The notes under the pieces are model-generated. The model saw nothing but the letters and a program-made list of their open reading frames with translations. It had not been told where the DNA came from and did no database searches. The translations under genes were made by a program, and so were the position numbers. Positions 1-51,094 of a stretch of 51,094 bases of DNA are shown piece after piece. Numbering within the stretch: the first letter of the stretch is position 1; every line of letters starts with the position of its first letter. The stretch is taken from NCBI GenBank assembly GCA_902552475.1, contig CACDJC010000007.1:1-51094 (forward strand), given 5' to 3'. The stretch comes from an uncultured Pelagibacteraceae bacterium (GTDB taxonomy: Bacteria; Pseudomonadota; Alphaproteobacteria; Pelagibacterales; Pelagibacteraceae).

Positions 1-656
1 AATTTTGTTGGTTGAGTATTTTCTTTTTTTTTTTTAAGTTGATCCATATAATTTTGAATTTCTAATTTATTTTTTTTAAAGCCTCTAAATGTTGCGCTTA
101 AAAAAATAATATCTTTAGGTAAATCCGTATCTCTATATTTAAAATTAATTTTATTTGCCGGTATAGTTTTTATCTGGCCATAAAAATCGATTATTTGTAA
201 GGAAATTAAAACATCTTTAAATTCACTATTAAAACATCCTGAATTCATCCTTATACCTCCACCAACTGACCCTGGTATACAAGACATAAACTCTAATCCA
301 CCAATATTATTCTCTTTCGCAAATTCTGATAATTTCTTTTGAGTGCTAGCTGCCCCAGCTACTATTGTGTCTTGATTTAAAATACTAATATTTGAGAAAT
401 TTCTACCTAATTTAATAATCGATCCATCAAATATTTTGTCACTAAATAACACATTTGATCCAGATCCTAAAATAAATATTTTTCCTCTATTATAATATAG
501 TTTAAAAAATTCTATTAGTTCTTTAAGAGAATTAGGTTTAAAAAATACTTTTGTTTTTCCACCAATATTGAACCAGTTAAAGTTTTTAATTTCAAAATCA
601 AATAAAATTTCACCTTTTATATTTCTAGAAAATTTTTCTAAATCTTTTATTAACAT
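1..656 (-). CDS. murB: UDP-N-acetylenolpyruvoylglucosamine reductase MurB (partial, C-terminus off the left edge)
   Basis: MurB is the FAD- and NADPH-dependent enzyme that reduces UDP-GlcNAc-enolpyruvate to UDP-MurNAc in cytoplasmic peptidoglycan precursor synthesis. The frame is open from an ATG at 656 to the window edge (about 218 codons). Visible family motifs are FNIGGK near the N-terminus, the FAD-binding ILGSGSNVLFSD stretch, and the signature PGSVGGGIRMNSGCF, followed by NFKYRDTDL. The start is fixed by a TAATG junction in which the A of the murC stop is the A of this ATG, so translation is probably coupled to murC. It is the last gene of the dcw operon visible here. The rest of the protein and any ddl/ftsQ/ftsA genes would lie beyond the edge. 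Confidence 0.95.
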   Translation of the reverse strand, partial: MLIKDLEKFSRNIKGEILFDFEIKNFNWFNIGGKTKVFFKPNSLKELIEFFKLYYNRGKIFILGSGSNVLFSDKIFDGSIIKLGRNFSNISILNQDTIVAGAASTQKKLSEFAKENNIGGLEFMSCIPGSVGGGIRMNSGCFNSEFKDVLISLQIIDFYGQIKTIPANKINFKYRDTDLPKDIIFLSATFRGFKKNKLEIQNYMDQLKKKKENTQPTK

Positions 657-2047
657 TAAATATTATTTTTTAAATTTTTCATCCAATTTGAAATAGACCC
701 TGCGCCCATACCAATATATATTTTTTCACCATATGCTGTTTGTTTAAGAAATTTTTTTAATTCTATATCATTGTTTACATTTATTAGTTTAACTTTAGAA
801 TTTTTAATTATAAGTCTAGCAAATGAAGAATACGAAAATCCTAATTTTAAATTTTCATTTGCCTTATAGATCGGACATAACAATACCGTATCTGCTTTTT
901 TGAAACATTTAGAAAATTCTATTTTAAGGTTTTTAACTCTTGAAATTCTATGAGGCTGAAAAACACAAATAATCTCTTTTTTTTCGTATACTTCCTTCAC
1001 TCCATCTAGAACTGAACTTATTTCAGTAGGATGGTGCGCATAGTCATCTATAAAAATTGCATCTCTATGCTTAAACAAAAAACTAAATCTTCTTTGCACT
1101 CCTTTAAATCCAAGAAGTCCTTTTTTAATAATTTTTTCTGATATCCCAATAGAAAAAGCAACTGCAAAAACTGAAGTAACATTTTTAATATTGTGTAACC
1201 CTATCAATGGTATCTTAATGTTTTTTATTAATTTTTTTTTACCTGGGATATTGATTTTTATATCAAATCTTGAAAAATTTGCTTTTTGAGAAATATTTAA
1301 TATTTGAAAATTTGAATGATTTTTTATTCCGTATGTATAAAAATTTTTATTTTTGGTTTTCTTTAAAATTTCTTTTATATTTTTATCATCAATACACAAA
1401 AATCCTTTCCCCACAGAAGGGATTTTTTCAAGAAATTGAGAAAAACTCTCTTTTATTTTGTTTAAAGATTTATAATAATCCAGATGTTCGGCATCAATAT
1501 TTGTTACTATTGAATAAGTAAATGGAATCTTCAAGAAACTTCCATCTGACTCGTCCGACTCTATAATACACCAATTGCTTTTTCCTAATTTCGCAGAATT
1601 GCCAAAAGAATTGAGTATTCCTCCATTTATAATTGTAGGATCTAATTTAGCTTCAGTAAAAATACTTGAAATAAGAGACGTCGTTGTAGTCTTTCCATGC
1701 GAACCGGTGATAACGATATTTCTCATTAAAGAAACAATATGTCCTAACATTTCCCCTCTTTTATATATCGGCAATTTTAATTTTTTAGCTTTAATCAACT
1801 CAGGATTATCTGATTTTATTGCAGAAGAAATTACCAAAATAGTGGTTTTATCAATATTTTTTTTTCTATGTTTTATAAATATTTTTATTTTTTTTTCTTT
1901 TAATCTTTCAATATTTTTATTATTTGAAATGTCACTTCCTTGTACTCTAAAGCCCAAACCATTCATAATTAAAGCCAAACCACTCATACCAATTCCACCT
2001 ATGCCAACAAAGTGAATAAGTTCTGTTTTGCCTAAATTAATTTTCAT
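656..2047 (-). CDS. murC: UDP-N-acetylmuramate--L-alanine ligase MurC
   Basis: ATP-dependent cytoplasmic ligase adding L-alanine to UDP-MurNAc, the first amino acid of the peptidoglycan stem peptide. At 463 residues it has the normal family length. The N-terminal Rossmann motif FVGIGGIGMSGLA, the Mur-ligase P-loop TGSHGKTTTTS near residue 113, a central ESDESDGSF stretch, and the DDYAHHPTEI motif of the C-terminal region are all present. Its start overlaps the end of murG by 11 bp and its stop shares a base with the murB start, so it sits in the middle of a continuous dcw transcript. Confidence 0.97.
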   Translation of the reverse strand: MKINLGKTELIHFVGIGGIGMSGLALIMNGLGFRVQGSDISNNKNIERLKEKKIKIFIKHRKKNIDKTTILVISSAIKSDNPELIKAKKLKLPIYKRGEMLGHIVSLMRNIVITGSHGKTTTTSLISSIFTEAKLDPTIINGGILNSFGNSAKLGKSNWCIIESDESDGSFLKIPFTYSIVTNIDAEHLDYYKSLNKIKESFSQFLEKIPSVGKGFLCIDDKNIKEILKKTKNKNFYTYGIKNHSNFQILNISQKANFSRFDIKINIPGKKKLIKNIKIPLIGLHNIKNVTSVFAVAFSIGISEKIIKKGLLGFKGVQRRFSFLFKHRDAIFIDDYAHHPTEISSVLDGVKEVYEKKEIICVFQPHRISRVKNLKIEFSKCFKKADTVLLCPIYKANENLKLGFSYSSFARLIIKNSKVKLINVNNDIELKKFLKQTAYGEKIYIGMGAGSISNWMKNLKNNI

Positions 2048-3113
2048 TTATTAGATCTAATAATTTTCTATTTACAGTATTCCAACTGCTTTGGTTAGAT
2101 ATTTTTTCTAAATTCTTCTTTTTATTTAAATAATCATCTTTTTCGTTAAATATTTTAATCAATGTATTGCTAAAACTTTCTTCATCAATTTCTTTTTGAT
2201 TTATTAACCAACTACAATTTAAATTTTCATAATATTTAGCATTATAAAATTGATGATTATCTTTAGCAAATGGAAAAGGTATTGCTATAAATGGGATGCA
2301 CAATTGAGAAAGTTCTGAAATTGCAGAAGCTCCAGATCTAGTGATTGCTAAATCATAATTATTTAAATTTTCGAATAAATTTTCATCAAAATCAAATAAT
2401 TTATATTTTATTCCATTGTTTATATATTCTTGTTCAATAAAATTTTTATTTTTTTTATCATGAATTTGTTGATGAACTTCAATTTTTAATTTTTTAGAAA
2501 TTTTTAAAATTACTTTAGTTAATTTTTTGTCAAAAAATTCTGCACCTTGACTTCCACCAATAATTAAAATTTTTTTTATATAATCAAAATCTTTATTTTT
2601 ATTTTTTTTGATTTTATAAAATTTTTTTCTTAAAATTGGGTTTATTAAGTATATTTTTTTAATATATTTATTTGGAAAAAATTTTATATTTTTATCATAA
2701 CAAATTATTTTTTTTGATAATCTAATCATAAAGTTGTTGGCTCTTCCTAATACTGAATTGGGTTCAAAAAGAATAATTTTTATTTTCAATAACCAAGATG
2801 CAATAGACAATGGAAAAGATATATAACCTCCCACACTAATTAAAAGATCAATTTTATTTTTATTTAAATAATTGTAAGATTTTATTATTGATATAAGAAA
2901 TTTTATTAAATTTAATGGTAACAAATATGTTTTTGAAAATAAATTAGGAACTTCTATTAAAGTATATTGATAATTATTTTTATTTATATACTTAGCTCCT
3001 CTTTGATCGGATACTAAGTAGACTTCAAAATTATCTTTTAAATGATCATATATTGATAAAGATGGAATAACGTGTCCACCAGATCCTCCACTTACTATCA
3101 AAATTTTTTTCAT
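2037..3113 (-). CDS. murG: UDP-N-acetylglucosamine--N-acetylmuramyl-(pentapeptide) pyrophosphoryl-undecaprenol GlcNAc transferase MurG
   Basis: GT28-family glycosyltransferase that turns lipid I into lipid II at the inner face of the cytoplasmic membrane. The 358-residue protein begins with the glycine-rich acceptor-site motif SGGSGGHVIPSL (family GGTGGH), has the second glycine-rich loop GGSQGAEFFD in mid-protein, and the UDP-sugar-binding RSGASAISEL stretch followed by PFPFAKDNHQ in the C-terminal domain. Only 2 bp separate it from the upstream ftsW stop, and its end overlaps murC by 11 bp. The protein is very rich in Lys, Asn and Ile, as are its neighbours. Confidence 0.96.
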   Translation of the reverse strand: MKKILIVSGGSGGHVIPSLSIYDHLKDNFEVYLVSDQRGAKYINKNNYQYTLIEVPNLFSKTYLLPLNLIKFLISIIKSYNYLNKNKIDLLISVGGYISFPLSIASWLLKIKIILFEPNSVLGRANNFMIRLSKKIICYDKNIKFFPNKYIKKIYLINPILRKKFYKIKKNKNKDFDYIKKILIIGGSQGAEFFDKKLTKVILKISKKLKIEVHQQIHDKKNKNFIEQEYINNGIKYKLFDFDENLFENLNNYDLAITRSGASAISELSQLCIPFIAIPFPFAKDNHQFYNAKYYENLNCSWLINQKEIDEESFSNTLIKIFNEKDDYLNKKKNLEKISNQSSWNTVNRKLLDLINEN

Positions 3114-3115
3114 AA

Positions 3116-4225
3116 TTATGTAATTTTTCTTTTTGTTAAATTTAAAATAATTCCAGAAATAAATGCTGTGCTTATTATAGAAGATCCTCCATAGCTCAGA
3201 AAGGGTAAGGTCATTCCAGTTGTAGGCAATAATCTAATATTTACTCCTATATGAACAAATGTTTGTAATAAAATTATGGTAATACTTCCAATTAAAATTA
3301 ATTTGATTTTGTTATCATTTAATAAATTAATTTTTTGAATAACTTTATAAGAAAATATTAAATATATAAGAATTATACCAATAACAATTATAGCTCCAAA
3401 TTCCTCAGATATAACAGAAACTATGTAATCAGTATGTGCCTCTGGAATTCTGGAATTTAATGTTCCTTCGCCAATTCCTTTTCCAAAAAATCCTCCATTG
3501 ATTATGGCATCACTTGCTTTATCAGCTTGATAAGTATTACCTGATGAAGAGTCTAAAAATGAAAATATTCTTAATTTAATATATTGGAATTTAGGAATAA
3601 ACATAACTAAATAACTTGATACAAGCCCAACAATCAAAAAGAATACAAAAAATAAAAATATATTTATTCCAGAAACAAATATCAAAGCCAACCAGACCAT
3701 AGATATTAATAGTGTTTGACCTAAATCTGGTTGATAAATTAAAAGCAATAAGATTGGAAATATCAAAAATGTACTTAAAATATATTTTAAATATAATTTT
3801 CTGTTTTTTATAGAAAGTAGTACTGAAAGTACAATTATAAGAAAAGGTTTTAGAATTTCAACTGGTTGAAATCTTGGTAAAAATAAAAGATCCAACCATC
3901 TTTTAGATCCTTTTATTTCAGTTCCAATTATTGGAACTAAAATCAAAGTTATTAAAGTAATAAAAAATAATAATAATGAAATATTAATTAAAAATTTTTG
4001 ATTTAAAAAAGAAAAAAAAATTAGAATAATTAATCCTAAAGAAATGTATAATAAATGTTTTAAAAAAAAATAATAAGAATTTGTATCTAATTTATCTGAT
4101 GCAATTAAAGAAGTTGAAACTAATGAAAAAAATAATCCAAGAAAAAATAATCCAAGAGTCATAAATAATAAAAATTTATCAATATTTTTCCACCAGTCAT
4201 AAATATTATCTAAGTAATTTTTCAT
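3116..4225 (-). CDS. ftsW: Septal peptidoglycan polymerase FtsW (SEDS family)
   Basis: SEDS-family integral membrane glycosyltransferase that polymerises lipid II at the division septum together with its partner transpeptidase FtsI, which is encoded upstream in the same operon. The 369-residue protein is almost entirely hydrophobic helices. It carries the SEDS signatures KGSKRWLDL, YQPDLGQT, the extracellular-loop AHTDYIVSVISEEFG, and near the end the TTGMTLPFLSYGGSS motif typical of FtsW. The start is set by a TGATG overlap with the murD stop. FtsW rather than RodA is favoured by its position between murD and murG. Confidence 0.96.
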   Translation of the reverse strand: MKNYLDNIYDWWKNIDKFLLFMTLGLFFLGLFFSLVSTSLIASDKLDTNSYYFFLKHLLYISLGLIILIFFSFLNQKFLINISLLLFFITLITLILVPIIGTEIKGSKRWLDLLFLPRFQPVEILKPFLIIVLSVLLSIKNRKLYLKYILSTFLIFPILLLLIYQPDLGQTLLISMVWLALIFVSGINIFLFFVFFLIVGLVSSYLVMFIPKFQYIKLRIFSFLDSSSGNTYQADKASDAIINGGFFGKGIGEGTLNSRIPEAHTDYIVSVISEEFGAIIVIGIILIYLIFSYKVIQKINLLNDNKIKLILIGSITIILLQTFVHIGVNIRLLPTTGMTLPFLSYGGSSIISTAFISGIILNLTKRKIT

Positions 4226-5517
4226 CAGCTAATATATTTTTTAATTATTTTATTAAAATATAATCCCCTTACTTCAAAATTCTTAAATTGATCAAATGAA
4301 GCGGCAGATGGGCTAAACAAAATAATTTTTCTTTGTTTTTCATTTTTTGAGTCTCTAAAAACTAGTTTTAAAGATTCATTTAAATTTTTTGCAACTTTAG
4401 TTTTTATTTTATTTTTTAGTATTCGTGAAAAAAAGTATCTATCTTTTCCATATGTATAAGCTTTAATTTTACTAAAATATTTTTTATTTAGTTTTAATTT
4501 ATCTCCTTTTTTTGCCAAACCACCAACTAACCAATAAATATTTTCATAAGATTCTAGAAGAAGTTTTGTTGATGAGAAACTAGTTGACTTAGAGTCATTA
4601 ATTACAGTTAGTTTTTTTGAATTATAGATTATTTGTTGTCTATAATTTAAACCTTTAAATTTATTTGTAGCTTCTAAAACTGTTTTAAAATTTATTTTTA
4701 AAATTTTAGATATCTCAAAAATAAAGGATAAATTTTTAATATTATTTAAATTTTTAAAATAGTTTTTCTTTATAAATTTTAAATAATTAAAGTATTTTTT
4801 ATAATTTACTTTTTTAATTTTAGATTTTATTTGATTTTTTTTTATTAATTTATTTAAAATTTTATTTTTGTTTTCAATAAAAGCATAATCTCTTTTTGAC
4901 TGATTTTTAATAAGTTTAAACTTCGATCCTACATATTTTTTAAAATTACCATGCCTTTCAAGATGGTTTGGATACAAGTTAAGTATCATTGAATAGTTCG
5001 ACTGAAAAAATTTACTATATTCTAGCTGATAAGAGGAAGCTTCAATTATAAATATAGTATTATTATTAAAATTTTTTTCTAATAGTATTGGATACCCTAT
5101 ATTACCAGTCAACCTCACATCTTTTTTACTTTTTTTTAAAACATCAAATAACAATTTAGAAGTTGTTGACTTTCCATTGGTCCCAGTAATCGTAATTTTT
5201 TTGACTTTTGGATAACTTAAGTGAAAAATATCAAGTTCACTTATTATTTTTGATTTATTTTTAATTAAATATTTAGAAATTTTACATTTTTTAAAATCAA
5301 TACCAGGACTTAAAACAATAAAATCAAAAAAAACTTTATTTATCTGTTTAAAATCTATTAAATTTTTTTTATATTTTTGTGGAATATTGTTAAGATTGTC
5401 ATCAAATATTTTACAAAAATTTCTTTTATTTAAAAATTTAAAACAAGCTTTCCCTGATTTTCCAAAACCATAGATTAAAAAATTTTTTTTTTGTAATAAA
5501 TTGCGTAAGCCATTCAT
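4225..5517 (-). CDS. murD: UDP-N-acetylmuramoylalanine--D-glutamate ligase MurD
   Basis: ATP-dependent ligase adding D-glutamate to UDP-MurNAc-L-Ala. Start chosen at the ATG at 5517 (MNGLRNLLQ), which forms a TAATG junction with the mraY stop. The frame continues another 19 codons upstream inside mraY, but that stretch looks non-homologous and a coupled start is typical of this operon, giving 430 residues. Visible motifs are the N-terminal NAD-like fold IYGFGKSGKA, the P-loop TGTNGKSTTSK, a NLYPNHLERHG motif, the Mur-ligase NDSKSTSF stretch and a C-terminal LFSPSAASFDQF, all characteristic of MurD. The coding region is extremely AT-rich with many Asn/Lys runs. Confidence 0.95.
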   Translation of the reverse strand: MNGLRNLLQKKNFLIYGFGKSGKACFKFLNKRNFCKIFDDNLNNIPQKYKKNLIDFKQINKVFFDFIVLSPGIDFKKCKISKYLIKNKSKIISELDIFHLSYPKVKKITITGTNGKSTTSKLLFDVLKKSKKDVRLTGNIGYPILLEKNFNNNTIFIIEASSYQLEYSKFFQSNYSMILNLYPNHLERHGNFKKYVGSKFKLIKNQSKRDYAFIENKNKILNKLIKKNQIKSKIKKVNYKKYFNYLKFIKKNYFKNLNNIKNLSFIFEISKILKINFKTVLEATNKFKGLNYRQQIIYNSKKLTVINDSKSTSFSSTKLLLESYENIYWLVGGLAKKGDKLKLNKKYFSKIKAYTYGKDRYFFSRILKNKIKTKVAKNLNESLKLVFRDSKNEKQRKIILFSPSAASFDQFKNFEVRGLYFNKIIKKYIS

Positions 5518-6602
5518 TATCTTAATTTCAATGTTGCCAAACCTATCATTGCTAAAATTATTGATATTATCCAAAATCTTATTACTACAGTTGATTCTGG
5601 CCAGCCTTTTTTTTCAAAATGATGGTGTATTGGTGCCATTTTAAAAATTCTCTTTCCTGTTAGTTTGAATGATATTACCTGTGCAATTACTGAAACGGCT
5701 TCTAAAACAAATAAACCTCCTGTAATTGCTAAAACAATTTCATGTTTTGTTATAACTCCTACAGCGCCCAAAGAACCTCCAAGTGCTAAAGAACCAGTGT
5801 CTCCCATAAATATTTTTGCTGGCGGAGCGTTAAACCATAAAAAACCCAAGCAAGCTCCTATTATTGAACCACAAAATATAGATGCTTCACCAACTCCCTT
5901 GATATAGGTAATTTGTAAGTATTCTGAAAAAACAATATTGCCTGTGACATAACTAATGAATGCAAAACAAGCAGCAACTAATATAACAGGTACTGTTGCT
6001 AGTCCATCTAATCCGTCAGTAAGATTTACTGCATTAGATGATCCGACAATTACAAATAAATAAAAAGGAATAAAAAACCAACCAAGATTAAAAATTAAAT
6101 TTTTAAAAAAAGGAAAATATAGATTTTTTAATTCGCTAGAATCGCTGAAAAAATACAATATAAATATACCAATTAGAGCTAGCAAAATTTGAATTAAGAT
6201 TTTAAATTTTGAAGATACACCGCTAGAATTATTTTTTTTTATTTTTTGATAATCATCATAAGCTCCTAACAAGCCAAAAGTTGCAGCTATATAAATTAAA
6301 AACCAATTATAAGGATTAGATAAGTCGCCCCATAACAATACTCCTGAAAAAACCCCCAATAAAATCATTAGACCACCCATGGTTGGTGTGCCAATTTTTT
6401 TTATTATATGATCACTAGGTCCATCCTCTCTTATTGGATCATGAATTTGTTTAGATGAAAAATATTTAATTAGAGGACCTCCAACCATAAATACAACTGT
6501 CATAGAAGTAAACATTGACAACCCTGTTCTTACAGTTAAGTATTTAAATACATTAAAAAAACTGAAAAACTCAACCAAACTAGAAAATAAACTATAAAGC
6601 AC
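5517..6602 (-). CDS. mraY: Phospho-N-acetylmuramoyl-pentapeptide-transferase MraY
   Basis: Membrane enzyme that transfers phospho-MurNAc-pentapeptide onto undecaprenyl phosphate, making lipid I. The 361-residue polytopic protein has the canonical cytoplasmic-loop motifs in order: GAYDDYQKI (aspartate pair), NLTDGLDGLATVP, FMGDTGSLALGG, and the HHHFEKKGWPE histidine loop near the C-terminus. Mg2+ and substrate ligands thus appear intact. The start overlaps the end of the murE/murF fusion gene by 11 bp and the stop is coupled to murD. Confidence 0.97.
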   Translation of the reverse strand: MLYSLFSSLVEFFSFFNVFKYLTVRTGLSMFTSMTVVFMVGGPLIKYFSSKQIHDPIREDGPSDHIIKKIGTPTMGGLMILLGVFSGVLLWGDLSNPYNWFLIYIAATFGLLGAYDDYQKIKKNNSSGVSSKFKILIQILLALIGIFILYFFSDSSELKNLYFPFFKNLIFNLGWFFIPFYLFVIVGSSNAVNLTDGLDGLATVPVILVAACFAFISYVTGNIVFSEYLQITYIKGVGEASIFCGSIIGACLGFLWFNAPPAKIFMGDTGSLALGGSLGAVGVITKHEIVLAITGGLFVLEAVSVIAQVISFKLTGKRIFKMAPIHHHFEKKGWPESTVVIRFWIISIILAMIGLATLKLR

Positions 6603-9435
6603 TTAACATTCCTGACTTCAAATTTTGGGTAATTGAGTTTAACCCTGTTGAATTAGATCCTTTAATCATTAAGTACTCACCGTTTTTAATATCATTAATT
6701 AAAAAATTTAAGATATCTTTTTTTGAATTTAATACTTTTCCTCTTTTTTGTGGTCTAATTTTGTTGAAAGTGTAAACAATTTTTTTCCCATAAACATAAA
6801 CTTTGTCAATATTGGCTTTATTAATAGTTTTTGCTGCTTCTATATGTAACTTTTTTGAATATTTGCCTAGCTCAAACATATCACCCAAAAGAATAATTTT
6901 TTTATTTGATTTGCTATCTATCTTATTAAATTTCTCTATTGCAAATTTTAACGATAATGGATTAGAATTGTAACTTTCATCAATAAGATGTAGTTTTTTC
7001 TTTTTAATGTTAATAATACTCTGGTCACCTCTTCCTTCAAGCAAACTATAGTTACTAAAAAAATTTGTATTTAAATTTTCTAAATCAAGATAATTTGAAA
7101 TTACCGCTAAACAGGCTAATAAGTTATCTTTATAATGCTCTAAATTTTTTTTAATTAAAAATTTTATTTCTTTTCCATTAAAATTTACAACAACATAAAA
7201 ATTTTTTTTCTCTTTTTTTATTTTTGTTAACATTATGTTTGCTTTATTTTTTTTACTAAAAGAAATTATTTTTAACTTTTTCTTTAAGGCTTTTTTCTTA
7301 AAATATTCATAGAAATTATCATCAGAATTAATAACTAGAGTTCCATTTTCAATAATATTATCTATGATTTCAGACTTTGCTTTTGCTATACCATTTAAAT
7401 TTTTAAAATTTTTAATATGTGCATAAGATATATTTGTAATTACACCAACATCTGGTTTTATAATTTTAGTAAGTTGATTTATTTCACCACTTTTATTCAT
7501 ACCAACCTCAAAAACTCCAAACTTATCTCGTTTATTTATATTAAATAAAGAAATTGGAACCCCATATTTATTATTATAAGATTTAACTGAGTATGTGGTT
7601 GGATAAATTTTATTTAATGATTTGCCCAACATTTCTTTTAAAGAAGTTTTTCCAGATGAGCCTGTGATAGCTATAGATGAAATATCGGAAGATATTCTTA
7701 TAATATTAGAACATTTTGAAAAAAATTTTAAAGAATTTTTAACCTTAATTTTTTTTCTATTATTCTTTCCATACTTTTTATCAATTATAGATAAACTGGC
7801 ACCTTCTTTTAATGCATGATCTGCAAATTTATTTCCATCTTTATTTTTTCCTTTAATTCCAAAAAAAATATCATTTTTTTTTATTTCTTTTGAATTTATA
7901 GATGAGTTATTAATTTTTATATTTTTACTTATTTTTTTACATAGAATTTCCTCAACGATATTGGCTTTCCAGCTTTGATTTAAATTATTATTTTTTAAAT
8001 TTATTGCTTCAATAATACAGTCTCTATCAGAAAAATACTTTGTTTTTTTATATTCTTGATAAAGTTCATGACCTCTACCTGCCACAACTACAACCTCATC
8101 AGATTTGATATTTGAAATTGCCTTTTTGATTGCATTTTTTCTAGATGGAATTTCAAACAATTTAGATTTTAAAATATTGATTTTAATATCTTTTCTTATT
8201 TTATTTGGATTTTCGCTTCTAGGATTATCATCTGTTAAATATATTTTATGACAATATTTATTTGCAATTTTACCCATAATTTTCCTTTTTTGTTTGTCTC
8301 TTTCTCCCCCACAACCAAAAACTAGATTTATTTTTCTTAATTTAAATTGTTCATAAATATTTTTTAAACATACTTCTAATGCATCTGGAGTATGTGCATA
8401 ATCCAAAATAACAATAGAATTATTCTTTAAATGTCCTATTTTTTCTAATCTACCTGGAACAGATCTTAGTTTTCCTAATGATTTAATTATTTTTTCTAAA
8501 GATAAACTACTTTTGTGAGCAGCCAAAACTGCCATTAAAATGTTTTTAATTTGTATTTTTCCAATAAGCTTTGTTGAAAAATCATAGATATTATTTTTAA
8601 ATAAAAATTTAACTTTTTGTTCATAATTAATAAATTTATGATTAACAATTTTTAAATGAGAATTTTTATTACCTAAACTTAAAGTTTTTAAATTCCTCGA
8701 AATTGAAATATTTTTTAATTTCTTAGATTCTTTAATGTCATTATCGTAAATTATATTCGAATTTTTTTTCATTAATTTTTTAAATAAAATCATTTTAGAA
8801 TCAAAATAATCTTTAAAGGTTTTATGATAATCGAGATGGTCTCTACTTAAATTTGTAAAAATACCAGTATCAAATTTAATACCATGCAATCTATTTTGTT
8901 TTAAACCATGACTTGATGCTTCTAAAATTACATTGTTAATTTTTTTTACTTTTAAAAGGTTTAAAAATTTATTTAATTCTATTGGATCAAAAGTAGTATT
9001 AGAAAATTTTTTTTTAGAGTTAATACCAAATATACCTAGTGTGCCTATTGATGCAGCTTTAATTTTATTTAATTTCAGTATTTGAAAATAAAAATTTGCA
9101 ATTGAAGATTTACCGTTTGTTCCAGTAACTGCAATTAAATTATCTGGCTTCTTTTTATTAATTTTAGAGCTAATTTCTGAAAGTAACTTTCTTGGATTAC
9201 TATTATAAAGATATAAAATATTGTTTTTTAGTCTCTCTTTTCTTTCTTGTGATATTATTATTTTGGCTCCATTTTGAATTGCTTCTTTAATAAATTTATT
9301 TCCATCAACTTTATTTCCTTTAATGGCAAAAAAAATAAAATCTTTTTTTATGGACTTAGAATTAAATGCGATTCCTTTGAACTTTATTTTAAAATATTTT
9401 TTTTTTAATTTTGGAAAATAATCTTTAAGAAACAT
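6592..9435 (-). CDS. murEF: MurE-MurF fusion: UDP-MurNAc-tripeptide synthetase fused to UDP-MurNAc-tripeptide--D-Ala-D-Ala ligase
   Basis: A single 947-codon frame encodes two complete Mur ligases. Residues 1 to about 485 are MurE: P-loop TGTNGKSS (104-111), LEASSHGL near 171, LDYAHTPDAL near 344, the DNPR motif (403-406) that usually marks meso-diaminopimelate as substrate, and VAGRGHE (451-457). Residues from about 488 are MurF: N-terminal NSKEIKKNDIFFGIKG, P-loop TGSSGKTS (591-598), GVFEVGMNKSGEI near 640, DESYNSNP (819-826), and LLGDMFELG near 849. No stop or frameshift separates the halves; a short Asn/Lys-rich stretch near 480-490 is the linker. The product would catalyse two consecutive cytoplasmic steps. 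MurE and MurF are neighbours in normal dcw clusters, so the fusion is a simple loss of the intergenic stop. Confidence 0.95.
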   Translation of the reverse strand: MFLKDYFPKLKKKYFKIKFKGIAFNSKSIKKDFIFFAIKGNKVDGNKFIKEAIQNGAKIIISQERKERLKNNILYLYNSNPRKLLSEISSKINKKKPDNLIAVTGTNGKSSIANFYFQILKLNKIKAASIGTLGIFGINSKKKFSNTTFDPIELNKFLNLLKVKKINNVILEASSHGLKQNRLHGIKFDTGIFTNLSRDHLDYHKTFKDYFDSKMILFKKLMKKNSNIIYDNDIKESKKLKNISISRNLKTLSLGNKNSHLKIVNHKFINYEQKVKFLFKNNIYDFSTKLIGKIQIKNILMAVLAAHKSSLSLEKIIKSLGKLRSVPGRLEKIGHLKNNSIVILDYAHTPDALEVCLKNIYEQFKLRKINLVFGCGGERDKQKRKIMGKIANKYCHKIYLTDDNPRSENPNKIRKDIKINILKSKLFEIPSRKNAIKKAISNIKSDEVVVVAGRGHELYQEYKKTKYFSDRDCIIEAINLKNNNLNQSWKANIVEEILCKKISKNIKINNSSINSKEIKKNDIFFGIKGKNKDGNKFADHALKEGASLSIIDKKYGKNNRKKIKVKNSLKFFSKCSNIIRISSDISSIAITGSSGKTSLKEMLGKSLNKIYPTTYSVKSYNNKYGVPISLFNINKRDKFGVFEVGMNKSGEINQLTKIIKPDVGVITNISYAHIKNFKNLNGIAKAKSEIIDNIIENGTLVINSDDNFYEYFKKKALKKKLKIISFSKKNKANIMLTKIKKEKKNFYVVVNFNGKEIKFLIKKNLEHYKDNLLACLAVISNYLDLENLNTNFFSNYSLLEGRGDQSIINIKKKKLHLIDESYNSNPLSLKFAIEKFNKIDSKSNKKIILLGDMFELGKYSKKLHIEAAKTINKANIDKVYVYGKKIVYTFNKIRPQKRGKVLNSKKDILNFLINDIKNGEYLMIKGSNSTGLNSITQNLKSGMLSAL

Positions 9436-9446
9436 TTTTTAAGCTC

Positions 9447-11102
9447 TTAATATTTTGTGGCTAAAATTGGCCCAATTTTCTCTATAATTTGTCCAGCAGT
9501 CCAAACAGTGGTCCATCCAGCTGTATTTCTCCAATTACCTTTGTAAGGATTTCTTCCATCTCTATAATGATAGATAAATTCTTTATTTGGTTTTGGTTCA
9601 TCTAGCATAAGAACTAATACAAATTTTGGATTTGAAGTAGGAAAGATCGATGCAAAGGTATTAACTTTTTTTTTTGAATATCCTCCTTTTGTAGGCTGAT
9701 CTGCGGTGCCAGTCTTTCCACCTATTTGGTAACCTTCAACATTTGCAAATCCTGCTGTGCCCTCTTTTGTTGAAACTATCTTTCTTAAAATTGGGTTAAT
9801 TTTTATAGACAAATTTTCATCTAATATTCTTTTTTTTTCTATATTAATTTCATTTTGAATTAATTTTGGATTCACTTCAAAACCTCCATTTGAAATTATT
9901 GAGTATCCTTTGGCTATCTGTAGTAAAGTTGTTGCTATTCCATGTCCAAAAGCAACGGTTGCTAGTTTACACTTGCCCCATTTTCCTAATTGTGTTTGTC
10001 CAACCTCTTGGATATCAAAATTTATGATTGACAATATTCCTATTAATTTTAAAAATTTTTTATAATTTTCTATACCTACTTTTTGGGCTATTCTTACTGA
10101 TCCAATATTACCAGATCTTATTAAAATTTCTTCAGCAGTTAAATCCGAAGGAATTTTATCATCATATTCTGATATTGTGTTTCGACCACAAGTGATTCTT
10201 TTCTCTAAATCTGTAAATCTAGTATCAGTTTCAACTATTTTATAGTTCAGTCCTGCCGCCAAAGCAAAAGTTTTAAATACAGATCCAAACTCATAAACTC
10301 CTTTAGTAGCTCTATTTATAAATTTTACATCTTTTATTTTTTCTCTTTTATTTAAATTGAAATCTGGAAGGGATACCATCGATAATATATTTCCATTGTT
10401 TATATCCATTAATATTGCTGCACTACCTATGTTTTGAAAAATACTTTCAGATTTAATTAGTTCTTCACGTATTAAATATTGAATATCTGTATCAAGAGTA
10501 AGCTTTAAAGGGTCTCTTGATGTTCTTAATTCATAATCGAAGGTTTTTTCTAAACCAGAAATTCCGTTGTTATTATTATCGATCTGACCGATAACATGAC
10601 TAAAAAGATTACCATTAGGATAAACTCTGGCAATTCCATATTCTTGAATAAATGATTTATCACCTAAAAGAATTATCTCTTCTAATTTTTCTGGTTTAAT
10701 TTTTTTTTTAACATAAAAGAACTTTTTACCGTACATTTTTTTTTTAAAGTCTTTTTTTGGAAAAAGTAATTTAAGCGATATCAAAAGCTTTTCTTTATTA
10801 GTTACTAAGTTTGGATTTATACCTACATTAACTATAGGAACACTTTTAGCTAAAATATTTCCATCTTTGTCAAGAATACTAGATCTAAAATTTTCTTTTT
10901 TAAAAACTTTTTTTTGCTCTTGTTTATGATTTAAACTTAACAATATTACTTTTGAAGAAAAAATAATTGCAATTATAAAAAAAACAAAAAATATAAATGC
11001 TATTCTTTCAAATGATATTTTAAGATTAGATTTATTTTCATCATATGAGAACTCAGAATTATATTTATCAGAACTCTCAATGTCTTTATCAAATTCACTC
11101 AT
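9447..11102 (-). CDS. ftsI: Septal transpeptidase FtsI (penicillin-binding protein 3, class B)
   Basis: Monofunctional class B PBP that cross-links septal peptidoglycan in the periplasm, paired with FtsW. The 551-residue protein has a long charged cytoplasmic N-terminus, one membrane segment at about 34-57, a pedestal domain, and a transpeptidase domain with the three active-site motifs: SVFK (274-277, nucleophile Ser274), SGN (330-332) and KTGT (463-466). The start overlaps ftsL by 8 bp, and an 11-bp gap separates it from murE/murF. All catalytic residues are present, so it should be an active beta-lactam target. Confidence 0.96.
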   Translation of the reverse strand: MSEFDKDIESSDKYNSEFSYDENKSNLKISFERIAFIFFVFFIIAIIFSSKVILLSLNHKQEQKKVFKKENFRSSILDKDGNILAKSVPIVNVGINPNLVTNKEKLLISLKLLFPKKDFKKKMYGKKFFYVKKKIKPEKLEEIILLGDKSFIQEYGIARVYPNGNLFSHVIGQIDNNNNGISGLEKTFDYELRTSRDPLKLTLDTDIQYLIREELIKSESIFQNIGSAAILMDINNGNILSMVSLPDFNLNKREKIKDVKFINRATKGVYEFGSVFKTFALAAGLNYKIVETDTRFTDLEKRITCGRNTISEYDDKIPSDLTAEEILIRSGNIGSVRIAQKVGIENYKKFLKLIGILSIINFDIQEVGQTQLGKWGKCKLATVAFGHGIATTLLQIAKGYSIISNGGFEVNPKLIQNEINIEKKRILDENLSIKINPILRKIVSTKEGTAGFANVEGYQIGGKTGTADQPTKGGYSKKKVNTFASIFPTSNPKFVLVLMLDEPKPNKEFIYHYRDGRNPYKGNWRNTAGWTTVWTAGQIIEKIGPILATKY

Positions 11103-11397
11103 TATTTTTTAGGCTATCAATTTTTAAAATTTTATCTTCAATTTTAATCCAATTTAAATTTTCTATATTTTTTTGAAAATAAGCATCGTCAAAATAAAGT
11201 TGCTGATATTCCATTAATTTTTTAGGTGAAGTTAAAATATTATAATCAAGAAGAATTAATTCGTATCTATCTTCTAGAATTATAATATTTTCTTTTAAAT
11301 CAAAAATTTTTTTATCTAGTTTTTTTGTTGAATTTTTTGTTAAAGTAGTTGCTATTATTAGAAAAATAATTGGAATAAAAATTGTAATTTTTTTCAT
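11095..11397 (-). CDS. ftsL: Cell division protein FtsL-like
   Basis: A 100-residue bitopic protein with a short cytoplasmic N-terminus, one membrane segment at about residues 4-22 (IFIPIIFLIIATTL), then a stretch from about 28 to 55 rich in Lys/Leu/Ile/Glu that fits a coiled coil. The sequence itself is too diverged to name on motifs, but FtsL proteins are defined by exactly this size and topology, and the position between rsmH (4-bp overlap) and ftsI (8-bp overlap) is the canonical ftsL location. FtsL forms a periplasmic complex with FtsB and FtsQ that activates FtsWI. Alphaproteobacterial FtsL proteins are known to be poorly conserved. Confidence 0.8.
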   Translation of the reverse strand: MKKITIFIPIIFLIIATTLTKNSTKKLDKKIFDLKENIIILEDRYELILLDYNILTSPKKLMEYQQLYFDDAYFQKNIENLNWIKIEDKILKIDSLKNNE

Positions 11398-12398
11398 CTT
11401 TTAAATTTTAGATTTTCAACATCTGTAAGGTATTTAAATTTTTTTTTAAATTCATCAAATTCACATTTATTTTTAATTTTAATTGCATATCTTAATTTTG
11501 CAGATCTTGATGGTGGATTCATTTTTAATTCATTTAAATTTGGAATAATTGGTTTTTTTTTTTTTAAATCAAAACATTTAACATTTTCATCTATGTTTGG
11601 AATATATCTAGATAAATTTTTATTTTCTGAATAATTCTTGAAAAAAAATTTTACTATTTTGTCTTCTAAAGAATGAAAAGTAACTACTGTTATAATTCCA
11701 CCAATAGGTAGTAAATTGAAAGCATTAATCAATCCATTCATTAATTCTGTTATTTCTTTATTTACAAATATTCTTATTGCCTGAAAAATTTGAGTAGAAT
11801 TATTAATTTTTTTATTTTTATATTTTTTGATAGTATTAATTATCTTTGTAAGATCTTCAGTTTTGATTTCTTGAGTTTTTCTAATTTCTACAATTTTTCT
11901 TACAATTTTCTTAGAATATTTTTCTTCTCCAAAAATTTTAAATATTTTAATTAAATTTTCTTCACTCATATAAGAAATAACTTCTTTTGCAGAAAAGTCA
12001 TTAATTCCCATTCTCATATCAAGTTTACCTTTGCTATTAAATGATAAGCCCTTTTTTGAATTTTTAATCTGATTAAAAGAATAACCTAAGTCAAAAATAA
12101 TAGCTTTAAGGTCTTTGGTTTTGAATTTTAATTTATTTATTTCCGAAAATTTAATATTATGAAAAGAAAATCTTTTTTTATAATTTTTTTCTAATTCTTT
12201 TGAATATAAATAGGAATCTTTATCTCGATCAATTGCTAAAACATGATTATTTTTGTTTTCCAAAATTTTTTTTGAGTAGCCACCTTGACCAAAGGTACAG
12301 TCAATAAATGTGCCACCATAAAGAGGGGAAATAATGCTAATTAATTCATTTAGCAGAACTGGAAAATGTTTGTCTTCCAGATTTATGGTGGCATTCAT
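11394..12398 (-). CDS. rsmH: 16S rRNA (cytosine(1402)-N(4))-methyltransferase RsmH (MraW)
   Basis: SAM-dependent methyltransferase acting on N4 of C1402 in the 16S rRNA decoding centre. The 334-residue protein starts with the family pattern HFPVLLNELISII, then the SAM-binding motif FIDCTFGQGGYS, a second motif IFDLGYSFNQI, the RIFVNKEI and TFHSLEDKIVK stretches, and the C-terminal NPPSRSAKLRYA signature. It lies 18 bp downstream of ftsZ, whereas in most genomes rsmH directly follows mraZ. Its end overlaps ftsL by 4 bp. Confidence 0.96.
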   Translation of the reverse strand: MNATINLEDKHFPVLLNELISIISPLYGGTFIDCTFGQGGYSKKILENKNNHVLAIDRDKDSYLYSKELEKNYKKRFSFHNIKFSEINKLKFKTKDLKAIIFDLGYSFNQIKNSKKGLSFNSKGKLDMRMGINDFSAKEVISYMSEENLIKIFKIFGEEKYSKKIVRKIVEIRKTQEIKTEDLTKIINTIKKYKNKKINNSTQIFQAIRIFVNKEITELMNGLINAFNLLPIGGIITVVTFHSLEDKIVKFFFKNYSENKNLSRYIPNIDENVKCFDLKKKKPIIPNLNELKMNPPSRSAKLRYAIKIKNKCEFDEFKKKFKYLTDVENLKFKR

Positions 12399-12416
12399 TT
12401 ATTTTTTTGAAGACCA

Positions 12417-13874
12417 TTAATTTTTTTGTCTTCTCAAAAATGCAGGGATTTCGAGTTCATCTTCTTCTGTTTTTTCTGAAGAAGGAAAAGTGTTTTCACT
12501 ATTGTCATTACTTTCTCCATCTGAATTAAATAACTCGGGAGTTTCTTCTTCGCTTAAATCAAAGTTTTCTAAACCATTTGAAGAAGACTCAACATTTTCG
12601 TCTTTTTTTTCATTCAATATTTGTGTTTCAGAATTAGCAATTTGAGTGTTATCTTCGGTTTCCTGGATAATATTTGAAGAATAATCTGCTTCTGTTTCTT
12701 GTTGTTCATTTATATTTGAAGCTTCTTGACTTTCAGACTTCACTTCTTCTTCTATTTTAAGTGCATTTGCTCCATTTGTAATAATAGAGTTGTTTGTATT
12801 TGAAAAAGTAAAAGATTGAGTTGAACCATTATTAGAAAAATCAGAGTAACCTGGGTTTCTATTCTGAATTCTGTGAACCATATTTATTACTGATTTTGGC
12901 TCAGGTTGCTGTCCATCTAGTGATGTAGCAACTATTGATACTCTCATCAATCCATCAAGATTTTCATCAGTAATTGCTCCAATAATTAGTTCTGCATCAG
13001 GATCGACTTCTGCTCTAACTTTATTAACAGCTTCGTCAACTTCGAAGAGTTTTAGATCTTTTCCTCCTGTAATATTAACTAGCAAACCTTTTGCACCTTT
13101 TAATGTGTAATCATCTATAAGCGGGTTACTGATTGCCATCTCTGCAGCCTTTATGGCTCTTCCTTCTCCTTCAGCTTGACCCGTTCCCATCATAGCTTTG
13201 CCCATCGAACTCATTACAGTTTCTACGTCAGCAAAATCTAAGTTGATTAAGCCTGGTCTAACCATTAAATCAGTTATGCTTTGAACGCCATGAAGAAGAA
13301 CATCATTCGATAACTCAAAAGACTCTTCAAATGTTGTTTGTTCACTTGCTATTTTAAATAAATTTTGGTTTGGAACTACAATAATAGTATCTACATGCTT
13401 CCTTAATTCTTCCAAGCCTTGTTGGGCCTTTCTCATCCTTGATGGGCCTTCATACAAGAATGGAAGAGTCACAACTCCTACTGTTAAAATATTTAATTCC
13501 TTAGCTGCTCTAGCTATTACATGGGCTGCTCCTGTTCCGGTTCCACCTCCCATTCCTGCCGTTATGAAAACCATATTAGATCCCTGAAGGACATTAATTA
13601 TTTCATTTAATGACTCGTCAGCAGCTGCTTCACCTATATCTAATTTTGCTCCTGCACCTAAACCTTTTGTAAGATTTAAACCCATTTGAATTTTTGCTTG
13701 TGCTTTGCTTACTCTTAAATCTTGTGCATCAGTATTAACGGCAATAAATTCTACACCTTGTAAACCTGCTTCTATCATGCCATTAATGGCATTACCTCCT
13801 GCTCCTCCAACTCCAAGAACTAAAATTCTTGGTTTCAACTCTTTTATATCTGGTGCTTTAAAGTTTATTGTCAT
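12417..13874 (-). CDS. ftsZ: Cell division GTPase FtsZ
   Basis: Tubulin-like GTPase forming the cytokinetic Z-ring. The 485-residue protein shows the N-terminal [13 protein letters not shown] phosphate-binding loop, NTDAQDL, the tubulin signature GGGTGTG (109-115), and the T7-loop region DFADVETVM. After the conserved core ending near residue 330 comes an acidic, Ser/Asn/Glu-rich linker of roughly 140 residues, then the conserved C-terminal peptide [13 protein letters not shown] that binds FtsA and other membrane tethers. It lies 10 bp downstream of mraZ and 18 bp upstream of rsmH. This is an unusual place, because ftsZ normally closes the dcw cluster after ftsQ and ftsA. Confidence 0.97.
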
Positions 13875-13884
13875 TTATCCCCCT

Positions 13885-14340
13885 TTAGTTATTAAATTGA
13901 CGCTCCCATCTAAGGCTAGCTCTGTGAATGTTTGATTTTCTCTTTGCAGTTACCCTAAATTTTTCAAATGCTGTTGGCTCCCATATTTGAAAGGTTTTTC
14001 CTTGTCCAACAAACAACATGCTATGTCTTATTTTTGCATGTTTTAATAATTTTTGTGTAAGTGATATTCTTCCTTCGTTATCAAACTGAAAACTTGAACT
14101 TTCTGAAAGTATTGATGTGGCAAAAAAATCTTTTTTTTCCTCAAATGGATTTAAAGAATCTATTGCATTAGAAATTTTTTCTATTCTATCTTGTGACCAT
14201 GCTTCTATTGACTGATTATTAAAAGATGGAAAACAAACTACTCCATTATAACCTAAATTTGAAAGATAGGATCTAAAGCTAGCAGGCACTGACACCCTTC
14301 CTTTTTTGTCCAGTTTGTTTTCGAAAATAGATATAAACAT
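13885..14340 (-). CDS. mraZ: Transcriptional regulator MraZ
   Basis: MraZ is a ring-forming DNA-binding protein with two SpoVT/AbrB-like repeats that represses its own dcw promoter. The 151-residue protein has both repeats: MFISIFENKLDKKGRVSVPASFRSYL at the N-terminus (quoted in part here: KLDKKGRVSVPASFR) and FQFDNEGRISLTQKLLKHA in the second half, each with the family DxKGR/DxEGR turn. It is the first gene of the dcw operon. Three TGGGN repeats spaced 10 bp apart overlap its promoter directly upstream, matching the known MraZ operator type and supporting autoregulation. Confidence 0.96.
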   Translation of the reverse strand: MFISIFENKLDKKGRVSVPASFRSYLSNLGYNGVVCFPSFNNQSIEAWSQDRIEKISNAIDSLNPFEEKKDFFATSILSESSSFQFDNEGRISLTQKLLKHAKIRHSMLFVGQGKTFQIWEPTAFEKFRVTAKRKSNIHRASLRWERQFNN

Positions 14341-14351
14341 AATCCATAATT

Positions 14352-14383
14352 TCCCATTTGGGATTTTATGGGATATTATGGGT
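14352..14383. promoter_or_regulatory. MraZ operator: three TGGGN direct repeats at 10-bp spacing
   Basis: Read on the plus strand, TGGGA (14359-14363), TGGGA (14369-14373) and TGGGT (14379-14383) are separated by 5-bp AT-only spacers, one helical turn apart. A fourth, inverted copy (TCCCA, 14352-14356) forms an inverted repeat with the first. MraZ of E. coli is known to bind arrays of TGGG direct repeats separated by a few bases at its own promoter. The array covers the -10 element and the predicted transcription start, so binding would block RNA polymerase. Confidence 0.85.
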
Positions 14384-14401
14384 TTTATTAAGTATCGTCA
14401 A
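14373..14401 (-). promoter_or_regulatory. Sigma70-type promoter of the dcw operon (PmraZ)
   Basis: On the minus strand the -35 hexamer TTGACG (14396-14401) and the -10 hexamer TAATAT (14373-14378) are separated by exactly 17 bp. The predicted start is near 14366, giving a 5' leader of about 25 nt before the mraZ ATG at 14340. It is one of the best-matching housekeeping promoters in the window and overlaps the MraZ operator repeats. Confidence 0.8.
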
Positions 14402-14521
14402 TAAGTAAATTAACTAAAATTATTCTCATTTTGTTCTAAATATTGGTTTATTAACTATGATTAAATTTTAAAGAAAATTTGTTTATTATATTAAAACTTT
14501 GCTGTTTAAAAATTTTGAAAA

Positions 14522-14877
14522 GCCAGATAAACTATAAGCCGGGTTCTGTCATTTAAACTTATCATTTATCTAGATCTTAAATCACTTTAAGATTCAAGCA
14601 ACTAACCCTGATGACTAGCCAAAGACTGCTTTTAGTTATTTCTAACAATGTCATCTCTACTCAGTCTTGCTCTCAGTGGGGTTTTCCATGCACTAGTTGT
14701 TACCAACTCAGCCGGTGTGCTCTTACCACACCTTTTCACCCTTGCCTTGATAAGGCGGTTTATTTTCTGTGGCACTGTCCCTAGGGTCTCCCCCGCCAGC
14801 TGTTAACTGGCACTGTGTCTTTGTAGAGCCCGGACTTTCCTCTTCAACTATTTGAAGCGATAAGTCATTTATCTGGC
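14522..14877 (-). ncRNA. rnpB: RNase P RNA (M1 RNA)
   Basis: Catalytic RNA of RNase P, which removes tRNA 5' leaders. The minus-strand transcript contains both universally conserved blocks: GAGGAAAGTCCGGGCTC (complement of 14826-14842) near the 5' end and ACAGAACCCGGCTTAT (complement of 14534-14549) near the 3' end, which form the P4 pseudoknot core. The ends are set by a perfect 10-bp P1 helix, GCCAGATAAA at the 5' end against TTTATCTGGC at the 3' end. The length, about 356 nt, is normal for a bacterial A-type RNA. It lies in the 586-bp gap between mraZ and the amidase gene; the roughly 120 bp between its 3' end and the dcw promoter hold nothing I can identify. Confidence 0.95.
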
Positions 14878-14883
14878 AAGCCT

Positions 14884-14911
14884 AAAATATAATTTTTATT
14901 TTAAAATTCAA
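14884..14911 (-). promoter_or_regulatory. Candidate rnpB promoter
   Basis: On the minus strand, TTGAAT (14906-14911) and TATTTT (14884-14889) are 16 bp apart. The implied start, 6-7 nt downstream of the -10 element, falls at about 14877, the position independently derived from the P1 helix as the 5' end of RNase P RNA. The agreement of the two makes this a reasonable call in spite of the AT-rich background. Confidence 0.5.
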
Positions 14912-14926
14912 TATAAAATATCATAA

Positions 14927-15652
14927 CTAAATAAGGGATTTTATGATTTCTAAGCATTCTTTATCTAACTTTCCATTTACTAGCTCGGGCCTAAATCTCC
15001 TTTGAAAGCTTTTGATTATTTTTTTTAATTCATTAGAACTTGAATATTCTGTGTTGTAACCAAATTTTTTAAGTAATTTTAAAAACAAATTCATTTCTAA
15101 ATCTTTATTTTTTCCTCTAAGTTTTTTTAAGTAACTTAAGTTAAGTTTATACCATATACCTAAATTTTTTTTTGATAGAAATTTCCAAGGAAACTTTTCC
15201 CCTGGGTCTTTTTTTCTTATAGGTGCAATATCAGAATGTCCCAAAATATTTTTTTTATTAATTTTATATTTTTTTATCAACTTTCTAGAAATTTTTATTA
15301 AACAATTTATTTGTTTTTTTTTAAATTTTTCATAACCATGTTCATGCCCGGGGTTTGATATTTCAATTCCTATAGAATTTTTATTAAGATGACTATCTTG
15401 TTTCCATTTAGATTTTCCTGCATGCCAAGCCACATATAAATCAGGAACTATTTGGATTAATTCTCCTTTTTTATTAATATAATAATGACAACTAACTCTA
15501 GATTTTTCAGAAGTTAATTTCCTAATTGCTAATAAGTCATTTTTCATTCCAGTATAATGAAATATTAGATATTTTATTTGTTTGTTTGATCTTTTTATAG
15601 AATCAAAGTTTGGAGAGTAATTAAATGTCATTTTTTCAACAATATTTGGCAT
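14927..15652 (-). CDS. N-acetylmuramoyl-L-alanine amidase (amidase_2 / AmiD-AmpD type) with C-terminal peptidoglycan-binding-like region
   Basis: Zinc amidase that cleaves the bond between MurNAc and the stem peptide. The catalytic domain shows IFHYTGM (first zinc His), SCHYYINKKGELIQIV, AWHAGKSKW, NSIGIEISNPG, and GHSDIAPIRKKDPGEKFPW, which carries the second zinc His and the Asp/Lys catalytic region. A C-terminal stretch (NLFLKLLKKFGYN to the end) resembles a PG_binding_1 domain, as in AmiD-like enzymes. The frame opens with TTG at 15664; ATG at 15652 (MPNIVEKM) or 15631 (MTFNYSPNFD) are more likely starts. No signal peptide is visible, so a cytoplasmic AmpD-like recycling role is also possible. 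Confidence 0.88.
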   Translation of the reverse strand: MPNIVEKMTFNYSPNFDSIKRSNKQIKYLIFHYTGMKNDLLAIRKLTSEKSRVSCHYYINKKGELIQIVPDLYVAWHAGKSKWKQDSHLNKNSIGIEISNPGHEHGYEKFKKKQINCLIKISRKLIKKYKINKKNILGHSDIAPIRKKDPGEKFPWKFLSKKNLGIWYKLNLSYLKKLRGKNKDLEMNLFLKLLKKFGYNTEYSSSNELKKIIKSFQRRFRPELVNGKLDKECLEIIKSLI

Positions 15653-15710
15653 AATTTTAAACAATTTAATCTTTAATTATAGATTTAAGGTTATAATATA
15701 ATTGTATTGA

Positions 15711-16517
15711 ATGAAAAAGTTTTTAACAATATTTGCATTTCTAATTTTTAGTCAGTTTCATAGTATTAATCTATTTGCTGGATCGGACGGTAGCTTAGAT
15801 GTAAGCAAAAAGGATATTGATAGTCAAAACACTGAGGTTAAAGATTGTTTTGAAAAAGTCAATAGAGGTGTTTTTGCTTTCAATCAAGCGTTGGATAAAG
15901 TTTTTTTTAAACCTGTTGGAAAAGGCTATAGACTTCTTCCAAAACCAATAAGATCTGGAACAAGTAATGTATTAAGTAATTTATCTAATGTTGTAACAAT
16001 TCCAAACAATCTTCTTCAAGGACAAGTAAAAGATGCAGGAGTGAACTCAGCAAGATTTGTTCTTAATACAACTTTAGGCATTGTTGGAATTTTTGACGTA
16101 GCTTCATATTTTGGAATATCAAAAAGAGATAAAGAAGATTATGGACAAACATTGGGTGTATGGGGATTTAAAGAAGGATGTTATTTTGTTTTACCAGTTT
16201 TAGGACCAACTACTGTAAGAGACTCTATAGGTTCTCTGGCCAATTTTTCGGGAGGTGATGCATGGTACAATGTTACAGTTAGAAATAATACTCAACATTT
16301 TGAAGATGCAGATTATTATATCTCACGTTTAACAGCTGGAGTAGACTTTAGAGCTAAAAATTTAGACTCATATGATAGTTTAGAAAAAAATTCATTAGAT
16401 CTATATGCATCAGTTAGAAGTTTGTACCTTCAAGATAGGCAAAGAAAAATTAAAAATCTTGATGTAACAACAGATACAATGAATGATGATGACTGGGAAG
16501 AAATAGATAGCCAGTAA
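15711..16517 (+). CDS. mlaA: MlaA (VacJ)-family phospholipid transport protein
   Basis: MlaA sits in the outer membrane and extracts mislocalised phospholipids, handing them to periplasmic MlaC. The 268-residue protein has a hydrophobic N-terminal signal sequence, then the family start FEKVNRGVFAFNQALDK, RLLPKPIRSG, NLSNVVTIPNNLLQG, RFVLNTTLGIVGIFDVAS, EDYGQTLGVWGFKEGCYFV and LPVLGPTTVRDSIG. The signal sequence ends LFAGSDG with no lipobox cysteine, unlike E. coli MlaA. The only nearby Cys is at about residue 46 in DCFEKVNR. Spacing to mlaC is 8 bp, so the two are cotranscribed. No mlaFEDB genes are in the window. Confidence 0.92.
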   Translation: MKKFLTIFAFLIFSQFHSINLFAGSDGSLDVSKKDIDSQNTEVKDCFEKVNRGVFAFNQALDKVFFKPVGKGYRLLPKPIRSGTSNVLSNLSNVVTIPNNLLQGQVKDAGVNSARFVLNTTLGIVGIFDVASYFGISKRDKEDYGQTLGVWGFKEGCYFVLPVLGPTTVRDSIGSLANFSGGDAWYNVTVRNNTQHFEDADYYISRLTAGVDFRAKNLDSYDSLEKNSLDLYASVRSLYLQDRQRKIKNLDVTTDTMNDDDWEEIDSQ

Positions 16518-16525
16518 TATTCTAA

Positions 16526-17116
16526 ATGAAATTAAAAAAAATATTTTTATTATTATTTTTTTTTCTATTTTTTAACAATACAATACAAGCAAAAGTTCCA
16601 AGTTTATTAATTACCGAAATAGTTGACGAAGCATCCAAAATTTTATCTAGTGAAGATCCTGTTGAATCTAAAATTATAAAACTTAATGATATTGCGGAAA
16701 GAAACGTAGATATAAATGGAATTGGAATGTATACATTAGGAAAATATAGGAAAAAACTATCTGAAGATGAAAAAATAAAATATAACAAATTATTTAAAAG
16801 TTATTTTTTAAAAAGTTTTTCAAGCAGACTTGTTGATTATTCAGATCCAAAAATTAATGTGACCTCTCAAAAAAAAATTAATGAAAAATATACAATAGTT
16901 AGTACGTTGTTGGAGGCTACTTCGAAAAACCCTGAGGTCAAAATAGACTGGAGAATTTATACAAAAAATCCTGAAAGACCTTTAATAAGAGATTTAATTG
17001 TAGAAGGATTAAGTCTGGCGAGAACTCAAAAAGAGGAATTTAATTCTGTTATCCAAAATAACGATGGTGATATTAATGCTTTGTTTAAAACACTGGAAGA
17101 ATTTATAATTAAATAG
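16526..17116 (+). CDS. mlaC: MlaC-family periplasmic phospholipid-binding protein (Ttg2D/toluene tolerance family)
   Basis: Periplasmic carrier that shuttles phospholipid between MlaA and the inner-membrane MlaFEDB complex. The 196-residue protein has a short, very hydrophobic signal sequence ending near IQA and the family's helical/beta fold: GMYTLGKYRKKLSEDEKIKYNKLFKSYF, SRLVDYSDPKINV, and a late VEGLSLARTQKEEFNSVI block, which corresponds to the VeGvSl.tyR motif of MlaC. It directly follows mlaA. Its 3' end is 5 bp from the end of the convergent CIA30 gene, leaving no room for a classical terminator. Confidence 0.9.
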   Translation: MKLKKIFLLLFFFLFFNNTIQAKVPSLLITEIVDEASKILSSEDPVESKIIKLNDIAERNVDINGIGMYTLGKYRKKLSEDEKIKYNKLFKSYFLKSFSSRLVDYSDPKINVTSQKKINEKYTIVSTLLEATSKNPEVKIDWRIYTKNPERPLIRDLIVEGLSLARTQKEEFNSVIQNNDGDINALFKTLEEFIIK

Positions 17117-17121
17117 GAATT

Positions 17122-17685
17122 TTAATACAATCCTATTTTAGCTAAACATATATCCGCTTTAAAATCTTCAAAGCCCGCAACTAGACCAATAGATTTCATT
17201 TTTTGATTTGACAGATTTTTTGGTTGATAAAAATTTGATTTTTTGAATTCTGAAAATGGAGCTTTTATTTCAGTCCACTTATTAACTGATAAAAATTTAT
17301 ATGAATAATATTGCCAAGGAGCTAATGTAGTTCCCGTTCTTATATGAAAGCTATATTTTTTATTATTTCCATATACTAAAGCAAAAATACCTTCATATTC
17401 ATTTATATTTATTTTTGGATTTAATAATGTTCTAATTTGTATGAAGCCTCCATTATTTTCAGTGCTTACATTTCCAGTCATCCTATGGCATTTAGTTTTA
17501 TCAACATTGTCTAGTTTGGTGCTTCCTTCTGAAACTCCACCCATTACACCATCAGTAACGAAATACCATTCTTGACCTTCTATAGTATTTCCAGGATTTC
17601 TTAGGTCTTCTAAAACAAGCATTTTAGACTTTGCCTCAAACATAAAAATAAAAAAAATAAAAAAAATTTTATATATAGTTTTCAA
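17122..17685 (-). CDS. Secreted CIA30 (NDUFAF1-like) domain protein
   Basis: A 187-residue protein with an N-terminal signal-like hydrophobic stretch (IFFIFFIFMF) and a single galactose-binding-like CIA30 domain, recognisable from WYFVTDGVMGGVSEGSTKL near residue 40, GFIQIRTLL, and a C-terminal block KSIGLVAGFEDFKADICLAKIGLY. CIA30 is the complex I intermediate-associated protein 30 family (NDUFAF1 in mitochondria). Bacterial members are mostly uncharacterised, and a secreted one need not act on complex I. The frame begins with TTG at 17685, 20 bp after the CAT-anticodon tRNA on the same strand, so it may be read from the rpoD-tRNA transcript. Exact function unknown. Confidence 0.8.
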   Translation of the reverse strand: MKTIYKIFFIFFIFMFEAKSKMLVLEDLRNPGNTIEGQEWYFVTDGVMGGVSEGSTKLDNVDKTKCHRMTGNVSTENNGGFIQIRTLLNPKININEYEGIFALVYGNNKKYSFHIRTGTTLAPWQYYSYKFLSVNKWTEIKAPFSEFKKSNFYQPKNLSNQKMKSIGLVAGFEDFKADICLAKIGLY

Positions 17686-17705
17686 AAAAAAATCTTATGT
17701 TTATT

Positions 17706-17782
17706 TGGTGGGCCCGCCAGGACTCGAACCTGGGACCAATACATTATGAGTGTACTGCTCTAACCAACTGAGCTACAGGCCC
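17706..17782 (-). tRNA. tRNA with CAT anticodon, probably tRNA-Ile2 (lysidine type)
   Basis: A 77-nt cloverleaf with encoded CCA: acceptor stem GGGCCTG, D-arm GCTC-AGTTGGTTA-GAGC, anticodon arm GTACA-CTCATAA-TGTAT, T-arm with a canonical TTCGAGT loop. The CAT anticodon could mean elongator Met or Ile2. Ile2, in which C34 is converted to lysidine by TilS, is favoured by C4-G69 and C5-G68 in the acceptor stem, the G27-T43 wobble at the base of the anticodon stem, and the variable-loop TGGTC, all shared with E. coli tRNA-Ile2. It lies 58 bp downstream of tRNA-Val, both after rpoD. Confidence 0.9.
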
Positions 17783-17840
17783 AAAACCAAAAAAGTAATT
17801 ATATCATTTTTTTAAACTTGGCAATTAAAGATAATTGAAA

Positions 17841-17915
17841 TGGTGGGCCGTGTTGGTTACGCTCCAACTACCCCTGCAATGTCAATGCAGTACTCTACTA
17901 TTGAGCTAACGGCCC
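17841..17915 (-). tRNA. tRNA-Val(GAC) with non-canonical D- and T-loops
   Basis: A 75-nt cloverleaf with encoded CCA. The acceptor stem GGGCCGT/ACGGCCC, anticodon stem CTGCA/TGCAG and T-stem GTTGG/CCAAC pair perfectly, and the D-stem GCTC/GAGT pairs with one G-U. The anticodon loop TTGACAT gives GAC, for valine codons GTC/GTT. The T-loop reads AGCGTAA instead of TTCRANY, and the 7-nt D-loop AATAGTA lacks the G18-G19 pair. The neighbouring CAT tRNA is canonical in both loops. The 5' end is only 2 nt after the rpoD stop codon, so it is almost certainly cut from the rpoD transcript by RNase P. Confidence 0.88.
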
Positions 17916-17917
17916 TT

Positions 17918-19750
17918 TTAACTTTCCAAGAAACTTTTTAATTGCTTAGATCTGCTTGGGTGTTTTAATTTTCTAAGTGCCTTCGCTTCGATTTGACGAA
18001 TTCTTTCTCTAGTTACAGAAAACTGTAGACCAACTTCTTCTAATGTGTGGTCTGTGTTCATTCCTACGCCAAACCTCATTCTTAAAACCCTTTCTTCTCT
18101 TGGAGTTAAAGTTGATAATATTTTTGTTGTTGCTTCGCTTAAATTTGATTTTATTGCTTGTTCTAAAGGTGCTAATGCTTTTGTATCTTCTATAAAATCA
18201 CCCAGACTGCTATCTTCCTCATCACCTACTGGTTTTTCTAAAGAAACAGGTTCTTTTGAAATTTTTAAAACTTTTCTAACTTTATCAAGTGGCATTCTAA
18301 GTTTTTTTGCCAACTCTTCAGGTGTGGCTTCTCTTCCAAATTCGCTTAAAATTAATCTTTGAGTTCTTACAATTTTATTAATCGTTTCAATCATATGAAC
18401 AGGTATCCTGATTGTTCTGGCTTGGTCGGCAATGGATCTAGTAATCGCTTGCCTTATCCACCAAGTTGCGTAAGTTGAAAATTTATATCCCCTTCTATAT
18501 TCAAATTTATCAACTGCTTTCATTAATCCAATATTACCTTCTTGAATTAAATCTAAAAACTGAAGTCCTCTATTAGTGTATTTTTTTGCAATTGAAATTA
18601 CCAATCTAAGATTTGCTTCTACCATTTCTTTTTTTGCAATTCTAGATTCCTTTTCTCCCTTTTGTATTCTGCTTACTAATAATTTAAATTCAGTTACAGA
18701 AATTCCAAGTTTATTGCTTATTTCAACTAGTCTATTTCTAATATTTTTAAATTCTTCTTTGTTTTTTTGAAAAAATTTTTTCCATATTTCATTTGTATCT
18801 AAAAAAAGTTTTAAATTTGGATTAATTTCGTTTCCTACATAAAATTTTATAAATTCTTCTCTTGGTATTTTATCATTTAAAGCAAGTCTTAATAAATTTC
18901 CCTCTAAAGAAATTATTTTTTTATTTTCAACATAATGTTTTTGAACAAGATCTTCTAAAACTGAAGGAGACAATTGAAGAGATTTTATATTTTCTAGAAT
19001 ATCATCTACTATTTTTTTATAGTTTTTTTCTTTTGATTGAGAAAATTGTTTTGAATTTAAAACACAATCTAGCTTTTCATTCTGATATTTTATTAATTTA
19101 TTATAATCTTTGGTTAAATTATGAACTGTTTGTAAAACTTTTGGCTTGATTTCTGTTTCCATTGCAGCAAGTGTAGGATTAAATTCATCATCGTCACCTG
19201 TATTGTTTTCTTCACTTTCATTTTCATTTTCACCATCTGATTTTTTTTGTTTGGCGCTTGGACCCGTGTCTTCATCTTCCATGTAATTAGTATCGATATC
19301 AATTATTTCTCTAACCAAAATTTCGTCATTCTGTAATTTTTTATTCCATTCAAAAAATTGTTGTGCAGTTATTGGGCTCTGAGAAAGTGCATTAAGCATC
19401 ACATCCTTTCCTGCCTCGATTCTTTTAGCTATTGCAATTTCACCTTCTCTAGAAAGAAGTTCCACTCCTCCCATTTCCCTCAAATACATTCTTATAGGAT
19501 CGTCACTTTTCTCTATTGTTTTACCTTCGTCTTTAGAACTTCCGTCCTTTTTTCTTAAAACTTTAAAATCTGCTTTTTTTTCAACCAAAATTATTTTTTC
19601 ATCAAGAATATGAATGAAAGCTTGTTCAAGATTTTCTGAAGATAAATTTCTTTTTCCTAAAGATTTATTTAATTCTTCATGAGTGATGAAGCCTCTATGG
19701 ACACCTCGGCCCATCAATCTTGCAAATGATTTTGTAATTATTCTTTCCAC
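17918..19750 (-). CDS. rpoD: RNA polymerase primary sigma factor RpoD (sigma70)
   Basis: Housekeeping sigma factor that directs RNA polymerase to -35/-10 promoters. The 610-residue protein has a region 1.1-like N-terminus, region 1.2 ([30 protein letters not shown]), a long acidic non-conserved insert near residues 160-190, then regions 2.1-2.4 ([59 protein letters not shown], quoted by key parts), region 3, and region 4.2 ([22 protein letters not shown] form). It follows dnaG by 64 bp and is followed within 2 bp by tRNA-Val. The yqeY-dnaG-rpoD order is the macromolecular synthesis operon type with rpsU replaced by yqeY. Confidence 0.97.
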
Positions 19751-19814
19751 AATAAAAAAGTATGGAATGTATATAATGACTAAATCAAAAAAATCTATGA
19801 GATTCTTTTTGTAA

Positions 19815-21590
19815 TTAATTGGTTTTTTGCTGTTTTTTAAGCTCTTTTAGTTCATTGAATGTTGCTTCACTCAAATCCTTCGAAAATTTCGATTCTAAAT
19901 CAGATATTCTAATTTCTAGTTCATGATTTTTTAAATCTCTTATTACTTCATTTAAAATTTCTAATATTTTTTCATCATCATTCAAATTTTTATTTAATAT
20001 ATGCTTGATAGAAGCATATTTTAATATTCTATCGATTAAATTTTGATCAATTTGCAAGTTTTCAAAATTTGTTTCTTCTAAATTATTTGATTGTGATAAA
20101 ATTTCATTAAACAATAATTTATTTTCGTTGCTAAAGAGTTTTACATTTTGAATTAAGTTATAATTTTCTTTTATAAGTTCTGGTTTATTTAAAATTATAT
20201 ATAAAAAAGAGAATTCTTTAATTTCTATAGGTTTTAGCGATTTTGTTTCATTGTAATAAGTTTGCGTGCTCCTAAGGGATTTGGTGTTTTCTGTATATTT
20301 TTTTTTATTCTGGAAATTAATATTTGGTGTTAATTCATAAATTTTTTCTAAAAAATATTCTAAAATATATTTTCTTATATATTCATCTCTTATAATGGAA
20401 GCAATTGATCTTAGCTTTTTTTCAAATTTAGCTCTAGAAGACGGATTATTTTCAGTTATTTTTAAATAGTGATCAAATATAAATTTATGAATAGAAACTA
20501 AATTACTTTTTGTAAATTCTAAAAATTTCTCTTTTCCATATTCATTTGAAAAACTATCAGGGTCATGGTTATTTGGCAAAAATAAAAAAGATATTTTTTT
20601 TTCAGGTTTTAATTCAACTATTGAATTTTCGGCTGCTCTTAAAGCTGCTTTATATCCGCTTTCATCTCCATCAAAACATATAATTATATGATCAAAAAAT
20701 TGATTTAAAATTAAAATTTGTTTTGTGGTTAGGGATGTACCTAGATTTGCAACTACATTTTTTATTCCATTTTTAGATAATCCAATAACATCCATATATC
20801 CTTCGACAAGAAATATATTTTCTAATTGATTAGATAATTTCCTTGCTTTATCTAAATTAAATAAATTTGAACCTTTTTTAAAAAAAGGAGTTTCTGGAGA
20901 GTTAATATATTTTGCTAAATAATTTTTTTCTTCCATTATTCTTCCGCCTAATCCTATGGGGTTTCCTGAGATATTATTAATAGGAAAAATTATTCTATCT
21001 TTAAACCTTTCAACATATTTTTTTTTTTTTTCGTCAAAATAAAACAAACCTGAATTTTTTAATGAACTTTCATCAAATTCTTTTAAAAAAATTTCAAAAA
21101 GGTCTATTCCTTGAGTTACATAACCTATTTTAAAATTTTTAACTTCATTTGCAGTAAGACTTCTTTTCTTAATATATTCTTTTGCCTTAGTTGCCTTTGG
21201 GTTTTTAAAAATTTCATTATGATAAAATTCTACATATTTTGAATATATTGATTTATAAATATTCCAGTTTCTTTCTCTTTCTTCATCTTGTTTGGAGAAT
21301 GTATAAGGCTGCATCCCAGCTAAATTAGCCAACATTTTCACCGCTTCACCAAATTTAAGATTTTGGGTTTTCATAACAAAATCAAAAATATTTCCATGTT
21401 CCCCAGTACTAAAACAATGATAAAATTCTTTTTCATCATTAACCGTGAAGGAAGGTGTTTTTTCAGTTTTAAATGGTGAAAGACCAACATACTCTTTACC
21501 TCTTTTTTTTAAATTTACTGCTCTTGAAACTACATTGGAAACCTTAAGCCTTGTTTTAATTTCATCTAAATATTCTTTAGGATATTTCAT
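19815..21590 (-). CDS. dnaG: DNA primase DnaG
   Basis: Primase that makes the RNA primers for DNA replication. The 591-residue protein has the N-terminal CHC2-type domain, the TOPRIM domain ([31 protein letters not shown] and [13 protein letters not shown] with the acidic metal ligands), and a C-terminal DnaB-helicase-interacting region. The zinc-binding site is degenerate. Where most primases have CPFH and CFGCG, this has SPFK (Ser38, Lys41) and CFSTG (Cys59, Thr62), so only one of the four ligands remains. The surrounding fold motifs [18 protein letters not shown] are intact, which argues for a zinc-free but functional domain. It lies 2 bp downstream of yqeY. Confidence 0.95.
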
Positions 21591-21592
21591 AA

Positions 21593-22051
21593 TTAATTAA
21601 GTAATTCTTTAATTAAAGAACCAGCTTTTGAAAAATCAATGGTTTCTGAATAACTTTTTCTTAATTCGCCCATTACTTTACCCATATCTTTAATGGAAGT
21701 TGCTCCTGTTTTTTCTATAACTTCTGAGCAAATTTTCTTGGTTTCTTCCTCGCTTAATTGTTTTGGAAGATACTCTGATAAAACATCAACTTCTCCTTGT
21801 TCAATTTCCAGTAAATCATTTCTATTATTTTTTTTATATATTTCGATTGATTCGGATCTTTGTTTTATCATTTTCTTAATTAGTTTTTTTATATCATTGT
21901 CATCAGTTTCTTTTTTATCTGGGCCAGAACGATTATTAATATCCAGGTCTTTGATGCCTGACAAAATTAACCTATAAGTTGATATTTTGTTTTTATTTTT
22001 TGATTTTAATGAAGTTTTATAGTCTGTTTCTATTTTATCTCTTAAACTCAT
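21593..22051 (-). CDS. GatB/YqeY domain protein
   Basis: A 152-residue single-domain protein of the YqeY family, related to the tRNA-binding tail of the amidotransferase subunit GatB. The family pattern is clear: MSLRDKIETDYKTSLKSKNK at the start, STYRLILSGIKD, VEVLSEYLPKQLSEEE-like QGEVDVLSEYLPKQL, and the closing IKDMGKVMGELRKSY and DFSKAGSLIKELL. Its biochemical role is not firmly established; binding to tRNA or to amidotransferase is assumed from homology. It is the first gene of the dnaG-rpoD operon, a common arrangement in Alphaproteobacteria, and is divergent from carA across 123 bp. Confidence 0.9.
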   Translation of the reverse strand: MSLRDKIETDYKTSLKSKNKNKISTYRLILSGIKDLDINNRSGPDKKETDDNDIKKLIKKMIKQRSESIEIYKKNNRNDLLEIEQGEVDVLSEYLPKQLSEEETKKICSEVIEKTGATSIKDMGKVMGELRKSYSETIDFSKAGSLIKELLN

Positions 22052-22124
22052 ATTTTTAATTTACTGTATAGACAAAATTGTTCAAAAGAAAAAATTGTTT
22101 TTTTAAAATTTTCCATTAGATGTG

Positions 22125-22153
22125 TTGCGGAAAAATAGGTTTTATTGTATTAA
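22125..22153 (+). promoter_or_regulatory. Possible carA promoter
   Basis: TTGCGG (22125-22130) and TATTAA (22148-22153) are 17 bp apart in the 123-bp gap between yqeY and carA. A start near 22160 would give a leader of about 15 nt. Matches to consensus are moderate (3/6 and 4/6) and chance matches are common in this AT-rich DNA. I saw no arginine- or pyrimidine-responsive leader. Confidence 0.3.
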
Positions 22154-22174
22154 CCTTTAACTCATGAGTTGTAA

Positions 22175-23368
22175 TTGACTATAAAACGAAAAAAAAAAGT
22201 CCAAATTAAATCTCAATTTTCCCCGGCTATTTTAGTTCTTGAAAACAAGTCCTTTTTTAAAGGAATGGGTATTGGTTATGAGGGAGATGCAACTGGAGAA
22301 ATTTGTTTTAATACTTCACTTACAGGCTATCAAGAAATTATTTCAGACCCATCTTATGCTGGACAAATTATTAATTTTACCTTTCCACACATAGGGAATG
22401 TGGGAACAAATAATGAAGATATTGAATCTGAAAAAATTTGGACAAGAGGTGTTATTTTTAATTCTGAAATAACAGATCCTTCAAATTATAGATCTCTTCA
22501 AAGCCTAGACCAATGGCTAAAAAAAAATAAGATTGTTGGAATAACAGGTTTGGATACTAGAAGTTTAACAAATTTTATAAGAGACAAAGGCGCACCCAAA
22601 GGAACAATATCTAATAAGAAATCAGGTAATTTTAACATCAATAAACTAATTAAAATTTCAAACAAATGGCCAGGACTCAGTGGCATGGATCTTGCTAAAA
22701 TAGTTACTACGTCTAAGACTTATACTTGGAAAGGAGTTAAAACCTGGAAAAAAGGCAAAGGATACGAAAAAAATAAAAATAAAAAAATTAGAATAGTTGC
22801 AATAGATTATGGAATTAAAAAAAATATTTTAAGATATTTTTCTAATTATGACTGTGATGTAAAAGTTGTTTCATGTAAAAAAACAGCTGAAGATATTTTA
22901 AAATTAAAGCCTCAAGGTATTTTTTTATCAAATGGACCCGGAGATCCAGCGGCAACGGGTACCTATGCAATAAAAACAGTTCAAAGTTTAATTAAAAGTA
23001 ATATTCCAATATTTGGAATATGTTTAGGTCATCAAATTTTAGCTCTATCTTTAAATGCCAAAACAAAAAAAATGAAACTTGGTCATAGAGGAGCAAATCA
23101 TCCAGTAAAAAATCTAGTTAATAATAAAGTAGAAATAACAAGTCAAAATCATGGATTTGAAGTTATTGAAAATAGCTTATCAAAAAATATTCAAATAACT
23201 CATAAGTCACTATTTGATGGAAGTATTGAAGGAATAAAATTAAAAAGAAAACCAATTTTTTCTGTCCAATATCATCCAGAAGCAAACCCAGGTCCACAAG
23301 ATAGCAAGTATTTGTTTAGTGATTTTATAAAAGAAGTAAAAAAATATGCCAAAAAGAAAAGACATTAA
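22175..23368 (+). CDS. carA: Carbamoyl-phosphate synthase small (glutaminase) subunit CarA
   Basis: Hydrolyses glutamine and channels ammonia to CarB for carbamoyl phosphate, the precursor of arginine and pyrimidines. The 397-residue protein has the CarA N-terminal domain ([25 protein letters not shown], by key parts) and a class I glutamine amidotransferase domain with the nucleophile Cys283 in GICLGHQ and His367/Glu369 in YHPEA. The start is taken as TTG at 22175, because there is no in-frame ATG between it and conserved sequence and the homologous region begins soon after. The 3' end overlaps carB by 23 bp. Confidence 0.95.
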
Positions 23369-26300
23369 AAAAATATTAGTAATCGGGGCAGGCCCAATAA
23401 TAATTGGACAAGCCTGTGAATTTGATTATTCGGGTACACAAGCATGTAAAGCTCTTAAAGATGAAGGCTATAAAGTAATATTAATAAATTCAAATCCAGC
23501 AACGATTATGACAGACCCCGGAGTTGCTGATCAAACTTATATCGAACCTATATCAATAGAAATACTTGAAGAAGTAATTAAAAAAGAAAGTCCTGATGCA
23601 ATACTTCCAACAATGGGAGGACAAACTGCTTTAAACTTAGCAATAAAGGCAGAAAAAAATGGACTATTAAAGAAATATAAAATTGAACTTATTGGAGCTA
23701 ACTCTAAAGCAATTGAAAATGCAGAGGACAGAAAGAAATTTAGAAAAAATATGTCAGATATTGGTATTGATCTACCAAAATCTGAAATCTTAAACAATTA
23801 CAAAAATGCATCAAAATGTTTAAAAAAAATTGGACTTCCGGCAATTATTAGACCTTCATTTACTTTGGGGGGACTGGGTGGAGGAATAGCAAGAACAAAA
23901 AAAGACTTCTTTAAAATAGTTAAAGAAGGAATGCATGAGTCGCCACAAAATCAAGTTTTGATAGAAGAATGTCTAGATGGTTGGAAAGAATTTGAAATGG
24001 AGGTAGTCAGAGACAAAAATGATAACTGTATAATAATTTGTTCGATTGAAAACATAGATCCAATGGGAACTCATACAGGTGACTCGGTTACGATAGCGCC
24101 TGCTCTAACCTTAACTGATAAAGAATATCAGGTAATGAGAAACGCTTCTATTGCATGTTTAAGAAAAATTGGAGTTGAAACAGGTGGATCGAATGTCCAA
24201 TTCGCAATAAATCCTAAAAATGGAAGAATGGTTATCATTGAAATGAATCCTAGAGTTTCAAGATCGTCAGCTTTAGCATCTAAGGCAACTGGGTTTCCAA
24301 TTGCTAAAGTGGCAGCAAAATTGGCAGTAGGCTATACATTAGATGAACTTCAAAATGAAATTACCAAAGTAACTCCAGCCTCATTTGAACCAACTATTGA
24401 CTATGTTGTTACAAAAATACCAAGATTTACTTTTGAAAAATTTTCAGACACTAAAGCAATTTTAGGCACTTCAATGAGATCTGTTGGAGAAGCAATGGCA
24501 ATTGGAAGAAACTTTAAGGAATCTTTTCAAAAAGCATTGGTATCATTAGAAACTGGTTTGTCTGGACTTGATAATATTTTTAACTATTCAAAAAAAGAAG
24601 TCTTAAAACAATTAAAAATTAATATTCCAAACAAATTATTACTAATTGCTGAAGCCTTTAGAAAAAATATTTCATTAAACACCATATATAAATTATCAAA
24701 AGTTGATCCTTGGTTTCTTAATCAAATTAAAGAAATTGTAAATGAAGAACAAAAAATTGTTAAAAAAGGAATTCCAAAAACTTTCAATGAATTTAATAGA
24801 ATTAAATCTATCGGCTTTTCAGATAAAAAATTATCTAAACTTTGTGGAATAAAAGAAAAAATTATTAGATCTAAGAGAGTTGCATTAAAAGTTTTGCCTG
24901 TTTTCAAAAAAGTAGACACTTGTGCTGCTGAATTTAAATCATTTACGCCTTATATGTATTCAACTTATCAAAGAAATTTTTCTTTAAATACTGAATGTGA
25001 GGCTCATCCAACAAATAAGAAAAAAATAATAATTCTAGGAGGAGGTCCAAATAGAATTGGTCAAGGAATTGAATTTGATTACTGTTGTTGTCAAGCAAGT
25101 TTTTCATTGAAAGAATCTGGTTTCGAAACAATTATGATTAATTGTAATCCTGAAACTGTTTCAACAGATTATGATACAAGCGACAGACTTTATTTTGAGC
25201 CATTAATTGATGAATATGTTCAGAATATTATATTAAAAGAGAAGTCAAAAGGTAATCTATTGGGAGTTATAGCTCAATTTGGTGGTCAAACACCAATCAA
25301 ATTAGCTAAATTTTTACATGAAAATAAATTACCAATTCTTGGTACCCAATATTCATCAATAGATCTTGCAGAAGATAGAGATAGATTTAGAAACTTATTG
25401 ATTAAACTTAAATTAAAACAAGCGGATAGTGGAATAGCTAATAATTTTAATCAAGCAATTAAAATTTCAGAAAACATTGGGCTTCCTGTTGTTGTAAGAC
25501 CTTCTTATGTTTTGGGAGGAAGAGCTATGGAAATAGTTCATGACAAAAGTCAATTAAAGAAATTCATTAATGAAGCTTTTAAAGCCTCTGAACAAAATCC
25601 AATTTTAATCGACAAATTTATTGATCAAGCTATGGAGGTAGATGTTGATGCTATATCTGATGGTAAAGATGTTTATGTTGCAGGTATTATGCAACATATA
25701 GAAGAAGCAGGGATTCACTCTGGAGACTCAGCGTGCTGTTTGCCGCCAGTATCTATTAAGAGTCATCTATTAAGAGAATTAAAAATTCAAACTAGAAAAT
25801 TAGCTTTGGCTTTAAATGTAAAAGGTTTTTTGAATATTCAATTTGCTATCAAAAAAGATGAAATTTATGTAATTGAAGTAAATCCTAGAGCTAGCAGAAC
25901 AGTTCCATTTGTATCTAAAGCAAATGGTGTTCCGCTTGCAAAAATAGCTTCAAAAATAATGGCAGGAGAAAAACTTTCTAAATATAAATTAAAATATAAA
26001 ACAAATAAAAGATTTGCGGTTAAAGAAGCTGTGTTTCCTTTCAATAAATTCCCTGACAGTGATCTTATTCTTGGTCCTGAAATGAAATCTACTGGAGAAG
26101 TGATGGGCTTTGACGATGATTTTGGTATGGCAATTGCAAAAAGCCAAATAGCAGCATCAAATTCATTACCAAGTAAAGGAATGGCTTTTTTATCTGTGAA
26201 AGATTCTCACAAACAAGAAATTATAGGCATAGCTCAAAGATTATCAAAACTTGGTTTCACATTATGTGCAACAAAAGGGACTACAAAAATTTTAGAAGAG

Positions 26301-26570
26301 AATGGTATTAAATGTAAAATGATAAATAAAGTGAGTAGCGGAAGCCCTCACATAGTTGATGTATTAAATTCAAAGAAAATTTCTTTGGTGATTAACACAG
26401 GCGGCGGAAATAGAGAGCACAGAATAAGTGATGCAAGAGCATTAAGGAGAGGAACTTTGGCAAATAAAATTCCTTATTGTACAAATATGTCAACAGCGTA
26501 TGCATTTTTAGATGCAATTAAATCACTTAAAACAAAAAAGTTAAAAGTTAAGTCTTTGCAAGATTTCTAG
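23346..26570 (+). CDS. carB: Carbamoyl-phosphate synthase large subunit CarB
   Basis: Makes carbamoyl phosphate from bicarbonate, ammonia and two ATP. The 1074-residue protein is the usual internal duplication. The N-half ([37 protein letters not shown], an ATP-grasp fold with [19 protein letters not shown]) and the C-half ([55 protein letters not shown]) align motif by motif. An MGS-like allosteric domain follows ([38 protein letters not shown]). The start overlaps carA, indicating translational coupling. The end overlaps by 4 bp the end of the convergent oxygenase gene at 26567. Confidence 0.97.
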
Positions 26571-27229
26571 TCTACTTTCCAGTCAGTTTGAAATGATACA
26601 TAATTTACTTGTAAACATCTTCTCTCTTTAACTATTTTCTTTTTTTCCATACCATGCCAAGTATTAGGAGCACTTGAGAAAAAGTAACCATAGTTGTCTC
26701 TATATGGAAGAGTTTTTACTTTCTTAAGATTATTATCATAAAAATCAGTACCAAGATCTTCACTTTCATTGTATTTATTAACAAATAATAAACATGACAT
26801 TTGCTTTTCTTTAATATCGCAATGAGGCTTAAGCCAAAACCCTTCTCTATCACATATTATTTCAACTCTAACATAAGAATCTGATAAATCTTTTTTAATC
26901 AAATTTGATATTTTTTCATGCGTTTCTTTTTTTTGAAGTTCTTTTACTAAATCAGTTAACGCTGGAAATTCGTTAGAATTTTCTTTAGTAATAAAACATC
27001 TAAATTTTAAAGCTTTACCACCATCTGAAATTCCTTGTCTAAATTTTCCTTCACCGCCATCAATAGCTCTAGTACCGTCATAATTTAAATCATGTTCAAT
27101 TGGATTTGCAATATCTGCTTTTGCTATTTCTTCAATTTGATCATTTGTTAGAGGTTCATTTAATTCCCAATGTGTAAAAGGATCTTCAAATTTCTTTGAA
27201 TTATTCAAGACTGAATTCAAAAATGACAT
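26567..27229 (-). CDS. Putative 2-oxoglutarate/Fe(II)-dependent oxygenase
   Basis: A 220-residue soluble protein with a double-stranded beta-helix pattern and the iron-binding facial triad HxD...H: His136 and Asp138 in [18 protein letters not shown], and His192 in NTWHGMEKK, followed by Arg203/204 (ERRCLQVNY), a candidate for binding the 2-oxoglutarate carboxylate. The spacing fits the superfamily. The substrate is unknown; relatives include small prolyl-hydroxylase-like enzymes in surface-polysaccharide and peptide-modification contexts. It is coupled to the upstream ELM1-family gene by a TAATG junction, so a shared process is likely. Confidence 0.75.
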
Positions 27230-28173
27230 TATATTCCAACTCTTTCTTTTATAATTTTTGCAACTCTATTTGTTTCGTCAAGTTTTTGATAACTCCAATT
27301 TTCAAAAGGTTCTCCTAAATTTCTAGTTATATTCAATTCTCTAAATAAATTTCTAAATTTTTGAAATCTTTTATCATTTTTTTTGGGCAAAATATTTGCG
27401 ACATAAATGGGTTTTCCTGTTAAAGCAGCCTCTGAAATCATTGAACTAGAGTCGCAAGTTACAATTATATATTCTGCTAAAGCTAATGCAGATAAATAAG
27501 CTTTTTTATCAATATTCTCAATAACTGTATGACTTTCTCCAAAAAACTCTTTTGCATATTGAATTGTATTTTTTGGTGTTCTCATTGATGGAATAACTAC
27601 TAATTGAAAATTTTGTTTTTTATTTAAATCATACAAAATAGAAAAAATTCTTTTCATATTTTTAGTTGAGTAATCATAATACTTGTTAGGTCCTCCCATA
27701 ATTAATGCAAATATTTTTCTTTCATCATTTTTAATAAAAGATTTTAAATATTCTGAATTTTCTTTAATTTCATAATCAGTTAAATAGTGAATTGCGCCCT
27801 TTGTATTTATTACATTGTCAGCGCTAATTCCATCATGTTCAGGGGCAACTATCAAATCAAATAAATCATAATTTACTTTTGGATCTTGAATATGAATATT
27901 ATAAATTTTTTTGTGTGAAATTTTTTTAAGATAAATTGAAGGTATTACACTTTTTCTTCCACAAGATATTATAATATCAAAATCTGAAGTTCTTAATTCT
28001 TTAAAAGAAACATTTGAAATAGGTGTAAGTTTTGGCGGTATCAATTTCCAAAAATGTTTTGGTTCAACTTTATGGTGAGTAAAATCAATATCTAAAGCTT
28101 TTGCTAAACCCTCCACTTGGCTTATCATGCCGTGCATTCCCTCGGTCAATAATATCCCTTTTAATTTAGTCAT
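27229..28173 (-). CDS. ELM1/DUF1022 family protein (mitochondrial fission ELM1-like)
   Basis: A 314-residue soluble protein with glycosyltransferase-like (GT-B) organisation. An N-terminal Rossmann half contains GILLTEGMHGMISQVEGLAKAL and DIIISCGRKSVIPSIYLKK. A middle region has IHIQDPKVNYDLFDLIVAPEHDG, and a C-terminal half has FALIMGGPNKYYDYS and VTCDSSSMISEAALTGKPIYVANILPK, the last resembling sugar-nucleotide-binding ends of MurG-like enzymes. These are hallmarks of the DUF1022/ELM1 family, whose plant member works in mitochondrial fission. In bacteria the activity is uncharacterised. It is first in a two-gene unit with the oxygenase and is divergent from trxB across only 21 bp. Confidence 0.85.
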   Translation of the reverse strand: MTKLKGILLTEGMHGMISQVEGLAKALDIDFTHHKVEPKHFWKLIPPKLTPISNVSFKELRTSDFDIIISCGRKSVIPSIYLKKISHKKIYNIHIQDPKVNYDLFDLIVAPEHDGISADNVINTKGAIHYLTDYEIKENSEYLKSFIKNDERKIFALIMGGPNKYYDYSTKNMKRIFSILYDLNKKQNFQLVVIPSMRTPKNTIQYAKEFFGESHTVIENIDKKAYLSALALAEYIIVTCDSSSMISEAALTGKPIYVANILPKKNDKRFQKFRNLFRELNITRNLGEPFENWSYQKLDETNRVAKIIKERVGI

Positions 28174-28179
28174 TAATCA

Positions 28180-28187
28180 CTATATAG
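28180..28187. promoter_or_regulatory. Palindromic TATATA box shared by two divergent genes
   Basis: CTATATAG is an 8-bp palindrome in the middle of the 21-bp gap between the ELM1-family gene and trxB. As a -10 hexamer it would serve either strand: it ends 8 nt before the trxB ATG at 28195 and 7 nt before the ELM1 ATG at 28173. Transcripts would then start at or next to the start codons. No good -35 element was seen, so the call rests on position and symmetry. Confidence 0.35.
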
Positions 28188-28194
28188 CTTTCAT

Positions 28195-29142
28195 ATGAGT
28201 CAAAATCCAACTAAACACACAAAAGTGTTAATAATTGGATCCGGACCAGCCGGATACACCGCGGCAGTCTATGCTGCAAGAGCTATGCTAAAACCTATTA
28301 TGGTTTCAGGCATGGTGCCGGGAGGACAATTAACAACTACTACTGATGTTGAAAATTATCCTGGATTTGCAGAAGTAATACAAGGACCCTGGTTAATGGA
28401 ACAAATGCGAGACCAAGCTAAAGCTGTGGGCACTGAAATGATTGAAGATCATATTTCTTCAGTAAATTTAAAATCTAAACCATTTGAAGCTATAGGTGAT
28501 GGTGGTGAAAAATATACAGCTGACTCAATAATAATTTCAACAGGAGCTCAAGCAAGATGGTTGAATATAGAGTCTGAACAAAAATTTAGAGGATTTGGTG
28601 TATCGGCGTGTGCAACATGTGATGGATTTTTCTTCAAAGAAAAAACTGTTGCAGTTGTTGGAGGAGGAAATGCAGCTGTGGAAGAGGCAATGTTTTTAAC
28701 GAAATTTGCTTCAAAAGTTCAGTTAATTCATAGAAGAGATGAGTTAAGAGCAGAAAAACTTCTACAAAAAAAATTAATGGAAAATAAAAAAATAGAAATT
28801 ATTTGGGATAGTGTTGTTGAAGAAGTAATTGGTGATGAAAACCCAAAAAATGTTAATGGATTAAAAATTAAAAATGTAAAAACCAATGATATTAAAGAAT
28901 TAAAAATTGACGGACTTTTCATTGCTATAGGTCATGATCCGGCCACTCAACTGTTTAAAGATCAATTAAATATGGATAAAGAAGGGTATTTAATTACTAA
29001 ACCAGATTCTACTGAGACAAATATTCCGGGTGTTTTTGCGGCTGGTGATGTTAAAGATAAAATCTTTAGACAGGCTGTAACTGCCGCAGGAATGGGCTGT
29101 ATGTCCGCTTTAGAAGCAGAAAAATATTTAGCCTCTAAGTAA
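28195..29142 (+). CDS. trxB: Thioredoxin reductase TrxB
   Basis: FAD/NADPH flavoprotein that keeps thioredoxin reduced in the cytoplasm. The 315-residue protein has the FAD-binding IIGSGPAGYTAAVYAARA motif, GGQLTTTTDVENYPGF, the redox-active CATC (Cys139/Cys142) in ACATCDGFFFKEK, the NADPH-binding VVGGGNAAVEEAMFL, and the C-terminal FAAGDVKDKIFRQAVTAAGMGCMSALEAE stretch (by key parts). All catalytic features are present. It leads a three-gene plus-strand unit with psiE (7-bp gap) and a cupredoxin gene (13-bp gap). Confidence 0.97.
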   Translation: MSQNPTKHTKVLIIGSGPAGYTAAVYAARAMLKPIMVSGMVPGGQLTTTTDVENYPGFAEVIQGPWLMEQMRDQAKAVGTEMIEDHISSVNLKSKPFEAIGDGGEKYTADSIIISTGAQARWLNIESEQKFRGFGVSACATCDGFFFKEKTVAVVGGGNAAVEEAMFLTKFASKVQLIHRRDELRAEKLLQKKLMENKKIEIIWDSVVEEVIGDENPKNVNGLKIKNVKTNDIKELKIDGLFIAIGHDPATQLFKDQLNMDKEGYLITKPDSTETNIPGVFAAGDVKDKIFRQAVTAAGMGCMSALEAEKYLASK

Positions 29143-29149
29143 GATTAAA

Positions 29150-29539
29150 ATGGAAAAAATAGTAAAACAAATTCAACTTTTAGCATTAATAATAATTTTA
29201 GTTTGTACTGTAATAGCTTTTGGTATTGAAATTATTCAAATGATTTCGGTTAAAAAAATATCTTTAGCTGATTTAATACTTCTTTTTCTTTATTTAGAAG
29301 TATTAGCAATGGTTAGGGTTTTTTGGGAAAGTCAATCTATTCAGATTACTTTGCCACTTTTTATTGCGATAACGGCACTTTCTAGATTTATAATTTTGCA
29401 AGGAAAAAACATTAACCCTGAAATTCTTCTTTATGAGGCAGGAGCTATAGTATTAATTGCCTTAGCCATACTTATCTTAAGATTTAGAAATTCTCCTTTA
29501 GTGGGCTTGGACAAAAAAAGAAAAAAAATTTCTAAATAA
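29150..29539 (+). CDS. PsiE-family (phosphate-starvation-inducible) membrane protein
   Basis: A 129-residue protein with four predicted membrane segments (about residues 8-30, 40-58, 66-84 and 92-110) and the PsiE family pattern: DLILLFLYLEVLAMVRVFWES, FIAITALSRFIILQGK and a C-terminal ALAILILRFR. PsiE was named for phosphate-starvation induction in E. coli; its molecular function is unknown. Placement between trxB and a copper protein hints at a link to redox or envelope stress, but that is inference only. Confidence 0.8.
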   Translation: MEKIVKQIQLLALIIILVCTVIAFGIEIIQMISVKKISLADLILLFLYLEVLAMVRVFWESQSIQITLPLFIAITALSRFIILQGKNINPEILLYEAGAIVLIALAILILRFRNSPLVGLDKKRKKISK

Positions 29540-29552
29540 TTAAATAATCTTC

Positions 29553-30050
29553 GTGAAAAAATTATTATTATTATTAATTTTAATTCCAAGTATTTCATTT
29601 GCTGCCTCAATGAAAATGATTGGCGAAAAAGGCAATCCAAACAAAGTTGATAAAGTTATAGAAATAAAAATGTATGATAATTATTTCGTACCTAGCGAAA
29701 TAAATATAAAAAAAAATCAAACTATTAAATTTATTGTGCACAATCACGGTGAATTTGTTCATGAATTTAATATTGCTACTAAAGAAATGCATTTAAAGCA
29801 TCAACCAGAAATGATGAAAATGGTAGAATATGAAATATTATTAGCGGATAAAATTGATAAAAAAAAAATGAAAGAGATATCAAAAAAAGACCATTCAATG
29901 AGTCATTCTCATGCTAATAGTGTTTTACTAGAACCAAACAAAAGTGGTGTAATTATTTGGAAGTTTAGTACAAATTCAAAACTTGAAGCAGCTTGTAATG
30001 TGCCTGGTCATTATGAGTCGGGAATGATTGCAAAAATTAAAAGCTTATAA
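29553..30050 (+). CDS. Periplasmic cupredoxin-like copper-binding protein
   Basis: A 165-residue protein with a GTG start, a signal peptide ending near residue 17 (SISFAA), and one cupredoxin fold. Type 1 copper ligands can be assigned: His70 (FVHEFNI), Cys148 (AACNVPGH), His153 and Met158 (GHYESGM). A Met/His-rich insert at about 79-120 (MHLKHQPEMMKM and DHSMSHSHA) is typical of the COG4454-type subfamily, in which it may bind extra copper. Likely roles are periplasmic copper handling or electron transfer. It ends 2 bp before the end of the convergent gene at 30053. Confidence 0.85.
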   Translation: MKKLLLLLILIPSISFAASMKMIGEKGNPNKVDKVIEIKMYDNYFVPSEINIKKNQTIKFIVHNHGEFVHEFNIATKEMHLKHQPEMMKMVEYEILLADKIDKKKMKEISKKDHSMSHSHANSVLLEPNKSGVIIWKFSTNSKLEAACNVPGHYESGMIAKIKSL

Positions 30051-30052
30051 CT

Positions 30053-30709
30053 TTAAGAATTATTTAATTCTACTATCTCATTGGACTCAAAAATAGTTTT
30101 TTGAAAATCATTTTTAGCTACTTTTATCATAGCCCTTGCAACAAATTCTGAATGTATAGGCTTCATTTTTTTTAATTTTCCTAAAAATAAAGGTGAAATA
30201 ATTTTAAAAAAAATAAGTCCTAACTTTTCTCCAATTCTTTTTTCTTTTCTATTACCCATTAAAAATGCTGGCCTCATTATTACAAGATTAGTAAAATTTA
30301 ACTTTTTAAGCTCTTCTTCAACCTCACCTTTATTTTTTAAATAATCACCAGAACTATTTGGATCTGCAAAACCGGAAGATACATAAATAAATGATTTAAC
30401 TGAATTTGATTTTGCAATTTTTGCTACATCAACAGGAATATTATATTCAATTCTTCTATATTCATTCTTATCAGGTGCATTTTTTTTTGTTGTTCCAATA
30501 CAAAAATAGCAATCGTCACCCTTAATATTATCTTTATAATTATCTAAATTTTTAAAATCTGTTAAAATCATTTCTACCTTAGGTATGTTTATTTCTTGAG
30601 CTGATCGTACAAAAATTTTGATTTTATTATAATTATCATCATTAATTAATAATTTAACTATTTGATTCCCAATTAAGCCTGATGAGCCAAATATTAATGC
30701 TGTCTTCAT
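30053..30709 (-). CDS. NAD(P)-binding Rossmann protein (atypical SDR, HTATIP2/YbjT-like)
   Basis: A 218-residue protein with an N-terminal dinucleotide-binding motif GSSGLIGNQIVKLL, then CYFCIGTTKKNA, an EYNIPVDVAKIAKSNSVKSFIYVSSGFA block and an RPAFLMGNRKEKRIGE stretch, the pattern of small NAD-dependent epimerase-like proteins related to eukaryotic HTATIP2/TIP30. A YxxxK motif appears as YLKNK after the Ser-Ser of the VSSG segment. Substrate and pathway are unknown. It is 18 bp downstream of the aspartate aminotransferase gene on the same strand and likely cotranscribed. Confidence 0.78.
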   Translation of the reverse strand: MKTALIFGSSGLIGNQIVKLLINDDNYNKIKIFVRSAQEINIPKVEMILTDFKNLDNYKDNIKGDDCYFCIGTTKKNAPDKNEYRRIEYNIPVDVAKIAKSNSVKSFIYVSSGFADPNSSGDYLKNKGEVEEELKKLNFTNLVIMRPAFLMGNRKEKRIGEKLGLIFFKIISPLFLGKLKKMKPIHSEFVARAMIKVAKNDFQKTIFESNEIVELNNS

Positions 30710-30727
30710 TTATAAGTTTTATTTAAT

Positions 30728-31927
<1,200 letters not shown>

Positions 31928-31950
31928 TTATTCTAATACTTTAATAATAT

Positions 31951-34122
31951 ATGGAAAATACATATCAAGATTTAATTACAGATATACAGGGTAAAAATCC
32001 AAAAATTGGTGGAAAACTTGAGGGTGGTAAAAAATTTAAAATTAAATCTGATTTTAGGCCCGCAGGAGATCAACCGGAGGCTATTAAAAAATTAGTTCAG
32101 GGTGCAAAAAAGAATGAATTTAATCAAGTTTTACTTGGAGTAACTGGCTCTGGAAAAACCTTTACAATGGCTAAGGTTATAGAAGAAACTAATAGGCCAG
32201 CTTTAATTCTAGCACCAAATAAAACTTTAGCAGCCCAACTATACGGTGAAATGAAAAGTTTCTTTCCAGACAATGCAGTAGAATATTTTGTATCTTATTA
32301 CGACTACTATACTCCAGAAGCGTATGTTCCAAGATCAGATACATATATTGAAAAAGAAGCTTCTATTAATGAGCAAATTGATAGAATGAGACACTCTGCA
32401 ACAAGATCTCTTCTTGAAAGAGATGATGTTCTGATTGTAGCAAGTGTATCTTGTATTTATGGACTTGGTTCAGTTGAAGCATATAGCAAAATGACTTTAA
32501 CCCTTGAGAAAAATAATGAATATAATAGAGAACATATAATAAAATCGTTAGTTGCTCTTCAATATAAAAGAAATGATCAAAATTTTTTTAGAGGTACGTT
32601 TAGAGCTAGAGGAGAATATTTAGAAATTTTTCCATCTCACTTGGAGGATAGAGCGTGGAGATTAAGTTTGTTTGGAGACAAACTTGAAAAAATTGAAGAG
32701 TTCGATCCATTAACAGGAGATCAAGTAAGAGAATTAAATATGATAAAGGTCTATGCAAATAGTCATTATATAACTCCAAAACCAACTATTGAACAAGCAA
32801 TTATAAAAATTAGAAAAGAATTAGAGATAACTCTAAAAAAACATAAGTCCGAAAATAAATTACTAGAAGCTCAAAGATTGGAAGAAAGAACTAAATTTGA
32901 TTTAGAAATGATAGAAGCGACTGGTTCTTGTGCTGGAATTGAAAATTACTCAAGATTTTTATCTGGAAGAAAACCTGGAGAACCTCCTCCCACTCTATTT
33001 GAATATTTTCCTGACAATACATTAATATTTGTTGACGAATGCCACGTTACAGTTCCACAACTAAATGGAATGTTTAAAGGTGATAGATCGAGAAAAAGTA
33101 CTTTAGCAGAATATGGGTTCAGGCTTCCATCTTGTATGGATAATAGGCCATTAAAGTTTGAAGAGTGGGATATGATGAGAACTCAAACTGTATTTGTTTC
33201 TGCTACTCCTGGTCCTTGGGAATTAGAACAAACAAAAGGTAAGTTTATAGATCAAGTAATTCGTCCAACTGGACTAATTGATCCACCAGTAGAAATTAGA
33301 CCAGCAAAAAATCAAGTTGATGATTTAATGCACGAATGTAAAAAAACAGTTGAAAAAAATTATAGAGTATTAGTTACAACTTTAACAAAAAAAATGGCTG
33401 AAGACTTAACAGAGTATCTTCATGAAAATGGTATTAAAGTCAGATATTTACATTCAGACATAGACACTCTTGAAAGAATAGAAATCATGAGAGACTTAAG
33501 GTTGGGAGTATTTGATGTTTTGGTAGGAATTAACTTATTAAGAGAAGGTCTTGATATTCCTGAATGTGCCTTAGTTGGAATATTAGACGCGGACAAGGAA
33601 GGTTTTTTAAGATCTGAAACCTCGCTTATTCAAACCATTGGGAGAGCTGCAAGAAATTTAGAAGGAAAAGTAATTTTATATGCTGATAAAGAAACCAAAA
33701 GTATAAAAAAAGCCATTAAAGAAACAGATAGAAGAAGAAATATTCAATTAGGATACAACAAAAAAAATAAAATTAGCGCCACAACTATTAAAAAAGAAAT
33801 AAGTGACATTCTAGAGAGTGTTTACGAAAAAGATTATGTACAAGTTGGTACTGGGGAAAATATTGGAGGAAATCTAAAAAAACACCTAAAAGTTTTAAAT
33901 AAACAAATGAAAGAAGCAGCCAGTAACTTAGAATTTGAAGAGGCTGCTAAAATTAGAGATGAAATTAGAAAACTTGAAAGTTCTGAACTAGAGATTACAT
34001 TAAATCCCAAGGTAAAAAAATATAGCAAAAATAACAAAATGTATCCAAAAGGAAGGTCTACAATGGGAATGCCAGGTACAAGGGCTCAAAAAGGTAAAAA
34101 AAAATGGAAGCAAATAAAATAA
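31951..34122 (+). CDS. uvrB: Excinuclease ABC subunit B UvrB
   Basis: Damage-verifying helicase of nucleotide excision repair, loading UvrC onto lesions. The 723-residue protein has Walker A GVTGSGKT (63-70), the DNA-inserting beta-hairpin [20 protein letters not shown], the DECH box ([10 protein letters not shown]), helicase motifs V/VI ([18 protein letters not shown]), and a C-terminal UVR domain ([28 protein letters not shown], by key parts) that contacts UvrC. A basic tail of about 50 residues follows. Its end overlaps the next gene by 19 bp, and uvrC is three genes downstream in the same operon. Confidence 0.97.
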
Positions 34123-34859
34123 TTATTACCGGTGGTGCTACAAGAATTGGTGCTGCAATTGCTGAAAAATTATCTGGACCAGGAAAAGAAATTATAATTC
34201 ATTTTAATAGATCTAAGTCTAAAGCTGAAAAATTAAAAAAAAAATTGTCAAAAAATAAAACAAAAATATATTTGATTAAAGGTGATTTAAGTAAAGAAAA
34301 AGATGTAAACAAAATAGTAAAATTTGCAAAATCTAAATTAAAATACTTTGACTGTCTAATTAATAACGCTTCACTATTTGAAAATGATAAATTAGAAAAT
34401 TTTACTACGGATAGTTGGGGAAGTCATTTAAGAACTAATTTAAGAACCCCTGCTCTCTTATCAAAAGCATTTGCAAAAAATATCAGAGGTAAAAATAACA
34501 ATATAATTAACATTATTGATCAAAGAGTTTTTAAACTAACTCCCTACTTCTTTTCATACACAATAAGCAAAACTGGACTTTATACTCTTACTAAAACAAG
34601 TGCTATGAGCCTTGCTCCAAATATAAGAGTAAATGGTATAGCTCCAGGACCTACTTTAAAAAATAAAAGACAATCTGAAAAACACTTTAAAAAGCAATAC
34701 ATGGCAACCCCTCTTAAAAGACAAGTAGACGTTGAACAAATCTGTAATGCCGTTGACTTTTTTATTAAAAATAGATCTATTACAGGACAAGTAATTTCAG
34801 TTGATAGTGGTCAAAGTTTAAACTGGCAAACACCCGATATAATGGGAAGTAAAGAATGA
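34104..34859 (+). CDS. Short-chain dehydrogenase, probably pteridine/dihydromonapterin reductase-like (FolM type)
   Basis: A 251-residue classical SDR with [15 protein letters not shown] (NADPH-binding TGxxxRIG variant typical of pteridine reductases), the HFNRS basic patch, LINNAS, the catalytic Tyr and Lys in SYTISKTG, and the post-catalytic NGIAPGPT. The TGxxxRIG motif with an Arg and the presence of folB one gene downstream suggest reduction of dihydropterin or dihydrofolate, as for FolM/PTR1. This is inference; general SDR activity is certain. It overlaps uvrB by 19 bp and the hydrolase gene by 4 bp (ATGA). Confidence 0.82.
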
Positions 34860-35974
34860 AAAAAATATTTTTATTAATTTTTTGTTTATTAATAATTCCA
34901 AAGTTTGCTTTTGCATACGATTGCAGTGCAGTTGGTGGTAAAAGAATAAATAGCAGTGGTTTTGTCTACTTTGATGGTCAAAAAGGAAAGTTTATTAAAG
35001 GTTTCGAAATTGAAGATCCTGCAAATAAAATAATTATGATTTTTAACTTTGGTGGATGGGGTAGTAAAAAAAAAGATAAAGGATTCTGTTTTCAAAAAGA
35101 AGAGGTAGAAGGTGTTTTAGGACAATTATCAGGAAGAAAAGTTAAAGGAAAAGAAATTGTTGTTTGGGCAAACCAAGAACTTTGGAAAGCTGGAAATACA
35201 TTGGGTATTACCAATAAGTGTGCAATGAAACATAAGTATAAAGGTAAAATGTTAGGCTATACTCCGCCATGGTATGAGTGCCTCTGGGGACCTCCAACTT
35301 ATTTAAAAAAAGTAAAAACCTCAAAAAAAGATATATTGCAAATACCACCTTATGTAAGTAATTTTGCCTACAAGAATAGGGCAGCTTTAAATACTGCCAT
35401 AGCAGATATTTTTGTTCAAAAGGGAACTCCGAGAAATCAACTTTTCATTTCAGGTCACTCATGTGGTGCAATGGGAAGTTTAAGAATGGAATCACTATAT
35501 CCTGATGTATTTAATTCAGCTATAGCTTTGATGCCAAACTGCTGGGACAAGTCAGAGCATTCTCAACTTAGAAAATGGGAATTAGATGAAATTAGAAGTG
35601 CAAAAAAAATTGATGCCTTAATTTTTCATTCCGAAACTGATGGAGAAGTAGATTATCAAAGTGACTCTGGATATTTAAAATGGATGGCAGATATTCCTGG
35701 AGTAAAATGGATTGAATTACCAAATCATAATAGTGAAGATGGTAAAGAAATAATTATTGACGGAAAACAATGCAAAATTAAGAAGAGAATGAGAGGTGGC
35801 TGGAAAATAAAACATAATCAAGATCTTGGGCATAAAAAGAAAGCCTGGACAATTGTTGATCCTAATGAAAAAAAGGAAATGATGAAAAAAGCTAGCGGAC
35901 ATTATATTCCCTATCGAAGTTGTTTTACCCCTTATCTTGATGATATAGAAAAATTTATTGAATCAAAAATTTAG
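34856..35974 (+). CDS. Secreted alpha/beta-hydrolase-like protein of unknown substrate
   Basis: A 372-residue protein with a signal peptide ending FAFA at residue 20 and a serine-hydrolase nucleophile elbow GHSCG (Ser202) in ISGHSCGAMGSLRMESLYP, followed by the expected helix. An Asp in HSETDGEVDYQ (262 or 266) and a C-terminal His (291 in PNHNSEDG or 349 in GHYIPYR) could finish the triad. About ten cysteines are spread through the chain (for example 23, 78, 122, 142, 203, 229, 306, 356), suggesting periplasmic disulfides. I cannot place it in a named family with certainty; carboxylesterase or depolymerase-like activity is plausible. It lies in a DNA-repair/folate operon with tight overlaps. 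Confidence 0.7.
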   Translation: MKKIFLLIFCLLIIPKFAFAYDCSAVGGKRINSSGFVYFDGQKGKFIKGFEIEDPANKIIMIFNFGGWGSKKKDKGFCFQKEEVEGVLGQLSGRKVKGKEIVVWANQELWKAGNTLGITNKCAMKHKYKGKMLGYTPPWYECLWGPPTYLKKVKTSKKDILQIPPYVSNFAYKNRAALNTAIADIFVQKGTPRNQLFISGHSCGAMGSLRMESLYPDVFNSAIALMPNCWDKSEHSQLRKWELDEIRSAKKIDALIFHSETDGEVDYQSDSGYLKWMADIPGVKWIELPNHNSEDGKEIIIDGKQCKIKKRMRGGWKIKHNQDLGHKKKAWTIVDPNEKKEMMKKASGHYIPYRSCFTPYLDDIEKFIESKI

Positions 35975-35975
35975 T

Positions 35976-36401
35976 ATGAAAAAAAATAACCTTAAAATAG
36001 TTAAAATAGATAAAAACAAAGGTTTATTTAACTACGAAAAAAAAATTCTTATAAAAGATCTAATACTAGATTTAAAACTTGGATATTACGATTTTGAAAA
36101 AGAAAAGCCTCAAAAAGTAAAATTTACTCTTGAAGTAAACTATGAGGATAAAAAGCCATCAAATGATAAAGATCTTAAATCAATAGTAAACTACGATAAA
36201 ATCGTAAAATTGATAAAAAAATTGGTTAAAAATAAGCATTATAATTTTCTAGAAACATTAGCAGAAGATGTTTTTGATGAGCTATTTAAAGACAAAAGAA
36301 TTGATAAAATATCTCTTCAAATTGAAAAATTAGAAATTATGAAAGATTGTTCATCTGTTGGTATCCAAATTTCTAAAAAAAGAAGTAATGCTAAGCTCTG
36401 A
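35976..36401 (+). CDS. folB: Dihydroneopterin aldolase FolB
   Basis: Cleaves 7,8-dihydroneopterin to 6-hydroxymethyl-dihydropterin and glycolaldehyde in folate synthesis. Start taken at the ATG at 35976, one base after the previous stop; a TTG 18 bp further upstream would lie within that gene. The 141-residue protein has the fold pattern [19 protein letters not shown], which carries the catalytic Glu, [13 protein letters not shown] (Tyr), [13 protein letters not shown] (substrate Glu) and [19 protein letters not shown] (Lys). The catalytic Glu, Tyr and Lys therefore all appear present. It overlaps the uvrC start by 14 bp. Confidence 0.88.
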
Positions 36402-38223
36402 AACTGGAAAAGACGTAATTAAAAAAGAACTACCCTTAATGCCAAAACTTCCTGGGGTATACAGGATGTTAAATTCCAAAAATGAAATTCTTTATGTTGG
36501 TAAGGCAAAAAATCTTACTAATAGATTAAAAAGCTATGTTTCGGAAAAAAATCACATTATAAGAACAGAAAGAATGTTATCTCAAACAAAAAAACTTGAG
36601 ATAACCACTACATCCAATGAAAGTGAAGCTTTATTATTGGAAGCAAACTTAATCAAAAAATATAAACCAAAATATAATATTCTTTTAAGAGACGATAAAT
36701 CATTCCCTTTTATCTTTATTGGCAACAAAGATAAGTGGCCTCAAATTAAAAGACACAGAGGAAAAAAAAGCAAAGAAGGTTTTTATTTTGGTCCTTTTGC
36801 TTCAGCTGGATCTGCAAACTGGACAATAAAAATGATACAAAAAATTTTTCATCTTAGAGTTTGCGATGATACTGTTTTTAAAAATCGAGAAAGACCATGC
36901 ATCTTGTATCAAATCAAAAGATGCTCTGGGCCATGCGTTGGTTACATTAAAAATGATGAATATAAACATACGGTAGAAGATGCAATTGAATTTGTTTCTG
37001 GTAAATCTAGAAAAATTCAAAAAAATCTTTCACAGCAAATGGAAAAAGCTAGTGAAGAATTAGATTTTGAAAGAGCTACAATTTTAAGAGATAGAATTAA
37101 ATCATTAAATATAATTCAATCTTCTCAAAGAATTAATGAAGCTAATTTAATTGAGGCAGATGTTATTGCTGGATATAAAGAGTCTGGAAAAACTTGTATT
37201 CAGGTTTTTTTCTACAGATCAAAACAAAATTGGGGTAATCAAGCTTTTTTTCCAAAACATGATCCTGATGAAAGTCTCAATGAAATTTTAAATTCATTTA
37301 TTTCTCAATTTTATGAAAATAAAAGTGTACCAAAAACAATAATTATAAACGAAGAAGTTAAAGAAAAAACTTTAATCGAAAAAACTCTTTCAAAAAAAGA
37401 AAGTAAAGAAATTAGTATCTCTGTAGCAAAAAAAGGATCTAAACTTAAAGTTATAAATCAAGCAATAAAGAATGCTAAAGATAGCTTAAACAGAAAACTT
37501 TATGAGAGCCAAAATAACAGGGACTTGTTTGATAAAGTTGCGAAAAAATTTGATTTGGAAACGAATGTAGGTCTTGTTGAAGTATATGATAACAGCCATA
37601 TTCAAGGAACTAATAGTGTTGGAGCATTAATTACTTTTGGCGAAGAGGGATTTATTAAAAAAAGATATAGAAAATTTAATATTAAAAATAAACAAAATGA
37701 GCAAGATGATTATGGAATGATGAAAGAAGTTCTGAGTAGAAGATTTAAAAAAGCTATTCAAGAAAAAGATAATTATTTGTCTTTTCCTGATCTTGTTTTA
37801 ATTGATGGTGGTAAGGGTCAATATTCCAGCGCAAGAGATGCCTTAAACGAACTTGGACTTCATGATATTCCGATAATAGCTATTGCCAAGGGAAAATTCA
37901 GAAATAGTGGTGATGAAACCTTTTTTCATAACGGTAAAAGCTTCAAATTTCTTAAAAATGACCCAACTCTATTTTTTCTACAACGAATAAGAGATGAAGC
38001 TCATAGATTTGCTGTTAGTGCACATAGAGCTAAAAGAAAGAAAGGCCTTAGCAGATCTCTACTAGATCAGATAGAAGGCATAGGTTCTATGAGAAAAAGA
38101 GCACTATTAAATCACTTTGGCTCTGCTAGAGCAGTAGAATCTGCTAGTTTAGACGAAATTAAAACGGTTGAAGGAGTTGAGGAAAAAGTTGCAAAAAAAA
38201 TATATAATTTTTTTCACGAATGA
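36388..38223 (+). CDS. uvrC: Excinuclease ABC subunit C UvrC
   Basis: Nuclease making both incisions in nucleotide excision repair. Start taken at ATG 36388 (MLSSETGKD) rather than a TTG at 36358 deeper in folB, giving 611 residues. The N-terminal GIY-YIG nuclease domain ([29 protein letters not shown], by key parts) makes the 3' cut. Next come a cysteine cluster ([15 protein letters not shown]), a UVR domain ([21 protein letters not shown]), the RNase H-like domain with [16 protein letters not shown] and [11 protein letters not shown] for the 5' cut, and C-terminal helix-hairpin-helix motifs ([22 protein letters not shown]). It overlaps pgsA by 4 bp. Confidence 0.96.
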
Positions 38224-38804
38224 AATTTAAATTTCCAAATTATCTAACAATAGGAAGAATCATAATTGTTCCTGTATTTGTTTTTGCTTTTTATCTTCCT
38301 GGATTTTATGGAGATGTTATTCCTTTTGCATTATTTGTAATTGCATCCTTTACAGATTTTTTAGATGGATTATTAGCAAGAATGTATAAAGAAGAATCTA
38401 AACTAGGAGAATTACTAGATCCTATTGCTGACAAAATAATTGTTGCTACAGCTTTAATTCTTTTAGTAATGGATGGAACTATCAAAAATTATGAAGTGAT
38501 TGCTGCAATAATTATTTTAACTAGAGAAATATTAGTCTCAGGATTAAGAGAATTCTTAGCTGGAGGAAAGATTAAACTTCCCGTATCTAATTTAGCAAAA
38601 GCCAAAACATTTTTGCAAATGTTTGCAATTTCTGCGTTATTAACTGGAGAAACAGGAAATAAAATAATTAATTTTCAAGATTATAATGCTCAAACAATAG
38701 GAATGATTTTACTTTGGTTGTCGGCTTTTTTAACACTGTTCACTGGTTATGAATATCTAAGAAAAGGTATAGATCACGCAATTTCTGAAGACAATAAAGA
38801 TTAG
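38220..38804 (+). CDS. pgsA: CDP-diacylglycerol--glycerol-3-phosphate 3-phosphatidyltransferase PgsA
   Basis: Inner-membrane enzyme of phosphatidylglycerol synthesis. The 194-residue polytopic protein carries the CDP-alcohol phosphatidyltransferase signature D46...D49-G50...A53-R54...G63...D67...D71 in [15 protein letters not shown] and [13 protein letters not shown], with all acidic metal ligands present. Four to six membrane segments fit the family. It ends the uvrB-uvrC operon; coupling of uvrC and pgsA is also known from E. coli and many other bacteria. Its 3' end overlaps ilvE (convergent) by 4 bp. Confidence 0.95.
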
Positions 38805-39682
38805 GCTGCCTTTTTTTTCCTCACTAATTTTCCATAACTTGCGGATAAATCTAAAATACGATCACATACTTTATATTTATTTTCTGCAATTTGAGAAACA
38901 GGAGTTATCTCTGCAGCTGTTCCAGTTAAAAAACATCCAACGAAATTTGACAATTCTTCTGGTTTAATTTTTCTTTCATGAACAACTATATTTTTAGATT
39001 TTGCAATTTCAATTACAGTTTGTCTAGTGATACCATTTAAAAATGAGTCTGGAATTGGTGTATGCAAATCTCCTTTTTCGTCTTTAAAAAAAACGTTTGC
39101 ACTTGTGGACTCTGCAACATTCCCCTCATGATCTAACATAAGTGACTCGCTATATCCTTGTCTTTCAGCCTCATGTTTTGACAAGGTGCAAATCATATAC
39201 AATCCTGCGGCTTTACTGTCCCAAGGTATTGTATTTGGTGCTGGTCTTCTCCAATTTGAAATATTTAATTTAATACCTTCAGTTTTTAATTTAGGATCAA
39301 AATAATCTCCCCATTCCCAGGTTGCAATTGCTACATTAATTTTTGTTTTTTGTGCAGAAACACCCATCATTTCACTCCCACGCCAAGCAAAAGGTCTTAC
39401 GTATCCATTTTGAACACCTTGAATTGAAATAATTTTTTTACAAGCTGCATTTATTTCTTCTTTAGTATATGGAATTTTGATATCCATTCTATTTGCTGAA
39501 TGAAAAAGTCTATCAGTATGTTCCTCAAGTTTAAAAATTGCTCCTTCATAAACTCTCTCACCTTCAAATACCAAGCTTGCGTAATGAAGACCGTGACTTA
39601 TTACATGTAACTTAGCATCTTGCCAATCAACAAGTTCATTGTTGTACCAAATTTTTCCTTCTCTTTTATCGTAGGGTATCAT
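38801..39682 (-). CDS. ilvE: Branched-chain-amino-acid aminotransferase IlvE
   Basis: Class IV PLP aminotransferase for the last step of Leu, Ile and Val synthesis. The 293-residue protein has ISHGLHYASLVFEGERVYEG, VRPFAWRGSEMMGVSA, the Schiff-base Lys157 in WDSKAAGLY, LDHEGNVAESTSANVFF and LNGITRQTVIEIA, with FLTGTAAEITPVSQI near the C-terminus; this is the IlvE rather than the D-amino-acid transaminase pattern. It is transcribed from a promoter in the 60-bp divergent region shared with the MarR gene. Confidence 0.94.
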   Translation of the reverse strand: MIPYDKREGKIWYNNELVDWQDAKLHVISHGLHYASLVFEGERVYEGAIFKLEEHTDRLFHSANRMDIKIPYTKEEINAACKKIISIQGVQNGYVRPFAWRGSEMMGVSAQKTKINVAIATWEWGDYFDPKLKTEGIKLNISNWRRPAPNTIPWDSKAAGLYMICTLSKHEAERQGYSESLMLDHEGNVAESTSANVFFKDEKGDLHTPIPDSFLNGITRQTVIEIAKSKNIVVHERKIKPEELSNFVGCFLTGTAAEITPVSQIAENKYKVCDRILDLSASYGKLVRKKKAA

Positions 39683-39699
39683 TAGATTTTTTTTTTAAA

Positions 39700-39728
39700 A
39701 AAATATCTTTGTATATATAATATGTCAA
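39700..39728 (-). promoter_or_regulatory. Candidate ilvE promoter
   Basis: On the minus strand a perfect -35 hexamer TTGACA (39723-39728) is followed after exactly 17 bp by TATTTT (39700-39705). The predicted start near 39693 gives a leader of about 10 nt before the ilvE ATG at 39682. The spacer contains TATAAT on the plus strand (39716-39721), which could be the -10 of the divergent marR gene, so the two promoters interlock. Confidence 0.6.
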
Positions 39729-39742
39729 TATAACTTACCATT

Positions 39743-40186
39743 ATGAAAAAACTTTTATATTTAAAAGATCAGGAATTAAAACAATATATAGAAAAAATTT
39801 TCATGGGATATAGAGAAACTGTCGCTGATCCTAAAAAAATCTTAGATAAATATTCTATAGGAACAGCACACAACAAAGTCATTCACCTTATATCGCTATA
39901 CGAAGGTATTACAATTTCAGAGCTTTTAAAAAAACTTAAAGTAACAAAACAAAGTTTAAATAGAGTTTTAAATGATTTGATAAAACTTAATACGATTAAA
40001 TTTGAAAAAGATGAAATTGATACTAGAGTAAAACATGTTTATTTAACAAAAGAAGGAGAAAGACTATTTGAAGAAATATTTTCTATACAAAAAAAAAGAA
40101 TTTATGATGCTTTTATTGGCTCAGAATCAAATGAAGTAATAAGTTTTGACAAAGTATTAAAAAAAATAATAAATGAAAAACTTTAA
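39743..40186 (+). CDS. MarR-family transcriptional regulator (PetP-like)
   Basis: A 147-residue winged-helix DNA-binding protein. The recognition region is ITISELLKKLKVTKQSLNRVLNDLIKLNTIKFEKDEIDTRVKHVYLTKEGERLFEEI (by key parts ISELLKKLKVTKQSLNRVLN and DTRVKHVYLTKEG), a MarR helix-turn-helix plus wing. Its end overlaps the response regulator by 14 bp. In Rhodobacter and other Alphaproteobacteria a MarR gene (petP) directly precedes an OmpR-type regulator (petR) and is often near ilvE; the same order here suggests PetP. Its target genes and signal are unknown. Confidence 0.85.
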   Translation: MKKLLYLKDQELKQYIEKIFMGYRETVADPKKILDKYSIGTAHNKVIHLISLYEGITISELLKKLKVTKQSLNRVLNDLIKLNTIKFEKDEIDTRVKHVYLTKEGERLFEEIFSIQKKRIYDAFIGSESNEVISFDKVLKKIINEKL

Positions 40187-40850
40187 AGCACACATATTAG
40201 TTGTTGATGATGATGACGGAATTAGGCAACTAGTAAAAGAATATTTAAATCAAAAAGATTATCTGGTAACTACTGCAAAAAATGCTGAAGATGCTTTAAA
40301 AAGAATAAAAATTATAAAATTTGATTTAATTGTTTTAGATATAATGATGCCAGGTAAAACCGGCTTAGAATTTACTCATGAAAATAAAAGTAAAATTGAT
40401 ACTCCAATTTTATTACTAACAGCAAAAGGTGAAGCATCTGATCGAATTGAAGGGTTAGAGGTTGGTGCTGATGATTATTTGCCTAAGCCTTTTGAGCCAA
40501 AAGAATTAGTTCTTAGAATTAATAATATATTATCTAAAACAAAAACAAAAACTTCAAAAAGAGTTATTGAATTTGGAAGTGTTAAAATAGATTTAAAAAA
40601 ACTTTTTATAAATAAAAATGAAAAAATTTTAAAAATAAACAATACAGAAAAAATAATTTTGGAAAAAATGATTAATTCACCTGGCAAAATATTTAAAAGA
40701 GAGGAAATAGTAAATTTAATTGAATTAGATAAAGAAAGGTCAATTGATGTTATAATAACAAGATTAAGAAAAAAAATTGAAGAAAATCCAAAAAGTCCAA
40801 AGTATTTACAAACAATAAGAGGAGAAGGATATGTTTTATGGATTGAGTAA
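40173..40850 (+). CDS. OmpR/PhoB-family response regulator (PetR-like)
   Basis: A 225-residue two-domain regulator. The receiver domain has the acidic pocket VVDDDDG, phosphoacceptor Asp56 (IVLDIMMPG), Thr83 (LLTAKGEASD) and Lys105 (PKPFEP). The C-terminal winged helix has RSIDVIITRLRKKIEENP and IRGEGYVL, typical of OmpR. It is overlapped by the MarR gene upstream and by the histidine kinase downstream (20 bp). PetR of Rhodobacter capsulatus, encoded next to petABC there, is its likely counterpart; petABC lies about 8 kb away in this window. Confidence 0.92.
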   Translation: MKNFKAHILVVDDDDGIRQLVKEYLNQKDYLVTTAKNAEDALKRIKIIKFDLIVLDIMMPGKTGLEFTHENKSKIDTPILLLTAKGEASDRIEGLEVGADDYLPKPFEPKELVLRINNILSKTKTKTSKRVIEFGSVKIDLKKLFINKNEKILKINNTEKIILEKMINSPGKIFKREEIVNLIELDKERSIDVIITRLRKKIEENPKSPKYLQTIRGEGYVLWIE

Positions 40851-42147
40851 ATTTTTAAAAAACTTGCTTCCCAAAAGGTTATTTTATAGAGGTCTTTTAA
40901 TAGTTGCAGTTCCAATAGTTATTTTACAAGTAACAATTTCCTTAGTTTTTTTTGATAGTTTATGGATTAAAACTAATAAAGGTTTAACTCGAGCCCTAGT
41001 AAGTGAAATTGTTACAATTATTGACATTTACAATAATGAAAGTGAATACAATAAAAAAATTGTTAAAGATTTATATAATAAAAATTTTAGCTTTACAGTT
41101 AGATTTCTAGATAATGAAAAACTACCCGATATAAAAGTTGAAAGGTGGTTTAGCCCAATGGATAGAACTTTGAGAAGAGAATTAAAACCTAAATTCAATG
41201 ATTATTGGTTTAATACAATATCTTATAAAGAAGTTGTAGATTTAAGAATTAAATTTGGCGATGGTGTTTTGCAAATTTTTTTTCCTAAAGAAAGAATTCA
41301 AGCATCTTCTATTAGAATATTTGCATTTTGGATAACCATTCCAGCTATTTTAATGTTAACAATTGCTATTATTTTTTTAAAAAATCAAACAAGACCAATA
41401 ATTAAACTTGCTAAAGCATCTGAAAGATTTGGAAAAGGAGAAGATATTGAAGAATTTCATCCTTCAGGAGCACTAGAAATCAGGCAAGCAGGTCATGAAT
41501 TTGATAAAATGAGAAAAAGGATTCTTAGACACCTAAATCAAAGATCTGAAATGTTATCAGGAATAAGTCATGATTTAAGAACTCCATTAACAAGAATTAA
41601 GCTTCAATTAGCAATGATAAAAGATGAAAATTTATCAAAGAAACTATCTAAGGATGTTGATGAAATGGAAAAAATGCTTAATGAATATTTGCAGTATGCA
41701 TCTACAGGTGCAAAAGATAAAACAGAATCTTTTAATTTAAGTAAACTTCTTGATGAAACGATTGATAATTACGATAATGAAAATATTCAAAAAAAATTTG
41801 AAAAAAAATTATTTTTTAATGGCAGAAAAAATTTGATTCGGAGATGTATAAATAATTTAATAGACAATTCAATTAGGTATAGCAAAAATATTTTAGTAAA
41901 TTTGGAAAAAGATAATTCAAATATTCTTTTGTTTATTGATGATGATGGGCCTGGAATACCAAAAGAAGAATATCACAACATAATAAAACCTTTTTATAAA
42001 ATAGATAAAAGCAGATCTGAGTCAAAATCTAGTGTGGGATTAGGTTTGGCAATATCATCTGATATAATTAAATCGCACGGTGGTGATATAAAATTTGATA
42101 AATCTAAATTAGGTGGATTAAGGGTTATTATTTCCTTGCCTTTTTAG
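40831..42147 (+). CDS. Sensor histidine kinase (EnvZ-like)
   Basis: A 438-residue membrane kinase: membrane segments at about 20-43 and 162-184 flank a small periplasmic sensor domain, then HAMP (NQTRPIIKLAKASERFGKGE), the dimerisation/phosphoacceptor H-box with His247 (SGISHDLRTPLTRIKLQL), N-box Asn346 (INNLIDNSIRYS), and ATP-binding DDDGPGIP and VGLGLAISSDIIKSHGG. All catalytic motifs are intact, and it should phosphorylate the regulator encoded directly upstream. The 3' end overlaps the convergent UbiK gene by 20 bp within coding sequence. Confidence 0.94.
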   Translation: MFYGLSKFLKNLLPKRLFYRGLLIVAVPIVILQVTISLVFFDSLWIKTNKGLTRALVSEIVTIIDIYNNESEYNKKIVKDLYNKNFSFTVRFLDNEKLPDIKVERWFSPMDRTLRRELKPKFNDYWFNTISYKEVVDLRIKFGDGVLQIFFPKERIQASSIRIFAFWITIPAILMLTIAIIFLKNQTRPIIKLAKASERFGKGEDIEEFHPSGALEIRQAGHEFDKMRKRILRHLNQRSEMLSGISHDLRTPLTRIKLQLAMIKDENLSKKLSKDVDEMEKMLNEYLQYASTGAKDKTESFNLSKLLDETIDNYDNENIQKKFEKKLFFNGRKNLIRRCINNLIDNSIRYSKNILVNLEKDNSNILLFIDDDGPGIPKEEYHNIIKPFYKIDKSRSESKSSVGLGLAISSDIIKSHGGDIKFDKSKLGGLRVIISLPF

Positions 42148-42370
42148 TAGATTTTCTTTTTTTTGTTTGATTAATTTTTTTTTCTAAATTGCTTATCCTT
42201 TTATTTAAAATTTCAACTTCTTCTTTGCTTGCCAATTTCATTTTAAAAACTATTTCATCTCTTTTTGATTTTAAAATAGTTAATATTTCATCACTAATAT
42301 CTTTATAACTAACTAAACCTTGTTCGATAAGTTTTGCGAATTTGTCTAGTACAAATCTTGATTTTGACAT
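42128..42370 (-). CDS. ubiK: UbiK-like ubiquinone biosynthesis accessory factor (BMFP domain)
   Basis: An 80-residue protein with an N-terminal amphipathic part and a coiled coil near residues 45-68 (KEEVEILNKRISNLEKKI), ending in a very basic tail. The order of an N-terminal helix LDKFAKLIEQG, a KSKRDEIVFKMKLASKEEVE hinge and then a coiled coil matches the BMFP/YqiC/UbiK family. UbiK is a membrane-fusogenic trimer that assists the UbiJ-linked ubiquinone-synthesis complex. Divergent from lgt across 46 bp. Very short and biased proteins give weaker evidence, hence the moderate confidence. Confidence 0.7.
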   Translation of the reverse strand: MSKSRFVLDKFAKLIEQGLVSYKDISDEILTILKSKRDEIVFKMKLASKEEVEILNKRISNLEKKINQTKKRKSTKKARK

Positions 42371-42416
42371 AATAATTAATTATCCAATTATATTTTAATA
42401 ATTATAATAAATTTTA

Positions 42417-43193
42417 ATGATGTTTATCAACAATTTTGACCCAGTTGCTTTTCAAATATTTTCTTTAGAAATAAGATGGTATTCTTTAGCATATATATTT
42501 GGTCTTTTATTTGGCTGGATGTACTCTAAAAATTTCATCATTCAAGACAAATATGTAAAAAAATTATTTGACGATTATATAACTTATATAATTATCGGAA
42601 TAATTTTAGGTGGAAGATTGGGGTACGTATTTATATACAACCCAAAATACTTTCTAAATAATTTAAATGAAATTCCGATGATTTGGAATGGCGGCATGTC
42701 TTTTCACGGAGCTTTGATTGGAATTATTTTAGCATCTATTATATTTTGTAAAAAAAACAAACAAGATTTTTTTTATTTTACCGATTTGGTTTCCTTATCT
42801 GCTCCGATTGGAATATTTTTGGGAAGAATTGCTAATTTTATAAATTCAGAATTATATGGAAGAGAAACTGAACTAATTTGGTCAGTTAAATTTATACAAA
42901 TTGATAATTTAAATAGACATCCTTCGCAATTGTATGAAGCTTTATTTGAAGGAATTTTATTATTTTTAATTTTAAGATTTTTTTATAGTAAAATTTCTAA
43001 AAAGACTGGTTTAATTTCTTCATTATTTATTATTTTTTATTCTATCTTTAGATTTATAATTGAATTTACTAGATCTCCTGACCCACATTTAGGTTTAGTT
43101 TTTTTAAATCTATCAATGGGTCAAATTATTAGTATATTATTTTTACTATCGGGATTATATCTATTCTATATCCGTAATGATTTTAAAAAATAA
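42417..43193 (+). CDS. lgt: Phosphatidylglycerol--prolipoprotein diacylglyceryl transferase Lgt
   Basis: Inner-membrane enzyme that adds diacylglycerol from phosphatidylglycerol to the lipobox cysteine of prolipoproteins. The 258-residue polytopic protein has IRWYSLAYIFGLLFGW, GGRLGYVFIY, the essential WNGGMSFHGALIG (His) and the Lgt signature GRIANFINSELYGRET, plus HPSQLYEALFEG in the C-terminal part. Two ATGs are adjacent; the first is at 42417. TATAAT at 42403-42408 ends 8 nt before the ATG. It overlaps the next gene by 17 bp, in a conserved alphaproteobacterial lgt-midA-pgeF unit. Confidence 0.95.
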   Translation: MMFINNFDPVAFQIFSLEIRWYSLAYIFGLLFGWMYSKNFIIQDKYVKKLFDDYITYIIIGIILGGRLGYVFIYNPKYFLNNLNEIPMIWNGGMSFHGALIGIILASIIFCKKNKQDFFYFTDLVSLSAPIGIFLGRIANFINSELYGRETELIWSVKFIQIDNLNRHPSQLYEALFEGILLFLILRFFYSKISKKTGLISSLFIIFYSIFRFIIEFTRSPDPHLGLVFLNLSMGQIISILFLLSGLYLFYIRNDFKK

Positions 43194-44220
43194 TAGTAAA
43201 ATCTGTCTTGATAAATTTATTAATAAAACTTTATATGATAAATCAAAAGGATATTACATGAATAAAAATCCTTTTGGTAAAGAAGGAGATTTTATTACTG
43301 CACCAAATATATCAATAATGTTTTCGGAAATGATAGCAATATGGATTATATCATTTTGGGAAAAAATGGGTCTACCACAAAAAATAAATATTATAGAACT
43401 TGGTGGTGGCAATGGTGAAATGATTTACCAAATATTAAGAACTATTAAAAACTTTAATAAATTTAAAGATTCTGCTAAATTTTACATATTAGAAAAAAGT
43501 CCTTATTTAAAACAAATTCAAAAAAAAAAAATTAAAAGTAAAGAGGTAATTTGGATTGATAATTTAAATAAAGTTTCAAAAAACCCATCGATATTTATAG
43601 CAAATGAATTTTTTGACTCTTTGCCAATTAAACAATTCATAAAAAAAAAAAGTATATGGTATGAAAAATTTATCTATTCAAAAAATAATAAACTTAAATT
43701 TATTGATATTAAAAAAGAAAATTTAAAAACAGAAAAAATATTTAATCAAAAAATACCTAATGAAATCAATTTTATTGAATATTCACCATTAGCATTTAAA
43801 AAACTAAATATTATTTCAAAAATAGTTAGAAAATATAATGGGGGGATTTTGATAATAGATTATGGCTATTATAAAAAAAAAATGATTAACACTTTGCAAG
43901 GTGTAAAAAATCATAAAAAAATAAATTTTTTAAAAAATATATACAATTCAGATATAACTCATATGTTAAATTTTAAATATTACAAAAAAAAACTAGAAAA
44001 CCTAAAGCTAGACTCAATCCAGTTTACAACCCAAAGAGAATTTTTGATGAAAATGGGTATAATAGAAAGAGCTGAATTAATTAGTAAAAATGTATCTTTT
44101 TCAAAAAAAGCTGACATTTATTTTAGATTAAAAAGATTAATTGATGATAAAGAAATGGGCTCATTATTTAAAGTTTTCTTTGCCACTAATAAAAAAAATA
44201 AATTTAATTTAGGATTTTAG
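43177..44220 (+). CDS. SAM-dependent methyltransferase of the MidA/NDUFAF7 family (DUF185)
   Basis: A 347-residue class I methyltransferase. The family opening YYMNKNPFGKEGDFITAPNISIMFSEMI is followed by the SAM-binding IIELGGGNGEMIYQILR, an IFIANEFFDSLPIKQF segment and the GGILIIDYGYY motif, all typical of COG1565. The mitochondrial homologue NDUFAF7 dimethylates an arginine of the complex I subunit NDUFS2; the bacterial target is not established, though the same substrate is plausible. It overlaps lgt by 17 bp, and its stop shares a base with the pgeF start. Confidence 0.9.
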   Translation: MILKNNSKICLDKFINKTLYDKSKGYYMNKNPFGKEGDFITAPNISIMFSEMIAIWIISFWEKMGLPQKINIIELGGGNGEMIYQILRTIKNFNKFKDSAKFYILEKSPYLKQIQKKKIKSKEVIWIDNLNKVSKNPSIFIANEFFDSLPIKQFIKKKSIWYEKFIYSKNNKLKFIDIKKENLKTEKIFNQKIPNEINFIEYSPLAFKKLNIISKIVRKYNGGILIIDYGYYKKKMINTLQGVKNHKKINFLKNIYNSDITHMLNFKYYKKKLENLKLDSIQFTTQREFLMKMGIIERAELISKNVSFSKKADIYFRLKRLIDDKEMGSLFKVFFATNKKNKFNLGF

Positions 44221-44972
44221 TGATTCAATCTAAATTATTAAAAAATATAAAAAATATTTCTCATGGTTTTTTTAACAATCAAGGTGGTTATTCAAAAGGA
44301 ATTTATAAAAGCTTAAATTGTGGATTAGGATCTAAAGATAAAAAAACAAATGTAAAAAAAAATATAAAAAAAGTTTGTAAGAAGATTGGATGTTCTGTAA
44401 ATAATTTAATTTTGCTAAGACAAATACATAGCAACAAAGTCTATATTATTAATAAAAATCCAAAAAAAAAATTAATTGGAGACTCGCTAATTACTAATAA
44501 AAAAAAAATTGCCCTTGGAATACTTACTGCAGACTGTGCACCAGTTTTTATATATGATACTGAAAATAAATTTATTAGCGCAGTTCATGCAGGATGGAAA
44601 GGCGCATATAAAAAGATTATAACAAAAACAATTAATAATTTAAAAAATAAAGGTAGCAAAACAAAAAAACTAATTGCAGTGGTTGGACCCTGTATATCAA
44701 AGCGGAGTTATGAAGTAAGAAATGACTTTTTTAAAAGATTTTTACGAAGAAGTGAAAAAAATAAAAGATTCTTTTTAGCAAAAAATAAAAAAAAATTTTT
44801 TAGTTTAAATGGGTATATTGTGAAAGAACTGATGAAAAATGGTGTCAAAAACATAGAAATTATTAAAAAAGATACATATTTAAATAAAAATAATTTTTTT
44901 AGTGCAAGAAGATCTTTAAAAAATAAAATTAATGATTATGGTAGAAATATATCTATAATTATGATTAAATAA
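44220..44972 (+). CDS. pgeF: Peptidoglycan editing factor PgeF (laccase-domain / YfiH family)
   Basis: A 250-residue YfiH-family protein. E. coli YfiH/PgeF keeps wrong amino acids, such as L-serine, out of the stem peptide made by MurC, and family members have been reported with polyphenol oxidase or purine nucleoside activity. Metal-site motifs are visible: RQIHSNKVYII, ILTADCAPVFIY and SAVHAGWKGAYKKI, with GPCISKRSYEVR after them. The start is GTG at 44220, whose G is the last base of the preceding TAG stop. It completes the lgt-midA-pgeF trio and is followed by prs after 13 bp. Confidence 0.93.
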   Translation: MIQSKLLKNIKNISHGFFNNQGGYSKGIYKSLNCGLGSKDKKTNVKKNIKKVCKKIGCSVNNLILLRQIHSNKVYIINKNPKKKLIGDSLITNKKKIALGILTADCAPVFIYDTENKFISAVHAGWKGAYKKIITKTINNLKNKGSKTKKLIAVVGPCISKRSYEVRNDFFKRFLRRSEKNKRFFLAKNKKKFFSLNGYIVKELMKNGVKNIEIIKKDTYLNKNNFFSARRSLKNKINDYGRNISIIMIK

Positions 44973-44985
44973 TTTTTTCTCAAAA

Positions 44986-45918
44986 ATGAAAATTCTCACA
45001 GGTAACAGTAACAAGCTTTTAAGTGAAAAAATATCAAAACATCTTAAAACCAAGTTGGTTAATAACAATATTAAGAAATTTGCAGACAGTGAAATTTATG
45101 TAGAAATCAATGAAAATATAAGAGGAAATAGCATATTCATTATTCAGTCTATTTCGTCACCTGCTAATGACAATTTGATGGAATTACTTTTGTGTATAGA
45201 TGCATTAAAAAGATCCTCTGCAAAAAATATTACTGCGGTAATACCTTATTTTGGTTATGCAAGACAAGATAGAAAGGTTGTTCCAAGAACTTCTATTTCT
45301 GCAAAACTTGTTTCAAATTTAATTACAAAAGCTGGAGCAGACAGAGTTGTTACTGTTGACCTCCATGCTGGTCAAATACAAGGCTTTTTTGATATCCCAG
45401 TAGATAACCTCTTTGCAACTCCAATTTTTGCAAGACATATAAAAAAACGAATTAAAAATAAAAATTTGATTTGTGTTGCGCCTGATGTTGGTGGAGTTGA
45501 AAGAACAAGGGCTTTAGCAAGAAAGTTGGACATTGGTCTTTCAATAATTGACAAAAGAAGACCTGCTCCAGGTAAATCTCAAGTTATGAGCGTTGTAGGT
45601 AACGTTGGTGGAAAAACTTGCATAATTGTTGATGATATTATTGACTCGGGAGGAACGATTGTTAATGCCGCTGATGCTTTAATTAAAAGAGGAGCAAAAG
45701 AGGTTCACGTATATATAACTCATGGTGTTCTTAGTGGAGAAGCTGTCAAAAAAATAAAAAAATCTAAAATTAAAAAATTGATCATTACAGATAGTATAAA
45801 TAACTACGATAAGCTAAAAAATTCAACAAATATAGAGGTATTGTCTATATCTAATTTATTAGCTGAGGCTATAAAAAGGATATCTAACTCAACTTCTGTA
45901 TCTGATTTATTTAAATAA
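44986..45918 (+). CDS. prs: Ribose-phosphate pyrophosphokinase Prs
   Basis: Makes PRPP from ribose 5-phosphate and ATP for purine, pyrimidine, His, Trp and NAD synthesis. The 310-residue protein has the class I pattern: FADSEIYVEINENIRG, the flexible-loop PYFGYARQDRKVVPRTSISAKL, TVDLHAGQIQGFFDIPVDNL, VAPDVGGVERTRALA, and the PRPP-binding IIVDDIIDSGGTI. All signature residues are present. It follows pgeF by 13 bp and is followed by rplY after a 43-bp gap; prs next to rplY and pth is a widespread gene order. Confidence 0.96.
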   Translation: MKILTGNSNKLLSEKISKHLKTKLVNNNIKKFADSEIYVEINENIRGNSIFIIQSISSPANDNLMELLLCIDALKRSSAKNITAVIPYFGYARQDRKVVPRTSISAKLVSNLITKAGADRVVTVDLHAGQIQGFFDIPVDNLFATPIFARHIKKRIKNKNLICVAPDVGGVERTRALARKLDIGLSIIDKRRPAPGKSQVMSVVGNVGGKTCIIVDDIIDSGGTIVNAADALIKRGAKEVHVYITHGVLSGEAVKKIKKSKIKKLIITDSINNYDKLKNSTNIEVLSISNLLAEAIKRISNSTSVSDLFK

Positions 45919-45961
45919 TTCTTGTAAAATTTAGTTTCATCAGTTAAAAACCCTCCACTTT

Positions 45962-46687
45962 ATGAGTTTAATTCAAGCAACAATTAGAGATACAAAATCA
46001 AAAGGCCAGGTTAACTCTTTAAGAAATTCTGGTCAGGTACCTGGTGTAATATATGGTGGTGAAAATACAAATGAAAAAATTTCTATTTCTAAGAAAGAAG
46101 TAAAAAACTTAATTGGTAAAGATAATTTTTTATCAAATGTAATTTCTATAAATTTAGATGGCAAAGAGCAAAAAGTTTTACCAAGAGATATTGCTTTTGA
46201 TACAATTTCTGATGAACCAATACACATTGATTTTTTAAGAATAATAGATGGTGCTAAAATTATTTTAGAAATCCCTGTTAAATTTATTAACAATGAATTA
46301 TCTCCTGGATTAAAAAGAGGAGGTGTTTTAAATATTGTAAGACGTAAAGTGGAGCTTAAATGCCCAACAGAAAATATTCCTACAGAATTAGTAGTTGATT
46401 TAGATGGGCTTGATATAGGTTCAAGTATTAAGATTTCATCAATAAAATTATCAGAAAATGTAACTCCAACAATCCAAGGAAGAGATTTTGTAATAGCTAC
46501 TGTTGCCGCTCCTACTGTTGTTAAAGAACCAGAAAAACCTGCCGAAGGAAGTGAGGAAGAGGCTGCAGCAGAAAGTGCAGAAACTACTGCTCAAGAAGGT
46601 GAGGAAAAAGCACCTGGAGAAGCTGAAAAAGGTGATGGTGACAAAACAAAGAAAGAAGAAGTTAAATCTCCATCAGATAAAAAATAA
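45962..46687 (+). CDS. rplY: 50S ribosomal protein L25 (Ctc/TL5 type)
   Basis: Binds 5S rRNA in the large subunit central protuberance. The 241-residue long (Ctc-type) form has the L25 domain (SLRNSGQVPGVIYGGENTN, KVLPRDIAFDTISDEPIHIDFLRI) and a second TL5-like beta domain (IPVKFINNELSPGLKRGGVLNIVRRKVELKC, by key parts). A Glu/Ala-rich acidic tail of about 55 residues follows, as in other alphaproteobacterial L25 proteins. The tail is notably richer in GC-ending codons than the rest because of its Ala/Glu/Gly content. Confidence 0.94.
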   Translation: MSLIQATIRDTKSKGQVNSLRNSGQVPGVIYGGENTNEKISISKKEVKNLIGKDNFLSNVISINLDGKEQKVLPRDIAFDTISDEPIHIDFLRIIDGAKIILEIPVKFINNELSPGLKRGGVLNIVRRKVELKCPTENIPTELVVDLDGLDIGSSIKISSIKLSENVTPTIQGRDFVIATVAAPTVVKEPEKPAEGSEEEAAAESAETTAQEGEEKAPGEAEKGDGDKTKKEEVKSPSDKK

Positions 46688-46723
46688 TAATTAACCGTGA
46701 GAGTTTCTCAAATTTAAATAAAT

Positions 46724-47284
46724 ATGTTGTTACTTGTTGGTTTAGGAAACCCGACTCCAAATAGTCAAAACAATAGGCACAATGTTGGCTTTAAAATTGT
46801 AGATGCAATTAATCAAAAATTTGGATTGTCAAAACAAAAACCTAAATTTAAAGGATTGTTGACTACAGGAAATATTGGTGAAAAAAAAGTATACGCTATA
46901 AAACCACTTACATTTATGAATAATTCTGGAATTTGTATTAGAGAATTATTAGAGTACTTTAAAATAGATGTCGATAATGTAATTGTATTTCATGATGACT
47001 TGGATGTAGAATTTGGAAAGATAAAAGCAAAATTTGGTGGATCTGATGCAGGACACAATGGAATAGCATCAATAGATAAATTTATTGGTAAAGAATATTC
47101 AAGGGTAAGGATTGGAATTGGTAAACCTGATAGTCCAATTTCAACATCAGATTATGTTTTAAACGATTTTAGTGAAGATGAAAAAGAAAGTTTAGAGACC
47201 ATTACGAATAACATTATTAATTCTATTTCAATATTAATTGATAAAAATTTAGATCTTTTTTCAAGCACTGTAAATAACAATTAA
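46724..47284 (+). CDS. pth: Peptidyl-tRNA hydrolase Pth
   Basis: Releases tRNA from peptidyl-tRNA dropped during translation. The 186-residue protein has the family pattern LLVGLGNPTPNSQNNRHNVGF with catalytic His20, the substrate-binding PLTFMNNSG (Asn), the HDDLDVEFGKIK aspartate segment and GGSDAGHNGIASI. Length and residues are normal. It follows rplY by 36 bp and ychF begins immediately after the stop codon. Confidence 0.96.
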   Translation: MLLLVGLGNPTPNSQNNRHNVGFKIVDAINQKFGLSKQKPKFKGLLTTGNIGEKKVYAIKPLTFMNNSGICIRELLEYFKIDVDNVIVFHDDLDVEFGKIKAKFGGSDAGHNGIASIDKFIGKEYSRVRIGIGKPDSPISTSDYVLNDFSEDEKESLETITNNIINSISILIDKNLDLFSSTVNNN

Positions 47285-48361
47285 ATGGGTTTTAAGTGTG
47301 GAATTGTAGGTTTGCCTAATGTTGGTAAATCAACTTTATTTAATGCTCTAACAAATTCTAGCAAAGCCCAAGCAGAAAACTTTCCATTTTGTACAATTGA
47401 TCCAAATATAGGTTTGGTGCCAGTTCAAGATAAAAGATTAGATAAATTAGTTTTAATTTCAAACTCAAAAAAAAAAATTTATACTACAATTTCTTTTGTT
47501 GATATAGCCGGTTTAGTTAAAGGAGCATCCAAAGGTGAAGGTTTAGGAAATAAATTTTTATCTCACATACGAGAAGTTGATGCAATTATACACATGATTA
47601 GATGTTTTGACTCGGAGGATATTCAAAATGTAAATCCTTATGTTGATCCTATTAGAGATCTTGAAATTATTGAAACTGAAATGAAGTTAGCAGATATAGA
47701 ATCTATTCAAAAAAGACTTGATAGAAAAAATAAAAAAAATGTAAATGAAAAAGAAAAAAAATTATTAGAAACAGTTATGGAAATAATAAATAACGATAAA
47801 GAATTTGACATTTTAAATGATGAATTTGAAAAAACAGATTTGATAAATAGTGGATTGCTGTCGACGAAACCTAAGCTTTATGTATGCAATGTGGATGAAA
47901 AAAGCATTGAAAATGGAAACAATTATACAGAAAATTTTATTAAAAAGTTTGGAAAAAAAAATACACTAATAGTCTCTGCTGATATTGAAAATCAAATAAA
48001 TCAACTTGGAGATGAAAAAGAAAAAGAAAATTATATGAATATGTTAAATATCAAAATTACAGGATTAAATACTTTGATTAAAAAAGGCTATGATTTGCTT
48101 TCTCTTCAAACTTTTTTTACCACTGGCCCAGAAGAGTCAAGAGCATGGACTATAAATAAAAATTCCAAGGCCCCAAAAGCTGCTGGTGAAATTCATACTG
48201 ATTTCGAAAAAGGTTTTATAAGAGCTGAAACAGTTTCTTATCAAGATTTTATAAAATATGATGGTTGGGTAAAATGCAAGGAAGCAGGAAAAATGAGATT
48301 AGAAGGTAAAGAATATATTGTTCAGGATGGAGATGTATTAAACTTTAGATTCAATACTTGA
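47285..48361 (+). CDS. ychF: Redox-regulated ATPase YchF (Obg family, OLA1-like)
   Basis: Obg-family P-loop protein that prefers ATP, associates with ribosomes and is implicated in translation quality control and oxidative-stress response. The 358-residue protein has G1 GLPNVGKSTLFNALT, FCTIDPNIG, G3 VDIAGLVKGASKGEGLGNKFLSHIREVDAI, and the C-terminal TGS domain (TFFTTGPEESRAWTI, HTDFEKGFIRAETVSYQDFI). The NKXD motif is replaced as usual for YchF (YVCNVDEKS). Its last 24 bp overlap the coding end of the convergent petC gene. Confidence 0.96.
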   Translation: MGFKCGIVGLPNVGKSTLFNALTNSSKAQAENFPFCTIDPNIGLVPVQDKRLDKLVLISNSKKKIYTTISFVDIAGLVKGASKGEGLGNKFLSHIREVDAIIHMIRCFDSEDIQNVNPYVDPIRDLEIIETEMKLADIESIQKRLDRKNKKNVNEKEKKLLETVMEIINNDKEFDILNDEFEKTDLINSGLLSTKPKLYVCNVDEKSIENGNNYTENFIKKFGKKNTLIVSADIENQINQLGDEKEKENYMNMLNIKITGLNTLIKKGYDLLSLQTFFTTGPEESRAWTINKNSKAPKAAGEIHTDFEKGFIRAETVSYQDFIKYDGWVKCKEAGKMRLEGKEYIVQDGDVLNFRFNT

Positions 48362-49120
48362 CCAAATTCTTTTCATACTGAAATAAACTAATACGGTCAA
48401 AATTAATAAATAAATAATTACCCTAAATCCAGTCTTATGCCTTGCCTCTAAATGTGGTTCGGCTGTCCACATCAAAAATGTAACTACGTCTTTTGCCATT
48501 TGGTCTGTAGTAGCTTTTGTTCCGTCTGCATACTCAACAATATCATCTGAGAGTGGTGATGCCATTTTTATTTTATTTCCATACATATACTTATTATAAT
48601 AAACACCATCATCTAATTTCATACCTGAAGGAGGATCTTCATATCCAAGTAACAATGAATAAATATAATCAGCTCCTCCTTTTCTTGCTTTTACCAATAC
48701 GGACATGTCTGGAGGATAAGCTCCTCCATTTGCTGATTTTGCCTCTTCTTCATTTGCATAAGGCATTACAAACTTATCAGATAATTTTGCGGGTCTCTCA
48801 TACATTTCACCATCACTATTAGGACCATCTATTACCTCAAAATTTGAGGCTATAGCTTTTGCTTCTTCTTCAGAAAACTCGGGCCCACCTTTTTCGGCAA
48901 GATTCCTATAGCTTAAATGCTTTAATGAATGACATGATGCACACACTTCTGTATATACTTGATAACCTCTTTGCAACGAAGCCCTGTCAAATTTTCCAAA
49001 AAAACTTTTAAAACTCCAATCAACTTTTAAAAGCTCAATTGAAGTTTCCGCATATAGTTTTTGATTGCCTAAGTTTACCAATAAAATAGAAAAAAATATT
49101 ATTTTAAAAAAATTTTTCAC
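48338..49120 (-). CDS. petC: Cytochrome c1 subunit of the bc1 complex
   Basis: Haem c protein of the cytochrome bc1 complex, passing electrons from the Rieske protein to soluble or membrane-bound cytochrome c. The 260-residue protein has a signal peptide ending near LYAET, the haem motif CASCH (Cys60, Cys63, His64) in [17 protein letters not shown], the [23 protein letters not shown] block, a [14 protein letters not shown] region, a [17 protein letters not shown] segment and one C-terminal membrane anchor at about 232-252. It overlaps petB by 4 bp, and its end overlaps ychF by 24 bp. Confidence 0.96.
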
Positions 49121-50385
49121 AAATTACTTCTAATGTTTGAATTATTTTTTGTCATTTCTGGATTAGCGGACCCACCCAGTACTGGTTCAGTTATATTTAG
49201 AGGCAGCTCAATAGTTTTCTCTTTTAATCCAAGGAATGGAAGGATTATAAGAAAATGTGCAAAATAATATATTGTTGCTACTCTTGCTATAAGTAAGTAG
49301 GTACCTTCGGCAGGCATTGCACCCATATATCCCAATATTAAAACATCAGCAACAAGGAACCAATAAAACTGTTTATATATTGGTCTAAATATTGCAGATC
49401 TTACTTTTGATGTATCCAGCCATGGTAAAATTACAAGAACAAATATTGCAGCAAACATTGCAATCACTCCTAACAATTTGTCTGGTACAGATCTTAAAAT
49501 TGCGTAAAAAGGTAAAAGATACCATTCAGGAACAATATGTGCAGGAGTAACTAAAGGATTTGCTTCAATATAATTATCAGCATGACCTAAAATGTTTGGC
49601 GAAAAAAATACAAAAAATGCAAAAACTAATAAAAATATCAATAATGCAAATAAATCTTTAATAACAATATATGGATGGAAAGGAACCGTATCTTTAGAAG
49701 GCTTTTCTATATCTATACCAATTGGATTATTATTTCCAGGAACATGCAAGGCCCATATATGCAAAACCACCAAGCCTAAAATTAAAAATGGAAAAAGATA
49801 ATGTAAACTAAAAAATCTTGTTAAAGTTGGATTATCTACAGAATATCCTCCCCACAACCAATTTGTTATACTTTCTCCTACTAAAGGAATGGCACTAAAC
49901 AAATTAGTTATTACAGTGGCTCCCCAAAAACTCATTTGCCCCCATGGTAGAACATATCCCATGAATGCTGTCGCCATCATCAAGAAATAAATAAGCATTC
50001 CTATAATCCAAATGACTTCTCTTGGAGACTTATAAGAGCCATAATATAGTGCTCTAAAAATATGAATATAAACTGCAAGAAAAAACATTGAAGCTCCATT
50101 TGCATGAACGTACCTTATTAGCCATCCATAGTTTACATCTCTCATTATATGTTCAACACTCTCAAAGGCCAAATCTGCATGAGCTATATAATGCATGCCA
50201 AGTATGACCCCTGTAACAATTTGTGTAATTAAACAAAATGTTAAAATTCCTCCAAATGTCCACCAATAATTTAAATTTTTTGGTGTTGGATAATCTGTAA
50301 GATGATTTGCTAGTGTAAGTAAAGGTAGACGATCATTAAACCATTTTCCAATTTTTGACTTAGGAGTGTATTCATGATTGCTCAT
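49117..50385 (-). CDS. petB: Cytochrome b subunit of the bc1 complex
   Basis: Di-haem membrane core of the bc1 complex, with quinol-oxidising Qo and quinone-reducing Qi sites. The 422-residue polytopic protein has the haem-ligand helices ([22 protein letters not shown] and [24 protein letters not shown], by key parts), the [17 protein letters not shown] helix of the Qo region, the [13 protein letters not shown] (PEWY) Qo motif and the C-terminal transmembrane helices. All four histidine ligands appear present. It lies 5 bp downstream of petA in the usual petABC order. Confidence 0.97.
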
Positions 50386-50390
50386 AATAA

Positions 50391-50909
50391 TTATCCAATT
50401 TTTATAGTATTGTTATTAACAAATTCATATTTAGGAACTTCCATGTTAGTTGGAGCTGGTCCTTTTCTAATTCTCCCCGAAGTATCATAATGAGATCCAT
50501 GACAAGGACAAAACCAAGCATTATAATCTCCCTTATCCGTTAAAGGCACGCATCCTAAGTGCGTACAAACACCAAGCATCACTAACCACTCTGGGTTTTT
50601 AGCTCGATCTTCGTCTTTCTCTGGATGTTTCAAATCTTTTAAATCTACTGCCCTAGCACTTTTTATTTCATCTTCGGTTCTTCTTTTTATGAAAACAGGT
50701 TTTCCTCTCCACAAAACTGTAATTGATTGGCCTGGCTCAATTGAGCTTATATCAACTTCAGTACTTGCAAGTGCTTTAACCGATGCATCAGGATTCATTT
50801 GATCTACTAGAGGCCAAACTGCAGCCCCAACCCCTACAGCACCTGCCGCAGCTGTCGCAGTTAAAATAAAGTCTCTTCTATTGGGTTTTTTTTTATCAGA
50901 ATCCGACAT
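50391..50909 (-). CDS. petA: Rieske iron-sulfur subunit of the bc1 complex
   Basis: Mobile [2Fe-2S] protein of the bc1 complex. The 172-residue protein has a twin-arginine-like N-terminus ([18 protein letters not shown]) that also serves as membrane anchor, and the Rieske cluster motifs CTHLGC (Cys115, His117, Cys120) and CPCHGS (Cys134, Cys136, His137), so two Cys and two His ligands plus the disulfide pair are all present. It is the first gene of petABC, divergent from trmL across 59 bp that contain a perfect 14-bp palindrome. Confidence 0.97.
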
Positions 50910-50940
50910 CTTTATGTTTCAAATTTCTCTTAATATATGA

Positions 50941-50954
50941 TTTCTTATAAGAAA
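50941..50954. promoter_or_regulatory. 14-bp perfect palindrome between petA and trmL
   Basis: TTTCTTATAAGAAA reads the same on both strands and lies near the middle of the 59-bp divergent gap. A candidate petA -10 element (TATATT on the minus strand, 50932-50937) lies directly beside it, so a dimeric regulator bound here would cover the -10/-35 region of petA. The regulator is unknown; AT-rich palindromes also occur by chance. Confidence 0.35.
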
Positions 50955-50968
50955 AAACATATTTTTCC

Positions 50969-51094
50969 ATGGCAACAATGACACACAAAAATACAATTTC
51001 TGTGCCTAAAATTGCTCTTTATGAGCCTGATATTCCACAAAATACAGCTGCTATAGCTAGAACTTGTTCATGTTTGGGAGCAATTTTAGAAATA
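50969..51094 (+). CDS. trmL: tRNA (cytidine/uridine(34)-2'-O)-methyltransferase TrmL, SpoU family (partial, C-terminus off the right edge)
   Basis: SpoU/TrmD-superfamily methyltransferase that modifies the wobble ribose of certain leucine tRNAs. Only the first 42 codons are in the window, open to the edge. They contain the family's opening IALYEPDIPQNTAAIARTCSCLGAILEI, matching the conserved LYEPxIPxNTGxIxR pattern. ATG at 50969 is used; a second ATG at 50978 is equally possible. TrmL genes next to petABC are common in Alphaproteobacteria, which supports the call. Confidence 0.85.
   Translation, partial: MATMTHKNTISVPKIALYEPDIPQNTAAIARTCSCLGAILEI

Follow-up and report, generated by a model that had tools for sequence, protein, structure and literature searches.

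The contact between G18 and Psi55 and the TPsiC loop are near-universal in tRNA and are the targets of TruB, TrmA/TrmFO and TrmH; eukaryotic tRNA-Ala of the A54/A58 type keeps G18/U55. D- and T-loops randomised in suppressor tRNAs were reportedly the subject of older structural work by the Steinberg group. According to the passages on the elbow in PMC4810234, residue 18 of the standard elbow intercalates into the T-loop and contacts Psi55, and the 19-56 pair forms the flat outer face that is recognised by RNase P and the L1 stalk. Type II mitochondrial tRNAs, as treated in part of PMC7609411, have likewise lost the G18-G19 and TPsiC motifs, and with them the D/T contact, whereas in the SAR11 tRNAs described here the contact positions are replaced and covary. 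tRNA-Pyl, which according to the corresponding part of the same review also lacks GG and TPsiC, has a short D-loop and a long anticodon stem, whereas the present tRNA has an ordinary cloverleaf and its elbow occurs in many isotypes. Eukaryotic tRNA-Ala (R15/A48, A54/A58; parts of PMC7566577) shares a non-standard 54-58 pair, a purine at 60 and A48, and differs in having A58 where the present gene combines A54 with U58. No description of the A18/G55 elbow type was found among the open-licence papers searched: it does not appear in the portions covered of the non-canonical tRNA review PMC7609411 and of the T-loop review PMC7912444, and none of the T-loop and D-loop terms looked for occurred in the text covered of the phage tRNA papers PMC10264068, PMC11555353 and PMC13015707.

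The DNA analysed here, hereafter the window, is a stretch of 51,094 nucleotides from an uncultured bacterium of the Pelagibacteraceae (SAR11), with a GC content of 27%. It contains a tRNA-Val(GAC) gene (Table 1) which, read from 17915 to 17841 on the (-) strand, has the sequence GGGCCGT TA GCTC AATAGTA GAGT A CTGCA TTGACAT TGCAG GGGTA GTTGG AGCGTAA CCAAC ACGGCCC A CCA. The gene resembles canonical bacterial tRNA-Val(GAC) (RF00005) in its cloverleaf, anticodon, A73, CCA, G19, C56, U8 and U33, and differs from it in having A18/G55 for G18/Psi55, A54/U58 for T54/A58 and A60 for Y60. All stem pairs are formed (21/21) in a cloverleaf of 7/4/5/5 bp with U8, U33 and CCA in place, and the RF00005 match (17844-17915) reaches 53.6 bits, above the gathering score of 29, compared with 72.7 bits for the adjacent canonical tRNA-Met (CAT). 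The canonical elongator elbow, G18-G19 with TTCRANY, is replaced by AATAGTA and AGCGTAA: position 18 is A instead of G, G19 and C56 are retained, and the remaining T-loop letters are A54, G55, G57, T58, A59 and A60. The sequence-only reading, made without database searches, had described the perfect stems, the encoded CCA and these loops base by base, and its account was right on each point. Both letters of the outer pair G19-C56 are present and would be expected to pair. Since positions 54 and 55 are A and G, formation of m5U54 or Psi55 is impossible. The tRNA begins 2 bases after the stop codon of the sigma factor gene, and rpoD was found in 160 of the 199 Val loci considered below. Elsewhere in the window, 14519-14876 (-) matches class A RNase P RNA over its full length, at 290 bits. 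A15/A48 is unusual too; it was rejected as part of the elbow switch, the canonical SAR11 orthologue L216 being likewise A15/A48. An origin of the T-loop by inversion was also rejected, the reverse complement of TTCGATC not being AGCGTAA.

Table 1. Coordinates of the rewired tRNA-Val(GAC) gene, its parts and its neighbours in the window.
Feature	Position	Strand	Basis or remark
tRNA-Val(GAC), rewired elbow	17841..17915	(-)	ARAGORN tRNA-Val(gac); Rfam RF00005; conservation
D-loop AATAGTA, positions 14-21	17896..17902	(-)	Constant or nearly so across versions
A18 replacing G18	17899..17899	(-)	Covaries with position 55
Anticodon GAC	17881..17883	(-)	ARAGORN and coordinates
T-arm GTTGG-AGCGTAA-CCAAC	17852..17868	(-)	Compensatory GATGG/CCATC and GTAGG/CCTAC in relatives
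T-loop AGCGTAA	17857..17863	(-)	A54 (17863), G55 (17862), C56, G57, U58 (17859), A59, A60
CCA end, encoded	17841..17843	(-)	Sequence
rpoD-like primary sigma factor ORF	17918..19750	(-)	Pfam Sigma70 regions; syntenic neighbour
Canonical CAT tRNA, next in line	17706..17782	(-)	ARAGORN, Rfam; internal control

We propose that the window gene is, with high probability, a working elongator tRNA-Val for GUU and GUC whose elbow is closed by alternative tertiary contacts. A18 would still insert into the T-loop and touch G55, A54/U58 would take over from the reverse-Hoogsteen U54/A58 in capping the T-stem, and the G19-C56 outer face seen by RNase P and by the L1 stalk of the ribosome would stay intact; as G19 and C56 are unchanged, recognition by both would persist. 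Such a tRNA could be processed and used normally without m5U54 or Psi55. This new elbow variant is real, very probably functional, and distributed far more widely than the window.

The Val(GAC) loops occur in two states. Among 202 candidate loci, 199 were parsed, leaving out a truncated copy (L092), a chance match (L096) and a decayed copy (L217). A18 goes with G55 at 180 of them and G18 with U55 at the other 19, without exception, and since most of these loci were retrieved through the rewired type, and possibly some genomes are included under two names, the frequencies of the two states are biased and the coupling is not. The suggestion, made from the single gene, that the loop changes were coordinated is thus borne out. 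There are 26 distinct Val(GAC) sequences, 14 with A18/G55 and 12 with G18/U55. In the sister family f2 the gene was found in 8 of 10 genomes searched, and all eight of those read are canonical; canonical orthologues with the same body at the same locus also exist inside the window's own genus. Between the canonical L216 and the window gene the only differences are at positions 18 (G in L216), 54, 55, 58, 59 and 60 and at one acceptor pair, and what separates the canonical L221 from the rewired L215 is the identical set of loop positions and one T-stem pair; L225 is intermediate, with A18/G55 and U54/A58 retained. Orthologues with ordinary loops had been named beforehand as a sign of error or decay, and they do occur in the same genus, but the changes are matched and the loops appear to behave as a two-state switch, not as decaying sequence.

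In an RpoD tree of 138 rows, without the non-rewired L221, L225 and L227, whose adjacent rpoD piece is short or missing, the 7 canonical rows require 6 changes, at least 4 of them forced by well supported branches; shuffled labels gave 6.9 changes, scarcely more. Because the canonical rows are scattered on this tree nearly like shuffled labels, the elbow switch arose repeatedly or was moved by recombination.

The same loops are carried by viral tRNAs. A scan of IMG/VR for AATAGTA ... AGCGTAA ... ACCA yielded 57 stretches, 53 of them distinct, with 49 strict cloverleafs and 14 anticodons; the mixed form of G18 with AGCGTAA was represented in the viral scan by one stretch, not a cloverleaf. TGCRANY loops (G55 with U54/A58) combined with A18 gave at least 120 stretches, and 54 distinct tRNAs pass in 119 newly numbered loci; combined with G18 they gave 87 stretches, and 1 tRNA passes among the 71 loci that were newly numbered and examined. 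The 90 TGCRANY tRNAs among the viral loci at that stage comprised 69 with AGNA, 4 with GG and 17 others. Canonical TTCRANY with A18 gave at least 120 stretches and a single passing tRNA in 120 loci examined. It had been predicted and recorded beforehand that loops with A54/U58 and U55 must go together with G18, and this held: ATCGTNA loops with G18 gave at least 120 stretches and 69 tRNAs in 116 loci examined, against 0 tRNAs with A18 (7 stretches). Since these loops took G18 and never A18, position 18 appears to track position 55 rather than 54/58. Named phages also provide examples, among them Acinetobacter phage Ac42, with AATAGTA/AGCGTAA in a tRNA annotated as plain tRNA-Met, where Acinetobacter phage 133 has AATTGGCA/TTCGAGT in its related tRNA-Met, and Campylobacter phage CP8, with an A18/G55 tRNA that carries no annotation in the displayed stretch of its record. 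Many TGCRANY/A18-G55 phage tRNAs (L420-L538) are initiator-like, with a CAT anticodon and a mismatched first pair, and viral contigs L732-L734 carry arrays of 10-17 tRNA genes, among which one was called as tRNA-Pyl(CTA) and another is a rewired Val(GAC). Further elbow types were seen among phage tRNAs (L242-L609, L732-L857), namely A19/U56 with TTT loops, G54/G58 (GGC.G loops) and G18/C55.

It is tempting to speculate that the rewired loops reached SAR11 from phage tRNA genes via recombination. Identical loops are common among phage tRNAs, SAR11 genomes hold truncated tRNA copies, and both states occur at scattered places across the RpoD tree, all of which would fit. We nevertheless consider such an origin unlikely: the tRNA body is native between the changed sites, a similar Val(GAC) on viral contigs (3 stretches) has a different body, neither the window tRNA nor a rewired Thr tRNA from f2 had a BLAST match in 50,697 phage records, and L225 resembles an intermediate step. 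Equally doubtful is the idea that rewired elbows are retained by phages, and perhaps by cells, as a way round host enzymes or toxins recognising the standard T-loop. Phage tRNAs are reported, in the portion of PMC10264068 that bears on this, to dodge tRNA nucleases by anticodon-loop changes, but the coexistence of several elbow types would suit neutral drift among equivalent solutions just as well.

Covariation in viral tRNAs bears on whether the elbow is closed at all. From 4.39 Mb of viral loci a cloverleaf scanner blind to T-loop sequence extracted 1498 distinct tRNAs, and two reversed controls gave 0 each; tRNAs matching the fetch patterns were dropped (1317 left), clustering at 80% identity left 988, and positions 18 and 19 were assigned by a rule that takes no account of the T-loop and favours a D-loop GG, AG or GA. 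The viral contigs were fetched by pattern, so that the following counts among the 988 are not population frequencies: for 18/55, G/U 849, A/G 92, G/C 24, G/G 15, A/U 7 and C/G 1; for 54/58, U/A 857, A/U 62, G/G 32, A/A 25, C/A 8 and others 4; and for 19/56, G/C 919, A/U 39 and others 30. Mutual information was 0.350 for 18-55, 0.451 for 54-58 and 0.264 for 19-56, with shuffle maxima of 0.013-0.016 (1000 shuffles each), and was at shuffle level for the cross pairs 18-56, 19-55 and 54-56. Weak associations link position 18 to 54 (0.094; shuffle maximum 0.013) and to 60 (0.093), as expected if both switches tend to co-occur; positions 54 and 60 change together, and tRNAs of the A18/G55 class retain G19 and C56. 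The 18/55 coupling is broken in the 15 G/G, 7 A/U and 1 C/G tRNAs.

Because 18-55, 19-56 and 54-58 covary, the elbow contacts would persist with other letters, in a geometry that we infer. An open or disordered elbow, in which the contact is simply lost as in type II mitochondrial tRNAs, had been hinted at in the sequence-only reading by a likeness to reduced mitochondrial elbows. The loss of both G18 and U54/U55 in an AT-rich genome would agree with it, but we regard it as very improbable, since an unused contact would not covary; SAR11 loops are moreover nearly invariant, G19-C56 is kept, and the comparison with type II mitochondrial tRNAs, which lack the D/T contact in the account given in part of PMC7609411, is not supported. 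The TPsiC/GG elbow is probably not the sole natural solution: tRNAs of phages and of SAR11, marine bacteria of great abundance, would use modular alternative elbows, with 18-55 as G-U, A-G or G-C, 54-58 as U-A, A-U, G-G or A-A, and 19-56 as G-C or A-U, in SAR11 (where TruB was not found) even in an essential tRNA.

That tRNA was identified in a SAR11 genome consisting of a single contig and 99% complete (G322). It has 34 matches to RF00005, of which 33 were read and the 34th lies below the family cut-off; the tRNAs read cover all 20 amino acids, the 19 besides His being served by other tRNAs. The sole tRNA-His found has the D-loop AATAGTA and the T-loop AGCGTAA, directly precedes the histidyl-tRNA synthetase gene (hisS), is missed by ARAGORN and scores 50.6 bits with RF00005. 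Because the sole tRNA-His found in this genome has the rewired elbow, rewired tRNAs almost certainly function in translation, as judged from gene content. The recurrence of the matched set in this tRNA-His and in many phage tRNAs suggests that the tRNA elbow can be closed in more than one way. The sole tRNA-Phe of G322 has A18/G55 with U54/A58, a type that was also read in several other SAR11 genomes; the SAR11 tRNA-Phe(GAA) genes of this type (L229, L234-L238, L661, L862, L863, L865, L866) have the loops AGTAGTA or AGGAGTA with TGCGANT. The full rewired elbow also occurs in Thr(GGT) of f2 (7 loci read) and of three genomes of f10, another alphaproteobacterial family, a rewired Thr tRNA scoring 50.9 bits with RF00005. 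The L617 Thr tRNA was unlisted in the RF00005 search, which is taken as a loss in the fast filter; the G595 tRNA at the corresponding place scores 49.4 bits. Canonical Thr(GGT) was not found in G037, but the tRNA list of this genome also lacks Asn, Cys and Pro, so that little weight can be given to the absence. Among 289 Alphaproteobacteria the exact motif pair is present in five genomes, namely the three of f10, G322 and the window's own.

Staphylococcal cell-wall tRNA-Gly is a specialised non-translational tRNA, and a comparable role in peptide or lipid aminoacylation, or in regulation, may be considered for the window gene. Another Val tRNA, with anticodon TAC, is also present, and its elbow is canonical. 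Five genomes of the window's genus g1 that had given no strong match were looked at again; in four of them (G245, G226, G165 and G474; 92-97% complete) no Val(GAC) was found, the matches, at E up to 1e-13, being to other tRNAs alone, so that the gene may be dispensable in some genomes of this genus. A specialised role is nonetheless very improbable, given that GTT and GTC, the codons read by GAC, make up 134 of the 224 Val codons counted in 12 ORFs of the window, and that the elbow is shared by the sole tRNA-His found in G322 and by many phage isotypes. The earlier ideas that GAC is little needed, or that the tRNA has a special role, fare poorly on the same evidence, the former with the reservation of the four genomes in which the gene was not found, the latter as a general rule. 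With a matched natural replacement in an apparently essential tRNA it can be tested directly which features the elbow requires and what purpose its modifications serve, and rewired elbows may be natural scaffolds for orthogonal tRNAs. Gene finding is affected as well, since ARAGORN overlooks many rewired tRNAs, including the tRNA-His of G322; with viral tRNAs in artificial flanks it missed 30 of 64 with A18/G55 and A54/U58, and 20 of 20 with A18/G55 and G54/G58.

Enzymes acting on U54 and U55 were searched for in SAR11. TruB_N (PF01509), detected in all 14 of 14 control genomes, exceeded the cut-off in 33 of 298 members of the order, i.e. in 11 genomes of genera g5, g6, g7 and g11 and in 22 of f2. 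None was over cut-off among the genomes searched of g1, g8 and g10, with three sub-threshold hits in g8 and g10 (E 0.016 to 0.24), nor was any found in the f2 genomes G046, G052 and G058, all with Val matches; a first search had likewise found TruB in 0 of 9 g1 genomes, seven of which are single contigs. TrmFO (TIGR00137) was over cut-off in 0 of 11 genomes (controls 7/14); the sub-cut-off matches were weaker, the strongest being ORFs of 624-640 aa that are likely MnmG. PF05958 (TrmA and relatives) was found in 0 of 17 genomes (controls 12/14). No enzyme recognisable as a maker of m5U54 was thus present in the genomes searched, and in those of Pelagibacter none for Psi55 either. The absence of these enzymes may have loosened the constraint on the elbow in SAR11; more tentatively, it could have removed selection for U54-U55 and allowed the rewired state to spread. 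The stronger statement that TruB loss caused the rewiring was rejected. Rewired tRNAs occur despite TruB in G487 (genus g7) and, as Thr(GGT), in f2 and f10, and TruB loss is therefore not required.

The window gene is a real, conserved gene under selection and not a sequence error. In a search of 61 genomes including its own it had 29 matches, of which 21 are identical (own included), 7 have 84-99% identity over 68-75 bases and 1 is partial. All 29 fall within the window's genus, 28 of whose 37 genomes searched carry the gene (own included), and none in the 24 genomes of f2. The T-loop is AGCGTAA in 28 of the 28 non-partial matches. Across 6 distinct versions, double-sided changes affect 10 of the 21 pairs and every cell is paired (126/126, 100%), a level of compensation reached in 0 of 500 shuffles; the T-loop is invariant and the D-loop differs at 1 base. 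The rare D-loop variants AATAGTTA, AATAGTG and AATAGAA each retain A18. A pattern scan of named genomes returned at least 120 stretches, and 79 of the 80 listed are titled Pelagibacteraceae or Pelagibacterales; the 80th, from Methanoregula (L096), was rejected as a chance match without a cloverleaf. The low Rfam score, the failure of ARAGORN in sister cases and a decayed rewired copy elsewhere notwithstanding, the chance that the window gene is itself a decayed copy or a sequencing error is negligible, because the identical 75-mer is found in 20 further genomes of the genus, from independent assemblies, and the stems change in a compensatory manner; cloverleafs of many isotypes and the tRNA-His of G322 share its elbow. 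Sequence error had already been judged a poor explanation from the single gene, rightly so. Decay, its other proposed undoing, does occur in one copy, in G577 of genus g8 (L217:1501-1575 (-)), which has acceptor and T-stem mismatches and C56 changed to T56 and which exists beside a canonical Val(GAC) (L233), but not in the conserved window gene. Truncated tRNA pieces were also noted in SAR11: L691 (G322:C1:838377-838454) is a Met(CAT) copy without its 3' end, L092:5210-5265 is the 3' half of a Val(GAC), and L047:1485-1532 consists of a 3' T-arm and acceptor portion containing AGCGTAA. L092 and L047, both of them 3' pieces, look like integration-site remnants.
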